From the NCBI RefSeq assembly GCF_000420665.1, contig NZ_ATVJ01000001.1, positions 2,117,588-2,181,587 of the forward strand: a stretch of DNA of 64,000 nucleotides, in the 5' to 3' direction. The notes beneath the pieces are model-generated. The model did not search any database, was not told the origin of the DNA, and saw nothing but the letters and a program-made list of their open reading frames with translations. How positions within the stretch are numbered: the stretch's first letter is position 1; the number at the start of each line of letters is the position of its first letter. Origin of the DNA: Ponticaulis koreensis DSM 19734 (lineage in GTDB: Bacteria > Pseudomonadota > Alphaproteobacteria > Caulobacterales > Hyphomonadaceae). The translations under genes were made by a program, and so were the position numbers. Below are positions 1 through 64,000 of this stretch, in pieces.

Positions 1-1
1 A

Positions 2-250
2 CCGGTTTCCGTTGCGCTGACTCGTCAGATGATGTGGCAGATGCTTGGTGCGGATCACCCGATGGAAGCGCATATCATCGATAGCCGCGCGATCTTCGAA
101 CGTGGCCGTACGCGCGATGCGAAAGAGGGTGTCACAAGCTTCCTTGAAAAACGTAAGCCTGAATATCCTGAGAAGGTGTCTGATGGTATCGCGCCGCACT
201 ATCCGTTCTATCCAGAGCGCAAATTCCGCTGGCCGGAAAAAGCTGAATAG
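2..250 (+). CDS. Enoyl-CoA hydratase/isomerase family protein, C-terminal part
   Basis: Only the last 82 codons are present, because the gene begins before the window. The visible end contains SVALTRQMMWQMLGADHP followed by a segment with IDSRAIFERGR and EGVTSFLEKR. This is the usual C-terminal helical region of crotonase-fold enoyl-CoA hydratases, where the EGV..FLEKR pattern closes the trimerisation domain. The family hydrates trans-2-enoyl-CoA esters in fatty acid beta-oxidation. The catalytic glutamates lie upstream and cannot be checked. A strong hairpin terminator follows the stop. Function is assigned on the tail only, so the exact substrate is unknown. Confidence 0.75.
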   Translation, partial: PVSVALTRQMMWQMLGADHPMEAHIIDSRAIFERGRTRDAKEGVTSFLEKRKPEYPEKVSDGIAPHYPFYPERKFRWPEKAE

Positions 251-270
251 TCAGTTGATGATATCAACGA

Positions 271-297
271 AAAGGCCTGCTTTTGCAGGCCTTTTTT
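271..297. terminator. Bidirectional Rho-independent terminator
   Basis: A perfect 10-bp stem (AAAGGCCTGC, loop TTTT, then its complement) is followed by a T run. It lies between two convergent genes and its right arm touches the last codon of the minus-strand VOC gene, so it can serve both. Confidence 0.85.
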
Positions 298-709
298 AAG
301 TCGCGAAGATCTGGTCGAAATTGCGGAATGTCTTGAATTCCAGCGCGGTGTTGCTGCCCGGTTCGCGGATGAAGAACGTACCTTGTTCGCCTACTTCCCC
401 CGCAAAGCGGATATAGGGACCAATCTCGAATGGCACGCCCCTGGCGTCTACGCGGTCGGCAAGCGCCTGCCAGTCATCCCATTGCATGATAATGCCGAAA
501 TGGAAGGCAGGCACCTGCTGTCCGTCCACCGGATTTTTGGCCGCCTCATCCATATCATCGACAAGATGGCTGGTGATCTGGTGACCGAAAAAGTCAAAAT
601 CCACCCAACGCTCGCTCGTCCGGCCAGTGCTCGCTCCGATCACTTCAGTCATGAAGGCTGACGTCTTTTCAAGATTGGCGGTCGGAAAGGCAAGGTGAAA
701 TGGTTGCAT
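296..709 (-). CDS. VOC family (glyoxalase/bleomycin-resistance fold) protein
   Basis: A cytosolic protein of 137 residues if translation starts at the internal ATG at 709 (MQPFHLAFPTANL). A longer in-frame extension to 775 has no typical leader and is less likely. The repeated beta-alpha-beta-beta-beta units of the VOC fold are visible: PFHLAFPTANLEKT near the start, HFGIIMQWDDW in the middle and an ALEFKTF strand near the end. These supply the His/His/Glu positions that bind metal in many members. VOC proteins include glyoxalase I, dioxygenases and resistance proteins. Nothing nearby fixes the substrate, so only the family is called. Confidence 0.8.
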   Translation of the reverse strand: MQPFHLAFPTANLEKTSAFMTEVIGASTGRTSERWVDFDFFGHQITSHLVDDMDEAAKNPVDGQQVPAFHFGIIMQWDDWQALADRVDARGVPFEIGPYIRFAGEVGEQGTFFIREPGSNTALEFKTFRNFDQIFAT

Positions 710-901
710 TGAAGGCGCGTCCTGCTGCGTTTGATATCCGTGCGATTCTATAGCGGCGAATCTGTCTGTCATCATGTTTCGATGGTTTTGCGCCAGTCTG
801 CAGAGCTATACTGCACAGGAGATAAACAGATAGGCGCAGGCATGCTTAACCGGCGTTTCTGAGCGTATCAGACATGTTTTGCTGTGAATAAGGGTTTGCA
901 C

Positions 902-951
902 CGGCAGGCTCTGCCGATTACAGAAATGTGTCGATCGGGCGGGAAACGCCC
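902..951 (+). other. Two tandem GC-rich hairpins in the nupC leader
   Basis: CGGCAG-GCT-CTGCCG at 902-916 and GGGCG-GGAAA-CGCCC at 937-951 lie just before the nupC ribosome binding site (AAGGA, about 961-964). Neither is followed by a T run, so they are not terminators. A role in mRNA structure or protein binding is possible but unproven. Confidence 0.4.
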
Positions 952-971
952 TGCGGGAAAAGGATTACGGT

Positions 972-2246
972 ATGGATTGGGGCTGGGATAACGCGCGGGC
1001 GCTGCTCGGGCTGGTGGTGATTGTTGGTATCGCCTGGGCTGTTTCTGAAAACCGGAAACTCTTTCCCTGGAAACTCGTACTGGGCGCGGTTGGTCTCCAG
1101 TTTGTGTTTGCGCTTCTTCTGTTTGCTGTTCCTCCAGTCCGCAACGTGCTGTTCAAAGCTAACGTCGTTGTCGATGGCCTTGAGAACGCAACCCGCTACG
1201 GTACAGGTTTTGTGTTCGGCTATATCGGCGACAATACGACCTTCCCGGTAGAGCAGGCGAATGCCAATCCGGCCTTCTTCTTCCAGATCCTTCCAATCGT
1301 TATCGTTGTCGCGGCTTTGTCAGCTATCCTCTGGCACTGGCGCATTCTACGCTGGGTGACCAAAGCCTTTGCCTTCATTTTCGCGAAAACCATGGGCCTT
1401 GGTGGTGCAACATCTCTGGCAGTATCTGCGAACATCTTTATGGGTATGACCGAAGCACCAGTCCTCGTAAAACCGTACATCAAAGGCATGACGCGTTCGG
1501 AAGTTTTCGTTCTGATGACGACCGGTTTTGCGACGATCGCCGGTTCCGTTCTCATCATCTACACGACCTTCCTGCAGCCGGTTATGGCGAACCCGCTCGC
1601 CCAGCTCCTGACGGCGTCTATTGTGGCTGCACCTGCGGCAGTCGCTCTCGCGTTGACGATGGTGCCTGAAACAGTGGCGATTTCCGACCGTGCGCACGAA
1701 CCGGACTTTGAATACGAATCCACAATGGACGCGTTTTCTTCTGGTGCCAGCACAGGTCTTCAGATCGTTTTGAACATCGCGACCATGCTGATCGCAGCGC
1801 TCGCGCTTCTTTTCATGGTGAATGCCGCCCTTGGCGCCGCGCCGGATGTGAATGGCGAGGCGCTATCTATTCAGCGTATTCTCGGCTGGATATTCATGCC
1901 ACTCATGTACATGACGGGTGTACCGATGGAGGAAGCCGCGAAAGCTGGTTCTCTGATGGGAATCAAAACGGTTCTGACCGAGTTTGTTGCCTTCCTAGAT
2001 CTTGCGAACACGCCTGCAGATCAACTGTCTGACCGCTCACGCATTATCGTCGCGCACGCGATTTGCGGCTTCGCGAATTTCGGCTCTATCGGTATTCTGA
2101 TTGGTGGTCTCACCATCATTGCTCCGGAACGCCGTGACACATTCCTCAGCCTGTCATGGAAGACACTTCTGGCCGGTACGCTCGCAACATGCATGAGCGC
2201 ATGCATTGCCGGTGCGTTGCCAGCATCACTTTTCCTTGGTGGCTGA
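972..2246 (+). CDS. nupC: Concentrative nucleoside transporter, NupC/CNT family
   Basis: An inner-membrane symporter of 424 residues importing nucleosides with H+ or Na+. Hydrophobic segments cover most of the protein: residues 9-25, 35-52, about 90-115, and several after residue 160. The CNT signature region is present as FMGMTEAPVLVKPYI (about 156-170), which corresponds to the nucleoside-binding G-x-S/T-E-x-P loop. A second conserved region, MTGVPMEEAAKAGSLMG, corresponds to the later substrate loop, and GFANFGSIGIL lies near the end. Length matches the family (about 400-420). A TonB-dependent receptor begins about 116 bases downstream on the same strand, suggesting a joint outer- and inner-membrane uptake route. 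The ATG at 972 follows an AAGGA ribosome binding site. Confidence 0.9.
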   Translation: MDWGWDNARALLGLVVIVGIAWAVSENRKLFPWKLVLGAVGLQFVFALLLFAVPPVRNVLFKANVVVDGLENATRYGTGFVFGYIGDNTTFPVEQANANPAFFFQILPIVIVVAALSAILWHWRILRWVTKAFAFIFAKTMGLGGATSLAVSANIFMGMTEAPVLVKPYIKGMTRSEVFVLMTTGFATIAGSVLIIYTTFLQPVMANPLAQLLTASIVAAPAAVALALTMVPETVAISDRAHEPDFEYESTMDAFSSGASTGLQIVLNIATMLIAALALLFMVNAALGAAPDVNGEALSIQRILGWIFMPLMYMTGVPMEEAAKAGSLMGIKTVLTEFVAFLDLANTPADQLSDRSRIIVAHAICGFANFGSIGILIGGLTIIAPERRDTFLSLSWKTLLAGTLATCMSACIAGALPASLFLGG

Positions 2247-2362
2247 TCTGCAACGCTGTGAATGAAGTTGGGTAGAGTTCACTCTATCCAGCTTGATTAT
2301 TGCGCGACAGGGATACAGATACATCTCATGACGCCCTAAAAACGGGTGAAGGGAGGAAGTCT

Positions 2363-4390
2363 ATGTCGCGTTTGGTCCATCTTCTTGGTGCAGGTTCAGC
2401 TCTGGCACTCGGTCTTGTAATGCCTCAGGCATTTGCTCAGGATGCAGAAGATCAGTCATTGCTGCCTCGCGTCGTTGTCGACGGAGATCGCCTTGAAACG
2501 GACCCTGGCTCCGTATCATTCATCGACGAAGATTTGGTAGCTGAGACGCTTGCAGATCACCCTGCCGAAATTCTGAACACCCTGCCGGGCGTAAATATCC
2601 ATACCAATTCCGGTCAGGAGCATTTGATCGCAATTCGCTCCCCGGTGCTGAATGGTGGAGCCGGGCAGGGTAGTTTCCTCGTTTTGCAAAATGGCGTTCC
2701 TACGCGGTCACCTGCGTTCGGAAACGTGAATATGCTGTTCGAAACGCATCATGAAATCGCTGACTCTATTGGCGTAGTACGTGGTCCGGGCTCAGCGGCC
2801 TACGGCTCAAACGCGGTGCACGGCGTGGTAGACCTCTATCTGCCATCAACAGAAACAATCGGTACAGATTTCACTATAAGCACATCGACCCTTTCTCGCA
2901 CGCGCGGTGATATCGTGACGGGAAATGGTAGTCAGGTTCTTGGCCTGTCCGTTCAACATGATGCAGGCTGGCGTGATGACACGAGCGTTGACCAGCAAAA
3001 ACTTTATCTGGCGACAGCGGTAGAGTTTGCGGGATGGTCCGGGCAGGCATGGCTGTCGGCCATGAACCTCAATCAGGAAACGGGCGGCTTCATTCAGGGC
3101 TTTGAAGCGTATGAGGACGAGGACGTTTCAGAAAGCAATCCAAATCCCGAAGCATTCCGTGACGCGCAATTCGCCATGGCAGCTATCGAATTGGGCCGTT
3201 CTTTCGGTGACTACGTTGTGGATGTGACGCCTTATGTGCGCTGGCAGGAAATGGAGTTCCGGCAGCACTTCCTGCCTTACAAGGGTTTTGAGGAGAACAG
3301 TCATTCCGCCTTCGGTGTTATGGGCGATGTGACCCGCAGTTATGAAGACCTGCGCTGGACGATTGGTGGTATGGTCGACGCGGCGAGCGGTGATCTGCTT
3401 GAAACACAGCCCGCGCCATTTGGCTTCTTCCCCGGCGATAGCCGTTTTCCAGTCGGCGTGCACTATGATTACACGGTTGATACGCTGGCTTTCGCGCTCT
3501 GGGGTGAGCTGGAATACGAAATCAGTGATAATATTCGGGTTCTGACGGGACTTCGCGCCGAAACGCATGATTATGATTACGCGACGCGCGCACCTGCTGG
3601 CATAAATGGCCGCTTTAACGTGCCTGCAAACCGGTCTGACAGTTTTGATCTGGTGACGCCAAAACTCGGCATCATCTGGGATGATGCCATCGGCAATGTG
3701 GCGCTATATGCGAACTATGCACGTGGCCAACGAGCGCCGCAGGCATCTGACCTTTACCGTCTGCAAAGCCTGCAAACGGTAGGCGAGGTGAAATCCGAAA
3801 CGCTGGACAGCCTCGAAATTGGTGCACGTGGCGCCGTGTTAGATGGCCGCCTTTATTTTGATGTCGCCGCCTATGTGATGGAGAAGGAGAATTACTTCTT
3901 CCGTGATGCGCAGGGGCTCAACGTGATTGGCGGTCGTACGGACCACGCAGGCATTGAGGGACAGGCAAGCTTTGAGCTGACTGACACGGTAACGGTGTCT
4001 GGTAACCTCAGCTGGGCTGATCACACATATGCGTTCGACCGTGCGGCAAATGGCATTGTGGATGGCAATCAGATCGACTCAGCACCGGAATGGCTTGGTG
4101 ATCTGCGCATTGCCTGGGCCCCGACGGAGCGGTTCGATGCCAGTCTGAGCGTTGAATATGTTGGTGAGTACTTCACGAATGAAGCGAATACGGCAAGCTA
4201 TGATGGACACACCGTTGCGTCTGCGCGTGCAAACTATGATCTGACCGACCAGCTTGAAGCCTTCGTGATCATCCGAAACCTGACAGACGATCGGTATGCC
4301 GATCGGGCTGATTTCGCATTCGGCAATCACCGGTATTTCCCGGGCGAACCGATGAATGCAACATTCGGCGTGCGGGCGTCCTTCGATTAA
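2363..4390 (+). CDS. TonB-dependent receptor, possibly for nucleosides
   Basis: An outer-membrane active-transport barrel of 675 residues. The start is set at 2363 because GGGAGGAAG precedes this ATG and a signal peptide follows immediately (MSRLVHLLGAGSALALG, cleavage after AFAQ). The plug domain is visible about residues 35-160: ETLADHPAEILNTLPGVNIH, then IGVVRGPGSAAYGSNAVHGVVDL, the canonical plug motif. The C-terminal half is a beta-barrel with many aromatic strands and the conserved LTDDRYADR and PGEPMNATFGVRASFD ending. It follows nupC directly with no terminator seen between them. Nucleoside or nucleotide transport is therefore a context inference; the sequence alone shows only the receptor family. 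Confidence 0.88.
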   Translation: MSRLVHLLGAGSALALGLVMPQAFAQDAEDQSLLPRVVVDGDRLETDPGSVSFIDEDLVAETLADHPAEILNTLPGVNIHTNSGQEHLIAIRSPVLNGGAGQGSFLVLQNGVPTRSPAFGNVNMLFETHHEIADSIGVVRGPGSAAYGSNAVHGVVDLYLPSTETIGTDFTISTSTLSRTRGDIVTGNGSQVLGLSVQHDAGWRDDTSVDQQKLYLATAVEFAGWSGQAWLSAMNLNQETGGFIQGFEAYEDEDVSESNPNPEAFRDAQFAMAAIELGRSFGDYVVDVTPYVRWQEMEFRQHFLPYKGFEENSHSAFGVMGDVTRSYEDLRWTIGGMVDAASGDLLETQPAPFGFFPGDSRFPVGVHYDYTVDTLAFALWGELEYEISDNIRVLTGLRAETHDYDYATRAPAGINGRFNVPANRSDSFDLVTPKLGIIWDDAIGNVALYANYARGQRAPQASDLYRLQSLQTVGEVKSETLDSLEIGARGAVLDGRLYFDVAAYVMEKENYFFRDAQGLNVIGGRTDHAGIEGQASFELTDTVTVSGNLSWADHTYAFDRAANGIVDGNQIDSAPEWLGDLRIAWAPTERFDASLSVEYVGEYFTNEANTASYDGHTVASARANYDLTDQLEAFVIIRNLTDDRYADRADFAFGNHRYFPGEPMNATFGVRASFD

Positions 4391-4459
4391 CGCTGCGTGA
4401 CGGGTTGAAAAACTTCACGTCCGGACCGACTGTCTAATCAGTCACTGGGAGTGAAACAT

Positions 4460-5080
4460 ATGAAATTATATAGTGCCAAAGGCGCACCGAATCCGGATCG
4501 CGTAACCTTCTTCCTGAAAGAGAAGGGCAAGCTTGATGAGGTTGAAATCATCGAGCTCGCGCTTCTGGAAGGTGAGCACCGCAGTTCAGACTATAAGTCT
4601 GTGAACGAGTTGGCGCGCGTGCCATCACTAAAGCTGGATGATGGCACTGTGATTGGCGAAAGCCGCGCCATCTGTACTTACCTGGAGAGTATTTTTCCCG
4701 AGCCTAACCTGATGGGGCGTGATGGGCTGGAACGCGCGCAGATCGAGATGTGGGATCGCCGTGTCGAACTCATGCTGATGATGTCGATCGCAGGCTGGTT
4801 CCGTCATGGCCACCCACGCGCTGCGGCTCTGGAAGCAAAGCAGTCTAAAGAGTGGTCCGAGATGTCAGAAGCGCAGACGCTCAAAACGGCTGATTATTTC
4901 GACCGTGTTCTGGAGCGGACCGAGTTCGTTGCTGGTGACCGTTTCACCAATGCCGATATCACACTGTTTATTTGCATGAATTTCGGTCTGTACATGCGCT
5001 GTAAGCTCTGGGAAGGGCGGCCTAATCTGTCTCGTTGGTTTGAGGCGATGCAGGCGCGCCCTATGGCGACTAAAGCCTAG
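4460..5080 (+). CDS. Glutathione S-transferase family protein
   Basis: A cytosolic protein of 206 residues. The ATG at 4460 (MKLYSAKGAPNPDRV) lies 8 bases after GGGAG. The N-terminal thioredoxin-like domain shows the beta1 strand and catalytic loop (APNPDRV), the cis-Pro strand RVPSLKLDDGTVIGES and the glutathione-binding E-S-R motif, followed by ICTYLE. The C-terminal all-helical domain contains FTNADITLFICMNF, the N-capping box of GSTs. Such proteins conjugate or reduce electrophiles with glutathione. The 3' end overlaps the convergent thioesterase gene by 4 bases. No substrate can be read from the context. Confidence 0.87.
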   Translation: MKLYSAKGAPNPDRVTFFLKEKGKLDEVEIIELALLEGEHRSSDYKSVNELARVPSLKLDDGTVIGESRAICTYLESIFPEPNLMGRDGLERAQIEMWDRRVELMLMMSIAGWFRHGHPRAAALEAKQSKEWSEMSEAQTLKTADYFDRVLERTEFVAGDRFTNADITLFICMNFGLYMRCKLWEGRPNLSRWFEAMQARPMATKA

Positions 5081-5517
5081 CTGTTTGGCCGCTTGCGCAG
5101 GATTTTGATCGTTCCAGAGAAATTGAGGCAGGGCGTTCCGTTGGCGGTGACGACACCGCGTACAAACACAACCGAGCGGCCTGCTTTCAGAACTTCGCCG
5201 CGCACCTCCATAAGGTCGCCGACGGACGCGGCGCTGAGGAATTCCGAATTCATTGAGAGCGTCACGCCCGGTGTTTCGTCATTGATGATTTCATCGGTGA
5301 TGACGAATAGTCCGAAATCGGCGAACGACATCATGCAGCCGCCATGCATATTGCCGTGGCCGTTCATGTGGCGTGGCTCTGCGCGGAAGGCGCCGACCAT
5401 TTCGCCATTGTCGTCTTTCTTCATATAGAACGGACCGACCAGCTGGGATTCATAGGCGTCGCCCTCCCAATAATGCCAGCCTGCAAATTCACCCTCGGTC
5501 TTTAGTGTATACCCCAT
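5077..5517 (-). CDS. PaaI-type hotdog-fold thioesterase
   Basis: 146 residues, the usual size for single-domain hotdog thioesterases. The motif GHGNMHGGCMMSFADF (about residues 54-69) is the HGG-containing active-site helix of the PaaI/YbgC-like group, where an Asp or Glu further along the long helix completes catalysis. Later strands include GVTLSMNSEFLSAA and GDLMEVRGEVLKAGRSVVFVRG, typical of the central sheet. The enzyme would hydrolyse an acyl-CoA thioester in the cytosol. An acyl-CoA dehydrogenase lies 0.8 kb away but on the other strand, so a shared pathway is only suggestive. Confidence 0.86.
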   Translation of the reverse strand: MGYTLKTEGEFAGWHYWEGDAYESQLVGPFYMKKDDNGEMVGAFRAEPRHMNGHGNMHGGCMMSFADFGLFVITDEIINDETPGVTLSMNSEFLSAASVGDLMEVRGEVLKAGRSVVFVRGVVTANGTPCLNFSGTIKILRKRPNS

Positions 5518-5584
5518 AGAAAACGGCCCTGTTCGTTAGAATCAGGACCGTCTTTAAGTTCTCAAAAGAGTGAGGTCTAGGCCT

Positions 5585-6169
5585 CTAACGGATCTGGCGA
5601 ACCTGACCGCCGCCAATCACGCTGCGGTTTACCTCAGGAGAGCCGATATAGCCGATTTCGCCGCCGCCAATGATGGAGACATTGAGCTCTGTCGCTGCCG
5701 CTACGTCAATTTCACCGCCGCCAACAATAGAGATATTCACTTCGTTTGCCTGAACGGAGCGCGCATCAATGTCGCCGCCACCGACGAGGGCAATGTTCAG
5801 CTCGTTTGTATTCGGGAAGTCGCCATCAATCATCATGTCGCCACCGCCAGTGATCGCGATGTTGTCGATAGATGGAAGAGTGACCACAATTGTGTCTGCG
5901 TGGTTGTCGCGGCACTGACGGTCGCATTCAAGAACCAGCGTGTCGCCATCCAGGCCCAAAAGCCAGCCTTGCGCTTCAGCTTCCTGATTCACAGCGAAGG
6001 TACGACCGTGCTGGATGTGGACGTCGCCACCACCACGAAGTTCGAGTCCATCAAAATTTGATTGAGTAATATTTTGGGAGCCCACAAGATCAAGATCGTC
6101 GTCGTCAGCATTGATGACGATACAGCCGGACAGGAGTGTGGCAGCGAGCAGAATTGGAATGAGTTTCAT
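5585..6169 (-). CDS. GIN-domain (DUF2807-like) lipoprotein with GGG repeats
   Basis: A predicted lipoprotein of 194 residues. It starts at 6169, where a type II signal peptide begins (MKLIPILLAATLLSGC; lipid attachment at Cys16). The rest is a repetitive beta structure. The tripeptide GGG followed by D, E or Q recurs at residues 46, 108, 130, 150, 168 and 186, each in a strand such as IVGGGEIDV or IIGGGEIGY. The late repeats are spaced 22, 20, 18 and 18 residues apart. This pattern is that of the putative auto-transporter adhesin, head GIN domain family, whose function is not settled. Two cysteines (82 and 86) lie in the non-repetitive stretch. The gene is divergent from an acyl-CoA dehydrogenase gene across a palindrome-rich spacer. 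Confidence 0.8.
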   Translation of the reverse strand: MKLIPILLAATLLSGCIVINADDDDLDLVGSQNITQSNFDGLELRGGGDVHIQHGRTFAVNQEAEAQGWLLGLDGDTLVLECDRQCRDNHADTIVVTLPSIDNIAITGGGDMMIDGDFPNTNELNIALVGGGDIDARSVQANEVNISIVGGGEIDVAAATELNVSIIGGGEIGYIGSPEVNRSVIGGGQVRQIR

Positions 6170-6188
6170 CAGTGGTCTCCGAATTATT

Positions 6189-6304
6189 GAAAAACGATGC
6201 ATCGATTATCGTTTTTCGGCAAGTGAAAACATTTTCACGTTTAATCCGGGCCGCCTTTCCCATTGTCATATTATGCCTGCAGTTCTAGTTAGTGTCCGAC
6301 ACTA
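6189..6304. promoter_or_regulatory. Three palindromes in a divergent promoter region
   Basis: The spacer between the GIN lipoprotein (start 6169) and the acyl-CoA dehydrogenase (start 6348) has three perfect inverted repeats. They are GAAAAACGAT with a 9-base centre (6189-6217), GTGAAAA-CA-TTTTCAC (6223-6238) and TAGTGTC-C-GACACTA (6290-6304). They look like operator sites for dimeric regulators. The regulator is not identified. Confidence 0.5.
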
Positions 6305-6347
6305 TATCAAAGTCGCTATATAAAAGTTGCGCGGGAGAAACACGTAA

Positions 6348-7508
6348 ATGGCATATGATCAGGAAACACGGGATGCGCTGATTGAGATGGTTCGTCGTTT
6401 CGTCGACGAGCAGTGCAAACCGATTGAAGGTCAGGTTGCTGAAGAAGACGCTGTTCCAAAGGACGTCGTTGACGGCATGAAAGAGCTCGGCCTGTTTGGT
6501 ATTTCCATTCCTGAAGAGTTTGGCGGCCTTGGCCTCAACATGGAAGAAGAAGTGCTTGTCGCGCTTGAGCTCGGCCAGACATCTCCTGCATTCCGTTCCG
6601 TCGCGGGTACAAATATCGGTATCGGTTCTCAGGGTCTCGTCATGTGGGGCAATGACGAACAGAAAGCGCAATGGCTGCCGAAAATCGCAAGCGGCGAGAT
6701 TATCACTTCATTCTGTCTCACAGAGCCTGAAGCCGGTTCTGATGCGGGTAGCGTGAAGACGCGTGCTGAACGTGATGGCGATCATTACATTCTGAACGGT
6801 ACAAAGCGTTACATCACAAACGCAAACAAAGCCGACCTTCTGACGGTTATGGCGCGTACTGATCAGAACACACCAGGCGGCAAGGGCCTGTCGTCTTTCC
6901 TCGTTGAAACGACAACTCCAGGCGTGACGATTGGTAAGCCTGAGAAGAAAATGGGCCAGCAGGGCGCGCACGTTTGTGATGTGATCTTCGACAATGCGCG
7001 CGTGCCAGTCGCGAACCGCCTCGGCGGAGAGGGAGACGGCTTCAAAGTCGCTATGTCTGTGTTGGACCGTGGTCGTTTGCACATTTCAGCGGTTTGTACC
7101 GGCGTAGCTGAGCGCCTGATCTCCGAAATGACAAACTATGCTGTCGAGCGTAAACAGTTTGGTGAGCCGATTGCGAACCATCAGCTGGTTCAGGCGATGA
7201 TGGCGGACAGCTATGCTGAAGCTTATGCGGCTCGTTGCATGGTGCTGGATGCGGCGCAAAAGCGGGACCGCGGCGAGAACGTAACACTGCTGGCGGCAAG
7301 CTGTAAGATGTTTGCGTCAGAAATGGTGGGCCGTGTGGCTGACCGGGCCGTGCAGGTCTTCGGCGGCGCAGGCTATATCGCTGATTACGGGATTGAGCGT
7401 TTCTACCGCGATGTTCGTATCTTCCGTCTCTATGAAGGTACAACACAAATCCAGCAGATCGTTATCGGTCGTGGCCTCGCGAAACTGGCTAAAGACGGCC
7501 AGATCTAA
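6348..7508 (+). CDS. Acyl-CoA dehydrogenase
   Basis: 386 residues, the standard length for the FAD-dependent family that forms trans-2-enoyl-CoA in beta-oxidation or amino acid catabolism. In order: the N-terminal helical domain, with LFGISIPEEFGGLGL about residues 49-63; the central beta domain, with TSFCLTEPEAGSD (FAD and substrate contact) and RYITNA; and the C-terminal helical domain, with ERKQFGEPIANHQ and FGGAGYIADYGIERFYRDVRI. The catalytic glutamate is in RLYEGTTQIQQ near residue 366. The ATG follows GCGGGAGA. A strong terminator follows. Chain length or branched-chain specificity cannot be read by eye. Confidence 0.93.
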   Translation: MAYDQETRDALIEMVRRFVDEQCKPIEGQVAEEDAVPKDVVDGMKELGLFGISIPEEFGGLGLNMEEEVLVALELGQTSPAFRSVAGTNIGIGSQGLVMWGNDEQKAQWLPKIASGEIITSFCLTEPEAGSDAGSVKTRAERDGDHYILNGTKRYITNANKADLLTVMARTDQNTPGGKGLSSFLVETTTPGVTIGKPEKKMGQQGAHVCDVIFDNARVPVANRLGGEGDGFKVAMSVLDRGRLHISAVCTGVAERLISEMTNYAVERKQFGEPIANHQLVQAMMADSYAEAYAARCMVLDAAQKRDRGENVTLLAASCKMFASEMVGRVADRAVQVFGGAGYIADYGIERFYRDVRIFRLYEGTTQIQQIVIGRGLAKLAKDGQI

Positions 7509-7531
7509 CAGTCAGGCAGTCTGAATTGGAC

Positions 7532-7557
7532 AAGGGGAGCTTCGGCTCCCCTTTTTT
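7532..7557 (+). terminator. Rho-independent terminator of the acyl-CoA dehydrogenase gene
   Basis: A 9-bp stem AAGGGGAGC with a TTCG tetraloop and its complement, then a T run ending at 7557. Confidence 0.9.
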
Positions 7558-7571
7558 GTTCCAACTCTGGA

Positions 7572-7832
7572 TCAAGAGTTTGGTCCATCGCCAATCATTC
7601 CACCGAACAGAATGACCAAGAAGACGACTAGTAGCGCCAGATAAATCCAGATTGATGGATCACCGCGACCGCCATCACCTGCTTCTCCCGTTGCTTCTGC
7701 CGCTTCGGTCGTGTGTGTGCCTATCGTGAATGACCGACCGTCTCTGGAAACGCCCGACTTTCGTTTCATAAAACGTGCTCGACGCGCACGCATGCGATCG
7801 TAGACTTCTTTATTCTTGTTGTGTTTCAACAT
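7572..7832 (-). CDS. Small basic protein with one C-terminal membrane segment
   Basis: A protein of 86 residues if it starts at the ATG at 7832, which has GGGAG upstream. A longer frame to 7910 lacks a good leader. The N-terminal half is very basic (YDRMRARRARFMKRK). A Gly/Ala/Thr-rich stretch follows, and then a single hydrophobic helix WIYLALLVVFLVILFGGMI close to the C-terminus, giving a tail-anchored look. I do not recognise a family. Its role is unknown, and it stands alone between two terminators. Confidence 0.6.
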   Translation of the reverse strand: MLKHNKNKEVYDRMRARRARFMKRKSGVSRDGRSFTIGTHTTEAAEATGEAGDGGRGDPSIWIYLALLVVFLVILFGGMIGDGPNS

Positions 7833-7940
7833 CGAGCTCCCAGCCGATGCCGCCGTACCCCTACGAGCGTTACATAAGTGTAATCTGAGTTGTGTTGGGT
7901 GAATTAGCAAGTCCTGGGTGAGAGATTTCGGCGGGTGAGC

Positions 7941-7971
7941 AAAGAAAAAGCCCGACGCTGGGCCGGGCTTT
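7941..7971 (-). terminator. Rho-independent terminator of hspQ
   Basis: An 8-bp stem (AAAGCCCG and its complement, 9-base loop). On the minus strand it is followed by CTTTTTCTTT, just after the hspQ stop. Confidence 0.8.
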
Positions 7972-7982
7972 GTTTCGTCAGA

Positions 7983-8312
7983 TTAGTTAGCCAGTTCCGG
8001 CCGGACCCTATAAGCTTGTCCATCCTGCTCCATGAAAATCTCGCTGATTTGTGGATGGTCAACAGGGCCGCCATCAGCGTCATCCAGCAAGTTTTGTTCG
8101 GAGACATAAGCCACGTAATGGCTTTGCTCGTTTTCCGCGAGCAGATGATAGAAGGGCTGGTCCTTGCTCGGACGTACATTCTCCGGAATGGATTCCCACC
8201 ACTCGTCGGAGTTGGAGAATTCCGGGTCGACGTCAAAGATCACGCCTCGGAAAGGGTAGAGACGGTGCTTGACGACCTGGCCGATCTGAAATTTTGCCAT
8301 GCGATCTGTCAT
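7983..8312 (-). CDS. hspQ: Heat-shock protein HspQ (YccV-like hemimethylated-DNA-binding family)
   Basis: 109 residues from the ATG at 8312 (MTDRMAKFQIGQ); a second ATG lies four codons later. The signature of the family is visible: KFQIGQVVKHRLYPFRGVIFDVDPEF, whose key residues are the F/Y-R-G-V-I-F-D-V-D core, then PFYHLLAENEQ..YVAYVSEQNL. In enterobacteria HspQ is a small heat-shock factor that influences Lon-dependent proteolysis and was first described as a hemimethylated oriC binding protein. Which role applies here cannot be seen. It is divergent from ppx. Confidence 0.9.
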   Translation of the reverse strand: MTDRMAKFQIGQVVKHRLYPFRGVIFDVDPEFSNSDEWWESIPENVRPSKDQPFYHLLAENEQSHYVAYVSEQNLLDDADGGPVDHPQISEIFMEQDGQAYRVRPELAN

Positions 8313-8443
8313 TTTGAACAACCTCGTCACTTTGGTTCTCTATAAAGATAGATGCAGCTACCCCACTCAACAAGATGTCAGAGCTTTTGCTTCTGCATCA
8401 CGTCTGCTAGTCTGGTCGCAACTTAAGCATTCAGAGCGGTACT

Positions 8444-9574
8444 ATGCTCACCTCCAAAGCGTCTCAAAAGAAGAGGCGTCGGCGGCCGAAACAAAAAAAG
8501 CCTGATCGCAAGCCCGTATACGCGGCTATTGATCTTGGTACGAATAATTGTCGTCTGCTGGTCGCAGAAGAAAAAGGCCGGCGGTTTCGGGTTGTCGACT
8601 CATATTCTCAGATCGTCCGTCTGGGCGAAGGTCTCGCATCTTCAGGCATGCTGTCTGAAGATGCGATTGAGCGCACCATAAGTGCGCTTTCCGTCATTCG
8701 GGACAAACTCAAGAATCACAATGTGAAGCGGCTCAAATGCGTCGCGACGCAGGCGTGCCGTGCGGCGACGAACGGTCGTGAGTTCATTGAGCGCGTTCAG
8801 AAGGAAGTCGGACTATCCTTCAAGATTATCTCTCCAAAAGAAGAGGCGCGTCTGGCTGTGACGGGCGCGCTCGATCTGCTGGAGAACGATAAGGAAGTCG
8901 CGCTAGTCGTAGATATTGGTGGCGGCTCAACCGAGCTGTGTTGGGTCGATATCGCAAAAGCGAAAAAGCGAGGTCTGAAGAACTCACTCGAAAATACGCC
9001 GATGATCGCGTGGGCAAGTTTCCCGCTTGGCGTCGTCACCTTGTCAGAGCAGTTCCCGGAACGGCCGGGTGATCCGGACTGGTATCCGGAAATGCTGGCC
9101 TATGCGCGGAATATGCTGCAGGAGTTTAAGAGAGGGCAGGACTTCTCTGAAACCTTTAAGGAAAACCGTGGGCATCTGATCGGTACGAGCGGCACTGTGA
9201 CAAGTTTGTGCGCGGTACATCTCGATTTGGATAAGTATATCCGGTCCATTGTGGATGGCAGCATGTTTGCTCGTGAGGACGCGCTGGCCGCGCGTCAGCG
9301 TCTGTCTTCTCTGACGAAGCAGGGGCGGGCACAGATCGGCTGTATTGGCGATGGTCGTTCGGATCTCGTACTTTCAGGGTGTGCGATTCTAGAAGCGATA
9401 TGGGAGCTTTGGCCGTGCGAGCAGATGCGCGTGGCTGATCGGGGCCTGAGAGAAGGTCTACTCATGTCGCTCATCCACGGCAAGCCGCCGCGCAAACGGC
9501 GTCGCAAATCTAAAAATGATCAGGAAGGTGACGCGTCTGACGTACCGGCTGAGAAGGAGGCCGATCTTGGCTGA
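8444..9574 (+). CDS. Exopolyphosphatase / guanosine pentaphosphatase family (Ppx/GppA)
   Basis: 376 residues, the short form of the ASKHA-fold Ppx/GppA family without the C-terminal HD extension. The first 23 residues are strongly basic (KKRRRRPKQKKPDRK). Phosphate-1 motif YAAIDLGTNNCRLLVA is at about 25-40, the middle region has VATQACRAATNG with the KEEARL segment, and phosphate-2 motif VALVVDIGGGSTELCW is at about 150-165. GTSGTVTSL follows at about 250. Family members release phosphate from polyphosphate or from pppGpp in the cytosol. rlmE is translationally coupled downstream, an arrangement found in many alphaproteobacteria. Confidence 0.9.
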   Translation: MLTSKASQKKRRRRPKQKKPDRKPVYAAIDLGTNNCRLLVAEEKGRRFRVVDSYSQIVRLGEGLASSGMLSEDAIERTISALSVIRDKLKNHNVKRLKCVATQACRAATNGREFIERVQKEVGLSFKIISPKEEARLAVTGALDLLENDKEVALVVDIGGGSTELCWVDIAKAKKRGLKNSLENTPMIAWASFPLGVVTLSEQFPERPGDPDWYPEMLAYARNMLQEFKRGQDFSETFKENRGHLIGTSGTVTSLCAVHLDLDKYIRSIVDGSMFAREDALAARQRLSSLTKQGRAQIGCIGDGRSDLVLSGCAILEAIWELWPCEQMRVADRGLREGLLMSLIHGKPPRKRRRKSKNDQEGDASDVPAEKEADLG

Positions 9575-10286
9575 TGATGGAAAACGTCGCTGGAACGGCA
9601 AAGGCATCGGAGCCGGAAAAGGCACTGCTGGTCGAACCGCGAAGAAGAAAACGCCCGCCTATAATGCGCGAACCGAAAGCTCGAAACGCTGGATCGAGCG
9701 CCAGCTTTCTGATCCGTACGTAAAGAAAGCGCAGGATGCTGGGTATCGCTCGCGTGCAGCCTTCAAGCTGAATGAGCTTCAGGAACGGTTCGAGATCATC
9801 AAGAAAGGTGATGCTGTCGTTGACCTCGGTGCTGCGCCAGGTGGCTGGGTGCAGGTCGCGCTTTCGCTCGGAGCGTCCAAAGTGGTCGGTATCGACCTTC
9901 TGGAGATCGAACCGATTGTCGGCGCGGTGCTGTTGCAGGGCGATGTGGCCGACGAGGCGATTATGAAGCAGCTCGAAGGCGAGCTGGGCGGCCTCGCGGA
10001 CGTTGTGCTCTCTGACATGGCGGCGAACACGACAGGCCACAGGCAGACGGATCACCTTCGTACAGTGGCACTGGTCGAGCTTGCGGTAGATTTCGCGCTG
10101 GATGTGCTCAAGCCGGGCGGGACGTTCTGTTCGAAAGTCTTTCAGGGTGGAACCAGTCCCGAACTTCTTGAGCGACTGAAGGCGAACTTCACCGAAGTGA
10201 AGCACGCCAAACCTCCGGCGAGCCGGGCGCATTCGCCTGAGATTTACGTCCTTGCCAAAGGTTATAAGGGCAAGCGGAAAGCGTAG
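9567..10286 (+). CDS. rlmE: 23S rRNA (uridine-2'-O-)-methyltransferase RlmE (FtsJ/RrmJ)
   Basis: 239 residues, using a TTG start at 9567. The sequence AAGGAGG sits 6 bases upstream, and the start overlaps the ppx stop by 8 bases, which indicates translational coupling. No ATG gives a sensible start. A Lys/Arg/Gly-rich N-terminal tail (about 35 residues) precedes the Rossmann methyltransferase domain. RSRAAFKLNELQERF carries the first catalytic lysine, VVDLGAAPGGWVQVA is the SAM-binding motif, VLSDMAANTTGH carries the catalytic aspartate, and GGTFCSKVFQGG and EIYVLAKGY supply the later Lys and Glu of the K-D-K-E tetrad. The enzyme 2'-O-methylates U2552 in the ribosomal A loop. Confidence 0.93.
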   Translation: MADDGKRRWNGKGIGAGKGTAGRTAKKKTPAYNARTESSKRWIERQLSDPYVKKAQDAGYRSRAAFKLNELQERFEIIKKGDAVVDLGAAPGGWVQVALSLGASKVVGIDLLEIEPIVGAVLLQGDVADEAIMKQLEGELGGLADVVLSDMAANTTGHRQTDHLRTVALVELAVDFALDVLKPGGTFCSKVFQGGTSPELLERLKANFTEVKHAKPPASRAHSPEIYVLAKGYKGKRKA

Positions 10287-10328
10287 ATCAGGGCGTTGCG
10301 TGCGGTGAAATCAAGTGAGGCAGTAGAA

Positions 10329-10991
10329 ATGGCCAATAGCGAAACACCGATGAAGCCAGCCACGCGAAAGCGGGTGCCAAATGTCGAGCGGACGGCCAGA
10401 ACGCGCGCAAAGCTGATTGAAGCAACTATCGCGTCTTTGCATGAAATCGGCTTCCACCAGACGACTACCACAGTCGTGGCGCAACGCGCTGGCGTGAGCC
10501 GGGGCGCAATGCTGCATCATTTCCCGACCAAGGCGGATCTGATGATGGCAGCTGCCGAGCGTATGCGCGATATGCGTGGTGAGTTGCACCGGGAGCGGCT
10601 CGCGAATCTGGAAACGCCTGCGGACAAGTTTCTCGCGCTCATCGATGTGCTCTGGGAGGCAATGGTCTCGCCATCCGGCGTCGCACGGATCGAGCTTATG
10701 CTCAGTACAAGGAGTGATTCGGACATGGCTGAGAAGTTCGTTCGTATGAATGACGAACTCGATAAGCGCCATAAGGAAAGCGTCTGGGGGCTTTGTCAGT
10801 CGGTCGGGATGTCGGGCGAAACAGCGCGTGATAAAATCTACGCCTTTGTCCAGCTCTACGCTGCGGCATTACGTGGTCTTGCGATCGACGCTTTACGTGA
10901 GGAGAGCCGTGAAGGCGCTGATTCGGCCGTGGAGCTTCTGAAAACCTTCCAATTGCAGATGTTCGAAGAATTGGTAACGCGCCAAAACTGA
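10329..10991 (+). CDS. TetR/AcrR family transcriptional regulator
   Basis: 220 residues from the ATG at 10329 (GTGAGG upstream). The N-terminal helix-turn-helix lies about residues 25-70: RTRAKLIEATIASLHEIGF, then TTVVAQRAGVSRGAMLHHFPTKADL, the recognition helix of TetR proteins. The C-terminal ligand-binding domain is helical and not family-specific by eye. A TonB-dependent receptor follows on the same strand after 169 bases, and this spacer holds a 19-bp near-perfect palindrome (11046-11064). Control of the receptor by this regulator is therefore likely but inferred. Confidence 0.9.
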   Translation: MANSETPMKPATRKRVPNVERTARTRAKLIEATIASLHEIGFHQTTTTVVAQRAGVSRGAMLHHFPTKADLMMAAAERMRDMRGELHRERLANLETPADKFLALIDVLWEAMVSPSGVARIELMLSTRSDSDMAEKFVRMNDELDKRHKESVWGLCQSVGMSGETARDKIYAFVQLYAAALRGLAIDALREESREGADSAVELLKTFQLQMFEELVTRQN

Positions 10992-11045
10992 CCCTACGGC
11001 AAGGTTTGTGTGATAAAAACGACACTACCACAATGTATCAGCGTA

Positions 11046-11064
11046 TAGCGAACGGTGTTCACTA
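11046..11064. promoter_or_regulatory. Candidate TetR operator upstream of the TonB receptor
   Basis: TAGCGAAC-GGT-GTTCACTA has 8-bp arms with one mismatch around a 3-base centre. It lies 97 bases before the receptor start codon and directly after the tetR gene. Size and symmetry suit a TetR-family dimer. Confidence 0.5.
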
Positions 11065-11160
11065 GCATAAAAGGTATTTACATTCTCACCAGTCATGCCT
11101 CTAAATATGTTTAGGGTCCGAACAAAATGGGTCTGTATATAAATATAAGTGGAGGAAATT

Positions 11161-14100
11161 ATGAGGGCTGGATTGAAGTACGCCTCTATGGCGGCTTTAG
11201 CTTTTGCTATTCAACCGACATTCGCACATGCGCAGGACGACGTGGAGCGCATTCAGGAGCAATCTGAAGACGAAGGTGTGTTTCGTCAGCAGCAGGTTGT
11301 TGTAACGGGTTCCGCTATTCGCGGTACACCAGAAGACGCGGCGCTTCCTGTTGAAGTGTTTACGCAGGAAGATCTGGCACTCGAAGGTGCGCCAACAGCA
11401 CTTCAGTTTGCTAAGGATCTCACTATTTCTGGTCCAACCAGCGGTGAATCAAACTATTTTGGCGGTGGTCCGCTTCTCGCGTCTCCATCATTCAACCTCC
11501 GTAGCCTTGGTGCCGACAAAACTCTGACGCTCCTCAATGGGCGCCGTATGAGCCAGAACCTGTCCAACATCCCTAGCATGGCGATTGGACGTACAGAGAT
11601 TTTGAAAGACGGCGCGGCGGTTATCTACGGTGGTGACGCTGTTGGCGGCGTTGTAAACTTTATCACGCGCACAGGTTTCACGGGCTTTGAGGCGCGTGGT
11701 AATTTCATGCATGTCGATGGGTCCAATGGTGACTTCGACATGGGTTTCCTCGCCGGTTGGGGCGAAGGCGACGTTAACCTTATGGTTTCAGCTGAGTGGG
11801 AGCACCGATCCCGCCTTGAGACTGAAGAACGTGACTTCTCAAGCCTTCCATACGGTGTGAACCCATCTCCTTGGTCGACTCTTTCTGACTTGTCTCGTTA
11901 TACGCCGCAAATTGGTTCTTCGGTCGTTGGCATCGCTGCCGACTTTACGCAGGCAAGTTGTGAGGCTGTTGGCGGTATCTATTCCCCGACATCTTGTGCA
12001 TACGGTTATCTCCCGTTCTACAACCTTGTTGAAGATCAGGATATTTTCCGTGGATTCGCACAGCTTGATGCTGTTGTGAATGACAATATGAACTTCCATG
12101 TGGAAGCCGCATTTGCTGAAACCGATGCTCCGCATCAGTTCAACTCTCCATCGCTTCCTGCGCTTCGTGGCCCTGCGCCGACAACTGGTGCAACGTTCCA
12201 ATATGAAGTTCCGCTTACGAATCCTTACGCGGCCCAGTTCTTTGCGAATACGCCTACAGCCGCCGCACCTTTCGCGCCGTTGGTAGACCGACTGGGTATC
12301 GTAATCTTCCGTCCGTTTGCTCACCAGGGCAATCCGGTTATGGGCCGTGGCGAAGGCAACTCTAACGCAGCTGATATCAATAATCAGGTTTGGCGTGTGT
12401 CTGCGGGCATTGATGGTACTTTGGGGGACTTCTTCGGTCCGTTCTCTGACGTCGGCTATGACGCGGCAATAACTTACAACTCGTCAAACAGCTATTATCA
12501 GGACGCGGACTATATCGGCTTCCGCCTACAGGACGCACTGAATGGCTTCGGTGGCCCAGATTGTGCTGTTGTGGACCAGGATCCGACAACTCCGGGTGTT
12601 CAGGCACCGGGTCTGGAAGGTACTAATGGTTGTGAGTTCTTTAACCCGTTCTCCACGGCCTGGGCAGGAAATCCTGAGCTTGGTCTCGCCAACCCTAACT
12701 ACGTGCCGGGTTCCGAAAACTCTGATGCTCTGACACAGTGGCTCTTCGATCCATTGATTGTTGAAACACTGACGCAAAGCACGACTTTCGATCTGGTGTT
12801 TGACGGCACCACAGGCATTGAGCTGCCAGGCGGTGAAATCGGCTGGGCTGCGGGTGGTCAGGCGCGTGCAATTGAATCGCGTGAGATCATCCCGAGCGAT
12901 CTGTACAATGGTTCTACGCCTTGTCCTTATCCTGGTACATTTAACTGTCCAGGAGAATTCGGTCAGGGGCCATTTGGTTTCCGTGGAATCAATGAGCCGG
13001 ATAGCCTCGATCAGCAGAGCTATTCATTCTTCGTGGAAACCAACCTGCCGATCACAGATGACTTCAACATGCAGGCTGCTGTCCGTCGTGAAGAGTTTTC
13101 TGGTGGTCTCGGCTCTACGGTTTACAAGGTGGCAGGTCGTTGGCAGGTCTTCGATCAGTTGGCTCTCCGTGGTTCGTACGGCACAAACTTTGCCGCTCCA
13201 CCTGTTGGTCTGAGCCCTGGTGAAATCAACTCTGTTGTTCGCTCGTACGGTATTCGTGGCGGCAACTGGTTGGGTGGTACGACGGTGACGCGTAGTGACA
13301 TTGAGCCGGAAGAGGCGACAGTTTGGAACGTCGGTGCTATCTGGGAGAGCCAAGGTTTTGAATCCAGCCATGATCTCAGGGTGATCGTTGATTACTTTGA
13401 TATCGAGCTTGTAGGTGAGCTGGACGAATTGATTGGTCACGCGGATCTTGCAGCAGCAATTGCGAATGATCCAAACGGCGCGTGCTCCAGCCCGTTCATC
13501 AATCGTGTGTCCTTCAATACCGACCCGGTGAACAATCCGACAGGCACCTGCCAGACAGGCGCAACCGTTGCTGATGAACGTGCAAATTTCGTTCGTGACT
13601 TCAACTCAGTGCAAACTGACTTTGGTAATGGTGCGGACCGCTTTACGTCCGGCATCGACCTCTCTGTGACATATGAGATGCCAGTTGGTGAAGCAGATGT
13701 GACCATGGGTCTGACGGCTACACGTCTGCTGGAGCTCGAAACAGGTCCAACGACACTTGATGGTGTTCAAATCGACGGCGGCGCGGAGCTTCTGGGTGAG
13801 CTGAACTTCTCATCAGTCGGTTTTGCATCACCTGAATGGCGTACTAATGCGTTCATCAACTACAACCGTGGTGACCATAACGTTCGTCTTACAGCACGTT
13901 ATGTTTCATCTCTGACGGATGAGCGTTTCTCTGCAGGCGGCGTCTATGATGGCGGTCTTACACCGGGTGGCTTCCAGCCGGGTACAACCAACCCATTCAG
14001 CCCAATCTTCTACGAAGATATCGACAGCTCTCTGACCTTTGATGCGACTTACGTTTATGACGTGAACGACAACATCATTGTTACAGGCACGATGGCGAAC

Positions 14101-14211
14101 ATCTTCGACGAAGATCCACCATTTATCTTCAACGAATTCGGTTATGATCCACGTCTTGGCGTAGGCGCACTTGGCCGGACGATCGAAGTTGGTGTGAAAC
14201 TGGTTTACTAA
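11161..14211 (+). CDS. Large TonB-dependent receptor
   Basis: An outer-membrane receptor of 1016 residues. The ATG at 11161 has GGAGG 5 bases upstream and begins a signal peptide ending near AHAQ. Region QQVVVTGSAIRG is the start of the plug as seen in sphingomonad/Caulobacter receptors (the vvVTGSrI pattern). The plug continues with LRSLGADKTLTLLNGRRM and ILKDGAAVIYGGDAVGGVVNF. A long C-terminal beta-barrel ends with LGRTIEVGVKLVY, whose final aromatic residue is typical. The barrel has several Cys pairs in extracellular-looking loops (for example SCEAVGG..TSCAYG and PCPYPGTFNCPG). The ligand is unknown; receptors of this size often carry oligosaccharides or peptides. A TetR regulator lies upstream and a strong terminator downstream. 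Confidence 0.92.
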   Translation: MRAGLKYASMAALAFAIQPTFAHAQDDVERIQEQSEDEGVFRQQQVVVTGSAIRGTPEDAALPVEVFTQEDLALEGAPTALQFAKDLTISGPTSGESNYFGGGPLLASPSFNLRSLGADKTLTLLNGRRMSQNLSNIPSMAIGRTEILKDGAAVIYGGDAVGGVVNFITRTGFTGFEARGNFMHVDGSNGDFDMGFLAGWGEGDVNLMVSAEWEHRSRLETEERDFSSLPYGVNPSPWSTLSDLSRYTPQIGSSVVGIAADFTQASCEAVGGIYSPTSCAYGYLPFYNLVEDQDIFRGFAQLDAVVNDNMNFHVEAAFAETDAPHQFNSPSLPALRGPAPTTGATFQYEVPLTNPYAAQFFANTPTAAAPFAPLVDRLGIVIFRPFAHQGNPVMGRGEGNSNAADINNQVWRVSAGIDGTLGDFFGPFSDVGYDAAITYNSSNSYYQDADYIGFRLQDALNGFGGPDCAVVDQDPTTPGVQAPGLEGTNGCEFFNPFSTAWAGNPELGLANPNYVPGSENSDALTQWLFDPLIVETLTQSTTFDLVFDGTTGIELPGGEIGWAAGGQARAIESREIIPSDLYNGSTPCPYPGTFNCPGEFGQGPFGFRGINEPDSLDQQSYSFFVETNLPITDDFNMQAAVRREEFSGGLGSTVYKVAGRWQVFDQLALRGSYGTNFAAPPVGLSPGEINSVVRSYGIRGGNWLGGTTVTRSDIEPEEATVWNVGAIWESQGFESSHDLRVIVDYFDIELVGELDELIGHADLAAAIANDPNGACSSPFINRVSFNTDPVNNPTGTCQTGATVADERANFVRDFNSVQTDFGNGADRFTSGIDLSVTYEMPVGEADVTMGLTATRLLELETGPTTLDGVQIDGGAELLGELNFSSVGFASPEWRTNAFINYNRGDHNVRLTARYVSSLTDERFSAGGVYDGGLTPGGFQPGTTNPFSPIFYEDIDSSLTFDATYVYDVNDNIIVTGTMANIFDEDPPFIFNEFGYDPRLGVGALGRTIEVGVKLVY

Positions 14212-14232
14212 GACCAATTGAAGTGAATTCAG

Positions 14233-14266
14233 ATCCGGCGGTGTTCAGCACCGCCGGATTTTTTTT
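14233..14266 (+). terminator. Rho-independent terminator of the TonB receptor gene
   Basis: An 11-bp stem ATCCGGCGGTG with loop TTCAG and its complement, then seven or more T. Confidence 0.92.
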
Positions 14267-14384
14267 ACCCATAGTCGTACCTAATAGGGCTTCCTGATTG
14301 ACGTGCTGGACACCCGACCGTACGATTTTTGCAGGGTTGATCGAAGGGATGATGACGGCATCCGTTGACTGAGAGGGGTACCCT

Positions 14385-14915
14385 ATGAAGAAAGTTGTTT
14401 TCGGCATGATTGCCGGTTCCGCCCTGATGCTAGCTGCATGCGGCGGCGCAGAAGAAGACGTGGCAACATCTGACGCTGAGGCGCCTGCTGCGAGTGTAAC
14501 GACTGAAGCGTCGGCCGCGAACGCTGAAATTGTGGCAGTTATCGAGGCACGTCAGGACAACCTGAAAGAAATGGGCGCCAGCATGCGCGCGATCAGTGAG
14601 AGTATGCGCTCAGGTAGCCCTGATTCAGCGCTGATATCTGAAAAGGCTGATATTATTGCGGCGCATTCACAGACAATGCCAAATTGGTTTCCCGCGGGAT
14701 CTGGTCCTGAAGCAGGTGTAGAAACCGAAGCTCTGCCAACAATCTGGGAAAACCCTGAAGGCTTTGCCGAGGCTGTTTCTAATTTCCAAGCGGCTGCGGT
14801 GGTATTCCAGACAGCGGCTGCATCCGGCGATATGGCTGCCACAGGCGGCGCTCTGCGCACGCTCGGTGGCACATGCGGCGCCTGTCATGACGACTTCCGT
14901 GTAGATGATGACTAG
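14385..14915 (+). CDS. Cytochrome c' (class II cytochrome c) lipoprotein
   Basis: 176 residues with a type II signal peptide (SALMLAAC; lipid at Cys19), followed by an Ala/Glu/Thr-rich linker. The rest is a four-helix bundle. EIVAVIEARQDNLKEMG is the first helix and the haem-attachment motif CGACH lies at the extreme C-terminus (GGTCGACHDDFR), exactly where cytochrome c' proteins carry it. Such proteins bind NO or CO or pass electrons in the periplasm. The stop overlaps the start of the cytochrome b561 gene by 11 bases, so the two are co-translated and probably form an electron-transfer pair. Confidence 0.9.
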   Translation: MKKVVFGMIAGSALMLAACGGAEEDVATSDAEAPAASVTTEASAANAEIVAVIEARQDNLKEMGASMRAISESMRSGSPDSALISEKADIIAAHSQTMPNWFPAGSGPEAGVETEALPTIWENPEGFAEAVSNFQAAAVVFQTAAASGDMAATGGALRTLGGTCGACHDDFRVDDD

Positions 14916-15648
14916 TACGGACGTTGTTCCAGTCCGGTCCCAGAAAATCTGGGACTGGACGGTCCGGACATTTCACTGGAGTCTGGTTTTCCTGATCGCC
15001 TGCATGTGGTCGACAGCAGAAGGCCACGGCATTTGGGAGTCTCTTGATGGTTTCATGGTGGAGCAGGGGTGGATAGCCTATGGCTGGGGCGAAATGGGCT
15101 GGCATCGCCGGATTGGTATGCTTGTCCTGTTTCTCTGGTTTTATCGCGTCTATTGGGGGCTTTTCGGGGCTTCAACAGCGAAGTTTTCTGACTTCGTAAA
15201 AGGCCCGGGCAAAGTCATCGCCTATGCGAAGTCGCTGACTAAAGGCAATTACAAGCCATCAACCGGGCATAGCCCGCTTGGCGCGCTGAGTGTTGTTGCA
15301 CTCATCGTTGTGGTCGGCACACAGGTGGGAACAGGTCTTTTCACGATTGATGTGAACGGTCTGGAATCTGGCCCGTTATCTAAATTTCTGGAATTCGATA
15401 CGGGGCGTCTGTTCTCCGAGTTTCATGAAATGAGCTTTCGGGCACTCTACATCCTCATTGCGCTGCACGTGCTGGCGGTTCTGGCTTATCAGTTTGTTCT
15501 GAAGGCAAATCTGGTCCGCCCGATGCTCACAGGCAGCCGAAAGGTAGAAGAGGCTGCGCCGGAAAAAGCGGTTCGGGCGCCACTTTGGAATGTGGCGCTT
15601 GGCGTCGCGATTGCGATTGGCCTCACCTGGCTCGTCTGGACTGTGTGA
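14905..15648 (+). CDS. Cytochrome b561-family membrane protein
   Basis: 247 residues, an inner-membrane dihaem b-type cytochrome with four main hydrophobic helices and an extra C-terminal helix (VALGVAIAIGLTWLVWTV). Candidate haem-ligand histidines are in VRTFHWSLVFLIA (helix 1), GWHRRIGMLVLFLWF (helix 2) and FRALYILIALHVLAVLAY (late helix), with a further conserved GHSPLGALS. Two ATG codons at 14905 and 14908 both overlap the preceding cytochrome c' gene. The family passes electrons between the quinone pool and periplasmic carriers. Pairing with a c'-type cytochrome suggests quinol-to-cytochrome transfer. Confidence 0.9.
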   Translation: MMTSTDVVPVRSQKIWDWTVRTFHWSLVFLIACMWSTAEGHGIWESLDGFMVEQGWIAYGWGEMGWHRRIGMLVLFLWFYRVYWGLFGASTAKFSDFVKGPGKVIAYAKSLTKGNYKPSTGHSPLGALSVVALIVVVGTQVGTGLFTIDVNGLESGPLSKFLEFDTGRLFSEFHEMSFRALYILIALHVLAVLAYQFVLKANLVRPMLTGSRKVEEAAPEKAVRAPLWNVALGVAIAIGLTWLVWTV

Positions 15649-15656
15649 AGGTAAAG

Positions 15657-15679
15657 TTGGCCGCAAATCATGCGGCCAA
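15657..15679 (+). other. Hairpin after the cytochrome b561 gene
   Basis: TTGGCCGC, a 7-base loop and the perfect complement, followed by an AT-rich but not T-rich run. It is weak as a terminator alone and lies just before the better one at 15697. Confidence 0.5.
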
Positions 15680-15696
15680 TATAGTTGTTTTCAAAG

Positions 15697-15730
15697 AACC
15701 TCAGCTGCCTGTCAGTTGAGGTTTTTCTTT
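15697..15730 (+). terminator. Rho-independent terminator of the cytochrome operon
   Basis: An 11-bp stem with one G-T pair (left arm AACCTCAGCTG, 5-base loop), then TTTCTTTT. The right arm lies inside the last codons of the convergent hydrolase gene. Confidence 0.75.
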
Positions 15731-16656
15731 TGCACAATCCATTCTGGATCTGAACAGAGGGTGCAATCAGCCCCAACGAACCAGCTTTCGGCTTCTGAAT
15801 TGTCTTTCAGCTGCCATTCCAGCCACGCGGTGATGACTTCTGCAAACCGGCCGCCATTGCGATGGCGGTGCGTGGCGATGTGACCCGCTCCCTCCATTAC
15901 ACCGTAGAAAAGGGGAACATTTTCAATCCGCTCGAAGTCGTCATTAGAGTTTTCAAAGGCAACATCATTTGTGCCGCCATTGATATAGAGCGTAGGTGTG
16001 TGAATGTCGGCGAGATCGTCCTTTGTGGCCGTCGATATAGAAAGTCCGGGGCGGGGGCCTGCATTGAACACGCCGCTATTGATAACGCCTATTGTATCTA
16101 CGCGAGGGTCGTCGGACGCTTCAATTGTCATGAGGCCGCCGCAGGATTGGCCCATGACTGCGATACTTTCGGCGTCGATGCGGGCGCTTAAATCCGCAGG
16201 CAGGGAAGGGCCGCTTTCGAGCCAGTCTATGGCTTCTATCATCTGAGGCCCTGTCGTCGATGGCGCATCAGCTTGCGTGTCGTAAAGCCCTACAGCGACA
16301 ACGAAGAAGCCGTGGGACGCGACTTTTGTCAGAGTCCGGTAAAATGACCGTCCATCATTTCTGCAGGCGCCATTTCCCCAGACCAGAACCGGCAGGGCAT
16401 CTTCGCCTGAGTTTTCCGGATAATAAATCGTGTGCGTTGGCAGCCCCGGCGCAGGTGCAATAACTATATCCGGGTAGGGGCCAAGTTGTGTTCCCGGGCC
16501 GTCCGGTTCGGTCGCCGCCGATGTCAGGAGCGACATATCCATGCCTGAAAGTGGCTGTGTCGCTGAAGGAGGTTGGGGCGTTTCGGTTGTTCCGGCGGTA
16601 CATCCGACGATTATGCCATACGAAAGAAGTGCGGTGGATATCCATAAAGCTTTCAT
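15712..16656 (-). CDS. Alpha/beta hydrolase lipoprotein
   Basis: 314 residues. The N-terminal signal peptide with lipobox IIVGC predicts export and lipidation at Cys19. The alpha/beta hydrolase core shows PVLVWGNGACRNDGRSF (oxyanion region), the nucleophile elbow VMGQSCGGLM with Ser in GQSCG, and a candidate His in GAGHIATHRH. The acid is probably in GGTNDVAFEN. This resembles dienelactone-hydrolase-like and polyester-hydrolase-like secreted enzymes, but the substrate is unknown. The C-terminus has a CTLC pair. It is the second gene of a two-gene operon with the CocE-type hydrolase (6 bases between), divergent from a quinohemoprotein dehydrogenase. Confidence 0.82.
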   Translation of the reverse strand: MKALWISTALLSYGIIVGCTAGTTETPQPPSATQPLSGMDMSLLTSAATEPDGPGTQLGPYPDIVIAPAPGLPTHTIYYPENSGEDALPVLVWGNGACRNDGRSFYRTLTKVASHGFFVVAVGLYDTQADAPSTTGPQMIEAIDWLESGPSLPADLSARIDAESIAVMGQSCGGLMTIEASDDPRVDTIGVINSGVFNAGPRPGLSISTATKDDLADIHTPTLYINGGTNDVAFENSNDDFERIENVPLFYGVMEGAGHIATHRHRNGGRFAEVITAWLEWQLKDNSEAESWFVGADCTLCSDPEWIVQKKNLN

Positions 16657-16662
16657 AATGGC

Positions 16663-18453
16663 TCAGTCTCCGTTGATTGAAATGATAGGCAGCTCGATGT
16701 GTGAGCTTGTCTCCCCGCCAGTCAGAACACGGATCTGGCCTTCAGTGTCCTGGGCTCTGCCAATAGCGGCAAAGTTCAAGAGCAAGCGGATACGGTGTCC
16801 TCGTTGGAAGGTGTATGACATCGGAAGCATATCAAAGCGCAGTTCCGCTGGGACGCCCGGCGTTAGCGGCGCAGCATCATCAGATGTGAAGCTGTGCCAT
16901 GGTAGTCCGAGATGATTGTAGGGTGGCTCTGTCGTCGCTCGGTGGCTTGCACGAAGGCGTCCGAGCATCTGGAACGTTTGCGTGGTTCCGTCCGGTGCTA
17001 CGTCCAGTAGGAAAGCTGTTACGTCAGTGTCGGGCTGATCGCTTTCGATCCACAGGTTTACAACCGGGTGCCCTGTGACTTCCGTATCGCTCTCGAGAGG
17101 TTCAGTCTGAAAGACTAGGCCTTCGTCTGGCACTGACAAACTCACTGTTTCGGAGCCGGGCGGCGCGCTGAAAATGCCTTGTATAGCGTTCTCTGCCTCA
17201 GGCTGATCACGCATTAGTGTTTCGTTTGGCGATAGGTGAAGGCTTGTGCGGACTTCTGTTTCAAGTGGCCAGACATCACTCTGGCGCCATTCTGATCCGT
17301 CTGCGGCGTTATAAGTGTAATAAGTGACGGCAGGCTCCTCCATGACATTGTTTTCAATGCCTTTGAGCCAGTAATCGAAAAACCGGAGTTCCTCGACAAC
17401 GAGGTCGAGCCCGGTTTCCGCTTCTACAGTCGACCAGTCGCAATGCGTCGCCGGACCTACCAGCAATTTCGTATTGTCCGGATCGAGGTTATTGAAGGTG
17501 AAGAACGGTCCGTGACGGGTTCCTGCTTCATCCCAGTTAGCGACAGACAGAACACCCGTTTCTGTCTGGCGCATGTCATCCAGATATGTATGCGGGCTGG
17601 AAACGGACCACCATTCAAGGCCTGTGGCCTGTGAGATGCTATCGCGGAACGGCACCTGACCGACAGAATCGATATTCCCCGCGTGCTCTGCAATCGCTTC
17701 ATTCAGGAGTGCAGTGGCGTCAGGGCCGTTGACCGGTACAGCCATGGCGTCGCGTCTTGCCACCATGTCCCGTCCGGGGTTTGTTCCCGGCGGGGCGATA
17801 GGGCGTTCACGTGCGATGCCCCCATTTGCCGCAAATGCATAGGCATCGAGTTCTGCACTCATAGGTATAATGGCGCGGAGTGACGGCGGGCGTGTCGTGA
17901 GTGCCTGCATCTGACTGCCGCCAGTCGCCGAGCAACCCCACATACCGATATTACCATTCGAGTACGATTGGTCTGCAAACCACTCAGTTATATCGTAGGC
18001 ATCCCAGCGGGCGGCTTCGACCCACTCGCCGCGATTGTAGCCGATATTGCGCCCGAAGCTTGCAAACACGCCGCGAAAGTCGACGATAGCGACGTTGTAG
18101 CCGTGAGGAACCAGTTCGATGGCGTATCCCGGATAGGCTTCGACAGCGGGTGCGCCGCGGAAGGAGCGGCGATTATACGGGGAGTGCATCCAGACGACAG
18201 GTAACGGCTCGTTTGACAGTTCACCGTCCTGTGTCGGTCGGAATAAATCGACGGCGAGGCGCGTACCATCTCGTACTGGCACGTAGAATGAACTGCGTTC
18301 GTATCCGTCATAAACAGGCTCTGAGTAGCCGCTATACTGGCCCGGGGCCGAGATAAGGTTTTCGTCCGGCGGTGTGACGTGACTGCACGCTCCGATCGTC
18401 GCCATTGATATCAGGCATGTTGCCGATAGCAGGCCTTTAAGACTCCGCTTCAT
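16663..18453 (-). CDS. CocE/NonD family (X-Pro dipeptidyl-peptidase S15-like) hydrolase, lipoprotein
   Basis: 596 residues from the ATG at 18453, preceded by GGGAGGA; a longer in-frame extension lacks a leader. The lipoprotein signal ends ATIGAC. The alpha/beta hydrolase domain begins with SSFYVPVRDGTRLAVDLFRP, the usual opening of CocE proteins. It continues with LPVVWMHSPYN, the nucleophile elbow GMWGCSATGG (Ser within G-C-S-A-T-G), and a C-terminal jelly-roll domain from about residue 400. Known members hydrolyse cocaine, glutaryl-7-ACA, acyl amino acid esters or X-Pro peptides. Here an ester or amide substrate in the periplasm is likely, since two neighbours are also predicted lipoproteins. 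Confidence 0.88.
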   Translation of the reverse strand: MKRSLKGLLSATCLISMATIGACSHVTPPDENLISAPGQYSGYSEPVYDGYERSSFYVPVRDGTRLAVDLFRPTQDGELSNEPLPVVWMHSPYNRRSFRGAPAVEAYPGYAIELVPHGYNVAIVDFRGVFASFGRNIGYNRGEWVEAARWDAYDITEWFADQSYSNGNIGMWGCSATGGSQMQALTTRPPSLRAIIPMSAELDAYAFAANGGIARERPIAPPGTNPGRDMVARRDAMAVPVNGPDATALLNEAIAEHAGNIDSVGQVPFRDSISQATGLEWWSVSSPHTYLDDMRQTETGVLSVANWDEAGTRHGPFFTFNNLDPDNTKLLVGPATHCDWSTVEAETGLDLVVEELRFFDYWLKGIENNVMEEPAVTYYTYNAADGSEWRQSDVWPLETEVRTSLHLSPNETLMRDQPEAENAIQGIFSAPPGSETVSLSVPDEGLVFQTEPLESDTEVTGHPVVNLWIESDQPDTDVTAFLLDVAPDGTTQTFQMLGRLRASHRATTEPPYNHLGLPWHSFTSDDAAPLTPGVPAELRFDMLPMSYTFQRGHRIRLLLNFAAIGRAQDTEGQIRVLTGGETSSHIELPIISINGD

Positions 18454-18727
18454 TGTAATCCTCCCGCTATGCGCCCACGCTCCCGTCTTTTCGCGAAAGT
18501 GTTGTAGTCGCCTATATTCAATTGCTGACAGAAGGCGGGACAAATTTCCAGAGGGTGGGAGCAAAAAACCGTCAATTTATACTGTTTTTGTAATCGTGTT
18601 CAAAAAGCTTGAGCCGGACGCGTGCAATTTATACAACGTAAAAAAGCAAAACAGCGATCGCCATTAAAAGGCGACACGAATTGATCGGTCCCATGACGCT
18701 CGGGATTGATCGGCGAGGACGAAATTG
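18454..18727. promoter_or_regulatory. Divergent promoter region with two pairs of direct repeats
   Basis: This 274-base spacer separates the hydrolase operon and the quinoprotein gene. CAATTTATAC occurs at 18573-18582 and 18625-18634. ATTGATCGG occurs at 18680-18688 and 18705-18713. A small hairpin TCGCC-ATTAAAA-GGCGA is at 18658-18674. No gene is seen. The repeats are candidate activator or repressor sites. Confidence 0.45.
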
Positions 18728-20926
18728 ATGATTGAAAAACGCGACCTGTTTGTCGGCGTGGCAGCCATGGCTTGTATGGCAATTCAAGGCTGCTCACAGA
18801 CTGAACATACCGCAACTCCCGTCGGCGCGGATACGCCTGCTGCGCAGGTGACCCGACAGATCGGAACGGATGATCTTGTAAATGCGGCCAGCAATAACAG
18901 CGAGTGGCTCTCCTATGGTCGCACATGGTCTGAGCAACGCTACAGCCCGCTTGACCAGGTAAATCGCGAAACGGTTGGTGATCTCCAGCTTGCATGGTTC
19001 GCCGACCTCGATACAGCCCGGGGGCAGGAAGCTACGCCGCTGGTCATCGATGGTAAGATGTACATCACAACCGCCTGGAGCCTTGTGAAAGCGTATGACG
19101 CGGTGACTGGCGAGCTACTCTGGGAGTACGACCCTGAAGTTCCTGGTGAAACAGGAGTTAAGCCGTGCTGCGACGTGGTGAACCGAGGTCTGGCGGCGTG
19201 GGGTGAGCATCTCTATTTCGGATCGCTGGATGGTCGTCTGATTGCGCTGGATCGCGAAACCGGTGAAGAAGTCTGGACGACCGATACCATTGTGGACCAC
19301 GAACTGCCTTATACGATTACAGGGGCGCCGCGCGCCGTGAACGGTATGATCATGATCGGTAACGGTGGCGCCGATATGGGGCGGGTTCGTGGTTACATGT
19401 CAGCTTATGATGCTGAAACTGGCGAGCTTATGTGGCGGTTCTACACCGTTCCGGACAATCCTGCCGAGGGTGAGCAACCTGAGTATCTTGAGGCGGCGGC
19501 TGAAACATGGACTGGCGAATGGTGGGAAGTTGGTGGTGGTGGTACCGTCTGGGATTCTATGGCCTATGACCCTGACCTTGATTTGCTTTATATCGGCGTA
19601 GGTAATGGTGCGCCGTGGAACCAGCAATACCGCTCCCCGGAAGGGGGGGATAACCTTTACCTTTCTTCGATTGTCGCGATCAGAGCGTCTACAGGCGAGT
19701 ATGCATGGCATTTCCAGACGACACCCGGTGAAACCTGGGATTTCACTGCAACACAGCACATCATTCTTGCTGAACTCGAGATAGACGGTGAAATGCGTAG
19801 CGTCCTGATGCAGGCGCCGAAGAATGGTTTCTTTTACGTTCTGGATCGTGAAACGGGTGAGTTCCTGTCTGGAAATAACTATACTAATGTAACGTGGGCG
19901 CTGGGTCTTGATCCTGAAACAGGACGTCCTGTGGAAAATCCGCGCGCTCGCTATCTCGACGGGCCTGCGCTGGTTTTCCCGAGCCCATTCGGCGGCCATA
20001 ACTGGCATCCGATGGCGTTCAGCCAGGACGAAGAGCTGGTCTATATTCCAGTCCATAACCTACCAACTCCGTTCGATAGCCCTGATGAGTGGGATTTCGC
20101 TGGTGCCAGCTTCAACACCGCAGTTGGGCAACGTGGACGCGGTGCCGTCGTTGGGAGTGGCGATGATCCTATGCAACGTCCAGCACCGGGTACCAGAACG
20201 CTTGAAACAACATCAACGGTGGAAGATTATCAGCCTGTAGAGCCACGATCGCGAGCAATGGGATCGCTTGTTGCATGGGATCCTGCTGAGCAGGAAGAGC
20301 GCTGGCGCGTCGAATACCCAATGATGTGGAATGGTGGCGTGCTTGCAACTGGCGGTGGGCTGGTGTTCCAAGGCACATCTACTGGTGATTTCCGCGCTTA
20401 TGATGCTGCGGATGGTACGCAGCTCTGGTCTCAGCCAATCCAGACCGGTGCGATTGCCGCACCTATGACGTTCGAGCAGGGCGGCACGCAGTATGTTGCA
20501 ATCCTTGCTGGTTGGGGCGGTGTGTTCGGTCTGAACGCAGGGCTCGTTGAAAACCGTAGCCGTCTATTCGTCTTCTCGCTGGAAGGCGAGGCAGAAATGC
20601 CAGAGGCTTATCCTCTGTTTGAAGGGGTTTTGGACCCGCCAGCGCTTACCGGTGATGAGGAAACGATTGCTCTTGGCGGTGAATATTACGGACGTTTCTG
20701 TGCGACCTGTCATGGTGGCGGCGTCATTCCGGATCTGCGTTATTCCGCGGCGCTGGAACGGGAAGAGACTTTCATGACCATCGTTCGCGATGGAGCGCTC
20801 GAAGCGAATGGAATGGTCAGCTTTGAAGATGTCATCGGCGAAGAAGCGATATCTGCTGTTCGCCAATACCTGATTTCGCGGGCCCATCAGGAGAAGGCGC
20901 GTCTCGACGCTGCTACTTCCGAATAG
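18728..20926 (+). CDS. PQQ-dependent quinohemoprotein alcohol dehydrogenase (type II), lipoprotein
   Basis: 732 residues with a predicted lipoprotein signal (ACMAIQGC). The eight-bladed propeller domain starts about residue 60 with RYSPLDQVNRETVGDLQLAW. The adjacent-cysteine disulfide that contacts PQQ is in KPCCDVVNRG (about residue 154). The catalytic aspartate is in GETWDFTATQH, and tryptophan-docking repeats such as AYDAVTGELLWEY recur. A C-terminal cytochrome c domain carries RFCATCHGGG (CATCH). Such enzymes oxidise alcohols in the periplasm and pass electrons to a cytochrome. It is divergent from two exported hydrolases, suggesting oxidation of an alcohol set free by ester cleavage. PQQ synthesis genes are not in the window. 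Confidence 0.93.
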   Translation: MIEKRDLFVGVAAMACMAIQGCSQTEHTATPVGADTPAAQVTRQIGTDDLVNAASNNSEWLSYGRTWSEQRYSPLDQVNRETVGDLQLAWFADLDTARGQEATPLVIDGKMYITTAWSLVKAYDAVTGELLWEYDPEVPGETGVKPCCDVVNRGLAAWGEHLYFGSLDGRLIALDRETGEEVWTTDTIVDHELPYTITGAPRAVNGMIMIGNGGADMGRVRGYMSAYDAETGELMWRFYTVPDNPAEGEQPEYLEAAAETWTGEWWEVGGGGTVWDSMAYDPDLDLLYIGVGNGAPWNQQYRSPEGGDNLYLSSIVAIRASTGEYAWHFQTTPGETWDFTATQHIILAELEIDGEMRSVLMQAPKNGFFYVLDRETGEFLSGNNYTNVTWALGLDPETGRPVENPRARYLDGPALVFPSPFGGHNWHPMAFSQDEELVYIPVHNLPTPFDSPDEWDFAGASFNTAVGQRGRGAVVGSGDDPMQRPAPGTRTLETTSTVEDYQPVEPRSRAMGSLVAWDPAEQEERWRVEYPMMWNGGVLATGGGLVFQGTSTGDFRAYDAADGTQLWSQPIQTGAIAAPMTFEQGGTQYVAILAGWGGVFGLNAGLVENRSRLFVFSLEGEAEMPEAYPLFEGVLDPPALTGDEETIALGGEYYGRFCATCHGGGVIPDLRYSAALEREETFMTIVRDGALEANGMVSFEDVIGEEAISAVRQYLISRAHQEKARLDAATSE

Positions 20927-20948
20927 ACCCTTCGGGAAATTGATACTG

Positions 20949-20980
20949 AAAAGGGGAGAGCTTAAGCTCTCCCCTTTTTT
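20949..20980. terminator. Bidirectional Rho-independent terminator
   Basis: A perfect 15-bp inverted repeat (left arm AAAAGGGGAGAGCTT) with A and T runs on both flanks lies between the convergent quinoprotein and PEPC-like genes. Confidence 0.92.
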
Positions 20981-23787
20981 TATCCGTAAGCGAGATGTGC
21001 GTGACTGATTGCACGGCTGATCTGATGAATCAGTTTCTGAATATCCATGAGCGGATCGAGGAATTCTTTGTGCAGTGCGGTGTAGTCCGAGGTCGTCAAA
21101 TCTCCGCGCTCTTCGCGAGGCTCCTTCAGATCAGACAATTCCACGATATCGAGGGCTGATTTCGGGAAGAGTTTTCGCAGCAAGCCAACCGCTTCTTCAA
21201 TGCGCATTTCAACAATCAGATGCTGTACATCATCAATGTCAAAGCCGTGTCGCTCCGAAATCGTCGGCAGGCTGCCCGCAATTTCAAGAGCACGCATCAT
21301 GGCTCCCTGACGCATTGCATGCAGCGCGTGGATCGGCAGGCGTGCTTCGTGCCGATAAGAGACTGACGGAGCGCTCTTCAGGCGCGAGATCAACTGGTCG
21401 AAACGGCCTAGGTCGATTGAGAGATGATCGGCGCAGCGGTTCATCGCTGACGAAATACGCTGGGAGCGGACCAGACGGTACATCATAGTACGCGCGGCTT
21501 TGCGGTCTGCATCGCCGCTGCGTTTCGTGCAGGCGACCCAGAAGCTTGGAGAGTAGACAGCTGCATAAGACCGGAGCGCCGGGATGGAGGTGCGGACACG
21601 GCCGAACAGAGCCAGATCGACCAGAGCGCGCAGGCGCGGAGAATCGTCGATCAGCTCGACGAGTTCATCAATGTCTCGTTCCAATGCGGAGCCGATACCG
21701 CAAGCGGTGTTGGCGAGCGCGCCCAGCTGTTGAAGCGTGGCATTGTGAGAAATCGCGCGAAGCGAGCGCGGGCCGGCAGGGCCTTTGGCGCGGCGTTTCG
21801 GGCGCGATCCTGCGTCGAGCAGGAAGCCGCCTGCGAATTCTCCCAACAGGACAGCATAGTCGGGATCATCAAACAGCGTCTCGTGCCATAGACGAAGCGC
21901 GCGATAGAAGTCCCACACAAGGCTGGAGCGTTGGTAGAACGGATCGCTGTCGTCATGCTCCTGCGTGAATACGCCCTCGCGCACAAAAGCGAGATAGGCC
22001 GAATCCGACAATGGCTGGTTTGCGAAGTGGATATACCCGTCGCCGCCCTGAAAGCTCACCTCATTGCGGAGAGGCACGCCGAGACGGGCGCAAAGTGATG
22101 GCGTGTGTGCGGGAAGAACGTGGTTCAGACGAGCTTTGAAGTCCCCCGGATAGGCGCCGCGCCCTGCGGACTCGCCATGCGTGTTGAAGAATAGGAGTGC
22201 AATACCCGGCATCTGTTCAGCCAACGCGGACGCGATGTGTGATTGGATTCGTTCGATTGCGATGTCTGCTGCAACCTGCCCGATAAAACGACCTGCGTCT
22301 GAGAAACCGAGCTGGATGGATAGCTGGCCGCGCGTGCGGACATATTCCTGAAACTCCGGCACTTTCAAAAGGCGCGCTACGAAGCGGCCACCATTTTCAA
22401 GCGCTTCAGGTGTTTCGAACAGAGGCGAGATATCCAGTTGCCCCTCAACGCCGTATTGGCGCGCAAGATAGAGGGCGCCCAGCACTGTCGCAGGGTTCTC
22501 ACTCTCTGCGATGAGGAAACGGATCGGCGTATCAGCATCGATATGCTTGCTAATCTGGGCGCAGAGCATGAACTGGCGGCGGGCTGTGGACTGCTCAAGG
22601 AACAGGTCGCCGAAGTTGATTCTGGCTGGAACGGTGGCACGAAGCTTGTCAGCCAGTGTGTCGAGCGCGACTTGACCGAGATCATTGTCTTCCGTGAGGA
22701 AGCCAAGGTCGCGCCGGATTACTGACTGGATTTGGGCAGCATTGATGCGGAGATGAATGCGCGCCGTACCGAAACCGAGGATTTCCATCTGCCGAGACAG
22801 CTGAAGCAGGCGCAGTGCCGTGTCGTCGTCTTCGCCGTTCATGAGGGCTGTAACGCGATCTGCCAGATCGCGAATGCTGACGAGGTTTTTGTCATCGTTC
22901 TCGGTCAGCGTATTTGCAGCCTCGACCATGAGCTCTGCCTTAGACAGATCGCCGAAGAAGAGTTCAGACTGTTTTGCTGCGAGCGCCTGTGCGGTTTCAA
23001 GTTCCGCAATCAGGGCTTCAATCGCAGCTGCATTTTTAGCGTTTTGAACAAGGTCTTGCAGCGCGCTTGCATAGCGGCCAATCTGTTCTGACTTTTCTTT
23101 CAGGCGATAGGCAAGGCTTGTCCACCAATGAATATCGCTTCGACCATCAAGGTCGTAACCGACCCATGAGGCAAGCGTCGGTGCGACAGGGCGAAGGCTG
23201 CGCCACTCATTCGGATAGGCTGTGCGGGCTGTCTCCAGAACCGCTTTCAGATAGCTGCTGACGGATGCCTGCGCGTTTGCAATCGCGTTCTGCGCTTCCT
23301 CATGCTCCTGCTGGAGCGTGATGCCCTGAGCTTCGTCCGCTTGTGCGGGGGCTGTACTCTCTGCCGCGTCTGATACGGCGAGTTCAGCAAGCCTCTGACG
23401 CTCGCTGAGCGGGTTTGCGAAGGTCGGGTGAGCAGTAAAAACAATGCCGCCCACGGGCGTTTCAACGCAGTTCTTGAAAGCGTCGAGCCCTTCAGCGGCT
23501 TTCTGTGAGAGCTTTTCGTTAATCATCTCCCACGGAGATTCCGGCAAGTGGAGTTCGTGCTGCATTGCGATTAAGGCCGCGCGTTCACTGAACAGCTCGT
23601 CGGTAATGTCTTGCACGGGCGCGCTGAGCGCATCGGCGCTCAATTCGCCTTTTGACAGAGCGAAAAAGTAATCCTGGGCCAGTCTGAAAACAGAATTGGT
23701 CTGCGGGTCGCGTTCGATATCGCGCGCATAGAATTTCAGACGCTCATAGATCTCATCTTTTTTCAGGGGAAGGTCAGCGTTTTCCAT
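20980..23787 (-). CDS. Divergent phosphoenolpyruvate carboxylase-like protein
   Basis: 935 residues, close to the length of bacterial PEP carboxylase (about 880-930), which makes oxaloacetate from PEP and bicarbonate. The catalytic-histidine motif is recognisable (VFTAHPT, His120), as are an arginine in ARIHLR (Arg347) and GSRPKRR (660-666). However, the usual YSDSxKD loop reads GFSDAGRF (494-501), with Arg in place of Lys. The usual FHGRGGxxGRGG loop reads FNTHGESAGRGAYP (534-547), with Asn and His at the conserved His and Arg. The residue after AHPT is Phe instead of Glu/Gln. The gene starts 32 bases after the KDPG aldolase gene and may end the uronate operon. Fold assignment is good; PEPC activity is doubtful. 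Confidence 0.75.
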   Translation of the reverse strand: MENADLPLKKDEIYERLKFYARDIERDPQTNSVFRLAQDYFFALSKGELSADALSAPVQDITDELFSERAALIAMQHELHLPESPWEMINEKLSQKAAEGLDAFKNCVETPVGGIVFTAHPTFANPLSERQRLAELAVSDAAESTAPAQADEAQGITLQQEHEEAQNAIANAQASVSSYLKAVLETARTAYPNEWRSLRPVAPTLASWVGYDLDGRSDIHWWTSLAYRLKEKSEQIGRYASALQDLVQNAKNAAAIEALIAELETAQALAAKQSELFFGDLSKAELMVEAANTLTENDDKNLVSIRDLADRVTALMNGEDDDTALRLLQLSRQMEILGFGTARIHLRINAAQIQSVIRRDLGFLTEDNDLGQVALDTLADKLRATVPARINFGDLFLEQSTARRQFMLCAQISKHIDADTPIRFLIAESENPATVLGALYLARQYGVEGQLDISPLFETPEALENGGRFVARLLKVPEFQEYVRTRGQLSIQLGFSDAGRFIGQVAADIAIERIQSHIASALAEQMPGIALLFFNTHGESAGRGAYPGDFKARLNHVLPAHTPSLCARLGVPLRNEVSFQGGDGYIHFANQPLSDSAYLAFVREGVFTQEHDDSDPFYQRSSLVWDFYRALRLWHETLFDDPDYAVLLGEFAGGFLLDAGSRPKRRAKGPAGPRSLRAISHNATLQQLGALANTACGIGSALERDIDELVELIDDSPRLRALVDLALFGRVRTSIPALRSYAAVYSPSFWVACTKRSGDADRKAARTMMYRLVRSQRISSAMNRCADHLSIDLGRFDQLISRLKSAPSVSYRHEARLPIHALHAMRQGAMMRALEIAGSLPTISERHGFDIDDVQHLIVEMRIEEAVGLLRKLFPKSALDIVELSDLKEPREERGDLTTSDYTALHKEFLDPLMDIQKLIHQISRAISHAHLAYG

Positions 23788-23819
23788 GATGATGAGCCTT
23801 GAAATTTGTGTTGTCGATG

Positions 23820-24470
23820 TCAGCCCGGTCGAAGCGATTTCACGAGATCTGATGCTTCCTGAGCCAGTTCTGTAATTCGGGCCCAGTTGCCGGCCTGAAT
23901 ATCTGCTGATGTTGCAAGCCAGGACCCACCTGCTGCCGCGACATTTGGCAGTTTCAGATAGGATGGCAGTTTCTCGAAAGAGACACCGCCCGTTGGCATG
24001 AAGCTTATGTTTGGCAGCGGCGCAGACAATGCTCTGAGCGTAGAAGCGCCGCCATAAGGCTCAGCTGGGAAGAATTTCACCACATCAAACCCGTGATCGT
24101 AGAGAGAAAGGGCTTCTGTGGGCGTAGCTATACCCGGGACAACGAGGCCGGGGAAAGCTGCAAGTTCGGATAGCAGAAATGCAGGAGTGGCTGGCGTTAC
24201 CAGAAATTGGGCGCCGTATTTCAGCGCTGAGCCGACATCTGATTCGCACGTGATTGTGCCTGCGCCGACGAGAACATCGAGGCCGGAATTGGAAATCTCT
24301 TTGATAGCGTCCAGCGCACAAGCCGTGCGTAGCGTGACTTCGAGTACTCGCAAGCCGCCATCTGCCAGAGCTTTCGCGACAGGAACAGCGTCTTCCGTGC
24401 GTTCGATTGTCAGGACCGGAACGACGCCTGCAGCGCGAAGCTGGCGCTTTTGTGCATTCACATCAGCCAT
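23820..24470 (-). CDS. eda: KDPG aldolase (2-dehydro-3-deoxyphosphogluconate / 4-hydroxy-2-oxoglutarate aldolase)
   Basis: 216 residues, a TIM-barrel class I aldolase that splits KDPG into pyruvate and glyceraldehyde 3-phosphate. Visible signatures are VVPVLTIERTEDAVPVAKALADGG, whose key points are the Glu-containing first loop and VPVAKAL; LEVTLRT with its conserved Glu and Arg; VGAGTI; and the Schiff-base lysine in FDVVKFFPAE. SFMPTGGVSFE forms the phosphate site. It closes the pathway from KDG made by UxaA and KduD and phosphorylated by KdgK. It follows the esterase gene by 23 bases on the same strand, consistent with one operon. Confidence 0.95.
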   Translation of the reverse strand: MADVNAQKRQLRAAGVVPVLTIERTEDAVPVAKALADGGLRVLEVTLRTACALDAIKEISNSGLDVLVGAGTITCESDVGSALKYGAQFLVTPATPAFLLSELAAFPGLVVPGIATPTEALSLYDHGFDVVKFFPAEPYGGASTLRALSAPLPNISFMPTGGVSFEKLPSYLKLPNVAAAGGSWLATSADIQAGNWARITELAQEASDLVKSLRPG

Positions 24471-24493
24471 TTGAACTTATCTCTCAAATAGAA

Positions 24494-25528
24494 TTATCGG
24501 GGAGTGGGCGGAAGACCATTTTCTGCCGCCCAGTTCATGAGGAGGCCGGGCCAGTCTTCCAATGGTGTGTTCTCAACGCCGCGCATGCCGAAGCCATGGC
24601 CGCCATGTTCGAAAATATGGAGGACCGCCGGCACATCTGCGTCGCGATACGCGTTCATAAGCTCCATGGAATTTTCCATTACGACAGAGGTGTCATCCAG
24701 CGCGTGGAGCAGGAAAAGTGGTGGGCTATCAGGATTTACATTTCGCGTGAGGTCGTAGGCCCGAAGCTGGTCGTCAGCCGGGTTGTCGCCGAGCAGGTTA
24801 TTCTGAGAGCCTGCATGTGTGTGTTCAGATCCCATCAGAACGACCGGATAGACCAAAGCCGTGATATCAGGCCTGGCGGAGAGTTCGTCCAAAGCATCCA
24901 CAGGATCATAGACGGTGTCCGCGAAACGCTGGTTCAGCGAGCCTGCGAGGTGGCCGCCCGCAGAAAAGCCGATGGCCAGAACGTTCGCATCTGAGCCACG
25001 GGTGTTGGTGTTATGGTTGCGCAGGACGCGCATCGCACGCTGGGCATCCTGAAGCGGCGTGTCCGCGCCGGACGGCCAGCCTTGAAACGGTAGCCGATAG
25101 GTCATGACATAAACGTCATAGCCGAACTGGTTGAAATAGCGCGCGCCTTCCCAGCCTTCTTTTTCGATGACAACGCGCTGATAGCCGCCGCCGGGAATGA
25201 GCAGGATGGTATTGCCGGAGAAGTTTTCCGACCTGAAATAGGACACGGTAGGCGCGGTGACATCCAACGCTGCGCGGTCAGGCAGGCCGAATGAATTCTG
25301 GCGTTCCACCATATGTTCAGTCAGGTCGACAGCGTCGCGGCCTGGTGCCTGCTCAGGCCAGATGCTTAGGGTTTCGTCAGGCTGGCGTGTGATGTCGATG
25401 ACAAAGCGGTCAAAGTCGATCCGTTCCGACGTCTCGGCAAACGACACGTCAGGTGTCGCGCAGGCAGCCAGTGACATGGCTGCCGTTCCGAGCATCATGG
25501 ATCGACGTGTGAGCGCCGCCTTCATCAT
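24494..25528 (-). CDS. Alpha/beta hydrolase, acetylesterase-like, with Tat-type lipoprotein signal
   Basis: 344 residues. The N-terminus has twin arginines (TRRSMMLGTAAMSLAAC), indicating folded export by Tat and lipidation. The hydrolase core has ILLIPGGGYQRVV (oxyanion loop), the nucleophile in AIGFSAGGHLAG, an acid in HALDDTSVV and the histidine in EHGGHGFGM, a complete Ser-Asp-His triad. The pattern resembles acetylxylan or feruloyl-type esterases of carbohydrate loci. Within a pectin operon, removal of acetyl groups from galacturonan fragments is the likely job (inference). Its ATG overlaps the stop of dctM. Confidence 0.82.
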   Translation of the reverse strand: MMKAALTRRSMMLGTAAMSLAACATPDVSFAETSERIDFDRFVIDITRQPDETLSIWPEQAPGRDAVDLTEHMVERQNSFGLPDRAALDVTAPTVSYFRSENFSGNTILLIPGGGYQRVVIEKEGWEGARYFNQFGYDVYVMTYRLPFQGWPSGADTPLQDAQRAMRVLRNHNTNTRGSDANVLAIGFSAGGHLAGSLNQRFADTVYDPVDALDELSARPDITALVYPVVLMGSEHTHAGSQNNLLGDNPADDQLRAYDLTRNVNPDSPPLFLLHALDDTSVVMENSMELMNAYRDADVPAVLHIFEHGGHGFGMRGVENTPLEDWPGLLMNWAAENGLPPTPR

Positions 25529-26805
25529 TAGAACAGCCCCGGAAGCGTGAGGGAGATGGCAGGCACAAAGGTGATGACCAGAAGTGCTGCGATCAGGGCG
25601 CAGTAGAATGGCCAGATCGTTTTAACCGCCGACTCTACCGGTATCTTGCCGACCGCTGCACCTACGAACAGGACAGAGCCGACAGGCGGTGTGACCAGAC
25701 CAATGCCGAGGTTCAGCATCATGATGATGCCGAAATGGACAGGATCTACGCCAACTTCCATCACGACAGGCAGTAGAATTGGTGTCGTGATAACGATGAG
25801 CGGGGACATGTCCATAAACGTGCCGAGGCAGAGCAGGATTACGTTGATGATCAACAATACGAGGATCGGATTGCTCGTAATGTTGGTAATCAGTTCAGCC
25901 AGCTTTGTCGGCGCTTCCAGAATGGCGAGCGCATAGCCAAAGGCGGTCGCCGCACCGATGATCATCAGAACCATCGCCGTGATCTTCACGGACTGGATTG
26001 CAGCTTTAGAGAAGCGGTCCCAACCAAGCGTTCGATAGACGAAAGCGCCGATAATGATGGTGTAGATAACCGCAATGGCAGAGGATTCTGTGGCAGTGAA
26101 AATGCCTGAAAGAATACCGCCCATAATGATGATCGCGGTCATCAGGCCTGGAATGGCAAAGACAAGCGCCTTCATGAATTCGGCCCAGCCCGGGAATTTA
26201 CCCGCAGCATAGCCACGCTTCACGGCAACGATCCATGACACAACCATAAGCAGGATGGCCGTCAGTACGCCCGGCACGATACCAGCCAGGAACAGGTCAC
26301 CAATCGAGACACCGATGCCGGATGCCGCCGAGTAGATAATCATGTTGTGGGATGGCGGAATAAGTAGGCCTACGATCGCAGCTGTCACAGTAACATTTAC
26401 TGAATAATCAGCGTCATAGCCCTTTTCCTTCATGAGCGGCATCATGGTTGCGCCCATGGCAGATGCCGATGCAATCGCAGAACCTGATACCGCGCCAAAT
26501 AGCGTGGATGCGCCAACATTTACCGCGCCAAGGCCGCCGCGTGCACGGCCAAAGGCCGCTTCAGCGATATGGACGAGCCGTTCTGCTATGCCCGAGCGAT
26601 ACATGAGATCGCCTGCGAAAATGAAGAATGGGATTGCCATAAGTGTGAAGACGCTCACGCCCGCGGCCATACGCTGGAATACGACGACCAGCGGGATATC
26701 CATTGCAAGGAAGCAGGCGATTGAAGCGGTCAGCAGTGAGAACGCGACCGGCACGCCGAGCGCCAGACAGATTACGAGTACAGAGAGTAGAATAATCAAC
26801 TCCAT
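25528..26805 (-). CDS. TRAP transporter large permease subunit (DctM type)
   Basis: An inner-membrane protein of 425 residues with about 12 hydrophobic segments, the usual size of DctM. Conserved stretches are VFTLMAIPFFIFAGDLMYRSGIA, recognised by its FxxxGxLM core; FGAVSGSAIASASAMGATMMP; and LLIPPSHNMIIYS. They form the substrate pathway driven by a sodium gradient. GAGG-free but GIGLVTPPVGSVLFVG near the C-terminus is also typical. The gene overlaps dctQ by 10 bases; GAGGAGGAT precedes the ATG. It sits between uronate catabolic genes, so it probably imports galacturonate or other hexuronates. Confidence 0.93.
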   Translation of the reverse strand: MELIILLSVLVICLALGVPVAFSLLTASIACFLAMDIPLVVVFQRMAAGVSVFTLMAIPFFIFAGDLMYRSGIAERLVHIAEAAFGRARGGLGAVNVGASTLFGAVSGSAIASASAMGATMMPLMKEKGYDADYSVNVTVTAAIVGLLIPPSHNMIIYSAASGIGVSIGDLFLAGIVPGVLTAILLMVVSWIVAVKRGYAAGKFPGWAEFMKALVFAIPGLMTAIIIMGGILSGIFTATESSAIAVIYTIIIGAFVYRTLGWDRFSKAAIQSVKITAMVLMIIGAATAFGYALAILEAPTKLAELITNITSNPILVLLIINVILLCLGTFMDMSPLIVITTPILLPVVMEVGVDPVHFGIIMMLNLGIGLVTPPVGSVLFVGAAVGKIPVESAVKTIWPFYCALIAALLVITFVPAISLTLPGLF

Positions 26806-27305
26806 CGGGGATCCTCCTCATCCTCGACGTTTTCACCTTCTGCCTCTTCCAGCATGCGTTCGAGCGAGAATAGCGCGATCAGAACACCGCTGATTGGCAG
26901 GGCGAGATATGCAAGGCCGCGAGGCAGGCCGAGCGATGGAATAATGTGTTCCCAGGTACGGATAACGAGTTCACCGCCCCAGAAGGTCATGGCGATACCG
27001 CAGCTGGCGACAATCAGATCCTGCACCATGCGCATGCCACGTTTAGCCTTTGGGCCAACGGCTTCTTCAAGCGCGACGATACGGATATGGAAGCCTTCGC
27101 GGACACCAGCAGCGGCTGCGAGCAGCACATACCAGATCATCAGTGTCAGTGCGGCTTGCTCGGACCAGGACGGGCTGGAGTTCAGCACGTAACGGCCGAA
27201 GACCTGCCACCCGACGATCACAGTCATCAGGACGAGACCAAATGCGGCGATCCTTAAAAGCAGTTCAGCCGCAAAATGGGTAACTTTAGCCAGATTGTGC
27301 TTCAT
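26796..27305 (-). CDS. TRAP transporter small permease subunit (DctQ type)
   Basis: A protein of 169 residues with four hydrophobic helices, matching the DctQ family. FGLVLMTVIVGWQVFGRYVLN is the conserved first helix, and its following SPSWSEQAALTLMIW segment contains the W-x-E-E/Q motif. The start is placed at the ATG at 27305, which overlaps the dctP stop by one base and has GGGAGG upstream; a GTG one codon earlier is possible. It pairs with DctM to form the membrane part of the transporter. Confidence 0.92.
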   Translation of the reverse strand: MKHNLAKVTHFAAELLLRIAAFGLVLMTVIVGWQVFGRYVLNSSPSWSEQAALTLMIWYVLLAAAAGVREGFHIRIVALEEAVGPKAKRGMRMVQDLIVASCGIAMTFWGGELVIRTWEHIIPSLGLPRGLAYLALPISGVLIALFSLERMLEEAEGENVEDEEDPRWS

Positions 27306-28327
27306 CACGCGCCTCCCAGTTCAGAGCCGATGCTCTGGATCTGATTGACGAGTTCTTCCTGCTCCGGCGTCACGATGAAGTTCTCCCAGACAGGCTCCAT
27401 CAGTCCTTGGAAGTCAGACAGAATGTCGACTTCATTGGCCTGAATGCCAGCGTCCAGTAGGCGTTCGCGTGCGCCGGCGACACGTGCGTCCCAAAGCTCA
27501 CGCATGAATGGGACGGATGATTTGGCAGCGTTGACGACCAGCTCTTGATCCGCTTCGGATAGCTTGCGCCAGCGGCTGAGTGACATCACCAGAATTTCCG
27601 GTGCCATAACGTGGCGCGTCAGGCTGTAATACGGCGCGGCTTCGAAGTGGCGGCCGGACTCATAAGACGGCCAGTTATTCTCGGCGCCATCGATCACGCC
27701 TTGAACGAGCGACTGATACACCTCTCCAAGAGGCATCGGCGTCGCGTCAGCGCCGAGCGCGCGGATCATCGCAATATAAAGGTCGGAGTTCTGAACACGG
27801 ATTTTCATGCCGCGCATGTCGTCCGGTGTGCGGATAGCCTGGCGCGTATTGTAAAAGCTGCGCTCGCCTGAATCGTAGAAGCAAAGGCCGACCAGATTGT
27901 GCGGCACAAGCGAGTTCAGAATCACATCGCCGGGTGCGCCATCGAGGCTCTGTCGCATATGCTCGGTAGAACTGAACAGGAAGGGCAGGGACGGAATAAC
28001 CGTCATAGGCTCGATTGAGTTCAGCGGCGCGAGATTCACGCGGTTCATGTCGAGGCCACCAAAACTGGTGATTTCAAGCGTATCGCGTTCTGAGCCAAGC
28101 TGGCCGCCTGCATAAATGCGGATGTCCAGACGACCATCAGTCTGCTCTCGCAGTACTTCGCCCATATGGCGGACGGCCTGAACCGTCGGATAGTCTGACG
28201 GGTGCGTGTCAGAGGATAGAAGCGGCCTTGAGCCCGCTTTTCCGCACGCCCCAAGGGACATCCCGGCCAGTCCGGCTGCGCCCGCTTGCAGGACGCGCCG
28301 CCTGTTTAGAGATGGCGTTTGGGTCAT
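27305..28327 (-). CDS. TRAP transporter substrate-binding protein (DctP type), probable hexuronate binder
   Basis: 340 residues. The signal has twin arginines and a lipobox (NRRRVLQAGAAGLAGMSLGAC), so it looks like a Tat-exported lipoprotein, which is not the usual arrangement for a soluble DctP. The binding protein body has YAGGQLGSERDTLE, the conserved segment with the substrate-contacting arginine in DDMRGMKIRVQNS, and PLGEVYQSLVQGVIDGAENN, a hallmark of DctP proteins. The genes before it (fructuronate/tagaturonate reductase, altronate dehydratase) make galacturonate or glucuronate the likely ligand. The ATG directly follows the uxuB stop codon. Confidence 0.9.
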   Translation of the reverse strand: MTQTPSLNRRRVLQAGAAGLAGMSLGACGKAGSRPLLSSDTHPSDYPTVQAVRHMGEVLREQTDGRLDIRIYAGGQLGSERDTLEITSFGGLDMNRVNLAPLNSIEPMTVIPSLPFLFSSTEHMRQSLDGAPGDVILNSLVPHNLVGLCFYDSGERSFYNTRQAIRTPDDMRGMKIRVQNSDLYIAMIRALGADATPMPLGEVYQSLVQGVIDGAENNWPSYESGRHFEAAPYYSLTRHVMAPEILVMSLSRWRKLSEADQELVVNAAKSSVPFMRELWDARVAGARERLLDAGIQANEVDILSDFQGLMEPVWENFIVTPEQEELVNQIQSIGSELGGA

Positions 28328-29800
28328 TTAAATTCCTGAGCCTCCCCGAAGTGATTTTTGTTCTGTTATTATGATGTCAGTGTAGGCCTGCTTTACCGCG
28401 GCTACAAACTCGTCGTCGTTGCAAAGTGTGCCGTTGAATACCTCGTCCAGCGCGAGGAATGTATTGACATCGTCAGTTTCGTCTTTGGCGATTTTTCCGA
28501 GCGCCAGCAGCTGGTTTGCGAGCGGATCGGTGATCTGCGCTTCGGCGCGGGACATACGCACAATGAACCGCATCCACGCTGCAACTCCGAAGCCGAGCTT
28601 TTCTATGCTGCGGCCAGCTGCGCGATTGGTCTCAATGGTGTTCAGAAGCCGTATCGGAAGCTTTTTCGAGCCATCCCATGCAATCTGCGAAAGCTTATGG
28701 ACGATGGCCGGGTTTGCGAACCGCTCAAGCAGGTCTTCGATATAGTCTTCAAGGTCCATTCCATCTGGTGGAGATAAGGCGGGCATAATCTCGTCGCGCA
28801 TCATGGCGCGAACAAGCGAGCGCAGCTCTGCATTTTCCATCGTTTCGGCGACGGATTGGTGACCATAAGCCAGACCAAGATAGGCGAGGGTTGAGTGCGC
28901 ACCATTCAAAAGCCACAGCTTGGCCTTTTCGTGTCTGGAAACATCGCGCGTCAACAAGACACCTGCATCGGCGAGTTCTTTGATCACCGATGCGCCGGTG
29001 TTCTCAATTACCCATGATGTGAAGGCTTCGCGCTGGATAGGCCACGCATCGCTATAGCCGCATTCCGTCTGAATACGCTGGATAAGCGCGTCGTCTGTTG
29101 CAGGTGTGATTGAGTCGACCATGCTGGACGGGAAGTGGACGTTTGTGCGGATCCAGCTGCTAAGTGATGCATCGATCAGATCAGCAAATCGCAGAACCGC
29201 CGCTTCAAGCTTCTCACCATTGCCGGGAAGGTTGTCACAGGAAAGCACGACCAGTTTTCCAAGGCCGCTTTCGCGACGCAAGGCGAGCCCCTTTGTCAGC
29301 CAGCCAATCGCGCTTACAGGCGTGTCGACCTGCTTCAGGTCGTGCGCAATGTCGGTATGGGTTTCGTCCAGTTCACCTTCACCATTGAGGCAGTAGCCTT
29401 TTTCTGTGACGGTCAGTGTGACAAGCTTCAGATCTTCCGTTGTGAACGGCTCGAATGCGCTCGCATCGTCGCGGAATTTTACGCCTTTAAGAGCGGCGAT
29501 AATTTCGCAGCTGGTTTCGCGGTCGAGTTTGATCAGCGTGTAGAAGCCGTCTTGCGCGTTGAGCTTTTCAGACGTTCCTTTAGAGCGCAGCGCTACTGCG
29601 GTAACGCCCCATTTCGGCTCGTTCGCATTCAGACGGTTATAATAATCCATCTGGTGTGCGCGAAAGAATGCACCGGGGCCAATATGCAGCACCCGCGTTG
29701 GTAGTGCAGACCGGTCGTATGATGGCGGTGTGCAGCTCGTAGCATCAATTTCCGCAAGCATCGCGTCGCCGAGCGGTTTCAGAGCGGTATCGGTGGTCAT
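28328..29800 (-). CDS. Mannitol dehydrogenase-family hexuronate reductase (UxuB-like; tagaturonate or fructuronate reductase)
   Basis: 490 residues, a polyol-specific long-chain dehydrogenase. RVLHIGPGAFFRAHQMDYY forms the NAD-binding opening. LSCDNLPGNGEKLEA and, later, LWLLNGAHSTLAYLGLAYG contain the family catalytic region (K-x-x-x-L-N-G-x-H-S pattern with the active-site lysine in KAKLWLLNG). The sequence style is that of UxuB and mannitol dehydrogenase. The neighbour overlapped by 4 bases is UxaA, altronate dehydratase, and no mannonate dehydratase gene is in the window. By context it would reduce D-tagaturonate to D-altronate, so the symbol is left open. Confidence 0.88.
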   Translation of the reverse strand: MTTDTALKPLGDAMLAEIDATSCTPPSYDRSALPTRVLHIGPGAFFRAHQMDYYNRLNANEPKWGVTAVALRSKGTSEKLNAQDGFYTLIKLDRETSCEIIAALKGVKFRDDASAFEPFTTEDLKLVTLTVTEKGYCLNGEGELDETHTDIAHDLKQVDTPVSAIGWLTKGLALRRESGLGKLVVLSCDNLPGNGEKLEAAVLRFADLIDASLSSWIRTNVHFPSSMVDSITPATDDALIQRIQTECGYSDAWPIQREAFTSWVIENTGASVIKELADAGVLLTRDVSRHEKAKLWLLNGAHSTLAYLGLAYGHQSVAETMENAELRSLVRAMMRDEIMPALSPPDGMDLEDYIEDLLERFANPAIVHKLSQIAWDGSKKLPIRLLNTIETNRAAGRSIEKLGFGVAAWMRFIVRMSRAEAQITDPLANQLLALGKIAKDETDDVNTFLALDEVFNGTLCNDDEFVAAVKQAYTDIIITEQKSLRGGSGI

Positions 29801-31377
29801 AGCGTTACACCTCGTTTCCAGATGGCAATGGAGCGCTCCTGATTGAGCTCGTGGCAGGCCTTTTTGCCGCTCGCTGTTTCGACGATGAGATCAAGGAGCG
29901 CTTCTGCGGCTTCGCTGCGGTCTGGCGAGCGAAGCACCTGTCCGGCATCGAAGTCGATCCATCGCGGTTTGCGCGCGGCGAGGTCTGAGTTTGAAGAAAT
30001 TTTTAGTGTCGGAACAGGGAAGCCAAGCGGCGTGCCTCGACCTGTAGTGAAGAGAATAATGTTCGCGCCCGCGGCGGCCAGAGCCGTGCAGGACACGGCG
30101 TCATTGCCCGGCGATTCAAGCAGAGTGAGGCCAATGGCTTTGTTGCGTTCGCCATAGAGGATGACGTCTCGTACTTCCGCTTTACCGGCCTTCTGCACCG
30201 CGCCGAGCGATTTTTCTTCCAGCGTTGTGATGCCGCCGGCCTTATTTCCCGGCGACGGGTTCTCGTTCACCGGCTCGCCCGCGCGGACGAAATAGTCTTT
30301 GAAGTCGTTTACCAGCGTGCCAATGCGGCCGCGCACAGTCTCATCCGAAGTTCGACGCATGAGGAGGTGTTCAGCGCCGAATATCTCTGGAATTTCGGTG
30401 AGAATGGCGCGGCCATCATTGCTGGTGACGATGTCTGTCATGTCACCAAGGAGAGGGTTGGCTGTAAGGCCGGACAGAGCGTCCGATCCGCCGCATTTCA
30501 GTCCGATGACAAGGTCGGAGAGGTCACACTCTGAGCGCTTGTCTTCGGACATGACGTCGAGGAGCTCGTCTATGGCGTTCTGCGTCTCGTCCACCTCGTC
30601 AAGAACCGATTGAGAGCGAACGATGCGGAGCCTGTTTTCCGGAACACCGTCAAGTTCAGACGCCAGCACGTCGACTTGATTGGTTTCACAGCCGAGCGCC
30701 AGAAGAATCAGGCCGCCTACATTCGGGTGCATAGCCAGTGAGGCCAGAACTTTGCGTGTGCCTTCGAGGTCATCACCCAACTGAGAGCAGCCATGAGGAT
30801 GGGGCAGCGCGATTATGCCGTCCGCGCGTCCATCAATGCGGTCAGAGGCGCGAATAGCGGCCTGCTCAGCGGTGCGGGCAACGCAGCCAACTGTCGGGAT
30901 GATCCAGATTTCGTTGCGTGTGCCGACGCGTCCATCTCCGCGGCGATAGCCCTGGAATGTGCGTGAACGTCTTACGCTGGTTGCATCTGCATTCTCTGCT
31001 TCAACCGCGTAGGTCTCCGCGCCGTTCAGAGTGGAGCTGACATTGTGTGTGTGAACATGCTCGCCTTGAACGATCGCTTGCGAGGCCATGCCGATAGATT
31101 CGCCAAAACGCAGTACCGTCTCGCCTTTTGCGACGGGTGTAACGGCAAATTTGTGAAACGCTGGAACGTCCGAGATAAGTTGAAAGGGGGTATCGCCGAA
31201 ACGGACGGTTTCGCCCGCCTGCATGGCGCGCAGGCATACAGCAACATTGTCCTGCGGTGAAACCTGCAGGACCGAGCGGAGCACTTCGGTTTTGCTACTG
31301 TCGACTAACAACTTCCTGTTCCCGATGACATGCTGCGAACGATAAATTTCGTCGCAATTATTTTGTTCTGTTCGCAT
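29797..31377 (-). CDS. uxaA: Altronate dehydratase
   Basis: Up to 526 residues; the enzyme converts D-altronate to 2-keto-3-deoxygluconate with loss of water. The N-terminal SAF domain holds GEHVHTHNVSS and the larger C-terminal domain starts with GYRRGDGRVGTRNEIWIIP, followed by TVGCVARTAEQ, HPHGCSQLGDD, and GLKCGGSDALSG. These cysteine-containing segments match the iron-dependent UxaA/GarD family. The first ATG (31377) has no ribosome binding site and abuts an operator. An in-frame TTG at 31311, with GGGA 8 bases upstream, would give 504 residues, nearer the family norm. Start choice is therefore uncertain. Confidence 0.92.
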   Translation of the reverse strand: MRTEQNNCDEIYRSQHVIGNRKLLVDSSKTEVLRSVLQVSPQDNVAVCLRAMQAGETVRFGDTPFQLISDVPAFHKFAVTPVAKGETVLRFGESIGMASQAIVQGEHVHTHNVSSTLNGAETYAVEAENADATSVRRSRTFQGYRRGDGRVGTRNEIWIIPTVGCVARTAEQAAIRASDRIDGRADGIIALPHPHGCSQLGDDLEGTRKVLASLAMHPNVGGLILLALGCETNQVDVLASELDGVPENRLRIVRSQSVLDEVDETQNAIDELLDVMSEDKRSECDLSDLVIGLKCGGSDALSGLTANPLLGDMTDIVTSNDGRAILTEIPEIFGAEHLLMRRTSDETVRGRIGTLVNDFKDYFVRAGEPVNENPSPGNKAGGITTLEEKSLGAVQKAGKAEVRDVILYGERNKAIGLTLLESPGNDAVSCTALAAAGANIILFTTGRGTPLGFPVPTLKISSNSDLAARKPRWIDFDAGQVLRSPDRSEAAEALLDLIVETASGKKACHELNQERSIAIWKRGVTL

Positions 31378-31380
31378 CTA

Positions 31381-31396
31381 TGGTAACCGGTGTCAT
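31381..31396. promoter_or_regulatory. LacI-type operator, site A, between uxaA and uxaC
   Basis: TGGTAACCGGTGTCAT has the right half GGTGTCAT shared by all four sites in the locus. It lies 52 bases before the uxaC start and beside the divergent uxaA start, so one site could control both operons. Confidence 0.75.
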
Positions 31397-31447
31397 AAGA
31401 AACGCAAGAGCGGAAAATCTGAATTTAAAAAAGGACGCTGGCTGACC

Positions 31448-32893
31448 ATGAAAGACGGAGAATCCGGAGTAGTGACACGGGGTGGGAAGCTGCAATTGAG
31501 CGAAGATCGACTGTTTTCGTCAGATCCCATCCAACGCGGAATTGCACGCGAACTCTATGCAGAAGTCTCGAGCCTGCCGATCATCAGCCCGCACGGTCAC
31601 ACCGACCCGTCATGGTTTTCTGGCAACGAAAATTTCGGCAATCCGACAGAGCTTTTCCTCGCGCCGGACCATTACATTTATCGCATGCTCTATAGTCAGG
31701 GGTACAATCTTGATAATCTCGGCGTACCAAGCAAAGCAGGCGTTCCAGAGCATGATCCCCGTGAAGCGTGGCGCCTGTTCGCTAGCAATTATCATCTCTT
31801 CCGCGGTACGCCATCGCGGATGTGGCTCGACCATGTGTTCGCGAATGTGTTCGGTATGGAAGAGCGCCTCAGCGCCTCTACGGCGGATAGCTATTACGAC
31901 ACGATCGATGCGGCTTTGAAGTCGGACGCATACAAGCCGCGCGCACTGTTCGAACGGTTCAATATCGAAGTAATCGCGACAACTGAAGGCCCGACAGATT
32001 CCCTTGAGCATCACGAAGCAATTCTGGCGTCCGGCTGGACCGGCGGACGCGTTATTTCTGCGTATCGCCCTGATGCTGTTATCGACCCGGAACATGAGCA
32101 GTTCAAAGGCGCGATGATCGCGTTCGGCGACATCACAGGTGAAGATATCTTCAGCTGGAAAGGCTATTTGAATGCGCACCGCAAACGCCGCAAAGACTTT
32201 ATCCGCATTGGCACGACGTCCTCTGACCACGGGCATATAACGGCGTGCACGGCAGACCTCTCTGATGCGGACGCTGAGCACCTCTTCCTGAAGATTGTTT
32301 CAGATGATTTCAAGGCTGAAGATGCCGAGCTTTTCCGCGCACAGATGCTGACTGAAATGGCACGTATGAGCCTTGATGACGGCCTCGTGCTTCAAATCCA
32401 CCCCGGCGCATTCCGTAATCACAATCAGGCACTGTTCGAGAGCCACGGGCGTGACAAGGGCGCTGACGTGCCATCGCAAACCGAATATGTGCAGGCGCTT
32501 AAGCCGCTGCTCAATAAGTTCGGCAATGATCCGCGCCTCTCAATCATCGTGTTTACGTTGGATGAGACGAGCTATTCACGCGAGCTTGCTCCCCTTGCGG
32601 GCCATTATCCAGCGATGAAACTTGGTCCGTCCTGGTGGTTCCACGATAGCCCTGAAGGCATGCGCCGTTTCCGTGAGATGACGACAGAGACAGCCGGTTT
32701 CTATAACACCGTGGGCTTCAATGATGACACGCGTGCCTTCCTGTCTATTCCGGCCCGTCACGACGTTGCGCGCCGCGTGGATTGTGCATTCCTGGCGCGA
32801 CTGGTTGCCGAGCATCGCATGGAGCTGGACGAGGCCCACGAACTGATCGTGGACCTGTCCTATAATCTGGCGAAGGCGGCCTACAAGCTTTAG
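31448..32893 (+). CDS. uxaC: Glucuronate/galacturonate isomerase
   Basis: 481 residues, an amidohydrolase-superfamily isomerase turning D-galacturonate into D-tagaturonate and D-glucuronate into D-fructuronate. Early ISPHGHTDPSWFSGNENFGN carries the metal-binding H-x-H motif (family form HCHL or HGHT). LFLAPDHYIYRMLYSQG and the C-terminal GPSWWFHDSPEGMRRF are further family blocks. Length matches UxaC (about 470). It is alone in its direction, divergent from the uxaA operon across operator site A. Its stop overlaps the convergent PepSY-like gene by 4 bases. Confidence 0.95.
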   Translation: MKDGESGVVTRGGKLQLSEDRLFSSDPIQRGIARELYAEVSSLPIISPHGHTDPSWFSGNENFGNPTELFLAPDHYIYRMLYSQGYNLDNLGVPSKAGVPEHDPREAWRLFASNYHLFRGTPSRMWLDHVFANVFGMEERLSASTADSYYDTIDAALKSDAYKPRALFERFNIEVIATTEGPTDSLEHHEAILASGWTGGRVISAYRPDAVIDPEHEQFKGAMIAFGDITGEDIFSWKGYLNAHRKRRKDFIRIGTTSSDHGHITACTADLSDADAEHLFLKIVSDDFKAEDAELFRAQMLTEMARMSLDDGLVLQIHPGAFRNHNQALFESHGRDKGADVPSQTEYVQALKPLLNKFGNDPRLSIIVFTLDETSYSRELAPLAGHYPAMKLGPSWWFHDSPEGMRRFREMTTETAGFYNTVGFNDDTRAFLSIPARHDVARRVDCAFLARLVAEHRMELDEAHELIVDLSYNLAKAAYKL

Positions 32894-33402
32894 TGGATCC
32901 AGCGCTCTGAGAGCGTTTCTACTTCGCCCGCATGGACCCGGACTTCATACGCCGGGTCTGCGGGTTGGCCCTCTGCAAATAGCTCATAAATCACTGAGCC
33001 ATCCGTCTGCACGCTTTCAATGCTGCGGACGGGGAGTTCGCCGTCCGATGCGATAAGCGCAGCGTCGCGGACTTCTGTTGGAATGTCGGCCCAATCGAGA
33101 TCGCGCTGAATTTCGACGATTTCTGCTGAGCCGTCTGCGCCCATCAGAATATCGAATTCCAGGTCGCTGCCATCCGCCAATTCGCCTTCGACGTCATAAT
33201 ATGTTCGACCATCGCGAACTTTGCGTAGCACTTCTTCAATTGTGAAACCGTCGCGTTCAGCGGCAATAGCTTGCGGAACGCTTGGTGGAAGAGCGTCAGG
33301 TGCAATCTCGGTGATGACGACCTCGTTGGTGGCCGCGGTCGCGCAGGCTGTAACTAGTGAAAGGCTTGCGGCTGTCAGACAGCTTTTAAAAGTCGGTGTC
33401 AT
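32890..33402 (-). CDS. PepSY-like domain lipoprotein
   Basis: 170 residues from the ATG at 33402, which has GGGGAAG upstream and starts one base after the stop of the carboxylesterase gene. The signal peptide ends LSLVTACA with a probable lipid-attachment Cys. The mature part has GFTIEEVLRKVRDGRTYYDVEGE followed by a second unit with EIQRDLDWADIPTEVRDAALI; read as short blocks, these are the helix and beta-hairpin of PepSY-like domains. Family members are thought to bind or inhibit exported enzymes, but this is not established for this type. It is the last gene of the kduD operon, so a link to pectin processing is contextual only. Confidence 0.7.
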   Translation of the reverse strand: MTPTFKSCLTAASLSLVTACATAATNEVVITEIAPDALPPSVPQAIAAERDGFTIEEVLRKVRDGRTYYDVEGELADGSDLEFDILMGADGSAEIVEIQRDLDWADIPTEVRDAALIASDGELPVRSIESVQTDGSVIYELFAEGQPADPAYEVRVHAGEVETLSERWIH

Positions 33403-33403
33403 A

Positions 33404-34969
33404 TTAGCTTCCCCACTGGATGAATGGCACGGTCGCGAACAGCTCTCGCTCACGTTGGCGCGGGTCGTTTTCAAGCCGTGTGCGGGTATCAAACACCATG
33501 GTTTCACGGTCTGGCAGAGTGTGCGGGTCCCATTGAGGGATGCCGGCATGGTTTGGATTTCCATTGCGCGCGAGATTTATAAACGCAGTAGAGAGTTGAT
33601 CAGCCACGCGCGCCGCGGTTGGGCCAGTACCTGACATTGCACCCGGTTGGGCAAGATTGTCGAAGGCGTGCTCGATATCAATCGTGTGGGGCGCGCCGCG
33701 CTCACGCTCGGCTGCAGGCAGGTCAAACTGATAAACCCATGTTGGTGCGCCCTGTCGAGCCCGTGCGTCTGATTCTTCAACCTGTCCACGCCAGCTTCGA
33801 CCTGCTGTGGTTGCTTTGAACATGATTTCGGTCGGGTCGAGTTCGGGGAACCATTCGCGATATTTCTCGACTACATGGCCGGGATGAATATCGCAGCGGA
33901 GCTGGATCTCTAGCCAGTCCGGCAGTGTTTCCCAGGTGAGCGCGAATGCTTCGTCTCGCCAGAGGAACGCTTTAGTTTCATCGGCTGTGTTACCAAGGAT
34001 CATCGGGATTTGGGCTGACTGGCCCGGTGCATCCGGGAAGAACGGATGGCGCGACAGCATGCGATAATCGAGTACAGGCCCGAAATAGAGACCGTGGGCT
34101 TCGTTGATAGGATCGCGGGCTGTGAGGCCCTCCATCAGGCGCTCCATCGGAATGGTGCGCAAGTCTTCTGGTGTTGTTGCGCTGGCGCCGATTGTTTCAA
34201 GAAAGCGTGTCGCGCGTGCGGTGCCGTTCAACGGACCACATGCGGTGACTTGCTGACCGCTCATCGTCGCGGCGGAATGGAAAAGGCCTTCAGCGGCTGG
34301 TGAGGCCATCATCGTTGCGATTTTTGCGCCGCCGCCAGACTGGCCGAACACCATGACGCGATCCGGATCGCCGCCAAAAGTCTCCGCGTTTTGCTTCACC
34401 CAGTTGAGGGCCAGCACGAGGTCCCATTGACCGGCATTGCCGCTATCAGAGAAGGCGCCGGGATAAAGGCGGTCGAGGTAGAGATAGCCAAAAGCGTTGA
34501 GGCGGTGATTGACGGTAATGACAACTACGTCGCCTTTTGTAGCGAGTCGGGTTCCGTCATATAACTCATCTGAACCAGATCCGTTCGAGTATGCGCCGCC
34601 ATGGATGTAGAACATGATCGGGCGTTTCGCGCCGTCATTCAGGCCGGGTGTCCAGACATTGAGGAACAGGCAGTCTTCGCTGATTTCAGGCTGGTTTGAA
34701 CGTTGTGGTGACGACGCACGGTAATTGATCGCATCGGAGATGTCGGTCCGACGGGTAGCCGGAATTGGTTTCGCAAAGCGCGAAAGGGCTGTGTCTTCGC
34801 CATAACGGACACCGCGGAAAACATTAATACCGTCAGATTTAAGACCGCGCAGCTGACCACTTGTTGTATCTGCGAGCACGGATGTTTCATCCTGTGCGAA
34901 CGCACCTAAACCAGCAGCAAACGGGCTCGCCGCTGCTGCACCAAGCACCAGACGTCTGGACAGATTCAT
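33404..34969 (-). CDS. Type-B carboxylesterase family protein, exported
   Basis: 521 residues with an N-terminal signal containing SRRLVLGAAAASPFAAG (Tat-like) ending near AFAQ. Carboxylesterase blocks are present: LRGLKSDGINVFRGVRYGED; SEDCLFLNVWTP; the oxyanion loop FYIHGGAYSNGS; and the nucleophile elbow VFGQSGGGAKIATMM, where GQSGG replaces the common GESAGG. The acid may be in NTADETKAF and the histidine in IDIEHAFDN. It lies between kdgK and the PepSY-like gene with 18 and 1 base gaps. Hydrolysis of acyl or methyl esters on pectin side groups is plausible from the context. Confidence 0.87.
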   Translation of the reverse strand: MNLSRRLVLGAAAASPFAAGLGAFAQDETSVLADTTSGQLRGLKSDGINVFRGVRYGEDTALSRFAKPIPATRRTDISDAINYRASSPQRSNQPEISEDCLFLNVWTPGLNDGAKRPIMFYIHGGAYSNGSGSDELYDGTRLATKGDVVVITVNHRLNAFGYLYLDRLYPGAFSDSGNAGQWDLVLALNWVKQNAETFGGDPDRVMVFGQSGGGAKIATMMASPAAEGLFHSAATMSGQQVTACGPLNGTARATRFLETIGASATTPEDLRTIPMERLMEGLTARDPINEAHGLYFGPVLDYRMLSRHPFFPDAPGQSAQIPMILGNTADETKAFLWRDEAFALTWETLPDWLEIQLRCDIHPGHVVEKYREWFPELDPTEIMFKATTAGRSWRGQVEESDARARQGAPTWVYQFDLPAAERERGAPHTIDIEHAFDNLAQPGAMSGTGPTAARVADQLSTAFINLARNGNPNHAGIPQWDPHTLPDRETMVFDTRTRLENDPRQRERELFATVPFIQWGS

Positions 34970-34987
34970 GTGTTCCTCCCGGTTTTA

Positions 34988-35989
34988 TTACCGGCGGACG
35001 TCCAGCCCTGACTCATTCATGGCGTCTTCGACTTCCTGCACATTTGTCAGGTTAAAGTCGCCCGGGATGGAGTGTTTGATGGCGCCCGCCGCCATAGCAA
35101 ATTCGATTGTGTACTGAGGGTCTGCATCATTCAGCAGGCAGTGCAGAACGCCGGCGGCAAACGCGTCGCCGCCGCCGATCCGGTCCACAACACCCTCTAG
35201 CTCATGAGCGCGCGAGGTAAAAAACGCGTCGCGGGTGTAGTATTCGCCGACCAGAGACTGATTAGATACAGAGCTCTGAGCGCGCTGTGTAGCGGCGATG
35301 GCCTTCAGATTCGGGAATGTGTCGAATGCTCGCGCAATCGCATCTTTCCGTGTCTCTGGCTCCGTACCAAGGAGCAGGGCGATATCGCGCTCGTTGATGA
35401 AGGCGATAGTCGCGTGGCTCAGAACGTTTTTCAGGATGGCAGGGCCGTTTCCGTCCCAGCTCTTCCAGAGAAGCTCGCGGTAATTGCCATCAAATGACAG
35501 CTGAATGCCGCGCTCGGCGCATTTGGCAGCCAGAAGCTGCGACGCTTCAGCGGGGCCGGGGCCGGTCGCAGGTGTTATGCCTGAAAGATGGACCAGTTTT
35601 ACGCCCTCAAGCAGGCTGTTCCAGTCATAGTCGTTAGCGGTCGACGCCGCGAATGCGGAATGTGCACGATCATAGATGATCCGTGATGGCCTGCGTACGG
35701 CACCTGTTTCCAGAAAATACATGCCCATACGACCCGCACGGGTCAGGATGTTCGATGTGACAACGCCCTGAGCGCGTAGACCAGCCAGCACACTGTCTGC
35801 GAGCGCGTTGTCTTCTGGAATGGCGCTCATCATGTCAACGGAGTGCCCAAAACGGGCAAGGCTTACGCCGACATTGGCTTCAGCGCCCCCGAACTGGACG
35901 TTCAACGTGCCGGATTGGCCGAAACGTTCATTGCCCGGTGGAGATAGGCGAAGCAACAGCTCACCAAAGCACAGCACATCCGTTGTCAT
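34988..35989 (-). CDS. kdgK: 2-keto-3-deoxygluconate kinase (PfkB family)
   Basis: 333 residues. The ribokinase-fold blocks are visible: FGELLLRLSPPGNERFGQ at the start, FGGAEANVGVSLARFG (substrate binding), FDGNYRELLW, and the C-terminal anion-hole motif VDRIGGGDAFAAGVLH with the catalytic aspartate in GGGD. The enzyme phosphorylates KDG to KDPG in the cytosol. Its place after kduD (18 bases) and its co-occurrence with eda in the locus support KdgK over other PfkB sugar kinases. Confidence 0.92.
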   Translation of the reverse strand: MTTDVLCFGELLLRLSPPGNERFGQSGTLNVQFGGAEANVGVSLARFGHSVDMMSAIPEDNALADSVLAGLRAQGVVTSNILTRAGRMGMYFLETGAVRRPSRIIYDRAHSAFAASTANDYDWNSLLEGVKLVHLSGITPATGPGPAEASQLLAAKCAERGIQLSFDGNYRELLWKSWDGNGPAILKNVLSHATIAFINERDIALLLGTEPETRKDAIARAFDTFPNLKAIAATQRAQSSVSNQSLVGEYYTRDAFFTSRAHELEGVVDRIGGGDAFAAGVLHCLLNDADPQYTIEFAMAAGAIKHSIPGDFNLTNVQEVEDAMNESGLDVRR

Positions 35990-36007
35990 GACAGAATCAG
36001 ATCCTCT

Positions 36008-36766
36008 TTAGCGGGCGAGCCAGCCGCCATCGACCGGCAATGTGATGCCCTGCACATAGTCTGATGCTGAAGATGACAGGAATACTGCCGCACCGCCAAG
36101 GTCTGATGGTTTGCCCCAGCGACCTGCCGGAATGCGGCCCAGAATTTCGGTGTTGCGTTTCTCGTCAGCCTGAAGGGCTGCAGTGTTGTTTGTTGCGAAA
36201 TAGCCCGGCGCAATCGCGTTCACATTGATGCCGTGGGCGGCCCATTCGTTTGCGAGGATACGTGTCAGGCCCATTACGCCGCTCTTGGAAGCAGTATAAG
36301 ATGGAACGCGGATGCCGCCCTGATAGGATAGCATGGACGCGATATTGATGATCTTGCCGCCTTTTTCTGCCGCGATCATGGAGCGCGCTACAGCCTGACT
36401 GAGGAAGAACAGAGTTTTGAGGTTGATATCCATCACCGCATCCCAGTCTTCTTCGGTGAAGTCGATGGAATCATTGCGTTTGATGATACCTGCATTGTTC
36501 ACGAGGATGTCGATCTCGCCGAGGTTTTCGCGTGTTTCCGAAACGATGCGCTCGATAGGTTCCATGCTGCCAAGGTCAGCCATGATGACATGGGCTTTGC
36601 GGCCGGTTTTCTCGACGAGTTCAACAGTCTCTTCAGGACGCGAACGGCCCACCAGAGCAACATCTGCACCCGCTTCAGCCAGCGCCACGGCCATGCCTTG
36701 TCCAAGACCGGTATTTGCTCCGGTAACGATGGCAGTTTTGCCTGTAAGATCGAACGGGTTGGACAT
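36008..36766 (-). CDS. kduD: 2-dehydro-3-deoxy-D-gluconate 5-dehydrogenase (SDR)
   Basis: 252 residues from the ATG at 36766 (GAGG upstream); an extension to 36820 has no leader. It is a classical short-chain dehydrogenase: TAIVTGANTGLGQGMA is the nucleotide-binding TGxxxGxG motif, NNAG is at LVNNAGIIKRN, and the catalytic Ser, Tyr and Lys are in NIASMLSYQGG and PSYTASKSG. The ending SSASDYVQGITLPVDGGW is typical of KduD. The enzyme reduces 3-deoxy-D-glycero-2,5-hexodiulosonate to KDG, the last step from unsaturated uronates. It is first in the kduD-kdgK-esterase-PepSY operon, behind operator site B. Confidence 0.92.
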   Translation of the reverse strand: MSNPFDLTGKTAIVTGANTGLGQGMAVALAEAGADVALVGRSRPEETVELVEKTGRKAHVIMADLGSMEPIERIVSETRENLGEIDILVNNAGIIKRNDSIDFTEEDWDAVMDINLKTLFFLSQAVARSMIAAEKGGKIINIASMLSYQGGIRVPSYTASKSGVMGLTRILANEWAAHGINVNAIAPGYFATNNTAALQADEKRNTEILGRIPAGRWGKPSDLGGAAVFLSSSASDYVQGITLPVDGGWLAR

Positions 36767-36824
36767 ATTGGCCTCGTTTTGTTGTCGCGTTTCTGGAAGG
36801 GAAATACCCTTCAAACTCACCTAA

Positions 36825-36840
36825 GGTAACCGGTGTCATA
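36825..36840. promoter_or_regulatory. LacI-type operator, site B, upstream of kduD
   Basis: GGTAACCGGTGTCATA, the same core as the other sites, lies 59 bases before the kduD start in the gap after the lacI stop. Confidence 0.75.
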
Positions 36841-36871
36841 ACATTGAGAAAACACTCTATCAACCGGTAAG

Positions 36872-37957
36872 CTAGCTGTTTGGTCTCGCGGTGGACTGGC
36901 GAACAATGATTTCCGGTGTGAACTCTTTGACGAACTTTGTGTTCTCGCCGCGGAGTTGTTCCAGAAGGCGGGTTGCCGCTTCCTGACCCATCTCGCGGAT
37001 CGGCAATTTTACGGTCGTCAGCTGTGGCCAGATTCGCGCTGCCATCGGCGTGTCGTCGAAGCCGACAATTGAGAGGTCTTCAGGTACGCTCAGCCCGGCC
37101 TTGCGAGCCGACGTATAGATACCAATCGCCATCTCGTCGTTGCCTGCGAAGATCGCGGTGGGGCGCTTGGCCCGGGATAGAAGATTATCGGCAGCCTGCA
37201 CACCGGAATCGAAGGTGTATCCGGCTTCCAGTGTCAGAGAGCTTTCCAGCTCAATGCCGAACTCTGCCAATCCATTGCGGAAGCCGTAAAGACGTTCGTG
37301 GGCCGAACGGAAGCTTTTAGGGCCGTGGATATGGGCGATACGCTTATGGCCGAGCGTTGCCAGATGGCGGGCGGCCTGCGCTGCGCCCTCGGCGTCCTGT
37401 GTGCGGATCATACGGTAGGGCTCATCAAGCTCAACAGAGGCAATGCGCACATAGTTGCATCCCAGCTCTTCGAGCTTGTGTGCCAGAGCATCATCCTCTG
37501 AAACCGACGGCGGCATGATCATGCCGGACGGGCGATGACGCTCTACGAAGAGGCAGATTTCTTCCTGATAGTTCGGATTGGTCCGGTCTACCGGCTGCAG
37601 TACGAGTTGATAGTCCGTGACTGACAAGGCATCGAGAATACCGCGCTGCATGTTCACAACGTATTGCGGGCTCGGGTTGTCGTAAGCGAGACCAATCAGA
37701 TAGGATTTGCGGAAAGCAAGGGCACGGGCTTGCGGGTCGGGCCGGAAGCCGTGTTCTGCAATAATCGCCTCGACGCGCTTGCGCGTATCTTCGCTCACCA
37801 GAGGCGAGCGGTTGATAATGCGGGAAACCGTTTTCTTCGAAACGTTTGCCAGACGCGCAATGTCGTTGATTGTAACGCGCCCTTCGATACCGGTACCGAT
37901 ATCGTCCAATCCCGAAGGGCGATCACTGTTTTCTTTACTGGCCACTGTCCGTACCAC
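36872..37957 (-). CDS. LacI family transcriptional regulator of the uronate/pectin locus
   Basis: 361 residues as a GTG-started frame; another GTG at 37945 is possible and there is no suitable ATG. The N-terminal helix-turn-helix and hinge are at about residues 28-85: VTINDIARLANVSKKTVSR, then PLVSEDTRKRVEAIIAEHGF and PDPQARALA, the LacI hinge. The periplasmic-binding-protein-like effector domain follows, ending near ATRLLEQL. The four ACCGGT-centred palindromes near its neighbours fit a LacI-type dimer. It probably represses the locus until a uronate or KDG-type ligand binds (inference from the family). Confidence 0.93.
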   Translation of the reverse strand: MVRTVASKENSDRPSGLDDIGTGIEGRVTINDIARLANVSKKTVSRIINRSPLVSEDTRKRVEAIIAEHGFRPDPQARALAFRKSYLIGLAYDNPSPQYVVNMQRGILDALSVTDYQLVLQPVDRTNPNYQEEICLFVERHRPSGMIMPPSVSEDDALAHKLEELGCNYVRIASVELDEPYRMIRTQDAEGAAQAARHLATLGHKRIAHIHGPKSFRSAHERLYGFRNGLAEFGIELESSLTLEAGYTFDSGVQAADNLLSRAKRPTAIFAGNDEMAIGIYTSARKAGLSVPEDLSIVGFDDTPMAARIWPQLTTVKLPIREMGQEAATRLLEQLRGENTKFVKEFTPEIIVRQSTARPNS

Positions 37958-37960
37958 ACC

Positions 37961-37994
37961 TGAGGCTGATGTTTTGCGAAAGCATACAGCCTCA
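37961..37994. other. Long inverted repeat in front of lacI
   Basis: 8-bp arms TGAGGCTG and CAGCCTCA enclose a loop with an inner ATG/CAT pairing. It sits between the pectate lyase stop and the lacI start and has no T run in the lacI direction, so it is not a clear terminator. Confidence 0.45.
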
Positions 37995-38016
37995 AAAAGC
38001 GTCGTATAGCTGAAAT

Positions 38017-39420
38017 TTAAGTGCCGCGAGCGCTTAGGTCGCCGCTGAGGGCGGCTTCATTGCGCGGGCTCATTGTGTTCAGATCCCAGTTTTCCGGGTT
38101 AAAAGCACGACGAACCTCAGGAAATTCGGGGTATCCGCCAACTTCGTCCTGGCTATCGATAATGCCGCCGCGTCCTTCCGCAGCATCCGCCGTCACGCGA
38201 ACGTCATGTGTGTCGCGGTCCCAAGGGCGTGCGCCTGCATTGGTCAGAACGTAGGTTTCTACCTGATCGGATGGAAGGATGCGCAGTGATTCGAGGTCCA
38301 TGTGCGCAGAATCCGCTGTCAGGAACTCAGCTGGGCCAACGGTGTAATGACCGTACATCGGCGCATCATGGCCCCAACGGTCTACGGCAATATTGTCGCT
38401 CTCATAGATAGACAGATCGCCAATGCCGCCAATCATCACCATTGGCAGGTCGGGCTGTGTAGACGGGCCATAGCGCATGACGTTTGAAACGAGGTCCATC
38501 TCGCCAAGCTCAGGCGCGTGACCCGCCCATTCGAGCGCTTGCAGATTGTAGTGAACGGCACGTTGGCCCGGATTGTAGATGAAGTTGTTCACGATCGCGC
38601 CGTGCACGTCGCCTTTGAACAGCGGGCTGCGCTCATAATTTGAAGAGTACAGGTTCGCATAGAGCACGATATTGTTCACGTGGTCGTGGATAAGAGAGCC
38701 TTTGGAGTGCTCGCCTTTTGCGTGAACAGAATGTGCGAGGCCCTCTGCGATGATATTGTTGGAATACAGCACATCATGAGACGCGTTCTGGTGCCATTCT
38801 TCCGGTGTCTCGCCAGAGAAACGGCGGCTTGAAGAGGACAGGTTCTCATCAGTCGCCCAGCTGAAAGAGCAATGGTCGACGACAATGTTGTACGCGCCAC
38901 CTGTGGACAGGCCGTCAATGTCGTCACCTGAACGTTCAGGCATGCCGCGGTCGCCTGGACGTACGCGTAGGTGCTGAACTATGATGTCGTGGCCAGAAAT
39001 CGTGAAACCGCCGCGGATCAGCGTGATGCCCGGGGAGGGGGCTGTCTGACCGGCAATCGTGATGTCTGATCCACGGATAGGCAGGTTGTTGCCGTCCAGA
39101 TCAATCGCGCCTGCAACTTCAAAGACGATCGTAACCGGACCGTCATGCTCGGCTTCCAGTGCGGCGCGGAGCGTGCCCGGGCCTTCGCTTTCAAGAGAGG
39201 TGACTCGAACGATTTCGCCGCCATTGCCACCATTGGTGACAGATTGCGCGTATGGGGGGAGACCGTAATCCCATCCGATGGCGTCCGGCGCTGGCAGGGT
39301 GTAGCTGACTGCAGGCGCTGCAACTGGCTCAACAGCCGTTGCGCAGCCGGCCATCAGAGCAGGTCCTGCCGTGAAAAGCGTAGTCGCGATGAGTGCGGTG
39401 CGAAGTTTAGAAAAGCTCAT
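38017..39420 (-). CDS. Pectate lyase family protein, secreted (lipoprotein)
   Basis: 467 residues from the ATG at 39420, preceded by GGGGAGGAAA. The signal ends LMAGC, a lipobox. The mature protein is a right-handed parallel beta-helix: NGGNGGEIVRVTSLESEG, GTLRAALE, then a run of short strands such as SDITIAGQTAPSPGI and GHDIIVQHLRVRPGD. The central block DGLSTGGAYNIVVDHCSFSW is followed by TDENLSSSS, the calcium and substrate-binding face of PL1-type lyases. Such enzymes split polygalacturonate by beta-elimination to 4,5-unsaturated oligogalacturonides. It shares a divergent operator with the FAH-family hydratase gene. Confidence 0.9.
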   Translation of the reverse strand: MSFSKLRTALIATTLFTAGPALMAGCATAVEPVAAPAVSYTLPAPDAIGWDYGLPPYAQSVTNGGNGGEIVRVTSLESEGPGTLRAALEAEHDGPVTIVFEVAGAIDLDGNNLPIRGSDITIAGQTAPSPGITLIRGGFTISGHDIIVQHLRVRPGDRGMPERSGDDIDGLSTGGAYNIVVDHCSFSWATDENLSSSSRRFSGETPEEWHQNASHDVLYSNNIIAEGLAHSVHAKGEHSKGSLIHDHVNNIVLYANLYSSNYERSPLFKGDVHGAIVNNFIYNPGQRAVHYNLQALEWAGHAPELGEMDLVSNVMRYGPSTQPDLPMVMIGGIGDLSIYESDNIAVDRWGHDAPMYGHYTVGPAEFLTADSAHMDLESLRILPSDQVETYVLTNAGARPWDRDTHDVRVTADAAEGRGGIIDSQDEVGGYPEFPEVRRAFNPENWDLNTMSPRNEAALSGDLSARGT

Positions 39421-39500
39421 TTGATATTTCCTCCCCGGAAAAGTGTGCTCTCGGTATTTTGTTGTTGGATAAACGTACAACAACGTCTAGACAAGCATGA

Positions 39501-39517
39501 ATGACACCGGTTACCAT
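39501..39517. promoter_or_regulatory. LacI-type operator, site C, between pectate lyase and hydratase genes
   Basis: ATGACACCGGTTACCAT, the same sequence as site A read on the other strand, lies 46 bases before the hydratase start and 81 before the divergent lyase start. Confidence 0.75.
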
Positions 39518-39562
39518 CGATGTCCAGAACGACAAAAGAAATAAAGAAAACGAGGCTTGGAA

Positions 39563-40372
39563 ATGAGCGAGGAAACGCAAACACAGAAACTCGCTGGATC
39601 AGATGCGCGGGCTGAGGCATTTGTCACGGCACGTCGCAGCGGTGCCGGAATTGACGTGTATCCAGGCGAACTGCCAGCCAGCCTCGACGAAGCGTATGCT
39701 ATTCAGGACGTAGCCATCGCGCTTTGGCCTACTGCCATTGCAGGCTGGAAAGTTGGACGGATTACGGGCGAGTATGAAACAGAACTCGGTCATGACCGTC
39801 TGGTCGGCCCAGTGTTCGAAGAATTTTTCCATCGGAACGCCGGTGATGTGCTCACTCTTCCTGTGTACGCAGACGGCTTTGCGGCGGTTGAGGGTGAAGT
39901 CACCGCTGTTATCAGCAAGGACGTGCCTGCGGGTAAGACCGATTTCTCGACTGAAGATGCGCTGGAATACATCGGCGCGCTGCATTTTGGCGTTGAGCTG
40001 GCAAGCAGCCCGTTCAAAGGAATCAACGACTTTGGCCCGTTGGTGACGATCTCCGACTTCGGAAACAATCGAGGCCTGATTATAGGTCAGGAGATTTCTG
40101 GCTGGCGCGATATGGACCTGTCCTCATGGACATTTGAGACATTTGTGAATCAGCAGTCTGTCGGGCGAGCAACCCCTGAAGCTATTCCGGGTGGTCCGGT
40201 AGAATCCGTTCGCTACCTGCTTGAAAATACGGCTAAACGTGGCCTGCCACTGAAGGCCGGCATGATGGTTCTTACGGGCGCTGTAACAGGTGTTCATGAA
40301 GCTTTTGCAGGTGATAGTGCGTCCGTCACCCTGGCTGGAGAAGAGATTTCACTTCGATTGACGGAAGCATAG
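39563..40372 (+). CDS. 2-keto-4-pentenoate hydratase / FAH family protein
   Basis: 269 residues from the ATG at 39563 (GAGG upstream). The fold of the fumarylacetoacetate hydrolase superfamily, MhpD branch, is shown by IAGWKVGRITGEYE (conserved G-W-K-V-G at 61-65), LVGPVFEEFF, AAVEGEVTAVI with the metal-binding Glu110-x-Glu112, and the later GVELASS with a third candidate Glu. The ending TLAGEEISLRL is also family-like. Members hydrate or cleave 2-oxo acids with Mg or Mn. Here it is divergent from pectate lyase behind the shared operator, so it should act on a uronate-derived 2-oxo acid. The actual substrate is unknown. Confidence 0.82.
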   Translation: MSEETQTQKLAGSDARAEAFVTARRSGAGIDVYPGELPASLDEAYAIQDVAIALWPTAIAGWKVGRITGEYETELGHDRLVGPVFEEFFHRNAGDVLTLPVYADGFAAVEGEVTAVISKDVPAGKTDFSTEDALEYIGALHFGVELASSPFKGINDFGPLVTISDFGNNRGLIIGQEISGWRDMDLSSWTFETFVNQQSVGRATPEAIPGGPVESVRYLLENTAKRGLPLKAGMMVLTGAVTGVHEAFAGDSASVTLAGEEISLRLTEA

Positions 40373-40402
40373 TCCCTGATTTTCTGTCACATGATCTGAA
40401 GT

Positions 40403-40434
40403 GAGGGGCTCGCCTTTGGCGGGCCCTTCTTTTT
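40403..40434. terminator. Terminator between convergent hydratase and GH43 genes
   Basis: A 12-bp stem with two G-T pairs (left arm GAGGGGCTCGCC, loop TTT) is followed by a T-rich run on the plus strand, touching the GH43 stop. Confidence 0.7.
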
Positions 40435-42058
40435 ATGTGTCGTTACGCAAAGCCCTGTACTGCAGGTTATAAAACCGGGCAGCGCCTTCGCGTGACGAAT
40501 AGATACCCGGTCGTAGGCTGAGAAAGCCGTAGGCGACATTGTGATGGTAGCCTGAAACTTCCATCTGCACGTCCATTTTAGACCAGCTTTCGCCATCAAG
40601 GCTGAAATAGAAGGTGAGCACGTGTTCATCATTTTTCATGCGAACGAAAAGGGTCTCCGTTCCCGCTGGAATATCAGCAGCGCGTCGACGTGCCATGCCA
40701 TACCGATGGAAAAGAAGTCCGTCATCATTGAATGCGAGACCGGCATAAAGTTGGTCATTGTAGAAGGCGAGTAGTCCAGCTTCATTGCCTGTGTCGCGTC
40801 GCATTTCGACTGTGACTTCGTAGGATAGGTCACCAGCAACAAAGCAAAGTGGAGAGCTGTCTTCAGGGCTCTCGCCGCGCGCGGTCAATACCAGTCCGGG
40901 CTGAAGCAGGGATATGCGCTCATACTCGTCGCGAGACGGGCGGAAGAAGCGCCATTGATCGGCGAGACTGGAGCCTGAAAAGTCATCTGAATGAGGCGTA
41001 CCGTGCGTGAGGCTTCTCTCCGCTGCGGGAATAGGGAAGGCTGAAGATAAATCGCCGCCAAGCGATTCCCACCAGCCGTCCTCGCGCCAACGGACGGGTT
41101 CGAGCAGCGCTTGCCGGCCCAATGTCCAATAGCCGTTTTCATATCCGTGGGAGATGAGCCACCAGTCACTGTTCGGCCCGTCGATCAGCGTAGCATGACC
41201 GCGTGACCACCATTGTTCGTCGCGTGTCAGTGTTCGAACCTGCGGATTGTTTGGTGCGTGTTCCCATGGGCCGTGTACCGAGCGGGATCGTACGCTGATG
41301 ACCATGTGGCTCGTCGGTGGGCCGGCCGTTCCGCCAACGGCCGTGAGCATGTAGAACCAGCCATCTTTACGCAGCATTTTGGGCCCTTCAGGGCAGAAGC
41401 ATTCCACGTCCCAGCTTTCAGGATAGCGCCACGGATCATAAATGTGCGTAACGTCGCCATCCGTAGCGAGGCCATCATCTGTCAGCGCGATCATGTCGCC
41501 GTTCGATAAAAACAGATAGCGTTTACCGTCTTCTCCGACGATGTGTCCGGGGTCGATATGATTGGGCAAAAACAGGTCGACAGGATCTGACCATGGGCCT
41601 TCGATATTGTCCGCTGTAATCACATAAATCGACCGGTATTCATCGGTGCGAGCTGGAATATAGAGATAGTACCGGCCTTCATGCAGCACGAGATCAGGTG
41701 CCCAGACCGAGCCGATATAAGTGTTGAGCGCAGGGGCAACCGGCTCCCAGTTTACGAGATCATATGACCGGTAAATCATCAGCCCCGGATATGCCTCAAA
41801 GGTTGAAAAGGTAACGTAGTAGACGTCGCCATCACGTATGATTGCCGGGTCAGGGTGATCGCCTGCGAAGATGGGATTGAGGAAGGTGCCATCTCCACGG
41901 TCAGCTATACGCTGGTCTTCATAACCAAAGCCCCATTCGCGATCTTCAGCGGTCGAGCGCGGCTGGCCTGATGGGCTCGAACATGCGTTCAGCGCGGGAA
42001 GGGCGATCCCCGTTGCGGCGAGTGATTGAAACAGTTGGCGGCGGGTAGGGCGTGTCAT
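40433..42058 (-). CDS. Glycoside hydrolase family 43 protein, exported
   Basis: 541 residues; a Tat-type signal with lipobox (TRRQLFQSLAATG to LNAC). The five-bladed propeller domain spans about 58-340. Catalytic carboxylates as usually placed in GH43 are Asp70 (AGDHPDPAIIRDG), Asp169 (NHIDPGHIV) and Glu224 (CFCPEGPKML). A beta-sandwich accessory domain follows from about residue 360 (HSDDFSGSSLADQWRF). GH43 enzymes remove arabinose, xylose or galactose units from side chains of pectin and xylan; the exact activity cannot be told. GGAGG precedes the ATG. It lies behind the TonB receptor gene on the same strand but after a terminator. Confidence 0.88.
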   Translation of the reverse strand: MTRPTRRQLFQSLAATGIALPALNACSSPSGQPRSTAEDREWGFGYEDQRIADRGDGTFLNPIFAGDHPDPAIIRDGDVYYVTFSTFEAYPGLMIYRSYDLVNWEPVAPALNTYIGSVWAPDLVLHEGRYYLYIPARTDEYRSIYVITADNIEGPWSDPVDLFLPNHIDPGHIVGEDGKRYLFLSNGDMIALTDDGLATDGDVTHIYDPWRYPESWDVECFCPEGPKMLRKDGWFYMLTAVGGTAGPPTSHMVISVRSRSVHGPWEHAPNNPQVRTLTRDEQWWSRGHATLIDGPNSDWWLISHGYENGYWTLGRQALLEPVRWREDGWWESLGGDLSSAFPIPAAERSLTHGTPHSDDFSGSSLADQWRFFRPSRDEYERISLLQPGLVLTARGESPEDSSPLCFVAGDLSYEVTVEMRRDTGNEAGLLAFYNDQLYAGLAFNDDGLLFHRYGMARRRAADIPAGTETLFVRMKNDEHVLTFYFSLDGESWSKMDVQMEVSGYHHNVAYGFLSLRPGIYSSREGAARFYNLQYRALRNDT

Positions 42059-42083
42059 CTGGAACCTCCGATTAGTTAAGAAA

Positions 42084-42113
42084 AAACCGGCGCCACAGGG
42101 AAAGCGCCGGTTT
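42084..42113 (-). terminator. Strong terminator after the TonB receptor gene, before GH43
   Basis: A perfect 10-bp stem AAACCGGCGC with a 10-base loop; on the minus strand the hairpin runs into TTTTTTCTT. It lies between two genes of the same direction, so it may lower but not abolish GH43 expression. Confidence 0.88.
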
Positions 42114-42154
42114 CAGTTTGATCTGCAGAACAGGAGATAGTTCTGAGGGAGAAC

Positions 42155-44914
42155 TTAGTACTTGAAGCGTGCACCGAACAGGAACTCGGTTCCCGTGTGG
42201 TGGTAGACGTTCACAAGATCGGCAGCATCGAAGATTTGCTGTTCGAACTCGTCAGTCAGGTTGATCGCTTCGAACGTCAGATCGATCTGGTCGTTCAGCT
42301 GGAACGAAGATGCGAAGTCCAAGTTGAAGCTGGAGTCTACACCGCGCTCGTCACGTCCGTTAGAGTTTTCGCGGCGTGTGATGTAGGCATCACGTTGCGC
42401 AGCAGACAGACGTGCAGAGAAGCGGTCATCTTCATAGTACAGGGTTGCGTTGTACGCGTTCGGAGAGAAGCCGATAATGTCATCAGACTCGACGTGCGTG
42501 AAGTTGCCCTGGAAGCCGAAGTTGGACCAGAAGCCCGGCAGGAATGTGAATGGCTGTTGATAGCCAATCTCAAAGCCGGAAATGCTGCCTGGGCCGCCGT
42601 TAGATGTCTGGCGAACTTCAACAGTCGGATCACCGCCAGCCTGGATCAGGTTGAATAGCGGGCTGGATGCTGGTGGCAGGCTCGCTGGGAGGCCTGTCTG
42701 GCTGTAAGGTACCGCGTTAGAGATCGTAGAGTTGAAGAAGTTGTCTACGTCTTTGTAGAAGTACGCAAAGGACACGAGTGCTTCATCGTCGAAATACCAT
42801 TCCAGAGACACGTCATATGTCGTCGCGCGGAAAGGATCGAGACCCGGGTTACCCGCGCTGTAGGAGAATGGAGGGCCGTTGAAGCTGTCCAGAGAGCCGC
42901 CTGGTGTCAGGTTGCCGAGAGATGGACGCGCCATAACCTTCGCAACGCTTGTACGCAGAACGAGATCTTCGCGAAGTTCGAAGTTCAGGTTCAGAGATGG
43001 AAGCGTGTCTTCATATGAGCGTTCAACCGTTACGGTTGTACCGCTTACGATACCGGTAGATTCAACTGTTGTTTCGACATAACGAACACCAACGTCACCA
43101 CGGACTGGAACATCACCGAGCATGTATTCGAAGTCAGCCTGAACGAATACGCCCAGATCTTCTTCTTCTACACCACGGGTATTGCCGTCACGCACAGCGC
43201 CCGGAATGCCATAAGCGTTGATCAGGTCAGCTGCTGCGGACACGTTTGGAATAATCCAGCTCGTGTCATTGCTGCCTGGCATTCCGAGGTTTGTGCCGAA
43301 GCCGGACAGGATGCTGTAGAGGTCAGCTGTGATCGGCAGACCTGTTGCACCTGCCGGGCAGGTGATGCCCGGAAGACCGCAAACCAGTGAGCCGTTGGTA
43401 GACTCACGACGCGCTTCGGTTGTGTCGAACTCGAACTGTTTCAGGCTAACGCCGCCAGAGAGAACGACTGCATCGTTGAAGTCATACTCAAGTGTACCAG
43501 CGAAGTTGGTGAAGGAGTTTGAAACGGAGTTCGGACGGTCACGGAATTCTGTGAACGCGAACTGGGACGGGTCAGTGATGTCGAGGCTACCGAAATCAAT
43601 CGCTGGCGTATTTTCGTTGCCACGGAAATCATAGGTGTAGCCATTCACGTCGCCGACAGCGTCGAAGAAGATGGTTGTCTGAATCGGGTTGTCGAAGTCG
43701 GACTGAACCGTACCAGCAACAAAGTTACCGCGCAGACGATCAGAAAATTCGTGGTCAACTTCCAGAGTGAACTGGGTGAAGTCTGTTTCGAGTTCGTCGT
43801 AACGGCCTTCAGAACGGATCGGGTGAGTACCGTTTGCGTTCGGGCTGATGTTGAAGTTACCTGAGTCGACGATGTTCTGTGCATTGTTCAGCGTGAAGCT
43901 ATTGACGTCGATCTGGCCTTCCTGGCTACGGAAGAAGACTTCCATATAGTTCTCTACGCGTGTCGCTTCGAAGTTCGAATAGAGAGCGTCGAGAGAAACT
44001 GTTGTGCGGTCAGTCGGACGGAACTGAACAGAACCCGTCAGTCCAAGGCGTTGCTGATCGTTAGTCAGGCGGCCATAGCGCGGAATACGCGGGTGATAGT
44101 TCAGAGAGTTTGTGTCTACAGATGCGCAATCCGGACCTGCAGGGCAGGCAACGCCGTTGACTGAGCGGAAGTTTCCATCCTGCCAACGAACCGTAGAGAA
44201 GCCTTCTTCGAGGATTGTGCGGTCTGAATAAGCCGCAGACACAAGAACACCGAAGTTCTCTGCGTCGTTGGTCCAGGACAGGAGGCCAGCATAGCGAGGG
44301 CTGAACTCTTCAGAAAGATCGTTATAGCCGAACTGTGCTGAGCCAGCGGCTGTCAGGCCAGCGTCATAATCCAGCGGACGCGCTGTACGCAGATCTACCG
44401 TCGCACCGAGGGAGCCTTCATCCATAGACGCAGACGTCGTTTTGGTGACGACGATCTCGTTGAAGAGGTCAGATGCGAATGTGTTGAAGTCGAAACCACG
44501 GCTACGGTTTGTGCCGCCAGAAGAGTCTGCACCGCCCGTGGTGGAGAGTGCTTCCATGCCGTTAATGCGTACACGTGTGAATGTAGAGCCGAGACCACGA
44601 ACCGTGATCTGGCGACCTTCCCCTGCAACGCGGTTGATCGAGATGCCAGGGATACGCTGAATAGATTCAGCAAGGTTCAGATCAGGGAATGCTGCGATGT
44701 CTTCCGCAACAATGGCATCAACAACGCCAGATGCTTCGCGCTTAACGTCGAGAGCTTCAGCAAGTGAGCCGCGGAAACCGGTTACCTGGACAGTGGACAG
44801 ACGGGCTTCGTCGTCAGCTGTTTCAGCTTCCTGGGCAATAGCGGTTGGTGCCGCCACAGCCATTGCAAGCAGGGATGCGCCTGCAAAAAATTGATTGAAC
44901 AAAGTGCGTTTCAT
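42155..44914 (-). CDS. TonB-dependent receptor (Xanthomonas/Caulobacter type), probable oligogalacturonide receptor
   Basis: An outer-membrane receptor of 919 residues with a signal peptide ending AIAQ. The N-terminal plug reads EALDVKREASGVVDAIVAED, AAFPDLNLAESIQRIPGISI and GRQITVRGLGSTFTRVRING, the hallmark of the carbohydrate-linked receptors common in Caulobacter and Xanthomonas. The long barrel ends TGTEFLFGARFKY. The ATG has GGGAGGAAG upstream and the perfect operator site D 29 bases upstream. Uptake of pectin fragments is inferred from the regulator site and neighbours. Several acidic-Cys loops (CGLPGITCPAG) may form disulfides. Confidence 0.93.
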   Translation of the reverse strand: MKRTLFNQFFAGASLLAMAVAAPTAIAQEAETADDEARLSTVQVTGFRGSLAEALDVKREASGVVDAIVAEDIAAFPDLNLAESIQRIPGISINRVAGEGRQITVRGLGSTFTRVRINGMEALSTTGGADSSGGTNRSRGFDFNTFASDLFNEIVVTKTTSASMDEGSLGATVDLRTARPLDYDAGLTAAGSAQFGYNDLSEEFSPRYAGLLSWTNDAENFGVLVSAAYSDRTILEEGFSTVRWQDGNFRSVNGVACPAGPDCASVDTNSLNYHPRIPRYGRLTNDQQRLGLTGSVQFRPTDRTTVSLDALYSNFEATRVENYMEVFFRSQEGQIDVNSFTLNNAQNIVDSGNFNISPNANGTHPIRSEGRYDELETDFTQFTLEVDHEFSDRLRGNFVAGTVQSDFDNPIQTTIFFDAVGDVNGYTYDFRGNENTPAIDFGSLDITDPSQFAFTEFRDRPNSVSNSFTNFAGTLEYDFNDAVVLSGGVSLKQFEFDTTEARRESTNGSLVCGLPGITCPAGATGLPITADLYSILSGFGTNLGMPGSNDTSWIIPNVSAAADLINAYGIPGAVRDGNTRGVEEEDLGVFVQADFEYMLGDVPVRGDVGVRYVETTVESTGIVSGTTVTVERSYEDTLPSLNLNFELREDLVLRTSVAKVMARPSLGNLTPGGSLDSFNGPPFSYSAGNPGLDPFRATTYDVSLEWYFDDEALVSFAYFYKDVDNFFNSTISNAVPYSQTGLPASLPPASSPLFNLIQAGGDPTVEVRQTSNGGPGSISGFEIGYQQPFTFLPGFWSNFGFQGNFTHVESDDIIGFSPNAYNATLYYEDDRFSARLSAAQRDAYITRRENSNGRDERGVDSSFNLDFASSFQLNDQIDLTFEAINLTDEFEQQIFDAADLVNVYHHTGTEFLFGARFKY

Positions 44915-44942
44915 GAACTTCCTCCCAAAGGTGTGTCACGGT

Positions 44943-44958
44943 ATGACACCGGTGTCAT
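44943..44958. promoter_or_regulatory. LacI-type operator, site D, perfect palindrome upstream of the TonB receptor
   Basis: ATGACACCGGTGTCAT is a perfect 16-bp palindrome with a central CG, 29 bases before the receptor start. It is the most symmetric of the four sites and gives the consensus. Confidence 0.8.
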
Positions 44959-45290
44959 TGAGAAGACTATGCGATAGGAGATTCATCAGATCAAGCCTGA
45001 ATTTTCAGCATATGATTTTTTTTTAATCATCTAGCCATTTGAAAATTATAGATTTTGACTAATAATTAAGGACCTTCAGCCTTCCGAATAGGGCTTATTT
45101 TTCAAAAGAATAATGTGTAAGTGTTGAAAAAAAATCACACTTTTGACGTTCTGAACACGTTCTCAAAGGCGTGCTGCTTCGTATTGGTCATGTTTTTTTA
45201 TGTCTGAAATGCCTTTTGGCAGTCATTTTTACTCGTAAACAGCGGATTGAGAATCACGCTCGTTTTTGAATTTATAATTTTTATTAAAAC
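44959..45290. other. AT-rich intergenic region, no gene seen
   Basis: About 330 bases rich in A and T runs, including a palindrome ATGATT-T7-AATCAT (45012-45030). It probably contains the promoter of the TonB receptor (minus strand) and the downstream end of the tRNA-Thr transcript. I see no coding frame of note. Confidence 0.6.
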
Positions 45291-45365
45291 TGGTGCCGCG
45301 AGGGAGAATTGAACTCCCGACCTCACCCTTACCAAGGGTGCGCTCTACCACTGAGCTACCGCGGC
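45291..45365 (-). tRNA. tRNA-Thr (anticodon GGT)
   Basis: On the minus strand a full cloverleaf can be read. The acceptor is GCCGCGG paired with TCGCGGC, the D arm has GCTCAGTGGTAGAGC, and the anticodon arm is ACCCTTGGTAAGGGT with GGT in the loop. The T arm has GGGAGTTCAATTCTCCC, and the terminal CCA is encoded. GGT decodes ACC/ACT threonine codons. Confidence 0.95.
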
Positions 45366-45440
45366 ATTGAAATCGCAGAGCGGGCTCGTTACCTCAAACC
45401 ATTGCGATTGAAAACCCCTTATGAGTAGCGCGGATAAAGA

Positions 45441-45593
45441 ATGTCTGAAGAAACCGGCAAATCCCCTCACAAGCGTTCTGCCGCTGAAAAAGAGCAGAGA
45501 TTAAAGGATGCATTGCGCGCCAACCTGCGGCGTCGTAAGTCGGCGGCGAGAAAGGCCAAATCGGAGCCCGATACGTCATCCGGTCCGAAATAG
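45441..45593 (+). CDS. Small basic protein upstream of murA
   Basis: A 50-residue hydrophilic protein. It begins MSEETGKSPHKRSAAEKEQ and continues with RLKDALRANLRRRKSAARK, an amphipathic, Arg/Lys-rich helix. Short proteins with the pattern RLxxALRxNLRRRKxxAR are found next to murA in several alphaproteobacteria to my knowledge, which supports a real gene. The ribosome binding site is weak (GGATAAAGA). It lies 69 bases before murA on the same strand. The function is unknown; the charge suggests RNA or nucleic acid binding. Confidence 0.65.
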   Translation: MSEETGKSPHKRSAAEKEQRLKDALRANLRRRKSAARKAKSEPDTSSGPK

Positions 45594-45662
45594 CCTGAAT
45601 TGATCTGACTTTTGCCGCAATAACGCCTTTGCGTTTGCGCGACTCCGGGAATAGCTTGCGCC

Positions 45663-46934
45663 ATGGACAAACTTACAATTCGCGGCGGCCACCAGCTGAA
45701 CGGAAAAATCCGTATTTCAGGTGCCAAGAACTCCGCACTGAAACTCATGGCAGCTGCGCTTCTGACAGACGAGCCTGTCGAACTGCGTAATATGCCCAAT
45801 CTGGCTGACTCACGCTTTATGGCGCGCCTGCTTTCGACGCTTGGCGTTGACGTCTATTGGCCACAAGGCGACTCTACCTGCCGCCTTAACGCAGCGAACA
45901 TCTCTTCCACGATCGCGCCATATGATCTGGTGCGTAAAATGCGTGCGACGTTCAACGTCCTCGGTCCGCTTCTTGGGCGCATCGGGCATGCAACGGTTTC
46001 ACTTCCAGGTGGCTGTGCAATTGGCGCACGCCCTGTGAATTTTCACCTTGATGCTTTTGAGGCAATGGGCGCCGACATTGTGATCGAGCAAGGTTATGTG
46101 AAAGCCGCTGCAATTCGTGGATTGAACGGTGCGATTATCGATCTGCCATTTCCGTCCGTTGGTGCGACAGAGCATACAATGATGGCTGCCACCCTCGCGA
46201 AAGGGACCACCACCATTAATAACGCCGCGCGCGAGCCGGAAATTATCGACATTGCTAACATGTTGAAAGCCATGGGCGCGAAGATCGAAGGCGAGGGAAC
46301 ATCGACTATTCGTATTGAGGGCGTCGATAAACTCAAAGGCGTGTCTTATTCTGTCATGCCGGATCGTATTGAGGCTGGCACTTACGCCATGGCTGCGGCG
46401 GCGGCTGGTGGAGACGTTCTCCTCGAGGGCGCGCCGGCTGCTGAAATGACATCTCTGCTGGAGCATCTTCGCAAGGCGGGCGTGACTGCGACCGTGGAAG
46501 ACAATGGTGTACGCATTCAGCGAAATGGCGCGCGTCTGAAGGCCGTTGACGTCGATGTGCAGCCACACCCGGGGTTTGCGACTGACCTTCAGGCCCAGTT
46601 CATGGCGCTGATGACTGTTGCGGACGGTACGAGCACAATCACAGAAAACATCTTCGAAAACCGATTTCTCCATGCACCTGAGTTGAACCGTTTCGGCGCC
46701 GACATCCGTGTGCAGGGCAAGGTTGCTACGGTGCACGGCGTAGACCATCTCGTAGGGGCGCCCGTGATGGCAACCGACCTGCGCGCATCTGTCAGCCTGG
46801 TCATCGCCGGTCTGGTCGCTGAAGGTGAGACTGAAGTTAATCGCATTTATCACCTCGATCGGGGCTTTGAGAATCTCGAAGAGAAACTAAATGCATGTGG
46901 TGCCCGGATCGAACGCGGGGCCGACACAGAATAA
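45663..46934 (+). CDS. murA: UDP-N-acetylglucosamine 1-carboxyvinyltransferase
   Basis: 423 residues, the first committed enzyme of peptidoglycan synthesis, transferring enolpyruvyl from PEP to UDP-GlcNAc. Blocks: [22 protein letters not shown] with the conserved Lys-Asn pair (K-N in GAKNSALK); [17 protein letters not shown]; and [17 protein letters not shown] carrying the active-site cysteine (G-G-C-A-I-G). It continues with [13 protein letters not shown] and the C-terminal ERGADTE. Length is standard. The next gene (DUF2948) begins shortly after the stop and hisD follows, an order common in alphaproteobacteria. Confidence 0.96.
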
Positions 46935-46957
46935 CGACGGAATGCCCGGAGGCGGAA

Positions 46958-47395
46958 TTGTCGCAAGCGAACACATTGAGATTGATGGCCGTAGATGCCG
47001 ACGATCTGAAAATCATTTCAGCTGCATGTCAGGACGGCGTCTGTAAGCCGGCTGACATTGCTTATGAAGCTCGCAAGCGACGTTTCCTCATCGAGTTTAA
47101 TCGGTTTCGTTGGGAAAATGGCGAAGGCGACGCGCAACAGCGTGTTCGCAGCGCACTGTCTCTGGAAGATGTCACGGGCGTAAAGGCGCGCGGTCTGCCG
47201 CCGAAGTCCGCCGATCTTGTGCTTTCGCTTATGTCTGTCGAGTGGGAAGAGGGGGATGAAGCTCCTTCTGGTCAGTTCCGTCTCATTTTTGCTGGCGACG
47301 GAGAGCTTGTTGTGTCAGCAGACTGTCTGGATGCAACACTTGTGGACGTGAGCCAGCCATGGCCCGCAAAAAACCGTCCGGCACACAAGGAATAA
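46958..47395 (+). CDS. DUF2948 family protein
   Basis: 145 residues using a TTG start at 46958, placed 5 bases after GGAGG; the frame also runs upstream into murA without a better start. The protein has RLMAVDADDLKIISAACQDGV near the start, LIEFNRFRWENGEG, then ARGLPPKSADLVLSLMSVEW, and GELVVSADCLDATLVDVSQPW; these blocks match a family fixed between murA and hisD in alphaproteobacteria. Its function is not known. The use of TTG with a strong ribosome binding site suggests fixed low-level or coupled translation. Confidence 0.85.
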   Translation: MSQANTLRLMAVDADDLKIISAACQDGVCKPADIAYEARKRRFLIEFNRFRWENGEGDAQQRVRSALSLEDVTGVKARGLPPKSADLVLSLMSVEWEEGDEAPSGQFRLIFAGDGELVVSADCLDATLVDVSQPWPAKNRPAHKE

Positions 47396-47401
47396 CGCCA
47401 G

Positions 47402-48706
47402 ATGGCACGGCGATTTAATAGTTCTGATAGTGGTTTCGAAGCCGACTTCGGCGCATTTCTGAAAGAACCTCGCGGCAATGCGCAGGATACGCGCGACATT
47501 GTGCGTGAAATCCTGGATGCGGTTGAGACGCGCGGCGGTAAAGCTGTGGCTGAATATACAAGCCGGTTCGACCGTTTCGAGATTGAGCCTGACACGCTTT
47601 CAAACCCATCTATGGATCTAGCCAAAATTGCGGAAGGCTGCCCGGATGAAGTAAAGCGCGCCATCGATTTCGCGCATGACCGTATCTCGGCCTATCACGA
47701 AGCGCAGATGCCTTCCGACCACAGCTTTGATGATGGCCACGGGCTTAATCTTGGCTGGAAGTGGAATGCCGTGGATTCGGTTGGCGTCTATGTGCCTGGC
47801 GGACGCGCGAATTATCCGAGTTCTGTGCTGATGAATATGGTGCCGGCACGCGTTGCAGGTGTGAAGCGTATTGTGATGGTTGCGCCAACGCCGGATGGTG
47901 TTTTGAGCCCTGCTGTAGCTTACGCTGCTATTCGTGCTGGCGTTCAGGAATATTATCCGATCGGTGGTGCGCAGGCTGTTGCGGCACTGACTTTCGGTGC
48001 CGGTAATATGAAGCCGGTAGATAAGATTGTTGGCCCGGGTAATGCGTTTGTCGCCGAAGCGAAGCGTCAGGTGTTCGGCCGGGTAGGCATTGATACGGTG
48101 GCCGGACCTTCTGAGGTTTGCATTATCGGTGACGGCTCCGTTCCTGCCGACTGGATTGCAGCTGACCTCCTGTCCCAGGCTGAGCACGATCCTGCTGCAC
48201 AATCCATTTTGATTTCACCGGAAGCAGAATACCTGGATGCGGTTGAGCGCGAGCTTGATCGCCAGCTCCAACAGCTTCCTACGGTCGAGACAGCAACAAC
48301 ATCATGGCAGGCGCACGGCGCTTTCATTCAGTCTCGCTCCATCGATGAAGCTTGCGAAATTTCCAATCAGATTGCGCCGGAACACCTCGAACTCGCCATT
48401 GAGGCACCTGAAAGTAAGGTTGATGTGGTCCGTCACGCGGGCGCGGTCTTTCTCGGTGCCTGGGCGCCTGAAGCGCTCGGTGACTATGTGACAGGATCGA
48501 ATCACGTGCTTCCGACTTCGGGAGCCGCGCGTTTCTCCTCGGGGCTCGGACTTTTTGATTTCCTGAAACGGATATCTATCCAGTCGGTCAGCCGCGCCGG
48601 TTTCGAGCATCTTGCACCCTCAGCGATTGCGCTTGCACAATCTGAGCACTTGCCTGCACACGAACGGAGTGTTTCCATTCGATTCGGTAAGGAAACAGAG
48701 ACGTGA
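47402..48706 (+). CDS. hisD: Histidinol dehydrogenase
   Basis: 434 residues, a zinc enzyme doing the last two oxidations of histidine synthesis. Signatures: GVYVPGGRANYPSSVLMN (nucleotide region), GVQEYYPIGGAQAVAALTFG, VDKIVGPGNAFVAEAKRQVFG, DTVAGPSEVCIIGDG and LLSQAEHDPAAQSIL, whose Gln-Ala-Glu-His residues bind zinc and act in catalysis. Later come IAPEHLELA and LGDYVTGSNHVLPTSGAARF. Length is normal. It is followed with a 4-base overlap by the UPF0262 gene. Confidence 0.96.
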   Translation: MARRFNSSDSGFEADFGAFLKEPRGNAQDTRDIVREILDAVETRGGKAVAEYTSRFDRFEIEPDTLSNPSMDLAKIAEGCPDEVKRAIDFAHDRISAYHEAQMPSDHSFDDGHGLNLGWKWNAVDSVGVYVPGGRANYPSSVLMNMVPARVAGVKRIVMVAPTPDGVLSPAVAYAAIRAGVQEYYPIGGAQAVAALTFGAGNMKPVDKIVGPGNAFVAEAKRQVFGRVGIDTVAGPSEVCIIGDGSVPADWIAADLLSQAEHDPAAQSILISPEAEYLDAVERELDRQLQQLPTVETATTSWQAHGAFIQSRSIDEACEISNQIAPEHLELAIEAPESKVDVVRHAGAVFLGAWAPEALGDYVTGSNHVLPTSGAARFSSGLGLFDFLKRISIQSVSRAGFEHLAPSAIALAQSEHLPAHERSVSIRFGKETET

Positions 48707-49176
48707 CCAGTTCTGAGCGGATCATCGCTGTAGACATCGACAATGAAACCCTCAGTGCGGCCGGGCCGGATGCTGAGCACGAACGTCGTGTGGCGATTTT
48801 TGATCTGCTCGAAGACAATACCTTTTCTTTGGAGGGTAATCCCGCAGGCCCCTACAAGCTTGCTTTATCGCGTCAGGATAACCGCCTGATTATGCAGATC
48901 AGCAATGAAGAAGATGTGCATTTGCACACCTTCATTCTGTCATTGGCGCCATTTCGCCGGATAGTAAAAGACTACTTTATGATTTGCGACAGCTATTATG
49001 ATGCGATCCGCAATCAGACTCCGAACCAGATCGAGGCGATCGATATGGCGCGTCGCGGCATTCACAACGAAGGTTCTGAGCTTCTGGCAGAGCGCCTGCG
49101 CGGGAAAATCGACACAGATTTTGATACGGCGCGTCGCTTGTTTACTCTTATTTGTGCTCTGCACGCCAAAGGCTGA
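48703..49176 (+). CDS. UPF0262 family protein
   Basis: 157 residues, starting with GTG that overlaps the hisD stop as GTGA. Recognisable family stretches are RIIAVDIDNETL at the start, RRVAIFDLLEDNTF, PYKLALSRQDNRLIMQI, and LSLAPFRRIVKDYFMICDSYYDAIR, in which the FRRxxKDY segment is strongly conserved. GIHNEGSELLAERL follows. The function is unknown. Its place after hisD is conserved across alphaproteobacteria, and it is probably co-translated with hisD. Confidence 0.9.
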   Translation: MTSSERIIAVDIDNETLSAAGPDAEHERRVAIFDLLEDNTFSLEGNPAGPYKLALSRQDNRLIMQISNEEDVHLHTFILSLAPFRRIVKDYFMICDSYYDAIRNQTPNQIEAIDMARRGIHNEGSELLAERLRGKIDTDFDTARRLFTLICALHAKG

Positions 49177-49328
49177 TATTTTTTACCAGCTAAAAAAGCG
49201 CTTAAATTCAGGGGTCTTGTGCTGTCCCTTGAAGTTTATGCGGCTATTTTGTGCATAATGGGTAACGCTTTCGCGAAAATTACACTATATGCGAGCCCTT
49301 GATTAGATTGGTTGCCTTCGAGGAGTGC

Positions 49329-49547
49329 ATGGCAAAAGAAGAGATGCTTGAATTCACTGGAACGATTGTGGAATTGCTTCCCAATGCGACGTTCCGGGTG
49401 AAGCTGGAAAATGACCACGAAATCGTGGCTCATACGGCAGGTAAAATGCGTAAAAACCGAATTCGTGTTCTGACAGGCGATAAAGTGCTTGTTGAAATGA
49501 CCCCGTACGACCTCACCAAGGGGCGCATTACTTACCGCTTTAAATAG
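49329..49547 (+). CDS. infA: Translation initiation factor IF-1
   Basis: 72 residues, the standard size, from the ATG at 49329 with GAGGAG upstream; the upstream in-frame extension is not used. [20 protein letters not shown] and [20 protein letters not shown] form the OB fold, with [19 protein letters not shown] and GRITYRFK ending the protein. It binds the ribosomal A site at initiation. It is directly followed by the Maf gene, whose GTG start overlaps the last base of the infA stop. Confidence 0.97.
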
Positions 49548-50155
49548 TGGTGTCCGACTCTTCTTTGCCTGATCTTGTGCTCGCTAGCGCCTCGCCGAGG
49601 CGGCGCGACCTGCTTGCGCAAATGGGCATCATTCCTACCAAAATTTATCCTGCTGACCTTGATGAGACCTCTCATCAGGGCGAGCTTCCGCGCGTCTACG
49701 CCGAGCGGTTGGCCATAGAGAAAGCTCAGGCCGTGCAGGGCCAATTTACGGGTAGCGTTATCCTTGCAGCAGACACGGTTGTTGCTGTCGGGCGCCGTAT
49801 TCTGCCAAAAACCGAAGATGAAGTCTCTGCGCGCGAATGCCTCGAGCTCCTCTCCGGGCGTGCCCACAGAGTTATGACGGCCATCGCGGTTATCGCTGCT
49901 GATGGCTCGTTGTCTCGCCGCGTTGTTGTTACACGTGTGAAGATGAAGCGTCTGACCGACGAGGAGATTGCAGTTTATCTCGCGAGTGGCGAATGGAATG
50001 GTAAGGCTGGCGGCTATGGCATTCAGGGCATGGCGTCGGCATTCATTTCTGACCTGAGTGGTTCATACTCTGCAGTCGTTGGACTTCCATTGTTTGAAAC
50101 ACGAAATCTCCTGATGGGGGCAGGGTTTCCTGTCCTGACCAGCGGTCATGCTTGA
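49547..50155 (+). CDS. Maf family nucleoside triphosphate pyrophosphatase
   Basis: 202 residues, GTG start overlapping the infA stop by one base (a second GTG follows directly). The Maf signature LVLASASPRRRDLLAQMG is at residues 9-26, with the S-x-S-P-R-R motif. LAADTVVAVGRRILPK carries the catalytic aspartate, and GWNG-like GEWNGKAGGYGIQGM is the conserved C-terminal loop. The protein hydrolyses non-canonical or pyrimidine NTPs to monophosphates and is linked to cell division control. It is in the infA-maf-RNase E/G-yacG string common in alphaproteobacteria. Confidence 0.94.
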   Translation: MVSDSSLPDLVLASASPRRRDLLAQMGIIPTKIYPADLDETSHQGELPRVYAERLAIEKAQAVQGQFTGSVILAADTVVAVGRRILPKTEDEVSARECLELLSGRAHRVMTAIAVIAADGSLSRRVVVTRVKMKRLTDEEIAVYLASGEWNGKAGGYGIQGMASAFISDLSGSYSAVVGLPLFETRNLLMGAGFPVLTSGHA

Positions 50156-51203
50156 GCTGATCGATATCAGCTGGATTGGTGAGCGCTGGTCGCTGGCCAG
50201 CCTGCCGAACGGAGAGCCGGTTGCACTATTTATCTGGCGTGATCGCGATATTGATGCGTCAGCGCGTTGCGGCGATGTGCTGCCTGCGATCGTAAGGTCC
50301 ATCGACCGCTCAGGCAGGATGGGCTTTGTCGACCTCTCGACCGGTGAGCAGGCATTTTTCAATATTTCAGAATCACGGACACCGCCTATAGTGGGCGCGC
50401 ATATCAATGTCTCGGTGCGTGCAGAGGCGTATGGTGATAAGCTCGCCAATGTTTCACCGACATCAGCTCAGCCTGTTATCCTGTCTGAAAGCGATGCGCA
50501 AAATGCATGGCTTGAGCGTTTGCCGGGGTATGCTGATCTGACAGATGAGCTCTCCTTTGTGCAAAAAGCAGAGATGTGCCGCGCGGCAATAGATGTTGCA
50601 TCGGCATCGACCGTTACGATCGACAATGGCGGAGAGCTACATTTTGATCATACGAGGGCTTTGACTGCGATAGACGTAGATTCATCGGGGCGAGTTCAAC
50701 GCTCAGGTGTTCCTGGATTGAACACGGATGCGCTTGCCACAGCCGCGCGCCATATCAATTTGCGCAGGCTCGCGGGACTATTTGTAGTTGACCTTGAGGG
50801 CGCGCCGAAAGGTGAGAAAGCAAAAGGGTTGGCAGCCCAATTCCAAGCCAGTTTGAAGGCGTTGACCGGACGTACGGTGAGGGTGCTGCCTCCGTCTGTG
50901 TTCGGATTGATAGAGGCTACGGTAGCACGTCGCGAAAAGCCGCTGTTCGAGATTACGACTGAGACATGCAGTGCAGAACGCCGAACTATGGAAGCGTTTT
51001 TGAGCGCGATGCGTGAAGCACTAACTCTTGCCGAATCGGATCGAAGCGCTTTCTTTGCGCTGAAGACGTCGGCCGCGCTGACCGAGTATATGAAACAGAC
51101 CGCATTTGACTGGCAGGGCGAATTAAAGGCCCGGACAGGCGGTCGGATAAGATGGGAGCCTCTGAACAATGCGGGGCTCGATTACCAGATAGAGTTGATA
51201 TGA
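50148..51203 (+). CDS. Short ribonuclease E/G family protein
   Basis: 351 residues, shorter than E. coli RNase G (about 490). An S1-like segment with RSIDRSGRMGFVDLSTGEQAFF is in the first 70 residues. The catalytic region has ELHFDHTRALTAIDVDSSGR, whose aspartates and the DVDSS loop match the metal-binding site of the family, then HINLRRLAGLFVVDLEG, which matches the second aspartate strand. The zinc-link CPxC of RNase E/G is not seen. It overlaps maf by 8 bases and yacG by 4. It is probably an RNA-processing endonuclease, but the short form may act differently. Confidence 0.83.
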   Translation: MLELIDISWIGERWSLASLPNGEPVALFIWRDRDIDASARCGDVLPAIVRSIDRSGRMGFVDLSTGEQAFFNISESRTPPIVGAHINVSVRAEAYGDKLANVSPTSAQPVILSESDAQNAWLERLPGYADLTDELSFVQKAEMCRAAIDVASASTVTIDNGGELHFDHTRALTAIDVDSSGRVQRSGVPGLNTDALATAARHINLRRLAGLFVVDLEGAPKGEKAKGLAAQFQASLKALTGRTVRVLPPSVFGLIEATVARREKPLFEITTETCSAERRTMEAFLSAMREALTLAESDRSAFFALKTSAALTEYMKQTAFDWQGELKARTGGRIRWEPLNNAGLDYQIELI

Positions 51204-51397
51204 GCCGCCTGCCACTTTGCCCGATTTGTGAGAAAAACCGCGCGAAACCAGAGTTTAAGCCTTTTTGTTCGAAACGATGCGCAGATGTGGATCTGTCGCG
51301 CTGGCTGTCCGATGGGTACGCCATTCCGGGAGAGGCCTCCGATCAGGCAGAAGAAACGCCGGGCAATCGACGAGACACTGGCGAGACTGGCGACTAG
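51200..51397 (+). CDS. yacG: DNA gyrase inhibitor YacG
   Basis: 65 residues from the ATG at 51200, overlapping the previous stop as ATGA. The zinc site is LCPICEKN with CSKRCADVDLSRWL, four cysteines in the C-x2-C and C-x3-C pattern that defines YacG, followed by the conserved DLxxWLSDGYAIPG. In E. coli it binds GyrB and blocks gyrase. A short acidic tail ends the protein. It closes the infA cluster. Confidence 0.93.
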   Translation: MSRLPLCPICEKNRAKPEFKPFCSKRCADVDLSRWLSDGYAIPGEASDQAEETPGNRRDTGETGD

Positions 51398-51847
51398 GTT
51401 TCTCACACAAAATTCGAAAAACTTTGGAACCCGTAAGTCTGCCGCGCGTCATGCTTGTGTCAGAGCATGAAGTGGGGGCTTTTTCGCCTGTTTCCGGACT
51501 GCTCTGATTGTTCAGTAGAGCGTGCGATGCCGGTGGGAGGAAGTGAAAAGGTCATCCGGCAATTTCAGAAATCGATTCTCATCAAAATTCGGTGTTTCGT
51601 TGCTCAAGCGTGACGTATTTGACGCAGAGTTATCCCTATTAAGGCGAAAATCTGGCGAAGAATGCCTAGAACTGTTGCATTCTAGCCTCTCTGGTCGAAA
51701 ACGACATGAAAATGCAACGACTTACCTCGGAAAGGGTATCGCATTTTTCTCAGAAACTGGATATGTACAAAGATGTGTGGACGTTCCACACGGTTTCCTA
51801 TGGCCGCTCAGTCCGACGACTTTGGCGGCTCACTCAAGGGGATGGGT
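51398..51847. other. 450-base gap between yacG and ompA-like gene with small inverted repeats
   Basis: No convincing gene. Inverted repeats seen are CATGCT-N8-AGCATG (51450-51469), CTAGAA-N8-TTCTAG (51667-51686) and GTGTGGA-CGT-TCCACAC (51775-51791). The last lies 57 bases before the next start codon and may be in the leader RNA. Confidence 0.5.
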
Positions 51848-53044
51848 ATGAAAAAAACTCTTTTGTGCGCCACCGCAGCCCTCGCAATGGCGACGGCAAC
51901 GGGCGCGGCCCACGCAACTGACGGATGGTATGTCCGCGGTGACGTAGGTTACACTTTTGACGGCACATTCGATTATGATGCTGTTACACCGCTTCCGGGT
52001 AACCTGGCGGGTTCTGCAGACATCGACAATAACTGGCTTTACAGCGGTGGTCTTGGTTATGGTTTCGACAATGGTTTCCGCCTCGAAGGTGCGTTGACCT
52101 TCCGTGACGCCAAATTTGATGTTCCTAACGATGTAGCGGCTCGTACGCTTTTTGATGCAGGCCTCTCTGGCACTCAGACCAGCTATGACGCGGCTGCAGG
52201 CCACGCGACTGGTTGGGATTTGATGCTTAACCTGTATTACGACTTTGATCTGGGTCGTAATTTTGCTCCGTATATTGGTGGTGGTCTCGGTATCTCTGAG
52301 CTCAATGCGAACGTTCGTAACCTTTATGTTATCGACACGACGTCACTTCCGACAACGGTCACACAGGTAAATGGCTTTAACGACGGATCTGGTGACTTTG
52401 CTTACCAACTCCTCGCTGGTTTCGGTTATGATCTCACTGAGCAACTGACTTTTGACCTTGGATACCGCTATTTCGTGTCTCCAGACCTCGAGTTCGCTGG
52501 TATCCAGACGAGCTATGAGTCAGAGTATATCGAACATAACGTGACAGCTGGTCTGCGTTGGCAGTTTGCGGCTCCGCCGCCACCACCGCCTCCGCCACCG
52601 CCTCCGCCACCACCGCCACCACCTCCTCCTCCGCCACCACCACCGCCGCCTCCGCCGCCGCCTCCACCGCGTCCGGCGCTCCCAGCGTGCTCGACTGTGT
52701 CTCAGGAATTCGTGGTTTACTTCGAGTGGGACGAGTCTGACCTCACATCTGAAGCGGCAGCGGTTATCGACCGTGCGGTTCGTCAGATCGCAGCTCGCGG
52801 TGACTGCTCTGTATCTACAGTAGGTATCGGCGGCCACGCTGACCGCTCTGGTGCAGCAGCTTACAACGTTCGTCTTTCTGCACGTCGTGCGGCAGTGGTT
52901 CGTGATGCTCTCGTAGCTCGCGGTGTCTCTGCTGACATGATCAGCACAGAAGCCTTCGGTGAGACTGAGCCTGCTCGTCCAACTGAAGACGGTGTACGTG
53001 AGCCTCTGAACCGTCGTTCAGAAGTGCGCATCATCGTTCAATAA
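51848..53044 (+). CDS. OmpA-like outer-membrane protein with 32-proline linker
   Basis: 398 residues from the ATG at 51848 (AAGGGG upstream). A signal peptide covers residues 1-22 (MKKTLLCATAALAMATATG, cut near AHA). An 8-stranded-type barrel follows (GWYVRGDVGYTF, NNWLYSGGLGYGF, DLMLNLYYDFDLG, FAPYIGGGLGIS, LAGFGYDLTEQLTFDLGYRYF). Codons 243-274 are an uninterrupted run of 32 prolines. The C-terminal OmpA peptidoglycan-binding domain has VVYFEWDESDLTSEA, GHADRSGAAAYNVRLSARRA and LNRRSEVRI with the conserved Arg. It anchors the outer membrane to the cell wall. A terminator follows. Confidence 0.95.
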   Translation: MKKTLLCATAALAMATATGAAHATDGWYVRGDVGYTFDGTFDYDAVTPLPGNLAGSADIDNNWLYSGGLGYGFDNGFRLEGALTFRDAKFDVPNDVAARTLFDAGLSGTQTSYDAAAGHATGWDLMLNLYYDFDLGRNFAPYIGGGLGISELNANVRNLYVIDTTSLPTTVTQVNGFNDGSGDFAYQLLAGFGYDLTEQLTFDLGYRYFVSPDLEFAGIQTSYESEYIEHNVTAGLRWQFAAPPPPPPPPPPPPPPPPPPPPPPPPPPPPPPPPRPALPACSTVSQEFVVYFEWDESDLTSEAAAVIDRAVRQIAARGDCSVSTVGIGGHADRSGAAAYNVRLSARRAAVVRDALVARGVSADMISTEAFGETEPARPTEDGVREPLNRRSEVRIIVQ

Positions 53045-53068
53045 TCCGAGCGATTATCGAATTAAAGG

Positions 53069-53098
53069 CGGCCCGACTTTGCAGTCGGGCCGTTTTTT
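53069..53098 (+). terminator. Rho-independent terminator of the ompA-like gene
   Basis: A 10-bp stem CGGCCCGACT with a 4-base loop and complement, then six T. Confidence 0.9.
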
Positions 53099-53165
53099 AT
53101 TGCGCTGAACCCGTCACTCCGTGAAAGATTTTGTCGGTTACGGCTTTATCTGCGACGCGCGCCAT
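53097..53165 (-). CDS. Possible 22-residue small ORF
   Basis: On the minus strand an ATG at 53165, preceded by AGAGGAAA nine bases upstream, opens a 22-codon frame (MARVADKAVTDKIFHGVTG and three more residues). It stops at the ompA terminator, which could also end this transcript, though the T run on this strand is short. No family is recognised. It could equally be chance. Confidence 0.25.
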   Translation of the reverse strand: MARVADKAVTDKIFHGVTGSAQ

Positions 53166-53279
53166 CTTACGTTTCCTCTTTGATTTCTAGCGATCCGGAT
53201 TCGCGTGAAAGCCTTTTGTGGCTCCCCGCCGCCATTGGCTCCAAATCCTGTCGCAACGTTTTGAACTGGAAAGGTATGC

Positions 53280-54539
53280 ATGCTCGATCAGCTCAATGAG
53301 ACTGATAAACAGGTGCTAGCGCAGATCGCGGGCAAAGGTGATGAGATGTGCGCGCTGACTGTTGATTGGTCGCGTGTGAATTCAGGTAGCTGGAATACAG
53401 AAGGTCTCCGCAAGATGGTGCCTTTGATTTCCGAACGTCTTTCAGTGCTGCCGGGCGACACCGAATTGGTTGATCGCGGCGACATTCCGCAGATCTCTGC
53501 TCAAGGTAAGGAAACAGGGCATCCGACAGGACCCGTGATCTGTCATGTTTGTAGACCGGATGCCCCGGTTCAGATCGTCTTCACGGGACACTATGATACC
53601 GTTTTCCCGCCCTCAGCAGATTTTGACGATGTGACTGACATCGGAGAGGGCAAGCTGAATGGACCAGGCCTGGCGGACATGAAGGGCGGTCTCATTGTAA
53701 TGACCGAAGCACTTCGCGCGTTTGAAACCTCGGATGTCGCGGGCCAGATCGGCTATCGCATTGTGATCTCCCCGGACGAGGAGATCGGCAATCCTGTAAG
53801 TGCGGAGATTATTCATGAAACCGCGCTCGGTGCACATGTCGGGATGACGTACGAGCCAGCGTTGGAGAGTGGTGACTTTGCAGGTGAACGCAAAGGCAGT
53901 GGCAATTTCAGCCTCGTTGTTAAAGGCATCTCGGCTCATGCTGGACGTGCGCACGCCGACGGACGAAGTGCGGTACTAGCGGCAGCGAAATTTGTGGTCG
54001 CTTTGGAGAACCTGAACGGTGTTCGTGATGGTGTTACCTTCAACACAGGAAAGGTTGAGGGCGGTGGTCCTAATAATCAGGTGCCAGACCTTTCCGTTAT
54101 ACGCTTCAATGTCCGCGTTCCGGATCAACCGGCGACTGACTGGGCTCAGGAAAATATCGACAAGCTCGTAAGCGGTCTGAATGAGATGGATGGCATTTCA
54201 GCTCATATACATGGTGGATTTTACAGGCCGCCTAAACCGTTCAACGCTGCGCAGCAGGCCTTGTTCAGTGGCGTTCAGGAAACTGGACGTGCGCTCGGGC
54301 TTGAATTGAGGTGGGTGTCGACTGGCGGTGTTTGTGAGGGCAATAATGTGTTCGCAGCGGGTGTGCCCAACATTGATACGCTGGGCGTTCGCGGTGGACG
54401 TATCCACTCTACCGAAGAATTTGTAGTGACCGATAGTTTCGAAGAGCGCGCTTCTCTGTCAGCGCTTATTCTCTGTCGTCTGGCAGAAGGGCGCATGGAC
54501 GCTCACCAGATCAAGAAACTCATGGAAGGAAACTCATGA
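53280..54539 (+). CDS. M20-family zinc hydrolase in the arginine succinyltransferase operon
   Basis: 419 residues without a signal peptide. Metal-site motifs of M20 peptidases are seen: FTGHYDTVFPP (His and catalytic Asp), GPGLADMKGGLIV (bridging Asp), SPDEEIGN (catalytic and metal Glu), the dimer domain with GISAHAGRAHADGRSAV, and the last metal His in GRIHSTEE. It opens the operon with astA, astD and astB; its stop overlaps the astA start as ATGA. In standard operons the final step is done by AstE, an M14-type succinylglutamate desuccinylase. Here the M20 enzyme is a likely replacement (inference). Other options are acylornithine or acylglutamate hydrolysis. Confidence 0.85.
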   Translation: MLDQLNETDKQVLAQIAGKGDEMCALTVDWSRVNSGSWNTEGLRKMVPLISERLSVLPGDTELVDRGDIPQISAQGKETGHPTGPVICHVCRPDAPVQIVFTGHYDTVFPPSADFDDVTDIGEGKLNGPGLADMKGGLIVMTEALRAFETSDVAGQIGYRIVISPDEEIGNPVSAEIIHETALGAHVGMTYEPALESGDFAGERKGSGNFSLVVKGISAHAGRAHADGRSAVLAAAKFVVALENLNGVRDGVTFNTGKVEGGGPNNQVPDLSVIRFNVRVPDQPATDWAQENIDKLVSGLNEMDGISAHIHGGFYRPPKPFNAAQQALFSGVQETGRALGLELRWVSTGGVCEGNNVFAAGVPNIDTLGVRGGRIHSTEEFVVTDSFEERASLSALILCRLAEGRMDAHQIKKLMEGNS

Positions 54540-55567
54540 GCATGCTGATCATGCGACCGTCACAGCTGGACGATTTCGACGATATGATGGAGCTGGCGGA
54601 GCTGTCGGGGCCGGGCTTTACGAGCCTGCCGGTAGATGAAGGTTTGATTCGTAAACGCCTTCAGGCCTCTGAAAAAGCCTTTTCGGGCAGCCCTGATGCG
54701 CCCCAGCAAGGCAAGTTTCTTCTGATAATGGAAGACAGCGAGACGGGGGAGGTGGCTGGTTGCTGCGCCGTGAAGGCGGGCATCGGTATGAACCGTCCTT
54801 TCTTCAACTATCGTATCATCACGATTTTGCAGTCTTCTACGGTTGTCGACCGCCGGTTCAGCATGGATGCACTCGTCCTGACCAACGAGTTCATGGGCTA
54901 TACCGAAGTGGGTACGCTGTTCCTGAAGAAAGAATTCAGGGGAGGGCCGCATCGGGCAGGGCGTCTGGCAGCGCAATCGCGTTATTTGCTAATGGCCGCA
55001 GCGCCTGACGAGTTCGGCGAGATGGTTTTGGCGGAGCTGCGCGGCGTTGTGAACCCGAACGGTATTTCGCCATTCTGGGAAGGCGTCGGACGTTGCTTCT
55101 TTGATATGGATTTTCAGGAAGCAGACTATCAATCAGGCGTCACCGATGGCCAGTTCATCATGGATCTGATGCCGAAATATCCGATCTATGTGGACCTTCT
55201 GCCGCCAGAGGCGCGTGAAGTGATCGGTCGCTGTCACGTCGAAGGTATTGGCGCGATGAAGCTCCTCGAATGGGAAGGGTTTCGCTTCGAGCGCGTTGTC
55301 GATATTTTTGACGGTGGTCCGCAGGTTTCTACGCAGCGGAAAAATATCCGTACGATTCGCGAATCGCGCGTGGTTACGTTTGAGCTGGGCGTACCGGAAG
55401 ACCGTGCAAAGAATGCTCTCGTCTCAACAGACTCACTTGAAAACTTCCGCACAGCGTGGGCGAAAATTGATACTCGCTCGGACAGCGTTGCTGTGATGGA
55501 CCAAGCCGTATTCGATGCACTGAAGATCAAGCCGGGGCATCAAGGGCGTATCTGGACAAAGGAATAG
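54536..55567 (+). CDS. astA: Arginine N-succinyltransferase
   Basis: 343 residues; catalyses the first step of the AST pathway, succinyl-CoA plus arginine. MLIMRPSQLDDFDDMMELAELSGPGFTSLPVD is represented by the key blocks RPSQLDDF and GPGFTSLP. LFLKKEFRGGPHRAGRLAAQSR carries the CoA-binding loop of this GNAT-like fold, and LPKYPIYVDLLPPEAR-type and GVGRCFFDMDFQEADY blocks are family-specific. Length matches AstA (about 340). It is translated from an ATG overlapping the M20 stop and is followed 2 bases later by astD. Confidence 0.95.
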   Translation: MSMLIMRPSQLDDFDDMMELAELSGPGFTSLPVDEGLIRKRLQASEKAFSGSPDAPQQGKFLLIMEDSETGEVAGCCAVKAGIGMNRPFFNYRIITILQSSTVVDRRFSMDALVLTNEFMGYTEVGTLFLKKEFRGGPHRAGRLAAQSRYLLMAAAPDEFGEMVLAELRGVVNPNGISPFWEGVGRCFFDMDFQEADYQSGVTDGQFIMDLMPKYPIYVDLLPPEAREVIGRCHVEGIGAMKLLEWEGFRFERVVDIFDGGPQVSTQRKNIRTIRESRVVTFELGVPEDRAKNALVSTDSLENFRTAWAKIDTRSDSVAVMDQAVFDALKIKPGHQGRIWTKE

Positions 55568-55569
55568 GC

Positions 55570-57018
55570 ATGTCTCTCTTTATCGCAGGGCAATGGATTT
55601 CCGGCGCGGGGCCGGAGCTTCAATCGACTGATCCGGCAACAGGCGAAATTGTGTGGGCAGGCAAAAGCGCATCGCCTGCAGATGTCTCTGAAGCCTATAA
55701 AGCGGCTCGTGGCGCCTTTCTCGGCTGGGCGCGTACGCCGCTTGCGGAGCGTGTGGAGATTTTGCGCAAGTATGCGTCCGTGCTGGATGAGATGGCGGAC
55801 GAGCTGCCGACTACGATTTCCCGGGAAGTCGGCAAAGTGCTTTGGGAAACACGCACAGAGCTCGGCGCGATGAAGGGCAAGGTCGAGCTCTCGATCAAAT
55901 CCTATGAGGACCGTACCGGAAATACTGTATCTGACACAGCGTTTGGCCGGTCCGAACTGGTACACCGTCCGCACGGTGTCATGGCTGTTATGGGGCCGTT
56001 TAACTTCCCGGGACACCTGCCGAACGGACATATCGTGCCCGCACTTCTTGCTGGCAATACAATTGTTTTCAAACCCTCCGAGTTTGCACCTGCGACGGGT
56101 GAATTGCTTGTCAAAGCGATGGAAAAGGCGGGACTGCCCGCTGGCGTTCTGAATCTTGTTCAGGGCGCGCGCGATACGGGCGCTGCGCTTCTGGATGGCG
56201 ATCTGGACGGCGTTTTGTTCACCGGTTCGGCAGCTACGGGCACTTTTATCCATAAGAAGTTTGGTGGTCGTCCTGAGGTTATGCTTGCACTGGAAATGGG
56301 CGGGAATAATCCGCTTATTGGCTGGGAATTTGCTGATGTTGAAGCGGCGGCTGATATCGCCGCGCAGTCTGCGTATCTGACAAGCGGCCAACGCTGTTCC
56401 TGTGCACGTCGTCTCATCGTGCCGGACGGCGCTGAAGGCGAGGCGCTGGTTCAGGCGGTGCTGGCACGCGCCGAAGGCGTGAAGATCGGCAAGTGGGATG
56501 AAGACGGCGTCTTCATGGGTTCGCTCGTAAATGACCGGGCCGCAGACGGCGCGCTCGTCTTTCAACAGAAGCTTGAGGAAGCGGGCGGTAAACCTCTGAA
56601 AAAGCTTGAGAAACTTCCAATTGGTGATGCCTTCGTTTCGACGGGCATCATAGACATGACGGATGCTGCGAATCCGCCAGATGAAGAGCTGTTCGGGCCG
56701 TTTTTGCAGGTCTACCGTGCAAAGTCTTTCGAGGATGCGCTGCGCATTGCCAACAATACGCAGTATGGCCTCGCAGGTGGCCTGATCAGCGATAATGCTG
56801 CGCTTTGGAACGAAGCGCATATTAGCATGCGTGCCGGTATTCTGAACTTTAATCGACCGACCGCAGGGGCGTCATCGGCGCTTCCATTTGGCGGACCGGG
56901 TATTTCGGGTAACCACAGACCTAGTGCCTGGTATGCCGCAGATTATTGCGCATGGCCGCAGGCGAGCCAGATTGCAGATGCGCCTGAACGTATGAGTGCG
57001 CAGGGGTTCCCGAAATGA
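55570..57018 (+). CDS. astD: Succinylglutamate-semialdehyde dehydrogenase
   Basis: 482 residues, an NAD(P)-dependent aldehyde dehydrogenase and fourth enzyme of arginine succinyl catabolism. ALDH blocks: GVMAVMGPFNFPGHLPNGHI with the catalytic Asn (PFNFP), VFKPSEFAPATGE, VLFTGSAATG, LALEMGGNNPLI with the general-base Glu, and TSGQRCSCARR with the nucleophile Cys. EELFGPFLQVYR and GAGILNFNRPT-like RAGILNFNRPT follow. The arrangement with astA upstream and astB overlapping downstream supports AstD. Confidence 0.95.
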   Translation: MSLFIAGQWISGAGPELQSTDPATGEIVWAGKSASPADVSEAYKAARGAFLGWARTPLAERVEILRKYASVLDEMADELPTTISREVGKVLWETRTELGAMKGKVELSIKSYEDRTGNTVSDTAFGRSELVHRPHGVMAVMGPFNFPGHLPNGHIVPALLAGNTIVFKPSEFAPATGELLVKAMEKAGLPAGVLNLVQGARDTGAALLDGDLDGVLFTGSAATGTFIHKKFGGRPEVMLALEMGGNNPLIGWEFADVEAAADIAAQSAYLTSGQRCSCARRLIVPDGAEGEALVQAVLARAEGVKIGKWDEDGVFMGSLVNDRAADGALVFQQKLEEAGGKPLKKLEKLPIGDAFVSTGIIDMTDAANPPDEELFGPFLQVYRAKSFEDALRIANNTQYGLAGGLISDNAALWNEAHISMRAGILNFNRPTAGASSALPFGGPGISGNHRPSAWYAADYCAWPQASQIADAPERMSAQGFPK

Positions 57019-58343
57019 GTGAGCCTTATGAAGTCAATTTTGATGGCCTGATCGGACCGACGCACAATTATGGCGGTCTGTCTGATGGTAATCTCGCGAG
57101 CTCTAACAATGCCGGTGAGGTTTCCCGTCCGCAGGAAGCCGCGCTGCAAGGGCTTGAGAAAATGCGGACGCTTTACAAGGCCGGGCTGAAGCAAGGATTC
57201 CTGCCGCCGCTTATGCGTCCAAACATGACTTTCCTTAAGCGTGCCGGCTTCACCGGTAGTCAGGAAGATATGATCAAAGCTGCCGCTAATGAGGCGCCAT
57301 CGCTTTTGAAGACGGCATATTCTGCGAGTTCCATGTGGGCGGCAAATGCCGCGACGGTTTCACCTTCAGCTGATACGCAGGACGGTAAGCTGCATCTGAC
57401 GCCCGCAAACCTCTCAACAATGCTACACCGTAGCCTGGAGCACCCTGACACGTTCCGGAACTTGCAAACCATATTCGCGGATATGGGGCAGTTTGCAGTG
57501 CATGAAGCTCTGCCAGAGCATTCAAACTTCTCTGATGAAGGCGCTGCAAACCATGTGCGCCTGTGTGCTGACCATGGTGCGGAGGGCGTGGAAGTGTTCG
57601 TTTATGGTCGTGAAGCCAGTGAAGATACAGCGGGCTTCCCCACGCGTCAGACAAGGCTCGCATCCGAGCGCATTGCTGCCATGCACGGGCTGAAGCCGGA
57701 GCGTACAGTTTACATCCGTCAGTCGCGTCAGGCGATTGATGCAGGCGCTTTCCATAATGACGTTGTCAGCGTTGGGTCGCTAAACACGCTGTTCACGCAT
57801 GAGCTGGCATTTGAAGACAAAGCGGCCGCCTATGATGCCATCGCGAAAGCTGGCGAAGGATTGTTCGACTTGAACGTTGTTGAGGTGCCGGATGCTGAAG
57901 TCCCTCTCAAAGACGCGATCAAATCCTATCTGTTCAATTCCCAGCTTGTTAAAATGCCGGGCGAGGATCGCCTTGTGCTGATTGCGCCGACTGAGACCGA
58001 AGAGACAGAAAGCACGCGTCTGTTCTGTGAGGCGATGACGAAGAGCAACGGGCCCATCGGGCGTGTTCACTATGTAGATGTGCGTCAGTCCATGCGAAAT
58101 GGTGGTGGCCCAGCGTGTCTGCGTCTGCGTGTCGTGCTGACCGAAGAGCAGCTTCGCGGCGTGAATCATGCGTTTTTGCTGGATGATCAGAAGATTAACG
58201 CGCTGCAGGATTGGGTGCGCGCCCATTATCGTGAAACCCTGAGCGCAGCAGATTTTGCGGATCCTGCCCTTGCGCTGGAAATCAGCAATGGGCATCTGGC
58301 TCTGCAGAAACTTATCAATGACTTCGGCGCACAGGTGAACTGA
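57015..58343 (+). CDS. astB: N-succinylarginine dihydrolase
   Basis: 442 residues; removes CO2 and two ammonia from succinylarginine to give succinylornithine. Family blocks: EVNFDGLIGPTHNYGGLS near the start, then GNLAS, LPPLMRPNMTFLKRAGF, YSASSMWAANAATVSPS (substrate loop), FHNDVVSVGSLN with the catalytic His, SYLFNSQLV, and VRQSMRNGGGPACLRLRV containing the active-site Cys. Its ATG overlaps the astD stop by 4 bases. No succinylornithine transaminase (astC) is in the window; a general acetylornithine aminotransferase elsewhere may serve. Confidence 0.95.
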   Translation: MSEPYEVNFDGLIGPTHNYGGLSDGNLASSNNAGEVSRPQEAALQGLEKMRTLYKAGLKQGFLPPLMRPNMTFLKRAGFTGSQEDMIKAAANEAPSLLKTAYSASSMWAANAATVSPSADTQDGKLHLTPANLSTMLHRSLEHPDTFRNLQTIFADMGQFAVHEALPEHSNFSDEGAANHVRLCADHGAEGVEVFVYGREASEDTAGFPTRQTRLASERIAAMHGLKPERTVYIRQSRQAIDAGAFHNDVVSVGSLNTLFTHELAFEDKAAAYDAIAKAGEGLFDLNVVEVPDAEVPLKDAIKSYLFNSQLVKMPGEDRLVLIAPTETEETESTRLFCEAMTKSNGPIGRVHYVDVRQSMRNGGGPACLRLRVVLTEEQLRGVNHAFLLDDQKINALQDWVRAHYRETLSAADFADPALALEISNGHLALQKLINDFGAQVN

Positions 58344-58344
58344 C

Positions 58345-58578
58345 ATGGCAATGGATCGCAACACACTGGAAACAATGCTTCGTGAGGCTTTTCCGGACGC
58401 TGAGATAGAACTGACAGATCTCGCAGGTGATGATGATCACTGGAGCGCGAAAATTGTCTCTGAAAGCTTCCGCGGTAAGCCGCGCGTGGCGCAGCACCAG
58501 ATGGTTTATGCTGCGCTGGATGGCAAAATGGGCGGCGTTCTGCACGCGTTGCAGCTCAAAACGTCTGCGCCAGCGTAA
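58345..58578 (+). CDS. BolA family protein
   Basis: 77 residues, the size of the short BolA/IbaG type. RNTLETMLREAFPDAEIELTD, split as helix and strand, is followed by HWSAKIVSESFRGKPRVAQHQMV, in which FRGKxRVxxHQxV is the family hallmark with the Fe-S-ligand histidine, and GVLHALQLKT. BolA proteins bind a 2Fe-2S cluster together with CGFS monothiol glutaredoxins; one such gene lies 0.9 kb downstream. The start is 1 base after the astB stop. Confidence 0.92.
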   Translation: MAMDRNTLETMLREAFPDAEIELTDLAGDDDHWSAKIVSESFRGKPRVAQHQMVYAALDGKMGGVLHALQLKTSAPA

Positions 58579-58587
58579 GGCGGTTTT

Positions 58588-59442
58588 GTGAAAACAGCGA
58601 TCATCGGAGTATCTGGAGCGCTTGGTCGCGCTATTTTCGATTTGCTCCGCACGGACGCTAACGGGCACGACATTGTTCTGACCTCTCGCGATCCGTCCAA
58701 ACTAGAATGGGCGGAAGGTATGGCAGGTGTTGAGATCCGAACGCTTGATCTCGATGCGCCGGAAAATGCAGCGAAAGTGCTCGCTGATTGCGAACAGATC
58801 GTTTTCTGCCCGATTCTTTCGAGCAGTGGACCGACCGCGCGCCAGATGAGGGCGAACGGAAGCTCTGCGCATCTTATCCTGTTTTCTTCAAATAATGTCG
58901 GGATCGATTTTGAGTCTCCGGTCTATGCTGCGTTGCGCGCTGAAGAAGAGACTGTTTCTACAATGTCGGGCGGTAAGCTCGCCATCATCCGCCCGTGCAT
59001 GATCTATGGAAACCGTAGTGACGGGAATATTGGTCGTTTGATTGGCCTCGCCGAGCGGTTCCGGGTTCTGCCTTTGATGGGGGCGGGTACAGCGCGTCAG
59101 CAGCCAGTGCACTATGATGATCTTGCGTTGTTGACGATCCATGTCCTTAAGAACCAGTCCCAGCCTTTATCGAAAGTCGGGGCGGGTGGGCCCGAAGTTC
59201 ATCAGATGAAAGAGATTTACCGGATAATCTCCGAAGAGGTATCCGGACCTGTCGTAACTGTTCGTGTCCCAGACATAATTTTGCAGCTTGTCCGTAAGAT
59301 TAGGGGGCAGGGCGCGGACCTTTCCGATGCACAGATCAGGCGCGCAGATGCCGATCGCTTGCAGACCTGGCCAGCCGCCGAGGGGTGGCAGGCCAGGATA
59401 TCCATGCGGGATGGCATCAGGCAAATTGCTGCACTGCGCTAA
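58588..59442 (+). CDS. NAD(P)-binding SDR/NmrA-like oxidoreductase
   Basis: 284 residues from a GTG at 58588 with AAGGCGG upstream. The Rossmann motif is AIIGVSGALGRAIFDLL (G-x-x-G-x-x-G). Further blocks are LTSRDP (cofactor ribose end of strand 2), LDLDAPENAAKVLADCEQIVFC, LILFSSNNVG and IIRPCMIYGNRSDGNIG, resembling atypical extended SDRs. The classical Tyr-x3-Lys is not visible, so it may be a non-catalytic or redox-sensing member. It sits between the BolA and glutaredoxin genes; a link to Fe-S work is only positional. Confidence 0.75.
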   Translation: MKTAIIGVSGALGRAIFDLLRTDANGHDIVLTSRDPSKLEWAEGMAGVEIRTLDLDAPENAAKVLADCEQIVFCPILSSSGPTARQMRANGSSAHLILFSSNNVGIDFESPVYAALRAEEETVSTMSGGKLAIIRPCMIYGNRSDGNIGRLIGLAERFRVLPLMGAGTARQQPVHYDDLALLTIHVLKNQSQPLSKVGAGGPEVHQMKEIYRIISEEVSGPVVTVRVPDIILQLVRKIRGQGADLSDAQIRRADADRLQTWPAAEGWQARISMRDGIRQIAALR

Positions 59443-59515
59443 CATTTGCGGCAACAGGCCTTGATATTTCAGTTCAAAAGCCTCACTTCCGCGATAGGTT
59501 TTAAGGAGAACTTTC

Positions 59516-59842
59516 ATGAGTGTTCAGGACACAATCCGCTCTCAGGTCGATAAGAACGACGTCATGCTGTATATGAAGGGCACACCGACCTTCCCGCAGT
59601 GCGGATTTTCTTCCGTTGTGTCCCAGATTCTGAACTATCTTCAGGTAGATTATGAGTCTGTGAACGTGCTCGAAGACATGGAAATCCGTGAAGGCATCAA
59701 ACAGTTCTCGAACTGGCCTACGATTCCTCAGCTTTACGTAAAAGGTGAGTTTGTTGGCGGATGCGATATTGTAAAAGAAATGTTCGAAGAGGGTGAGCTG
59801 AAGACTTACCTGATCGAAAAGGGCGTTCTTGCTGAAGCGTGA
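59516..59842 (+). CDS. grxD: Monothiol glutaredoxin (Grx4/GrxD type)
   Basis: 108 residues, start preceded by AAGGAGA. VMLYMKGTPTFPQCGFSSV contains the CGFS active site. WPTIPQLYVKGEFVGGCDIV holds the cis-Pro and the glutathione-binding GGCD motif. CGFS glutaredoxins carry a bridging 2Fe-2S cluster, deliver it to apo-proteins and pair with BolA. The close BolA-type gene fits this. Confidence 0.96.
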   Translation: MSVQDTIRSQVDKNDVMLYMKGTPTFPQCGFSSVVSQILNYLQVDYESVNVLEDMEIREGIKQFSNWPTIPQLYVKGEFVGGCDIVKEMFEEGELKTYLIEKGVLAEA

Positions 59843-59902
59843 TGGTTTTCAAACCGGCCATTTTCAGGTACAGCCGCGCGCTCCCCGGAAACTGAGGCCG
59901 TT

Positions 59903-61249
59903 ATGACCGTCAATGCACCTGTAGAAACAAACTCGCAGCCGAAAGTAGGCATCGTCTCTCTCGGCTGCCCGAAAGCGCTTGTTGATTCCGAGCGTATCGT
60001 GACCCGTCTGCGCGCTGAAGGCTATGCGATTGCGCCGGACTATAAGGGCGCGGACCTCGTTCTCGTAAATACATGTGGCTTCCTCGACTCTGCGCGGGAC
60101 GAAAGCCTTGATGCAATTGGCGAAGCAATTGCCGAAAACGGCAAAGTCGTCGTGACAGGCTGTCTGGGGGCCGAGCCGGATGTTATCCGTGAGCGCCACC
60201 CTAAGGTTCTGGCGATCACAGGTCCGCATCAGTACGAGCAGGTCATGAATGCGGTGCACGAGAACGTTGCGCCGCCACCTAACAAATATCTCGACCTTGT
60301 TCCGGAAACTGGCCTGCGCCTCACGCCGCGCCATTATGCCTATTTGAAAATCTCAGAAGGTTGCCACAACAAGTGCAGCTTCTGCATCATTCCGAAACTG
60401 CGCGGTGACCTAGTATCCCGCCCGATCGATCATGTCCTGCGCGAAGCAGAGCAGCTGGTGAATGCAGGTGTTCAGGAGCTGATGGTGATCAGTCAGGACA
60501 CGTCGGCGTACGGCCTTGATGTGAAATACGAGCCACGCATGTGGAAGGACGAAGAATACCAGACGCGTTTCTTCGATCTCTGCAAAGGTCTCGGCACGCT
60601 CGATGCCTGGGTTCGCCTGCACTATGTGTATCCGTATCCGCACGTCGACAAAGTCATGCCGCTTATGGCGGAAGGTCATGTCCTGCCTTACCTCGATATT
60701 CCGTTCCAGCACGCCCACAACGATGTTCTGAAGCGCATGCGTCGCCCGGGTCAGGGCGGAGAAAAAGCGCTCGAGCGTATTCTTCAGTGGCGCAAGGATG
60801 TGCCGGACCTCACAATCCGTTCGACTTTCATTGTCGGCTTTCCGGGTGAAACAGAGGAACAGTTCGAGTTTCTGCTCGATTGGATGCGCGAAGCGAAAAT
60901 CGACCGCGCGGGCTGCTTTAAGTACGAAAACGTCGAGCATGCCGAAAGCCGCGCGCTGGACGATCACGTGCCTGAAGAGGTCAAGGAAGAACGCTGGCAT
61001 CGCTTCATGGAAGTTCAGGCGGAAATTTCTGCAGAACGCTCCAAAGCGCAGATTGGCAAGATCGTTGATGTCATTGTTGATAGCGTTGACGAAGACCGTG
61101 ACGTCGCTATTGGCCGGACCAAAGCTGATGCGCCTGAGATTGACGGCACTGTAGAGCTCGCCGAAGGCGGAGAGCTGGAGCCGGGCATGATCGTGGAAGC
61201 GCGCGTCGTTGGCGCAGATCATTACGACCTCTGGGCCGAGCCAGCTTAA
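59903..61249 (+). CDS. rimO: Ribosomal protein S12 methylthiotransferase RimO
   Basis: 448 residues, in order: the N-terminal MTTase domain with [17 protein letters not shown] and the Cys-containing [10 protein letters not shown] and VTGCLGAE, which bind the auxiliary cluster; the radical-SAM core with [18 protein letters not shown] (C-x3-C-x2-C); the [20 protein letters not shown] loop; and a C-terminal TRAM domain. It thiomethylates an aspartate of ribosomal protein S12. The motif set ([23 protein letters not shown]) separates it from MiaB. It stands after grxD, in keeping with its two Fe-S clusters. Confidence 0.96.
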
Positions 61250-61321
61250 ACGTCTTTTCCCCTGAACGGGTGAATTGCAAACTTGTGCCCTTGCCGTAAT
61301 GTTGCGGCAGGGGACACTTCT

Positions 61322-62011
61322 ATGATTCAATATCTGCGCCCGAGCTTCTGGCAGGCAGCTATCAAAGATCCGCTGACATGGCTCGCCATCTCTGTGGACT
61401 TTGTGCCTGTCATTCTGGTGTTTTTCTTCGGTTGGGGCGCAGCGCCTTTGGTTCTGCTCTACTGGGCAGAGAATGTGATTATTGGCGTGGTCACATTTCT
61501 CCGGATTATTGCATCGTCGATTGTGGGTCTCGGTAATTTTGGCTCAGTGTTTGGCTTTTTTCTGGCAGCGTTTTTCAGCGTACATTACGGCATGTTCTGC
61601 TTCGGGCACGGCGTGTTTCTGTTTTCATTCATCAATCTGCCTGGAGTTGAGATTGGGATCGGGCCTCCAGGGCCTGATGCGATCATGGAGATGCTTGGTG
61701 CTATTGTGATGGCCTATCCGGCGGCGCTCTATGCGATGGGGCTTATCTTTGCTTTTCAGCTCATCGCCGCGGTTATGGACTATTGGCCAAATCGGCAGCA
61801 TGACTATGCGTCGCCGCAGGAAGAAATGTTCTCCCCTTACGGCCGCATCATTGTGCTGCATGTTGGTGTGTTTGCAGGCGCCTTCGCGCTGCTTGCGATT
61901 GGCGATCCTGCGATTGGTGTACTCGCGCTCATTCTGTTGCGCATGGCGTTCAGCGTACTTGGACGCGCCTGGCGTGACAGGGAAAGAGGGACAGAAGGAA
62001 GCCGCGCCTAA
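61322..62011 (+). CDS. DUF6498-type multi-spanning membrane protein
   Basis: 229 residues from the ATG at 61322 (AGGGGA upstream). Six or so hydrophobic helices are seen: LTWLAISVDFVPVILVFFFGW, with helix break at GWGAAPLVLLYWAENVIIG (the YWAEN motif is typical of the family), GSVFGFFLAAFFSVHYGMFCF with FSVHYG, then AIVMAYPAALYAMGLIFAF and FAGAFALLAIG. The short C-terminal tail is basic. The function is not known. The gene overlaps the convergent purN by 4 bases. Confidence 0.75.
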   Translation: MIQYLRPSFWQAAIKDPLTWLAISVDFVPVILVFFFGWGAAPLVLLYWAENVIIGVVTFLRIIASSIVGLGNFGSVFGFFLAAFFSVHYGMFCFGHGVFLFSFINLPGVEIGIGPPGPDAIMEMLGAIVMAYPAALYAMGLIFAFQLIAAVMDYWPNRQHDYASPQEEMFSPYGRIIVLHVGVFAGAFALLAIGDPAIGVLALILLRMAFSVLGRAWRDRERGTEGSRA

Positions 62012-62628
62012 GCTTCGGCTTCGTCTTCAGCTTCGCGGTCAAGGAAGTCCTCAATCGCTTTAGCGAGGGCGCGCGGGTATAGGATATGCTCTCGCTCGAG
62101 GACACGCTCGGCCAATGTATCTGGCGTGTCGCCTTCCTGAATTGCAACGCGCTCCTGATCGATCACAGCGCCTTCATCCACGCCTTCGGTGACCCAGTGC
62201 ACGGAACAGCCTGCTTCGGCGTCTCCGGCCTCAATGGCACGCTTGTGCGTGTGCAGACCTGGATATTTCGGCAGAAGGGACGGGTGGATGTTGATCATCC
62301 GGCCTTCCCATTGCTCGGTGAACCAGCTTGTCAGAACGCGCATAAATCCGGCGAGCGCGATGAACTCCACATTGTGAAGTTCGAGCGTCTGCTGAACATC
62401 TTTCTCAAAAGACTCGCGGTCGTCGTACGCGCGGTGATCAATCGCCGCGATTGGCAGACCTTGCTCACTGGCCCATTCAAGGCCAGCAGCAGAATAGGAA
62501 TTAGATAGCACGAGAACCGGTTTTGCCACCACGTCTCCGTCGAGACAGGCTTCCACCAAAGTTTTCATGTTGGAGCCGCGGCCGGAAATGAAAATCGCCA
62601 GGCGGACCGGTTCTTCACGCTCAGGCAT
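62008..62628 (-). CDS. purN: Phosphoribosylglycinamide formyltransferase
   Basis: 206 residues; transfers formyl from 10-formyl-THF to GAR in purine synthesis. [19 protein letters not shown] is the phosphate loop region; [34 protein letters not shown] carries the catalytic Asn-His (NIHPSLLP), and [19 protein letters not shown] the catalytic Asp (VDEG). It overlaps the purM stop by 8 bases and is second in the purM-purN operon. Confidence 0.96.
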
Positions 62629-63643
62629 TCTTCAAATGTCCATACAGGAAGGCGTCTTCGCCGTTGAAGCGGAGGGCCGCCAGAACTTCTTCGACCTTCT
62701 CAGGCGCGACCGCGAGGATGATACCGATGCCCATATTGAACGTACGCCACATTTCAGCATCTTCGACATTGCCGACGGACTGCATCCATTCAAATACAGC
62801 TGGCGGCGTGTAGTCATCACCGTCGCGAACCGGCACCAGTGTATCCGGCAGCATACGCGGCAGGTTCTCGGTCACGCCGCCGCCGGTAATGTGAGCGAGG
62901 CCTTTAATGTGGCCGGATTTGATGAGCGGCAGAACGGATTTTACGTAAAGCTTGGTTGGCGTCAGCAGGGCTTCGCCAAGCGATTTGCCTTCAGCGAATG
63001 GCGCGTCTGCCGAAAGTTCGAGGCCTGACCGCTCGACGATTTTGCGGATGAGGGAATAACCGTTGGAGTGCGGCCCGGAAGACGAAATCGCAATAAGTGC
63101 GTCGCCGTCGGCCATCTGATCCATTTTCGGAAGAATGTTAGCGCGTTCGACCGCGCCAACGACGAAGCCTGCAAGGTCATAATGGCCCGGCGCATACATG
63201 CTCGGCATTTCGGCTGTCTCACCACCAATAAGTGCGCATCCGCTCTGGCGGCAGCCTTCAGCGATACCTGCAACTACCTCAGCAGCCGTATCCGTCTCCA
63301 ATTTGCCAGTGGCAAAATAGTCGAGGAAGAAGAGCGGTTCAGCGCCCTGTGCCAGAACGTCATTCACACACATGGCAACGAGGTCGATACCAATCGTCGT
63401 ATGGAAATTAGCTTCCTGAGCCAGCAGCAGCTTAGTGCCTACGCCATCTGTACCTGAAACCAGTACGGGATCATCATACCCGCAAGCCTTCAGATCGAAG
63501 AGGCCACCAAAGCCGCCGAGGTCGGATGCAACGCCCGTACGGAAAGTCGATTTTGCCAGCGGTTTGATCTTGTCGACCAGCTCATTGCCTGCATCGATGT
63601 CAACGCCTGCCTGGCGGTAGGTCATAGGAGAGGAATCTGTCAT
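62621..63643 (-). CDS. purM: Phosphoribosylformylglycinamidine cyclo-ligase
   Basis: 340 residues; closes the imidazole ring to form AIR using [23 protein letters not shown] is the usual opening, GGFGGLFDL and [15 protein letters not shown] supply the ATP site, and [29 protein letters not shown] is present with its conserved [11 protein letters not shown] core. [26 protein letters not shown] and [14 protein letters not shown] follow. Length is standard. It is divergent from a DUF2066 gene, a common alphaproteobacterial arrangement. Confidence 0.97.
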
Positions 63644-63726
63644 GAAGGCCCCGTTAGCATGGCTTCCCTGTTCTCGCCATATTCTCTGTCTTTAAACTTG
63701 AATAAATGACTGCTAGGACGAGTCGT

Positions 63727-64000
63727 ATGAAAAAGATTTCCGTATTGCTGAGCGCAGTCATTGCGCTTTTCATGGGCGCGACGTCAGCTCACGCTGATCT
63801 GCGTGATGTATACACGATTTCCAACATTCCAGTGGATCGCACAGCGAATACGACGCGAGAAGCCGAAGCGCAGGCGGTAGCCGAAGCCAAAATCATTGGT
63901 TTGTACCGTCTGATCGAGCGTCTGACCCTGGAAGAAGATCGTGCGCTGCTTGGCGAGGATTTCTACAGCTATTCAAATGCCAACGAACTGGCTGCGGCGG
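63727..64000 (+). CDS. DUF2066 domain protein, N-terminal part
   Basis: The first 91 codons are present and the gene runs off the window. A signal peptide is visible (MKKISVLLSAVIALFMGAT, cut near AHA). The mature start has VYTISNIPVDRTANTTREAE and then QAVAEAKIIGLYRLIERLT; together, the ISNIPVDxTAxxxxxAxxxAxxxG pattern is the usual opening of DUF2066 exported proteins. The function is unknown. It lies divergent from purM with 83 bases between, and in related genomes it is often followed by replication or CDP-alcohol genes, which cannot be checked here. Confidence 0.85.
   Translation, partial: MKKISVLLSAVIALFMGATSAHADLRDVYTISNIPVDRTANTTREAEAQAVAEAKIIGLYRLIERLTLEEDRALLGEDFYSYSNANELAAA

Follow-up and report, generated by a model that had tools for sequence, protein, structure and literature searches.

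The window analyzed here, a stretch of 64,000 nucleotides from Ponticaulis koreensis DSM 19734, carries a gene for a protein resembling phosphoenolpyruvate carboxylase (PEPC) at the end of a run of sugar-acid genes (Table 1). The altronate/galactarate dehydratase family gene was read as the start of the uronate run. The product of eda scored 194.9 bits against the Pfam Aldolase profile and 218.8 bits against TIGR01182 (cut-off 156). The PEPC-like gene begins 32 nt past eda, as a preliminary description of this DNA had stated, and we infer that the two are co-transcribed as an operon. That description named no strand; the PEPC-like ORF lies on the minus strand. An internal promoter ahead of the gene was considered and rejected, with one weak promoter-like site found (23789-23817) and 1.2 expected by chance. 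Downstream, a hairpin followed by a T-run might be a shared terminator of convergent genes. The argument for this is its position, since four terminator-like sites were found versus 4.2 expected in shuffles and statistical support is lacking.

Table 1. Features of the PEPC-like locus in window positions. Residue ranges are those of the PEPC-like protein; the coordinates of the T-A-H-P-T-F loop were derived from residue numbers.
Feature	Position	Strand	Remarks
Hairpin + T-run between convergent genes	20953..20972		terminator search
Divergent PEPC gene, 935 aa	20980..23787	minus	ORF, ATG start; Pfam PEPcase; AF2 model
L-R-A-I, residues 676-679	21751..21762	minus	Arg713 equivalent kept
G-S-R, residues 660-662	21802..21810	minus	Arg699 equivalent kept
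F-N-T-H-G-E-S-A-G-R-G loop, residues 534-544	22156..22188	minus	H579N, G580T, R581H, G583E; Arg587 kept
G-F-S-D-A-G-R-F loop, residues 494-501	22285..22308	minus	Asp543 kept; Lys546 to Arg500; Asp547 to Phe501
P-L-F-E-T, residues 455-459	22411..22425	minus	metal ligand Glu506 equivalent kept
Arg347	22747..22749	minus	E. coli Arg396, kept (alignment)
W-V-G-Y-D-L-D-G-R motif, residues 208-216	23140..23166	minus	canonical: W-x-G-G-D-R-D-G-[NH]
T-A-H-P-T-F loop, residues 118-123	23419..23436	minus	His138 equivalent kept; E141 to Phe
eda, KDPG/KHG aldolase	23820..24470	minus	directly upstream of PEPC-like gene
Alpha/beta-hydrolase esterase	24494..25528	minus	upstream, same gene run; best NCBIfam hit pectin acetylesterase PaeX, below cut-off
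Mannitol-dehydrogenase-family reductase	28328..29800	minus	uronate run; best NCBIfam hit fructuronate reductase, below cut-off
Altronate/galactarate dehydratase family protein	29797..31377	minus	Pfam and NCBIfam matches

Fold, active site and conservation

The protein scores 71.8 bits against Pfam PEPcase (PF00311), above the gathering cut-off of 22.4, and 77.2 bits against the NCBIfam ppc equivalog (NF000584), below its cut-off of 815. An AF2 model (mean pLDDT 87.2, pTM 0.88) matched maize PEPC with Z 30.4 over 771 residues and the E. coli structure 1jqn with Z 28.8. The model predicts a complete PEPC fold, in agreement with the earlier view that the fold is retained.

For the active site, the protein was aligned by MAFFT with E. 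coli Ppc from NC_000913; residue numbers are those of E. coli, the reference residues were verified, and numbers in the PEPC-like protein are given in brackets. Kept are H138 (H120), R396 (R347), E506 (E458), D543 (D497), R587 (R543), R699 (R662), R713 (R677) and the C-terminal Gly. Replaced are E141F, K546R (R500), D547F, H579N (N535), G580T, R581H (H537) and G583E. K546, H579 and R581 lie on what we take to be the bicarbonate/CO2 and phosphate side of PEPC. By eye, the preliminary description had already seen the AHPT histidine retained, the YSDSxKD lysine changed to Arg, and the His and Arg of FHGRGG changed to Asn and His, and the alignment bears out each of these. Misalignment by eye as the cause of the altered residues was ruled out by this alignment together with a string search, in which HGRG, SDSxK and SDxxK occurred nowhere in the protein and no intact catalytic set was found elsewhere in it. 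Both classic PEPC patterns do fail on the protein, as had been pointed out, but this failure is undiagnostic by itself, since the two full patterns, in the versions used here, match just 4/13 and 6/13 canonical proteins. The core strings are diagnostic: FHGRGG is present in 13/13 canonical and 0/143 divergent proteins, SDSxK in 13/13 and 1/143.

None of the aspartate-inhibitor residues K773, R832 and N881 is kept by the PEPC-like protein in either of two alignments, which place columns 832 and 881 differently; in the first alignment, 14/50 homologues have Arg at 832. Because the three residues are not kept in the PEPC-like protein, canonical aspartate inhibition is probably absent from the divergent PEPC.

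The altered site was then followed through 143 divergent homologues. Eighty of these are named loci and form a biased set, since they were retrieved by two motif patterns, one of which overlaps the WVGYDxDGR motif. The other 63 were obtained without a motif and comprise the window protein, 49 proteins from an order search and 13 from a class search (62 distinct). L141 and L142 were left out of the alignments, and no PEPC ORF was called at L155. K546R, G580T, R581H and G583E were found in 143/143 homologues and in 63/63 of the motif-independent subset, while position 579 is Asn in 122 and Asp in 21 (51 and 12 in the subset). Arg396, Glu506, Asp543, Arg587, Arg699 and Arg713 are present in 143/143 and His138 in 142/143 (one gap); His138, the metal ligands and the four arginines are complete in all 63 of the subset. 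A WVGYDxDGRxDI-type motif occurs in 138/143 divergent and 0/13 canonical proteins, the canonical motif in 13/13 canonical and 0/143 divergent proteins. The changed residues were likewise identical in all 50 divergent proteins of the first alignment. Since they recur in all 50 and all 143 proteins, the alterations lie far beyond chance. The set contains 127 distinct sequences, which fall into 115 clusters at 90% identity and 48 at 60%. A dN/dS of 0.042 against the same-genus homologue L003 indicates purifying selection on the gene. Gene decay is ruled out by the intact ORF, this dN/dS and the invariant signature. As judged from sequence, the PEPC-like protein is a member of a large, mainly alphaproteobacterial clade with an invariant altered active site.

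Genome distribution and gene neighbourhoods

The preliminary description had proposed a search for a second, canonical ppc. None was found; the 3.4-Mb source genome, rated 100% complete, contains one PF00311 match. It also gave no match to phosphoenolpyruvate carboxykinase (PEPCK) of either type or to isocitrate lyase, and no pyruvate carboxylase above cut-off. In an order sample of 200 genomes the divergent type was found in 100, the canonical type in 42 and both in 0, with kinship uncorrected (G100, with a 39-aa PF00311 fragment, counted as neither type). With canonical genomes excluded, the divergent type was present in 39/45 PEPCK-less versus 61/113 PEPCK-bearing genomes (Fisher p = 1e-4), and with divergent genomes excluded, the canonical type was present in 19/25 versus 23/75 (p = 1.2e-4), kinship again uncorrected in both comparisons and two PEPCK calls on fragments (G195, G177) counted as PEPCK. 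Pyruvate carboxylase exceeded its cut-off in 11/200 genomes, of which 9 lacked both PEPC types and two had the divergent type.

A class sample of 289 genomes, from which G209, G245, G308, G342, G361 and G369 were set apart (PF00311 fragments or neither class), contained 45 genomes with the divergent and 31 with the canonical type. The deficit of co-occurrence is modest, with one genome (G479) carrying both types versus 4.8 expected (one-sided P = 0.029, two-sided Fisher 0.062). In each of four families (f17, f20, f56 and f99), some genomes carry the divergent type and others the canonical type. Exclusivity within a genus was discarded as proof of replacement, being not significant by itself in genus g20 (5 divergent and 4 canonical among 16 genomes; probability of zero overlap 0.18). 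The sampled genomes are not independent of one another.

The glyoxylate shunt was dismissed as a general alternative, since isocitrate lyase was matched in 19/39 divergent-only genomes and missing from 20/39; matches were counted at 67 bits or more, weaker hits, mostly ORFs of about 300 aa, being other superfamily members. Of the 20 isocitrate-lyase-less genomes, the source included, 20 have malic enzyme and 18 crotonyl-CoA carboxylase/reductase above cut-off. C4 supply is not strictly dependent on the divergent PEPC, because these enzymes are present, and the ethylmalonyl-CoA pathway and malic enzyme are possible C4 routes. Carriage by viruses was discarded, as two scans of viral contigs found no relative.

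Directly upstream on the same strand, eda was found at 12/138 divergent loci from distant lineages, namely 3 Hyphomonadaceae-like, 8 Sphingomonadales and 1 from another family. All 8 Sphingomonadales loci show the order zwf-edd-glk-eda-PEPC, with a 4-nt overlap in 4/8 (assigned starts). The PEPC gene lies beside eda or within runs of Entner-Doudoroff (ED) genes at 18/138 loci; none of four searched ED genes was present at 120/138, where it has to be considered that at least 5 kb of upstream sequence was available in just 84/138. An earlier reading of the eda link as genus-specific, drawn from 49 divergent loci with mostly ~1.5 kb flanks, was overturned by the named loci with wider flanks. Of the uronate-operon setting put forward in the preliminary description, the linkage to eda stands, but the recurring link is to the ED gene eda, not to uronate use as such. 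No neighbour conserved at every divergent locus was found. A Sphingobium plasmid carries the divergent PEPC two genes after an enolase (523.5 bits against a cut-off of 300). The copy on a Phyllobacterium plasmid shares an overlap with a CoA-ligase pair of the sucCD type. In Burkholderia its neighbours encode an RraA-like protein and a D-glycerate dehydrogenase. These suit a pathway for sugar acids in which PEP has no clear place, which speaks against the PEPC reading.

Proposed role and comparison with known PEPC systems

Based on sequence, invariance, predicted fold, genome distribution and gene neighbourhoods, we consider it likely that the PEPC-like gene encodes an active anaplerotic PEPC that forms a type of its own, found mainly in Alphaproteobacteria and tied in some lineages to the ED pathway. 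The genome distribution suggests that this type does the job of canonical PEPC in many marine and soil bacteria. It would make oxaloacetate for the TCA cycle and, in the source lineage and in Sphingomonadales, would be tied to the breakdown of sugars or sugar acids via KDPG aldolase, so that co-expression with eda in the window would match oxaloacetate supply to ED flux. We infer both the PEPC activity of the divergent type and the division of labour among its residues. Glu506 and Asp543 as a pair, together with Arg396, Arg699 and Arg713, would keep PEP on the metal in the E. coli fashion. Bicarbonate would attack the phosphate of PEP, giving carboxyphosphate and the enolate of pyruvate. His138 and Arg587 would promote breakdown of carboxyphosphate to CO2, which the enolate would capture. 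Lys546, His579 and Arg581 would have been replaced as a set, by Arg on the 546 loop, Asn or Asp at 579 and His-Gly-Glu at 581-583, and this set would take over charge balance and the positioning of bicarbonate/CO2. A bolder version, which we regard as possible but doubtful, sees a fifth PEPC type with an altered carboxylation half-reaction, through another mode of bicarbonate binding, direct use of CO2 or another enolate acceptor. In much of the Alphaproteobacteria, such an enzyme would turn C3 carbon, ED-derived in some lineages, into C4 acids.

A PEPC fold put to another reaction, in which the enolate of PEP, or of another enol-phosphate or 2-keto acid from ED or sugar-acid breakdown, meets an acceptor other than bicarbonate/CO2, seems improbable to us. 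The changes at K546, H579 and R581 are invariant (579 Asn/Asp) and occur as a set, which might mark a new acceptor site, and genes of aldolase families adjoin in two unrelated settings, eda and RraA-like. Against this, His138 and the residues that bind PEP and metal are all retained, the distribution relative to PEPCK is the same as that of canonical PEPC, enolase lies near the Sphingobium copy and no neighbour is common to all loci. The other PEP-like or 2-keto acid substrate that the preliminary description had considered is conceivable, but nothing observed demands one.

The same description had offered two further readings, a weakly active carboxylase and a homologue with a regulatory role. 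Neither is supported, because the altered site is invariant throughout a class-wide clade with a distribution like that of canonical PEPC. A poor or relic PEPC, carboxylating PEP slowly and with little metabolic weight, could be argued from the change of His579, which PMC11832675 cites among the residues important to E. coli PEPC activity, and from the other C4 routes in the 20 divergent-only genomes. We hold it to be very unlikely, given the low dN/dS, the invariance over the 48 clusters at 60% identity, the higher frequency of the divergent type where PEPCK is absent and the position beside eda or within runs of ED genes. A regulatory homologue without catalysis would agree with the alignment, in which Lys546, His579 and Arg581 are lost, but is hardly credible: the metal ligands and the catalytic His and Arg are conserved, and no canonical PEPC partner was found in the source genome or, within the order sample, in any of the 100 genomes with the divergent type.

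Canonical PEPC is one of the best-studied carboxylases. The divergent clade, in which several loop residues changed together, is a natural experiment on the residues that PEPC chemistry needs, and its physiological burden seems to be the same as that of canonical PEPC. Being commoner than the canonical type in the class sample, the divergent type matters to the metabolic modelling of Alphaproteobacteria too. Annotation is affected as well, with the NCBIfam ppc equivalog missing the source copy and Pfam and some records labelling the divergent type plain PEPC. Metabolic engineers could also take an interest in an enzyme that lacks the aspartate site. Among the open PMC matches listed, judged by titles and abstract starts, no paper on the divergent type was found, and no assay of a member appeared among the literature matches listed.

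Like E. coli Ppc (EC 4.1.1.31, PF00311), the PEPC-like protein combines a predicted complete fold with His138, Glu506/Asp543, Arg396/587/699/713 and the C-terminal Gly, at an identity of 17.7% to that enzyme and 16.7-17.9% to 13 canonical proteins. Unlike bacterial and plant Ppc, the divergent type has K546R, H579N/D, G580T, R581H and G583E, with WVGYDxDGR in place of WxGGDRDGN; the PEPC-like protein also has E141F, and the aspartate-site residues are absent from it. It shares with non-regulated PEPCs of the serine cycle, such as Ppc1 of Methylosinus, an alphaproteobacterial origin and presumably the lack of aspartate inhibition. According to PMC3615186, Ppc1 and Ppc2 both retain the catalytic elements; this description is what sets the PEPC-like protein, in which they are not conserved, apart from Ppc1. 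No serine-cycle genes were seen among the ORFs inspected by eye beside a Methyloligella divergent copy. Archaeal-type PEPC (PepcA, PF14010), of 55-60 kDa according to PMC8100219, differs from the PEPC-like protein with its 935 aa, for which no PF14010 match is listed at E values up to 1, with HMMER filters dropping most matches above ~0.1. The archaeal type nevertheless has the same proposed reaction and a partial fold match (3odm, Z 16.6 over 464 residues). A 2020 review distinguishes four PEPC types, and the divergent PEPC fits none of them.

Active site and fold of the divergent type

We aligned the window protein with E. coli Ppc and canonical relatives (residue numbers are those of E. coli Ppc). 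His138, Arg396, Glu506, Asp543, Arg587, Arg699, Arg713 and the C-terminal Gly are kept. The exchanges K546R, H579N and R581H, which the preliminary description had read by eye, were borne out, and the alignment revealed E141F, D547F, G580T and G583E as further changes. At the aspartate-inhibitor site, the window protein does not retain the E. coli residues. K546R, G580T, R581H and G583E were each found in 50 of 50 divergent proteins of the order and in 143 of 143 proteins of a larger divergent set, comprising 127 distinct sequences in 48 clusters at 60% identity. From this set, 80 proteins were retrieved via two motif patterns that overlap the scored motifs; the other 63, retrieved without them, carry the four exchanges throughout (63/63). 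At position 579 the 143 proteins carry either Asn (122) or Asp (21). All 13 canonical proteins have Lys546, His579 and Arg581 intact and share a WxGGDRDG[NH] motif, instead of which 138 of the 143 divergent proteins show a WVGYDxDGRxDI-type motif. On one alignment, 14 of 50 divergent homologues have Arg at position 832.

The window protein scores 71.8 bits against Pfam PEPcase and 77.2 bits against the NCBI ppc equivalog (cut-off 815). Its AlphaFold model (mean pLDDT 87.2, pTM 0.88) matches PEPC over the whole length, with Z 30.4 over 771 residues for maize 6mgi and Z 28.8 over 755 residues for E. coli 1jqn. In a tree of 55 proteins, midpoint-rooted and subject to a long-branch warning, 40 divergent proteins form one side of a branch with SH-aLRT 100. 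L141 and L142, PF00311 proteins from small-genome alphaproteobacteria, are very divergent, match neither the divergent nor the canonical clade and were set apart as a third PEPC-like type; L141 gives a weak match to the archaeal-type family PF14010 (28.8 bits, cut-off 25). In a 2.8-Mb Methylobacterium bullatum record without annotated genes (L169), a divergent homologue was matched in two pieces and may be interrupted.

Coordinates of the PEPC-like genes and of a neighboring gene
Feature	Sequence	Position	Strand	Length
Divergent PEPC-like gene	window	20980-23787	minus	935 aa
PQQ-dependent alcohol dehydrogenase family protein, C-terminal cytochrome domain	window	18725-20926		
Third PEPC-like type	L141	1023-4142		1039 aa
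Third PEPC-like type	L142	855-4298	minus	1147 aa
Divergent homologue, two pieces	L169	6001-8568		

Gene neighborhoods

In the window, the PEPC-like gene is the last of a closely packed run and follows eda after 32 nt. Among the other members of this run are a protein of the altronate/galactarate dehydratase family, a fructuronate-reductase-like protein, an esterase and three intervening genes that, judged by eye, look like a TRAP transporter. The PQQ-dependent alcohol dehydrogenase gene and the PEPC-like gene converge; homologues of the former also adjoin the divergent gene in loci L003 and L077, and one (52% identity) adjoins the canonical PEPC of L052.

With wider flanks, 12 of 138 divergent loci were found to have a co-directional eda as the immediate upstream neighbor; the 138 include duplicates, and only 84 of them have at least 5 kb upstream. 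The 12 are L003 from the window's genus, two named Hyphomonadaceae, eight Sphingomonadales and L143 from another family. The gap measures 28-35 nt in L003 and the two named Hyphomonadaceae, and by our start calls four of the eight Sphingomonadales loci have a 4-nt overlap. All eight show the order zwf-edd-glk-eda-PEPC; the zwf, edd and eda representatives score over their NCBIfam cut-offs and that of glk just under (222.1 of 225.45 bits). At three more loci (L109, L116, L138) zwf, edd and glk were matched but eda was not, and any of the four genes lies nearby in 18 of 138.

On a Sphingobium plasmid the divergent gene is the second after enolase. On a Phyllobacterium plasmid it overlaps a sucCD-type CoA-ligase pair with oxalate genes adjoining; this ligase scores 501.9 bits as malate-CoA ligase beta (cut-off 604) and 570.4 as succinate-CoA ligase beta (cut-off 370). 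A Burkholderia plasmid copy is flanked by an RraA-like protein and a D-glycerate dehydrogenase. What these settings have in common is PEP/glycerate/pyruvate chemistry, not one single pathway.

Distribution and metabolic setting

Among 200 genomes of the order, 100 have the divergent type, 42 the canonical type (at least 590 bits) and none both; a 39-aa fragment in G100 was scored as neither. Within genus g20 mutual exclusion was not significant (P = 0.18). The class sample (289 genomes) holds 45 divergent and 31 canonical cases, with both types in one genome against 4.8 expected (one-sided P 0.029, two-sided 0.062); six more genomes have PF00311 matches that belong to neither class. Both types occur, each in different genomes, in families f17, f20, f56 and f99 of this sample. 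The sole genome with both, G479 (loci L156, L157), is useful for telling the two roles apart; its second PEPC (779 bits on PF00311) may, as a guess, be of the serine-cycle kind.

Among 398 genomes of the phylum, all 29 with divergent matches of at least 590 bits belong to the window's class, and the best match outside it reaches 58 bits. Named relatives are likewise Alphaproteobacteria, save a record titled Candidatus Sulfopaludibacter (L072), whose last 400 PEPC residues are identical to those of same-family L022; it is probably a mislabelled record or contaminated MAG. Outside the class, the only credible case seen is the copy on the Burkholderia plasmid.

In the order sample, ATP-PEPCK occurs in 80 and GTP-PEPCK in 56 genomes. 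PEPC is present in 58 of 64 PEPCK-less genomes (39 divergent, 19 canonical) versus 84 of 136 with PEPCK (p = 1.2e-5, kinship ignored). With canonical-type genomes excluded, the divergent type shows presence-to-absence ratios of 39:6 without versus 61:52 with PEPCK (p = 1e-4); with divergent-type genomes excluded, the canonical type shows 19:6 versus 23:52 (p = 1.2e-4), kinship again being ignored. Since both are commoner without PEPCK, the two types behave alike. Pyruvate carboxylase exceeds its cut-off in 11 of 200 genomes, 9 of them without either PEPC type. In six of the 200, neither PEPC type, PEPCK nor a pyruvate carboxylase match over cut-off was found.

The search for a second ppc proposed in the preliminary description found no further PEPC in the window's genome, nor were pyruvate carboxylase over cut-off, PEPCK of either family or isocitrate lyase found there. 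Of 39 divergent-only genomes, 20 have no match counted as isocitrate lyase. The window's genome does have matches over cut-off for crotonyl-CoA carboxylase/reductase and malic enzyme; other C4 routes therefore exist, and the PEPC-like gene may not be strictly needed for C4 supply.

A predicted PEPC of distinct type

The PEPC-like gene is real and conserved, and its product is most likely a functional PEPC that forms a type of its own, its activity being predicted. As an anaplerotic enzyme that is catalytically active and re-tooled on its bicarbonate side, the divergent type would account for the retained PEP/metal site, the invariant exchanges and the canonical-like distribution, as well as for the link to the Entner-Doudoroff (ED) pathway. 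In this pathway one pyruvate arises directly from KDPG, while the other triose passes via PEP. A PEPC co-expressed with eda would therefore be a sensible valve. We infer the residues that take over from Lys546, His579 and Arg581. Residue roles beyond the statements of the two papers cited next follow the E. coli literature. The order of events would be the textbook one, as given in these papers (PMC8100219, PMC10176493).

Among the papers listed in a literature search of open PMC papers, judged by titles and abstract starts, none describes the altered, invariant active site. A 2020 review of the PEP node distinguishes four main PEPC types, archaeal-type, bacterial, plant-type and bacterial-type-of-plants, and its accessible parts hold no description of the divergent group (PMC8100219). 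The divergent family is already annotated in part, public records labelling some members "phosphoenolpyruvate carboxylase" and one "hypothetical protein".
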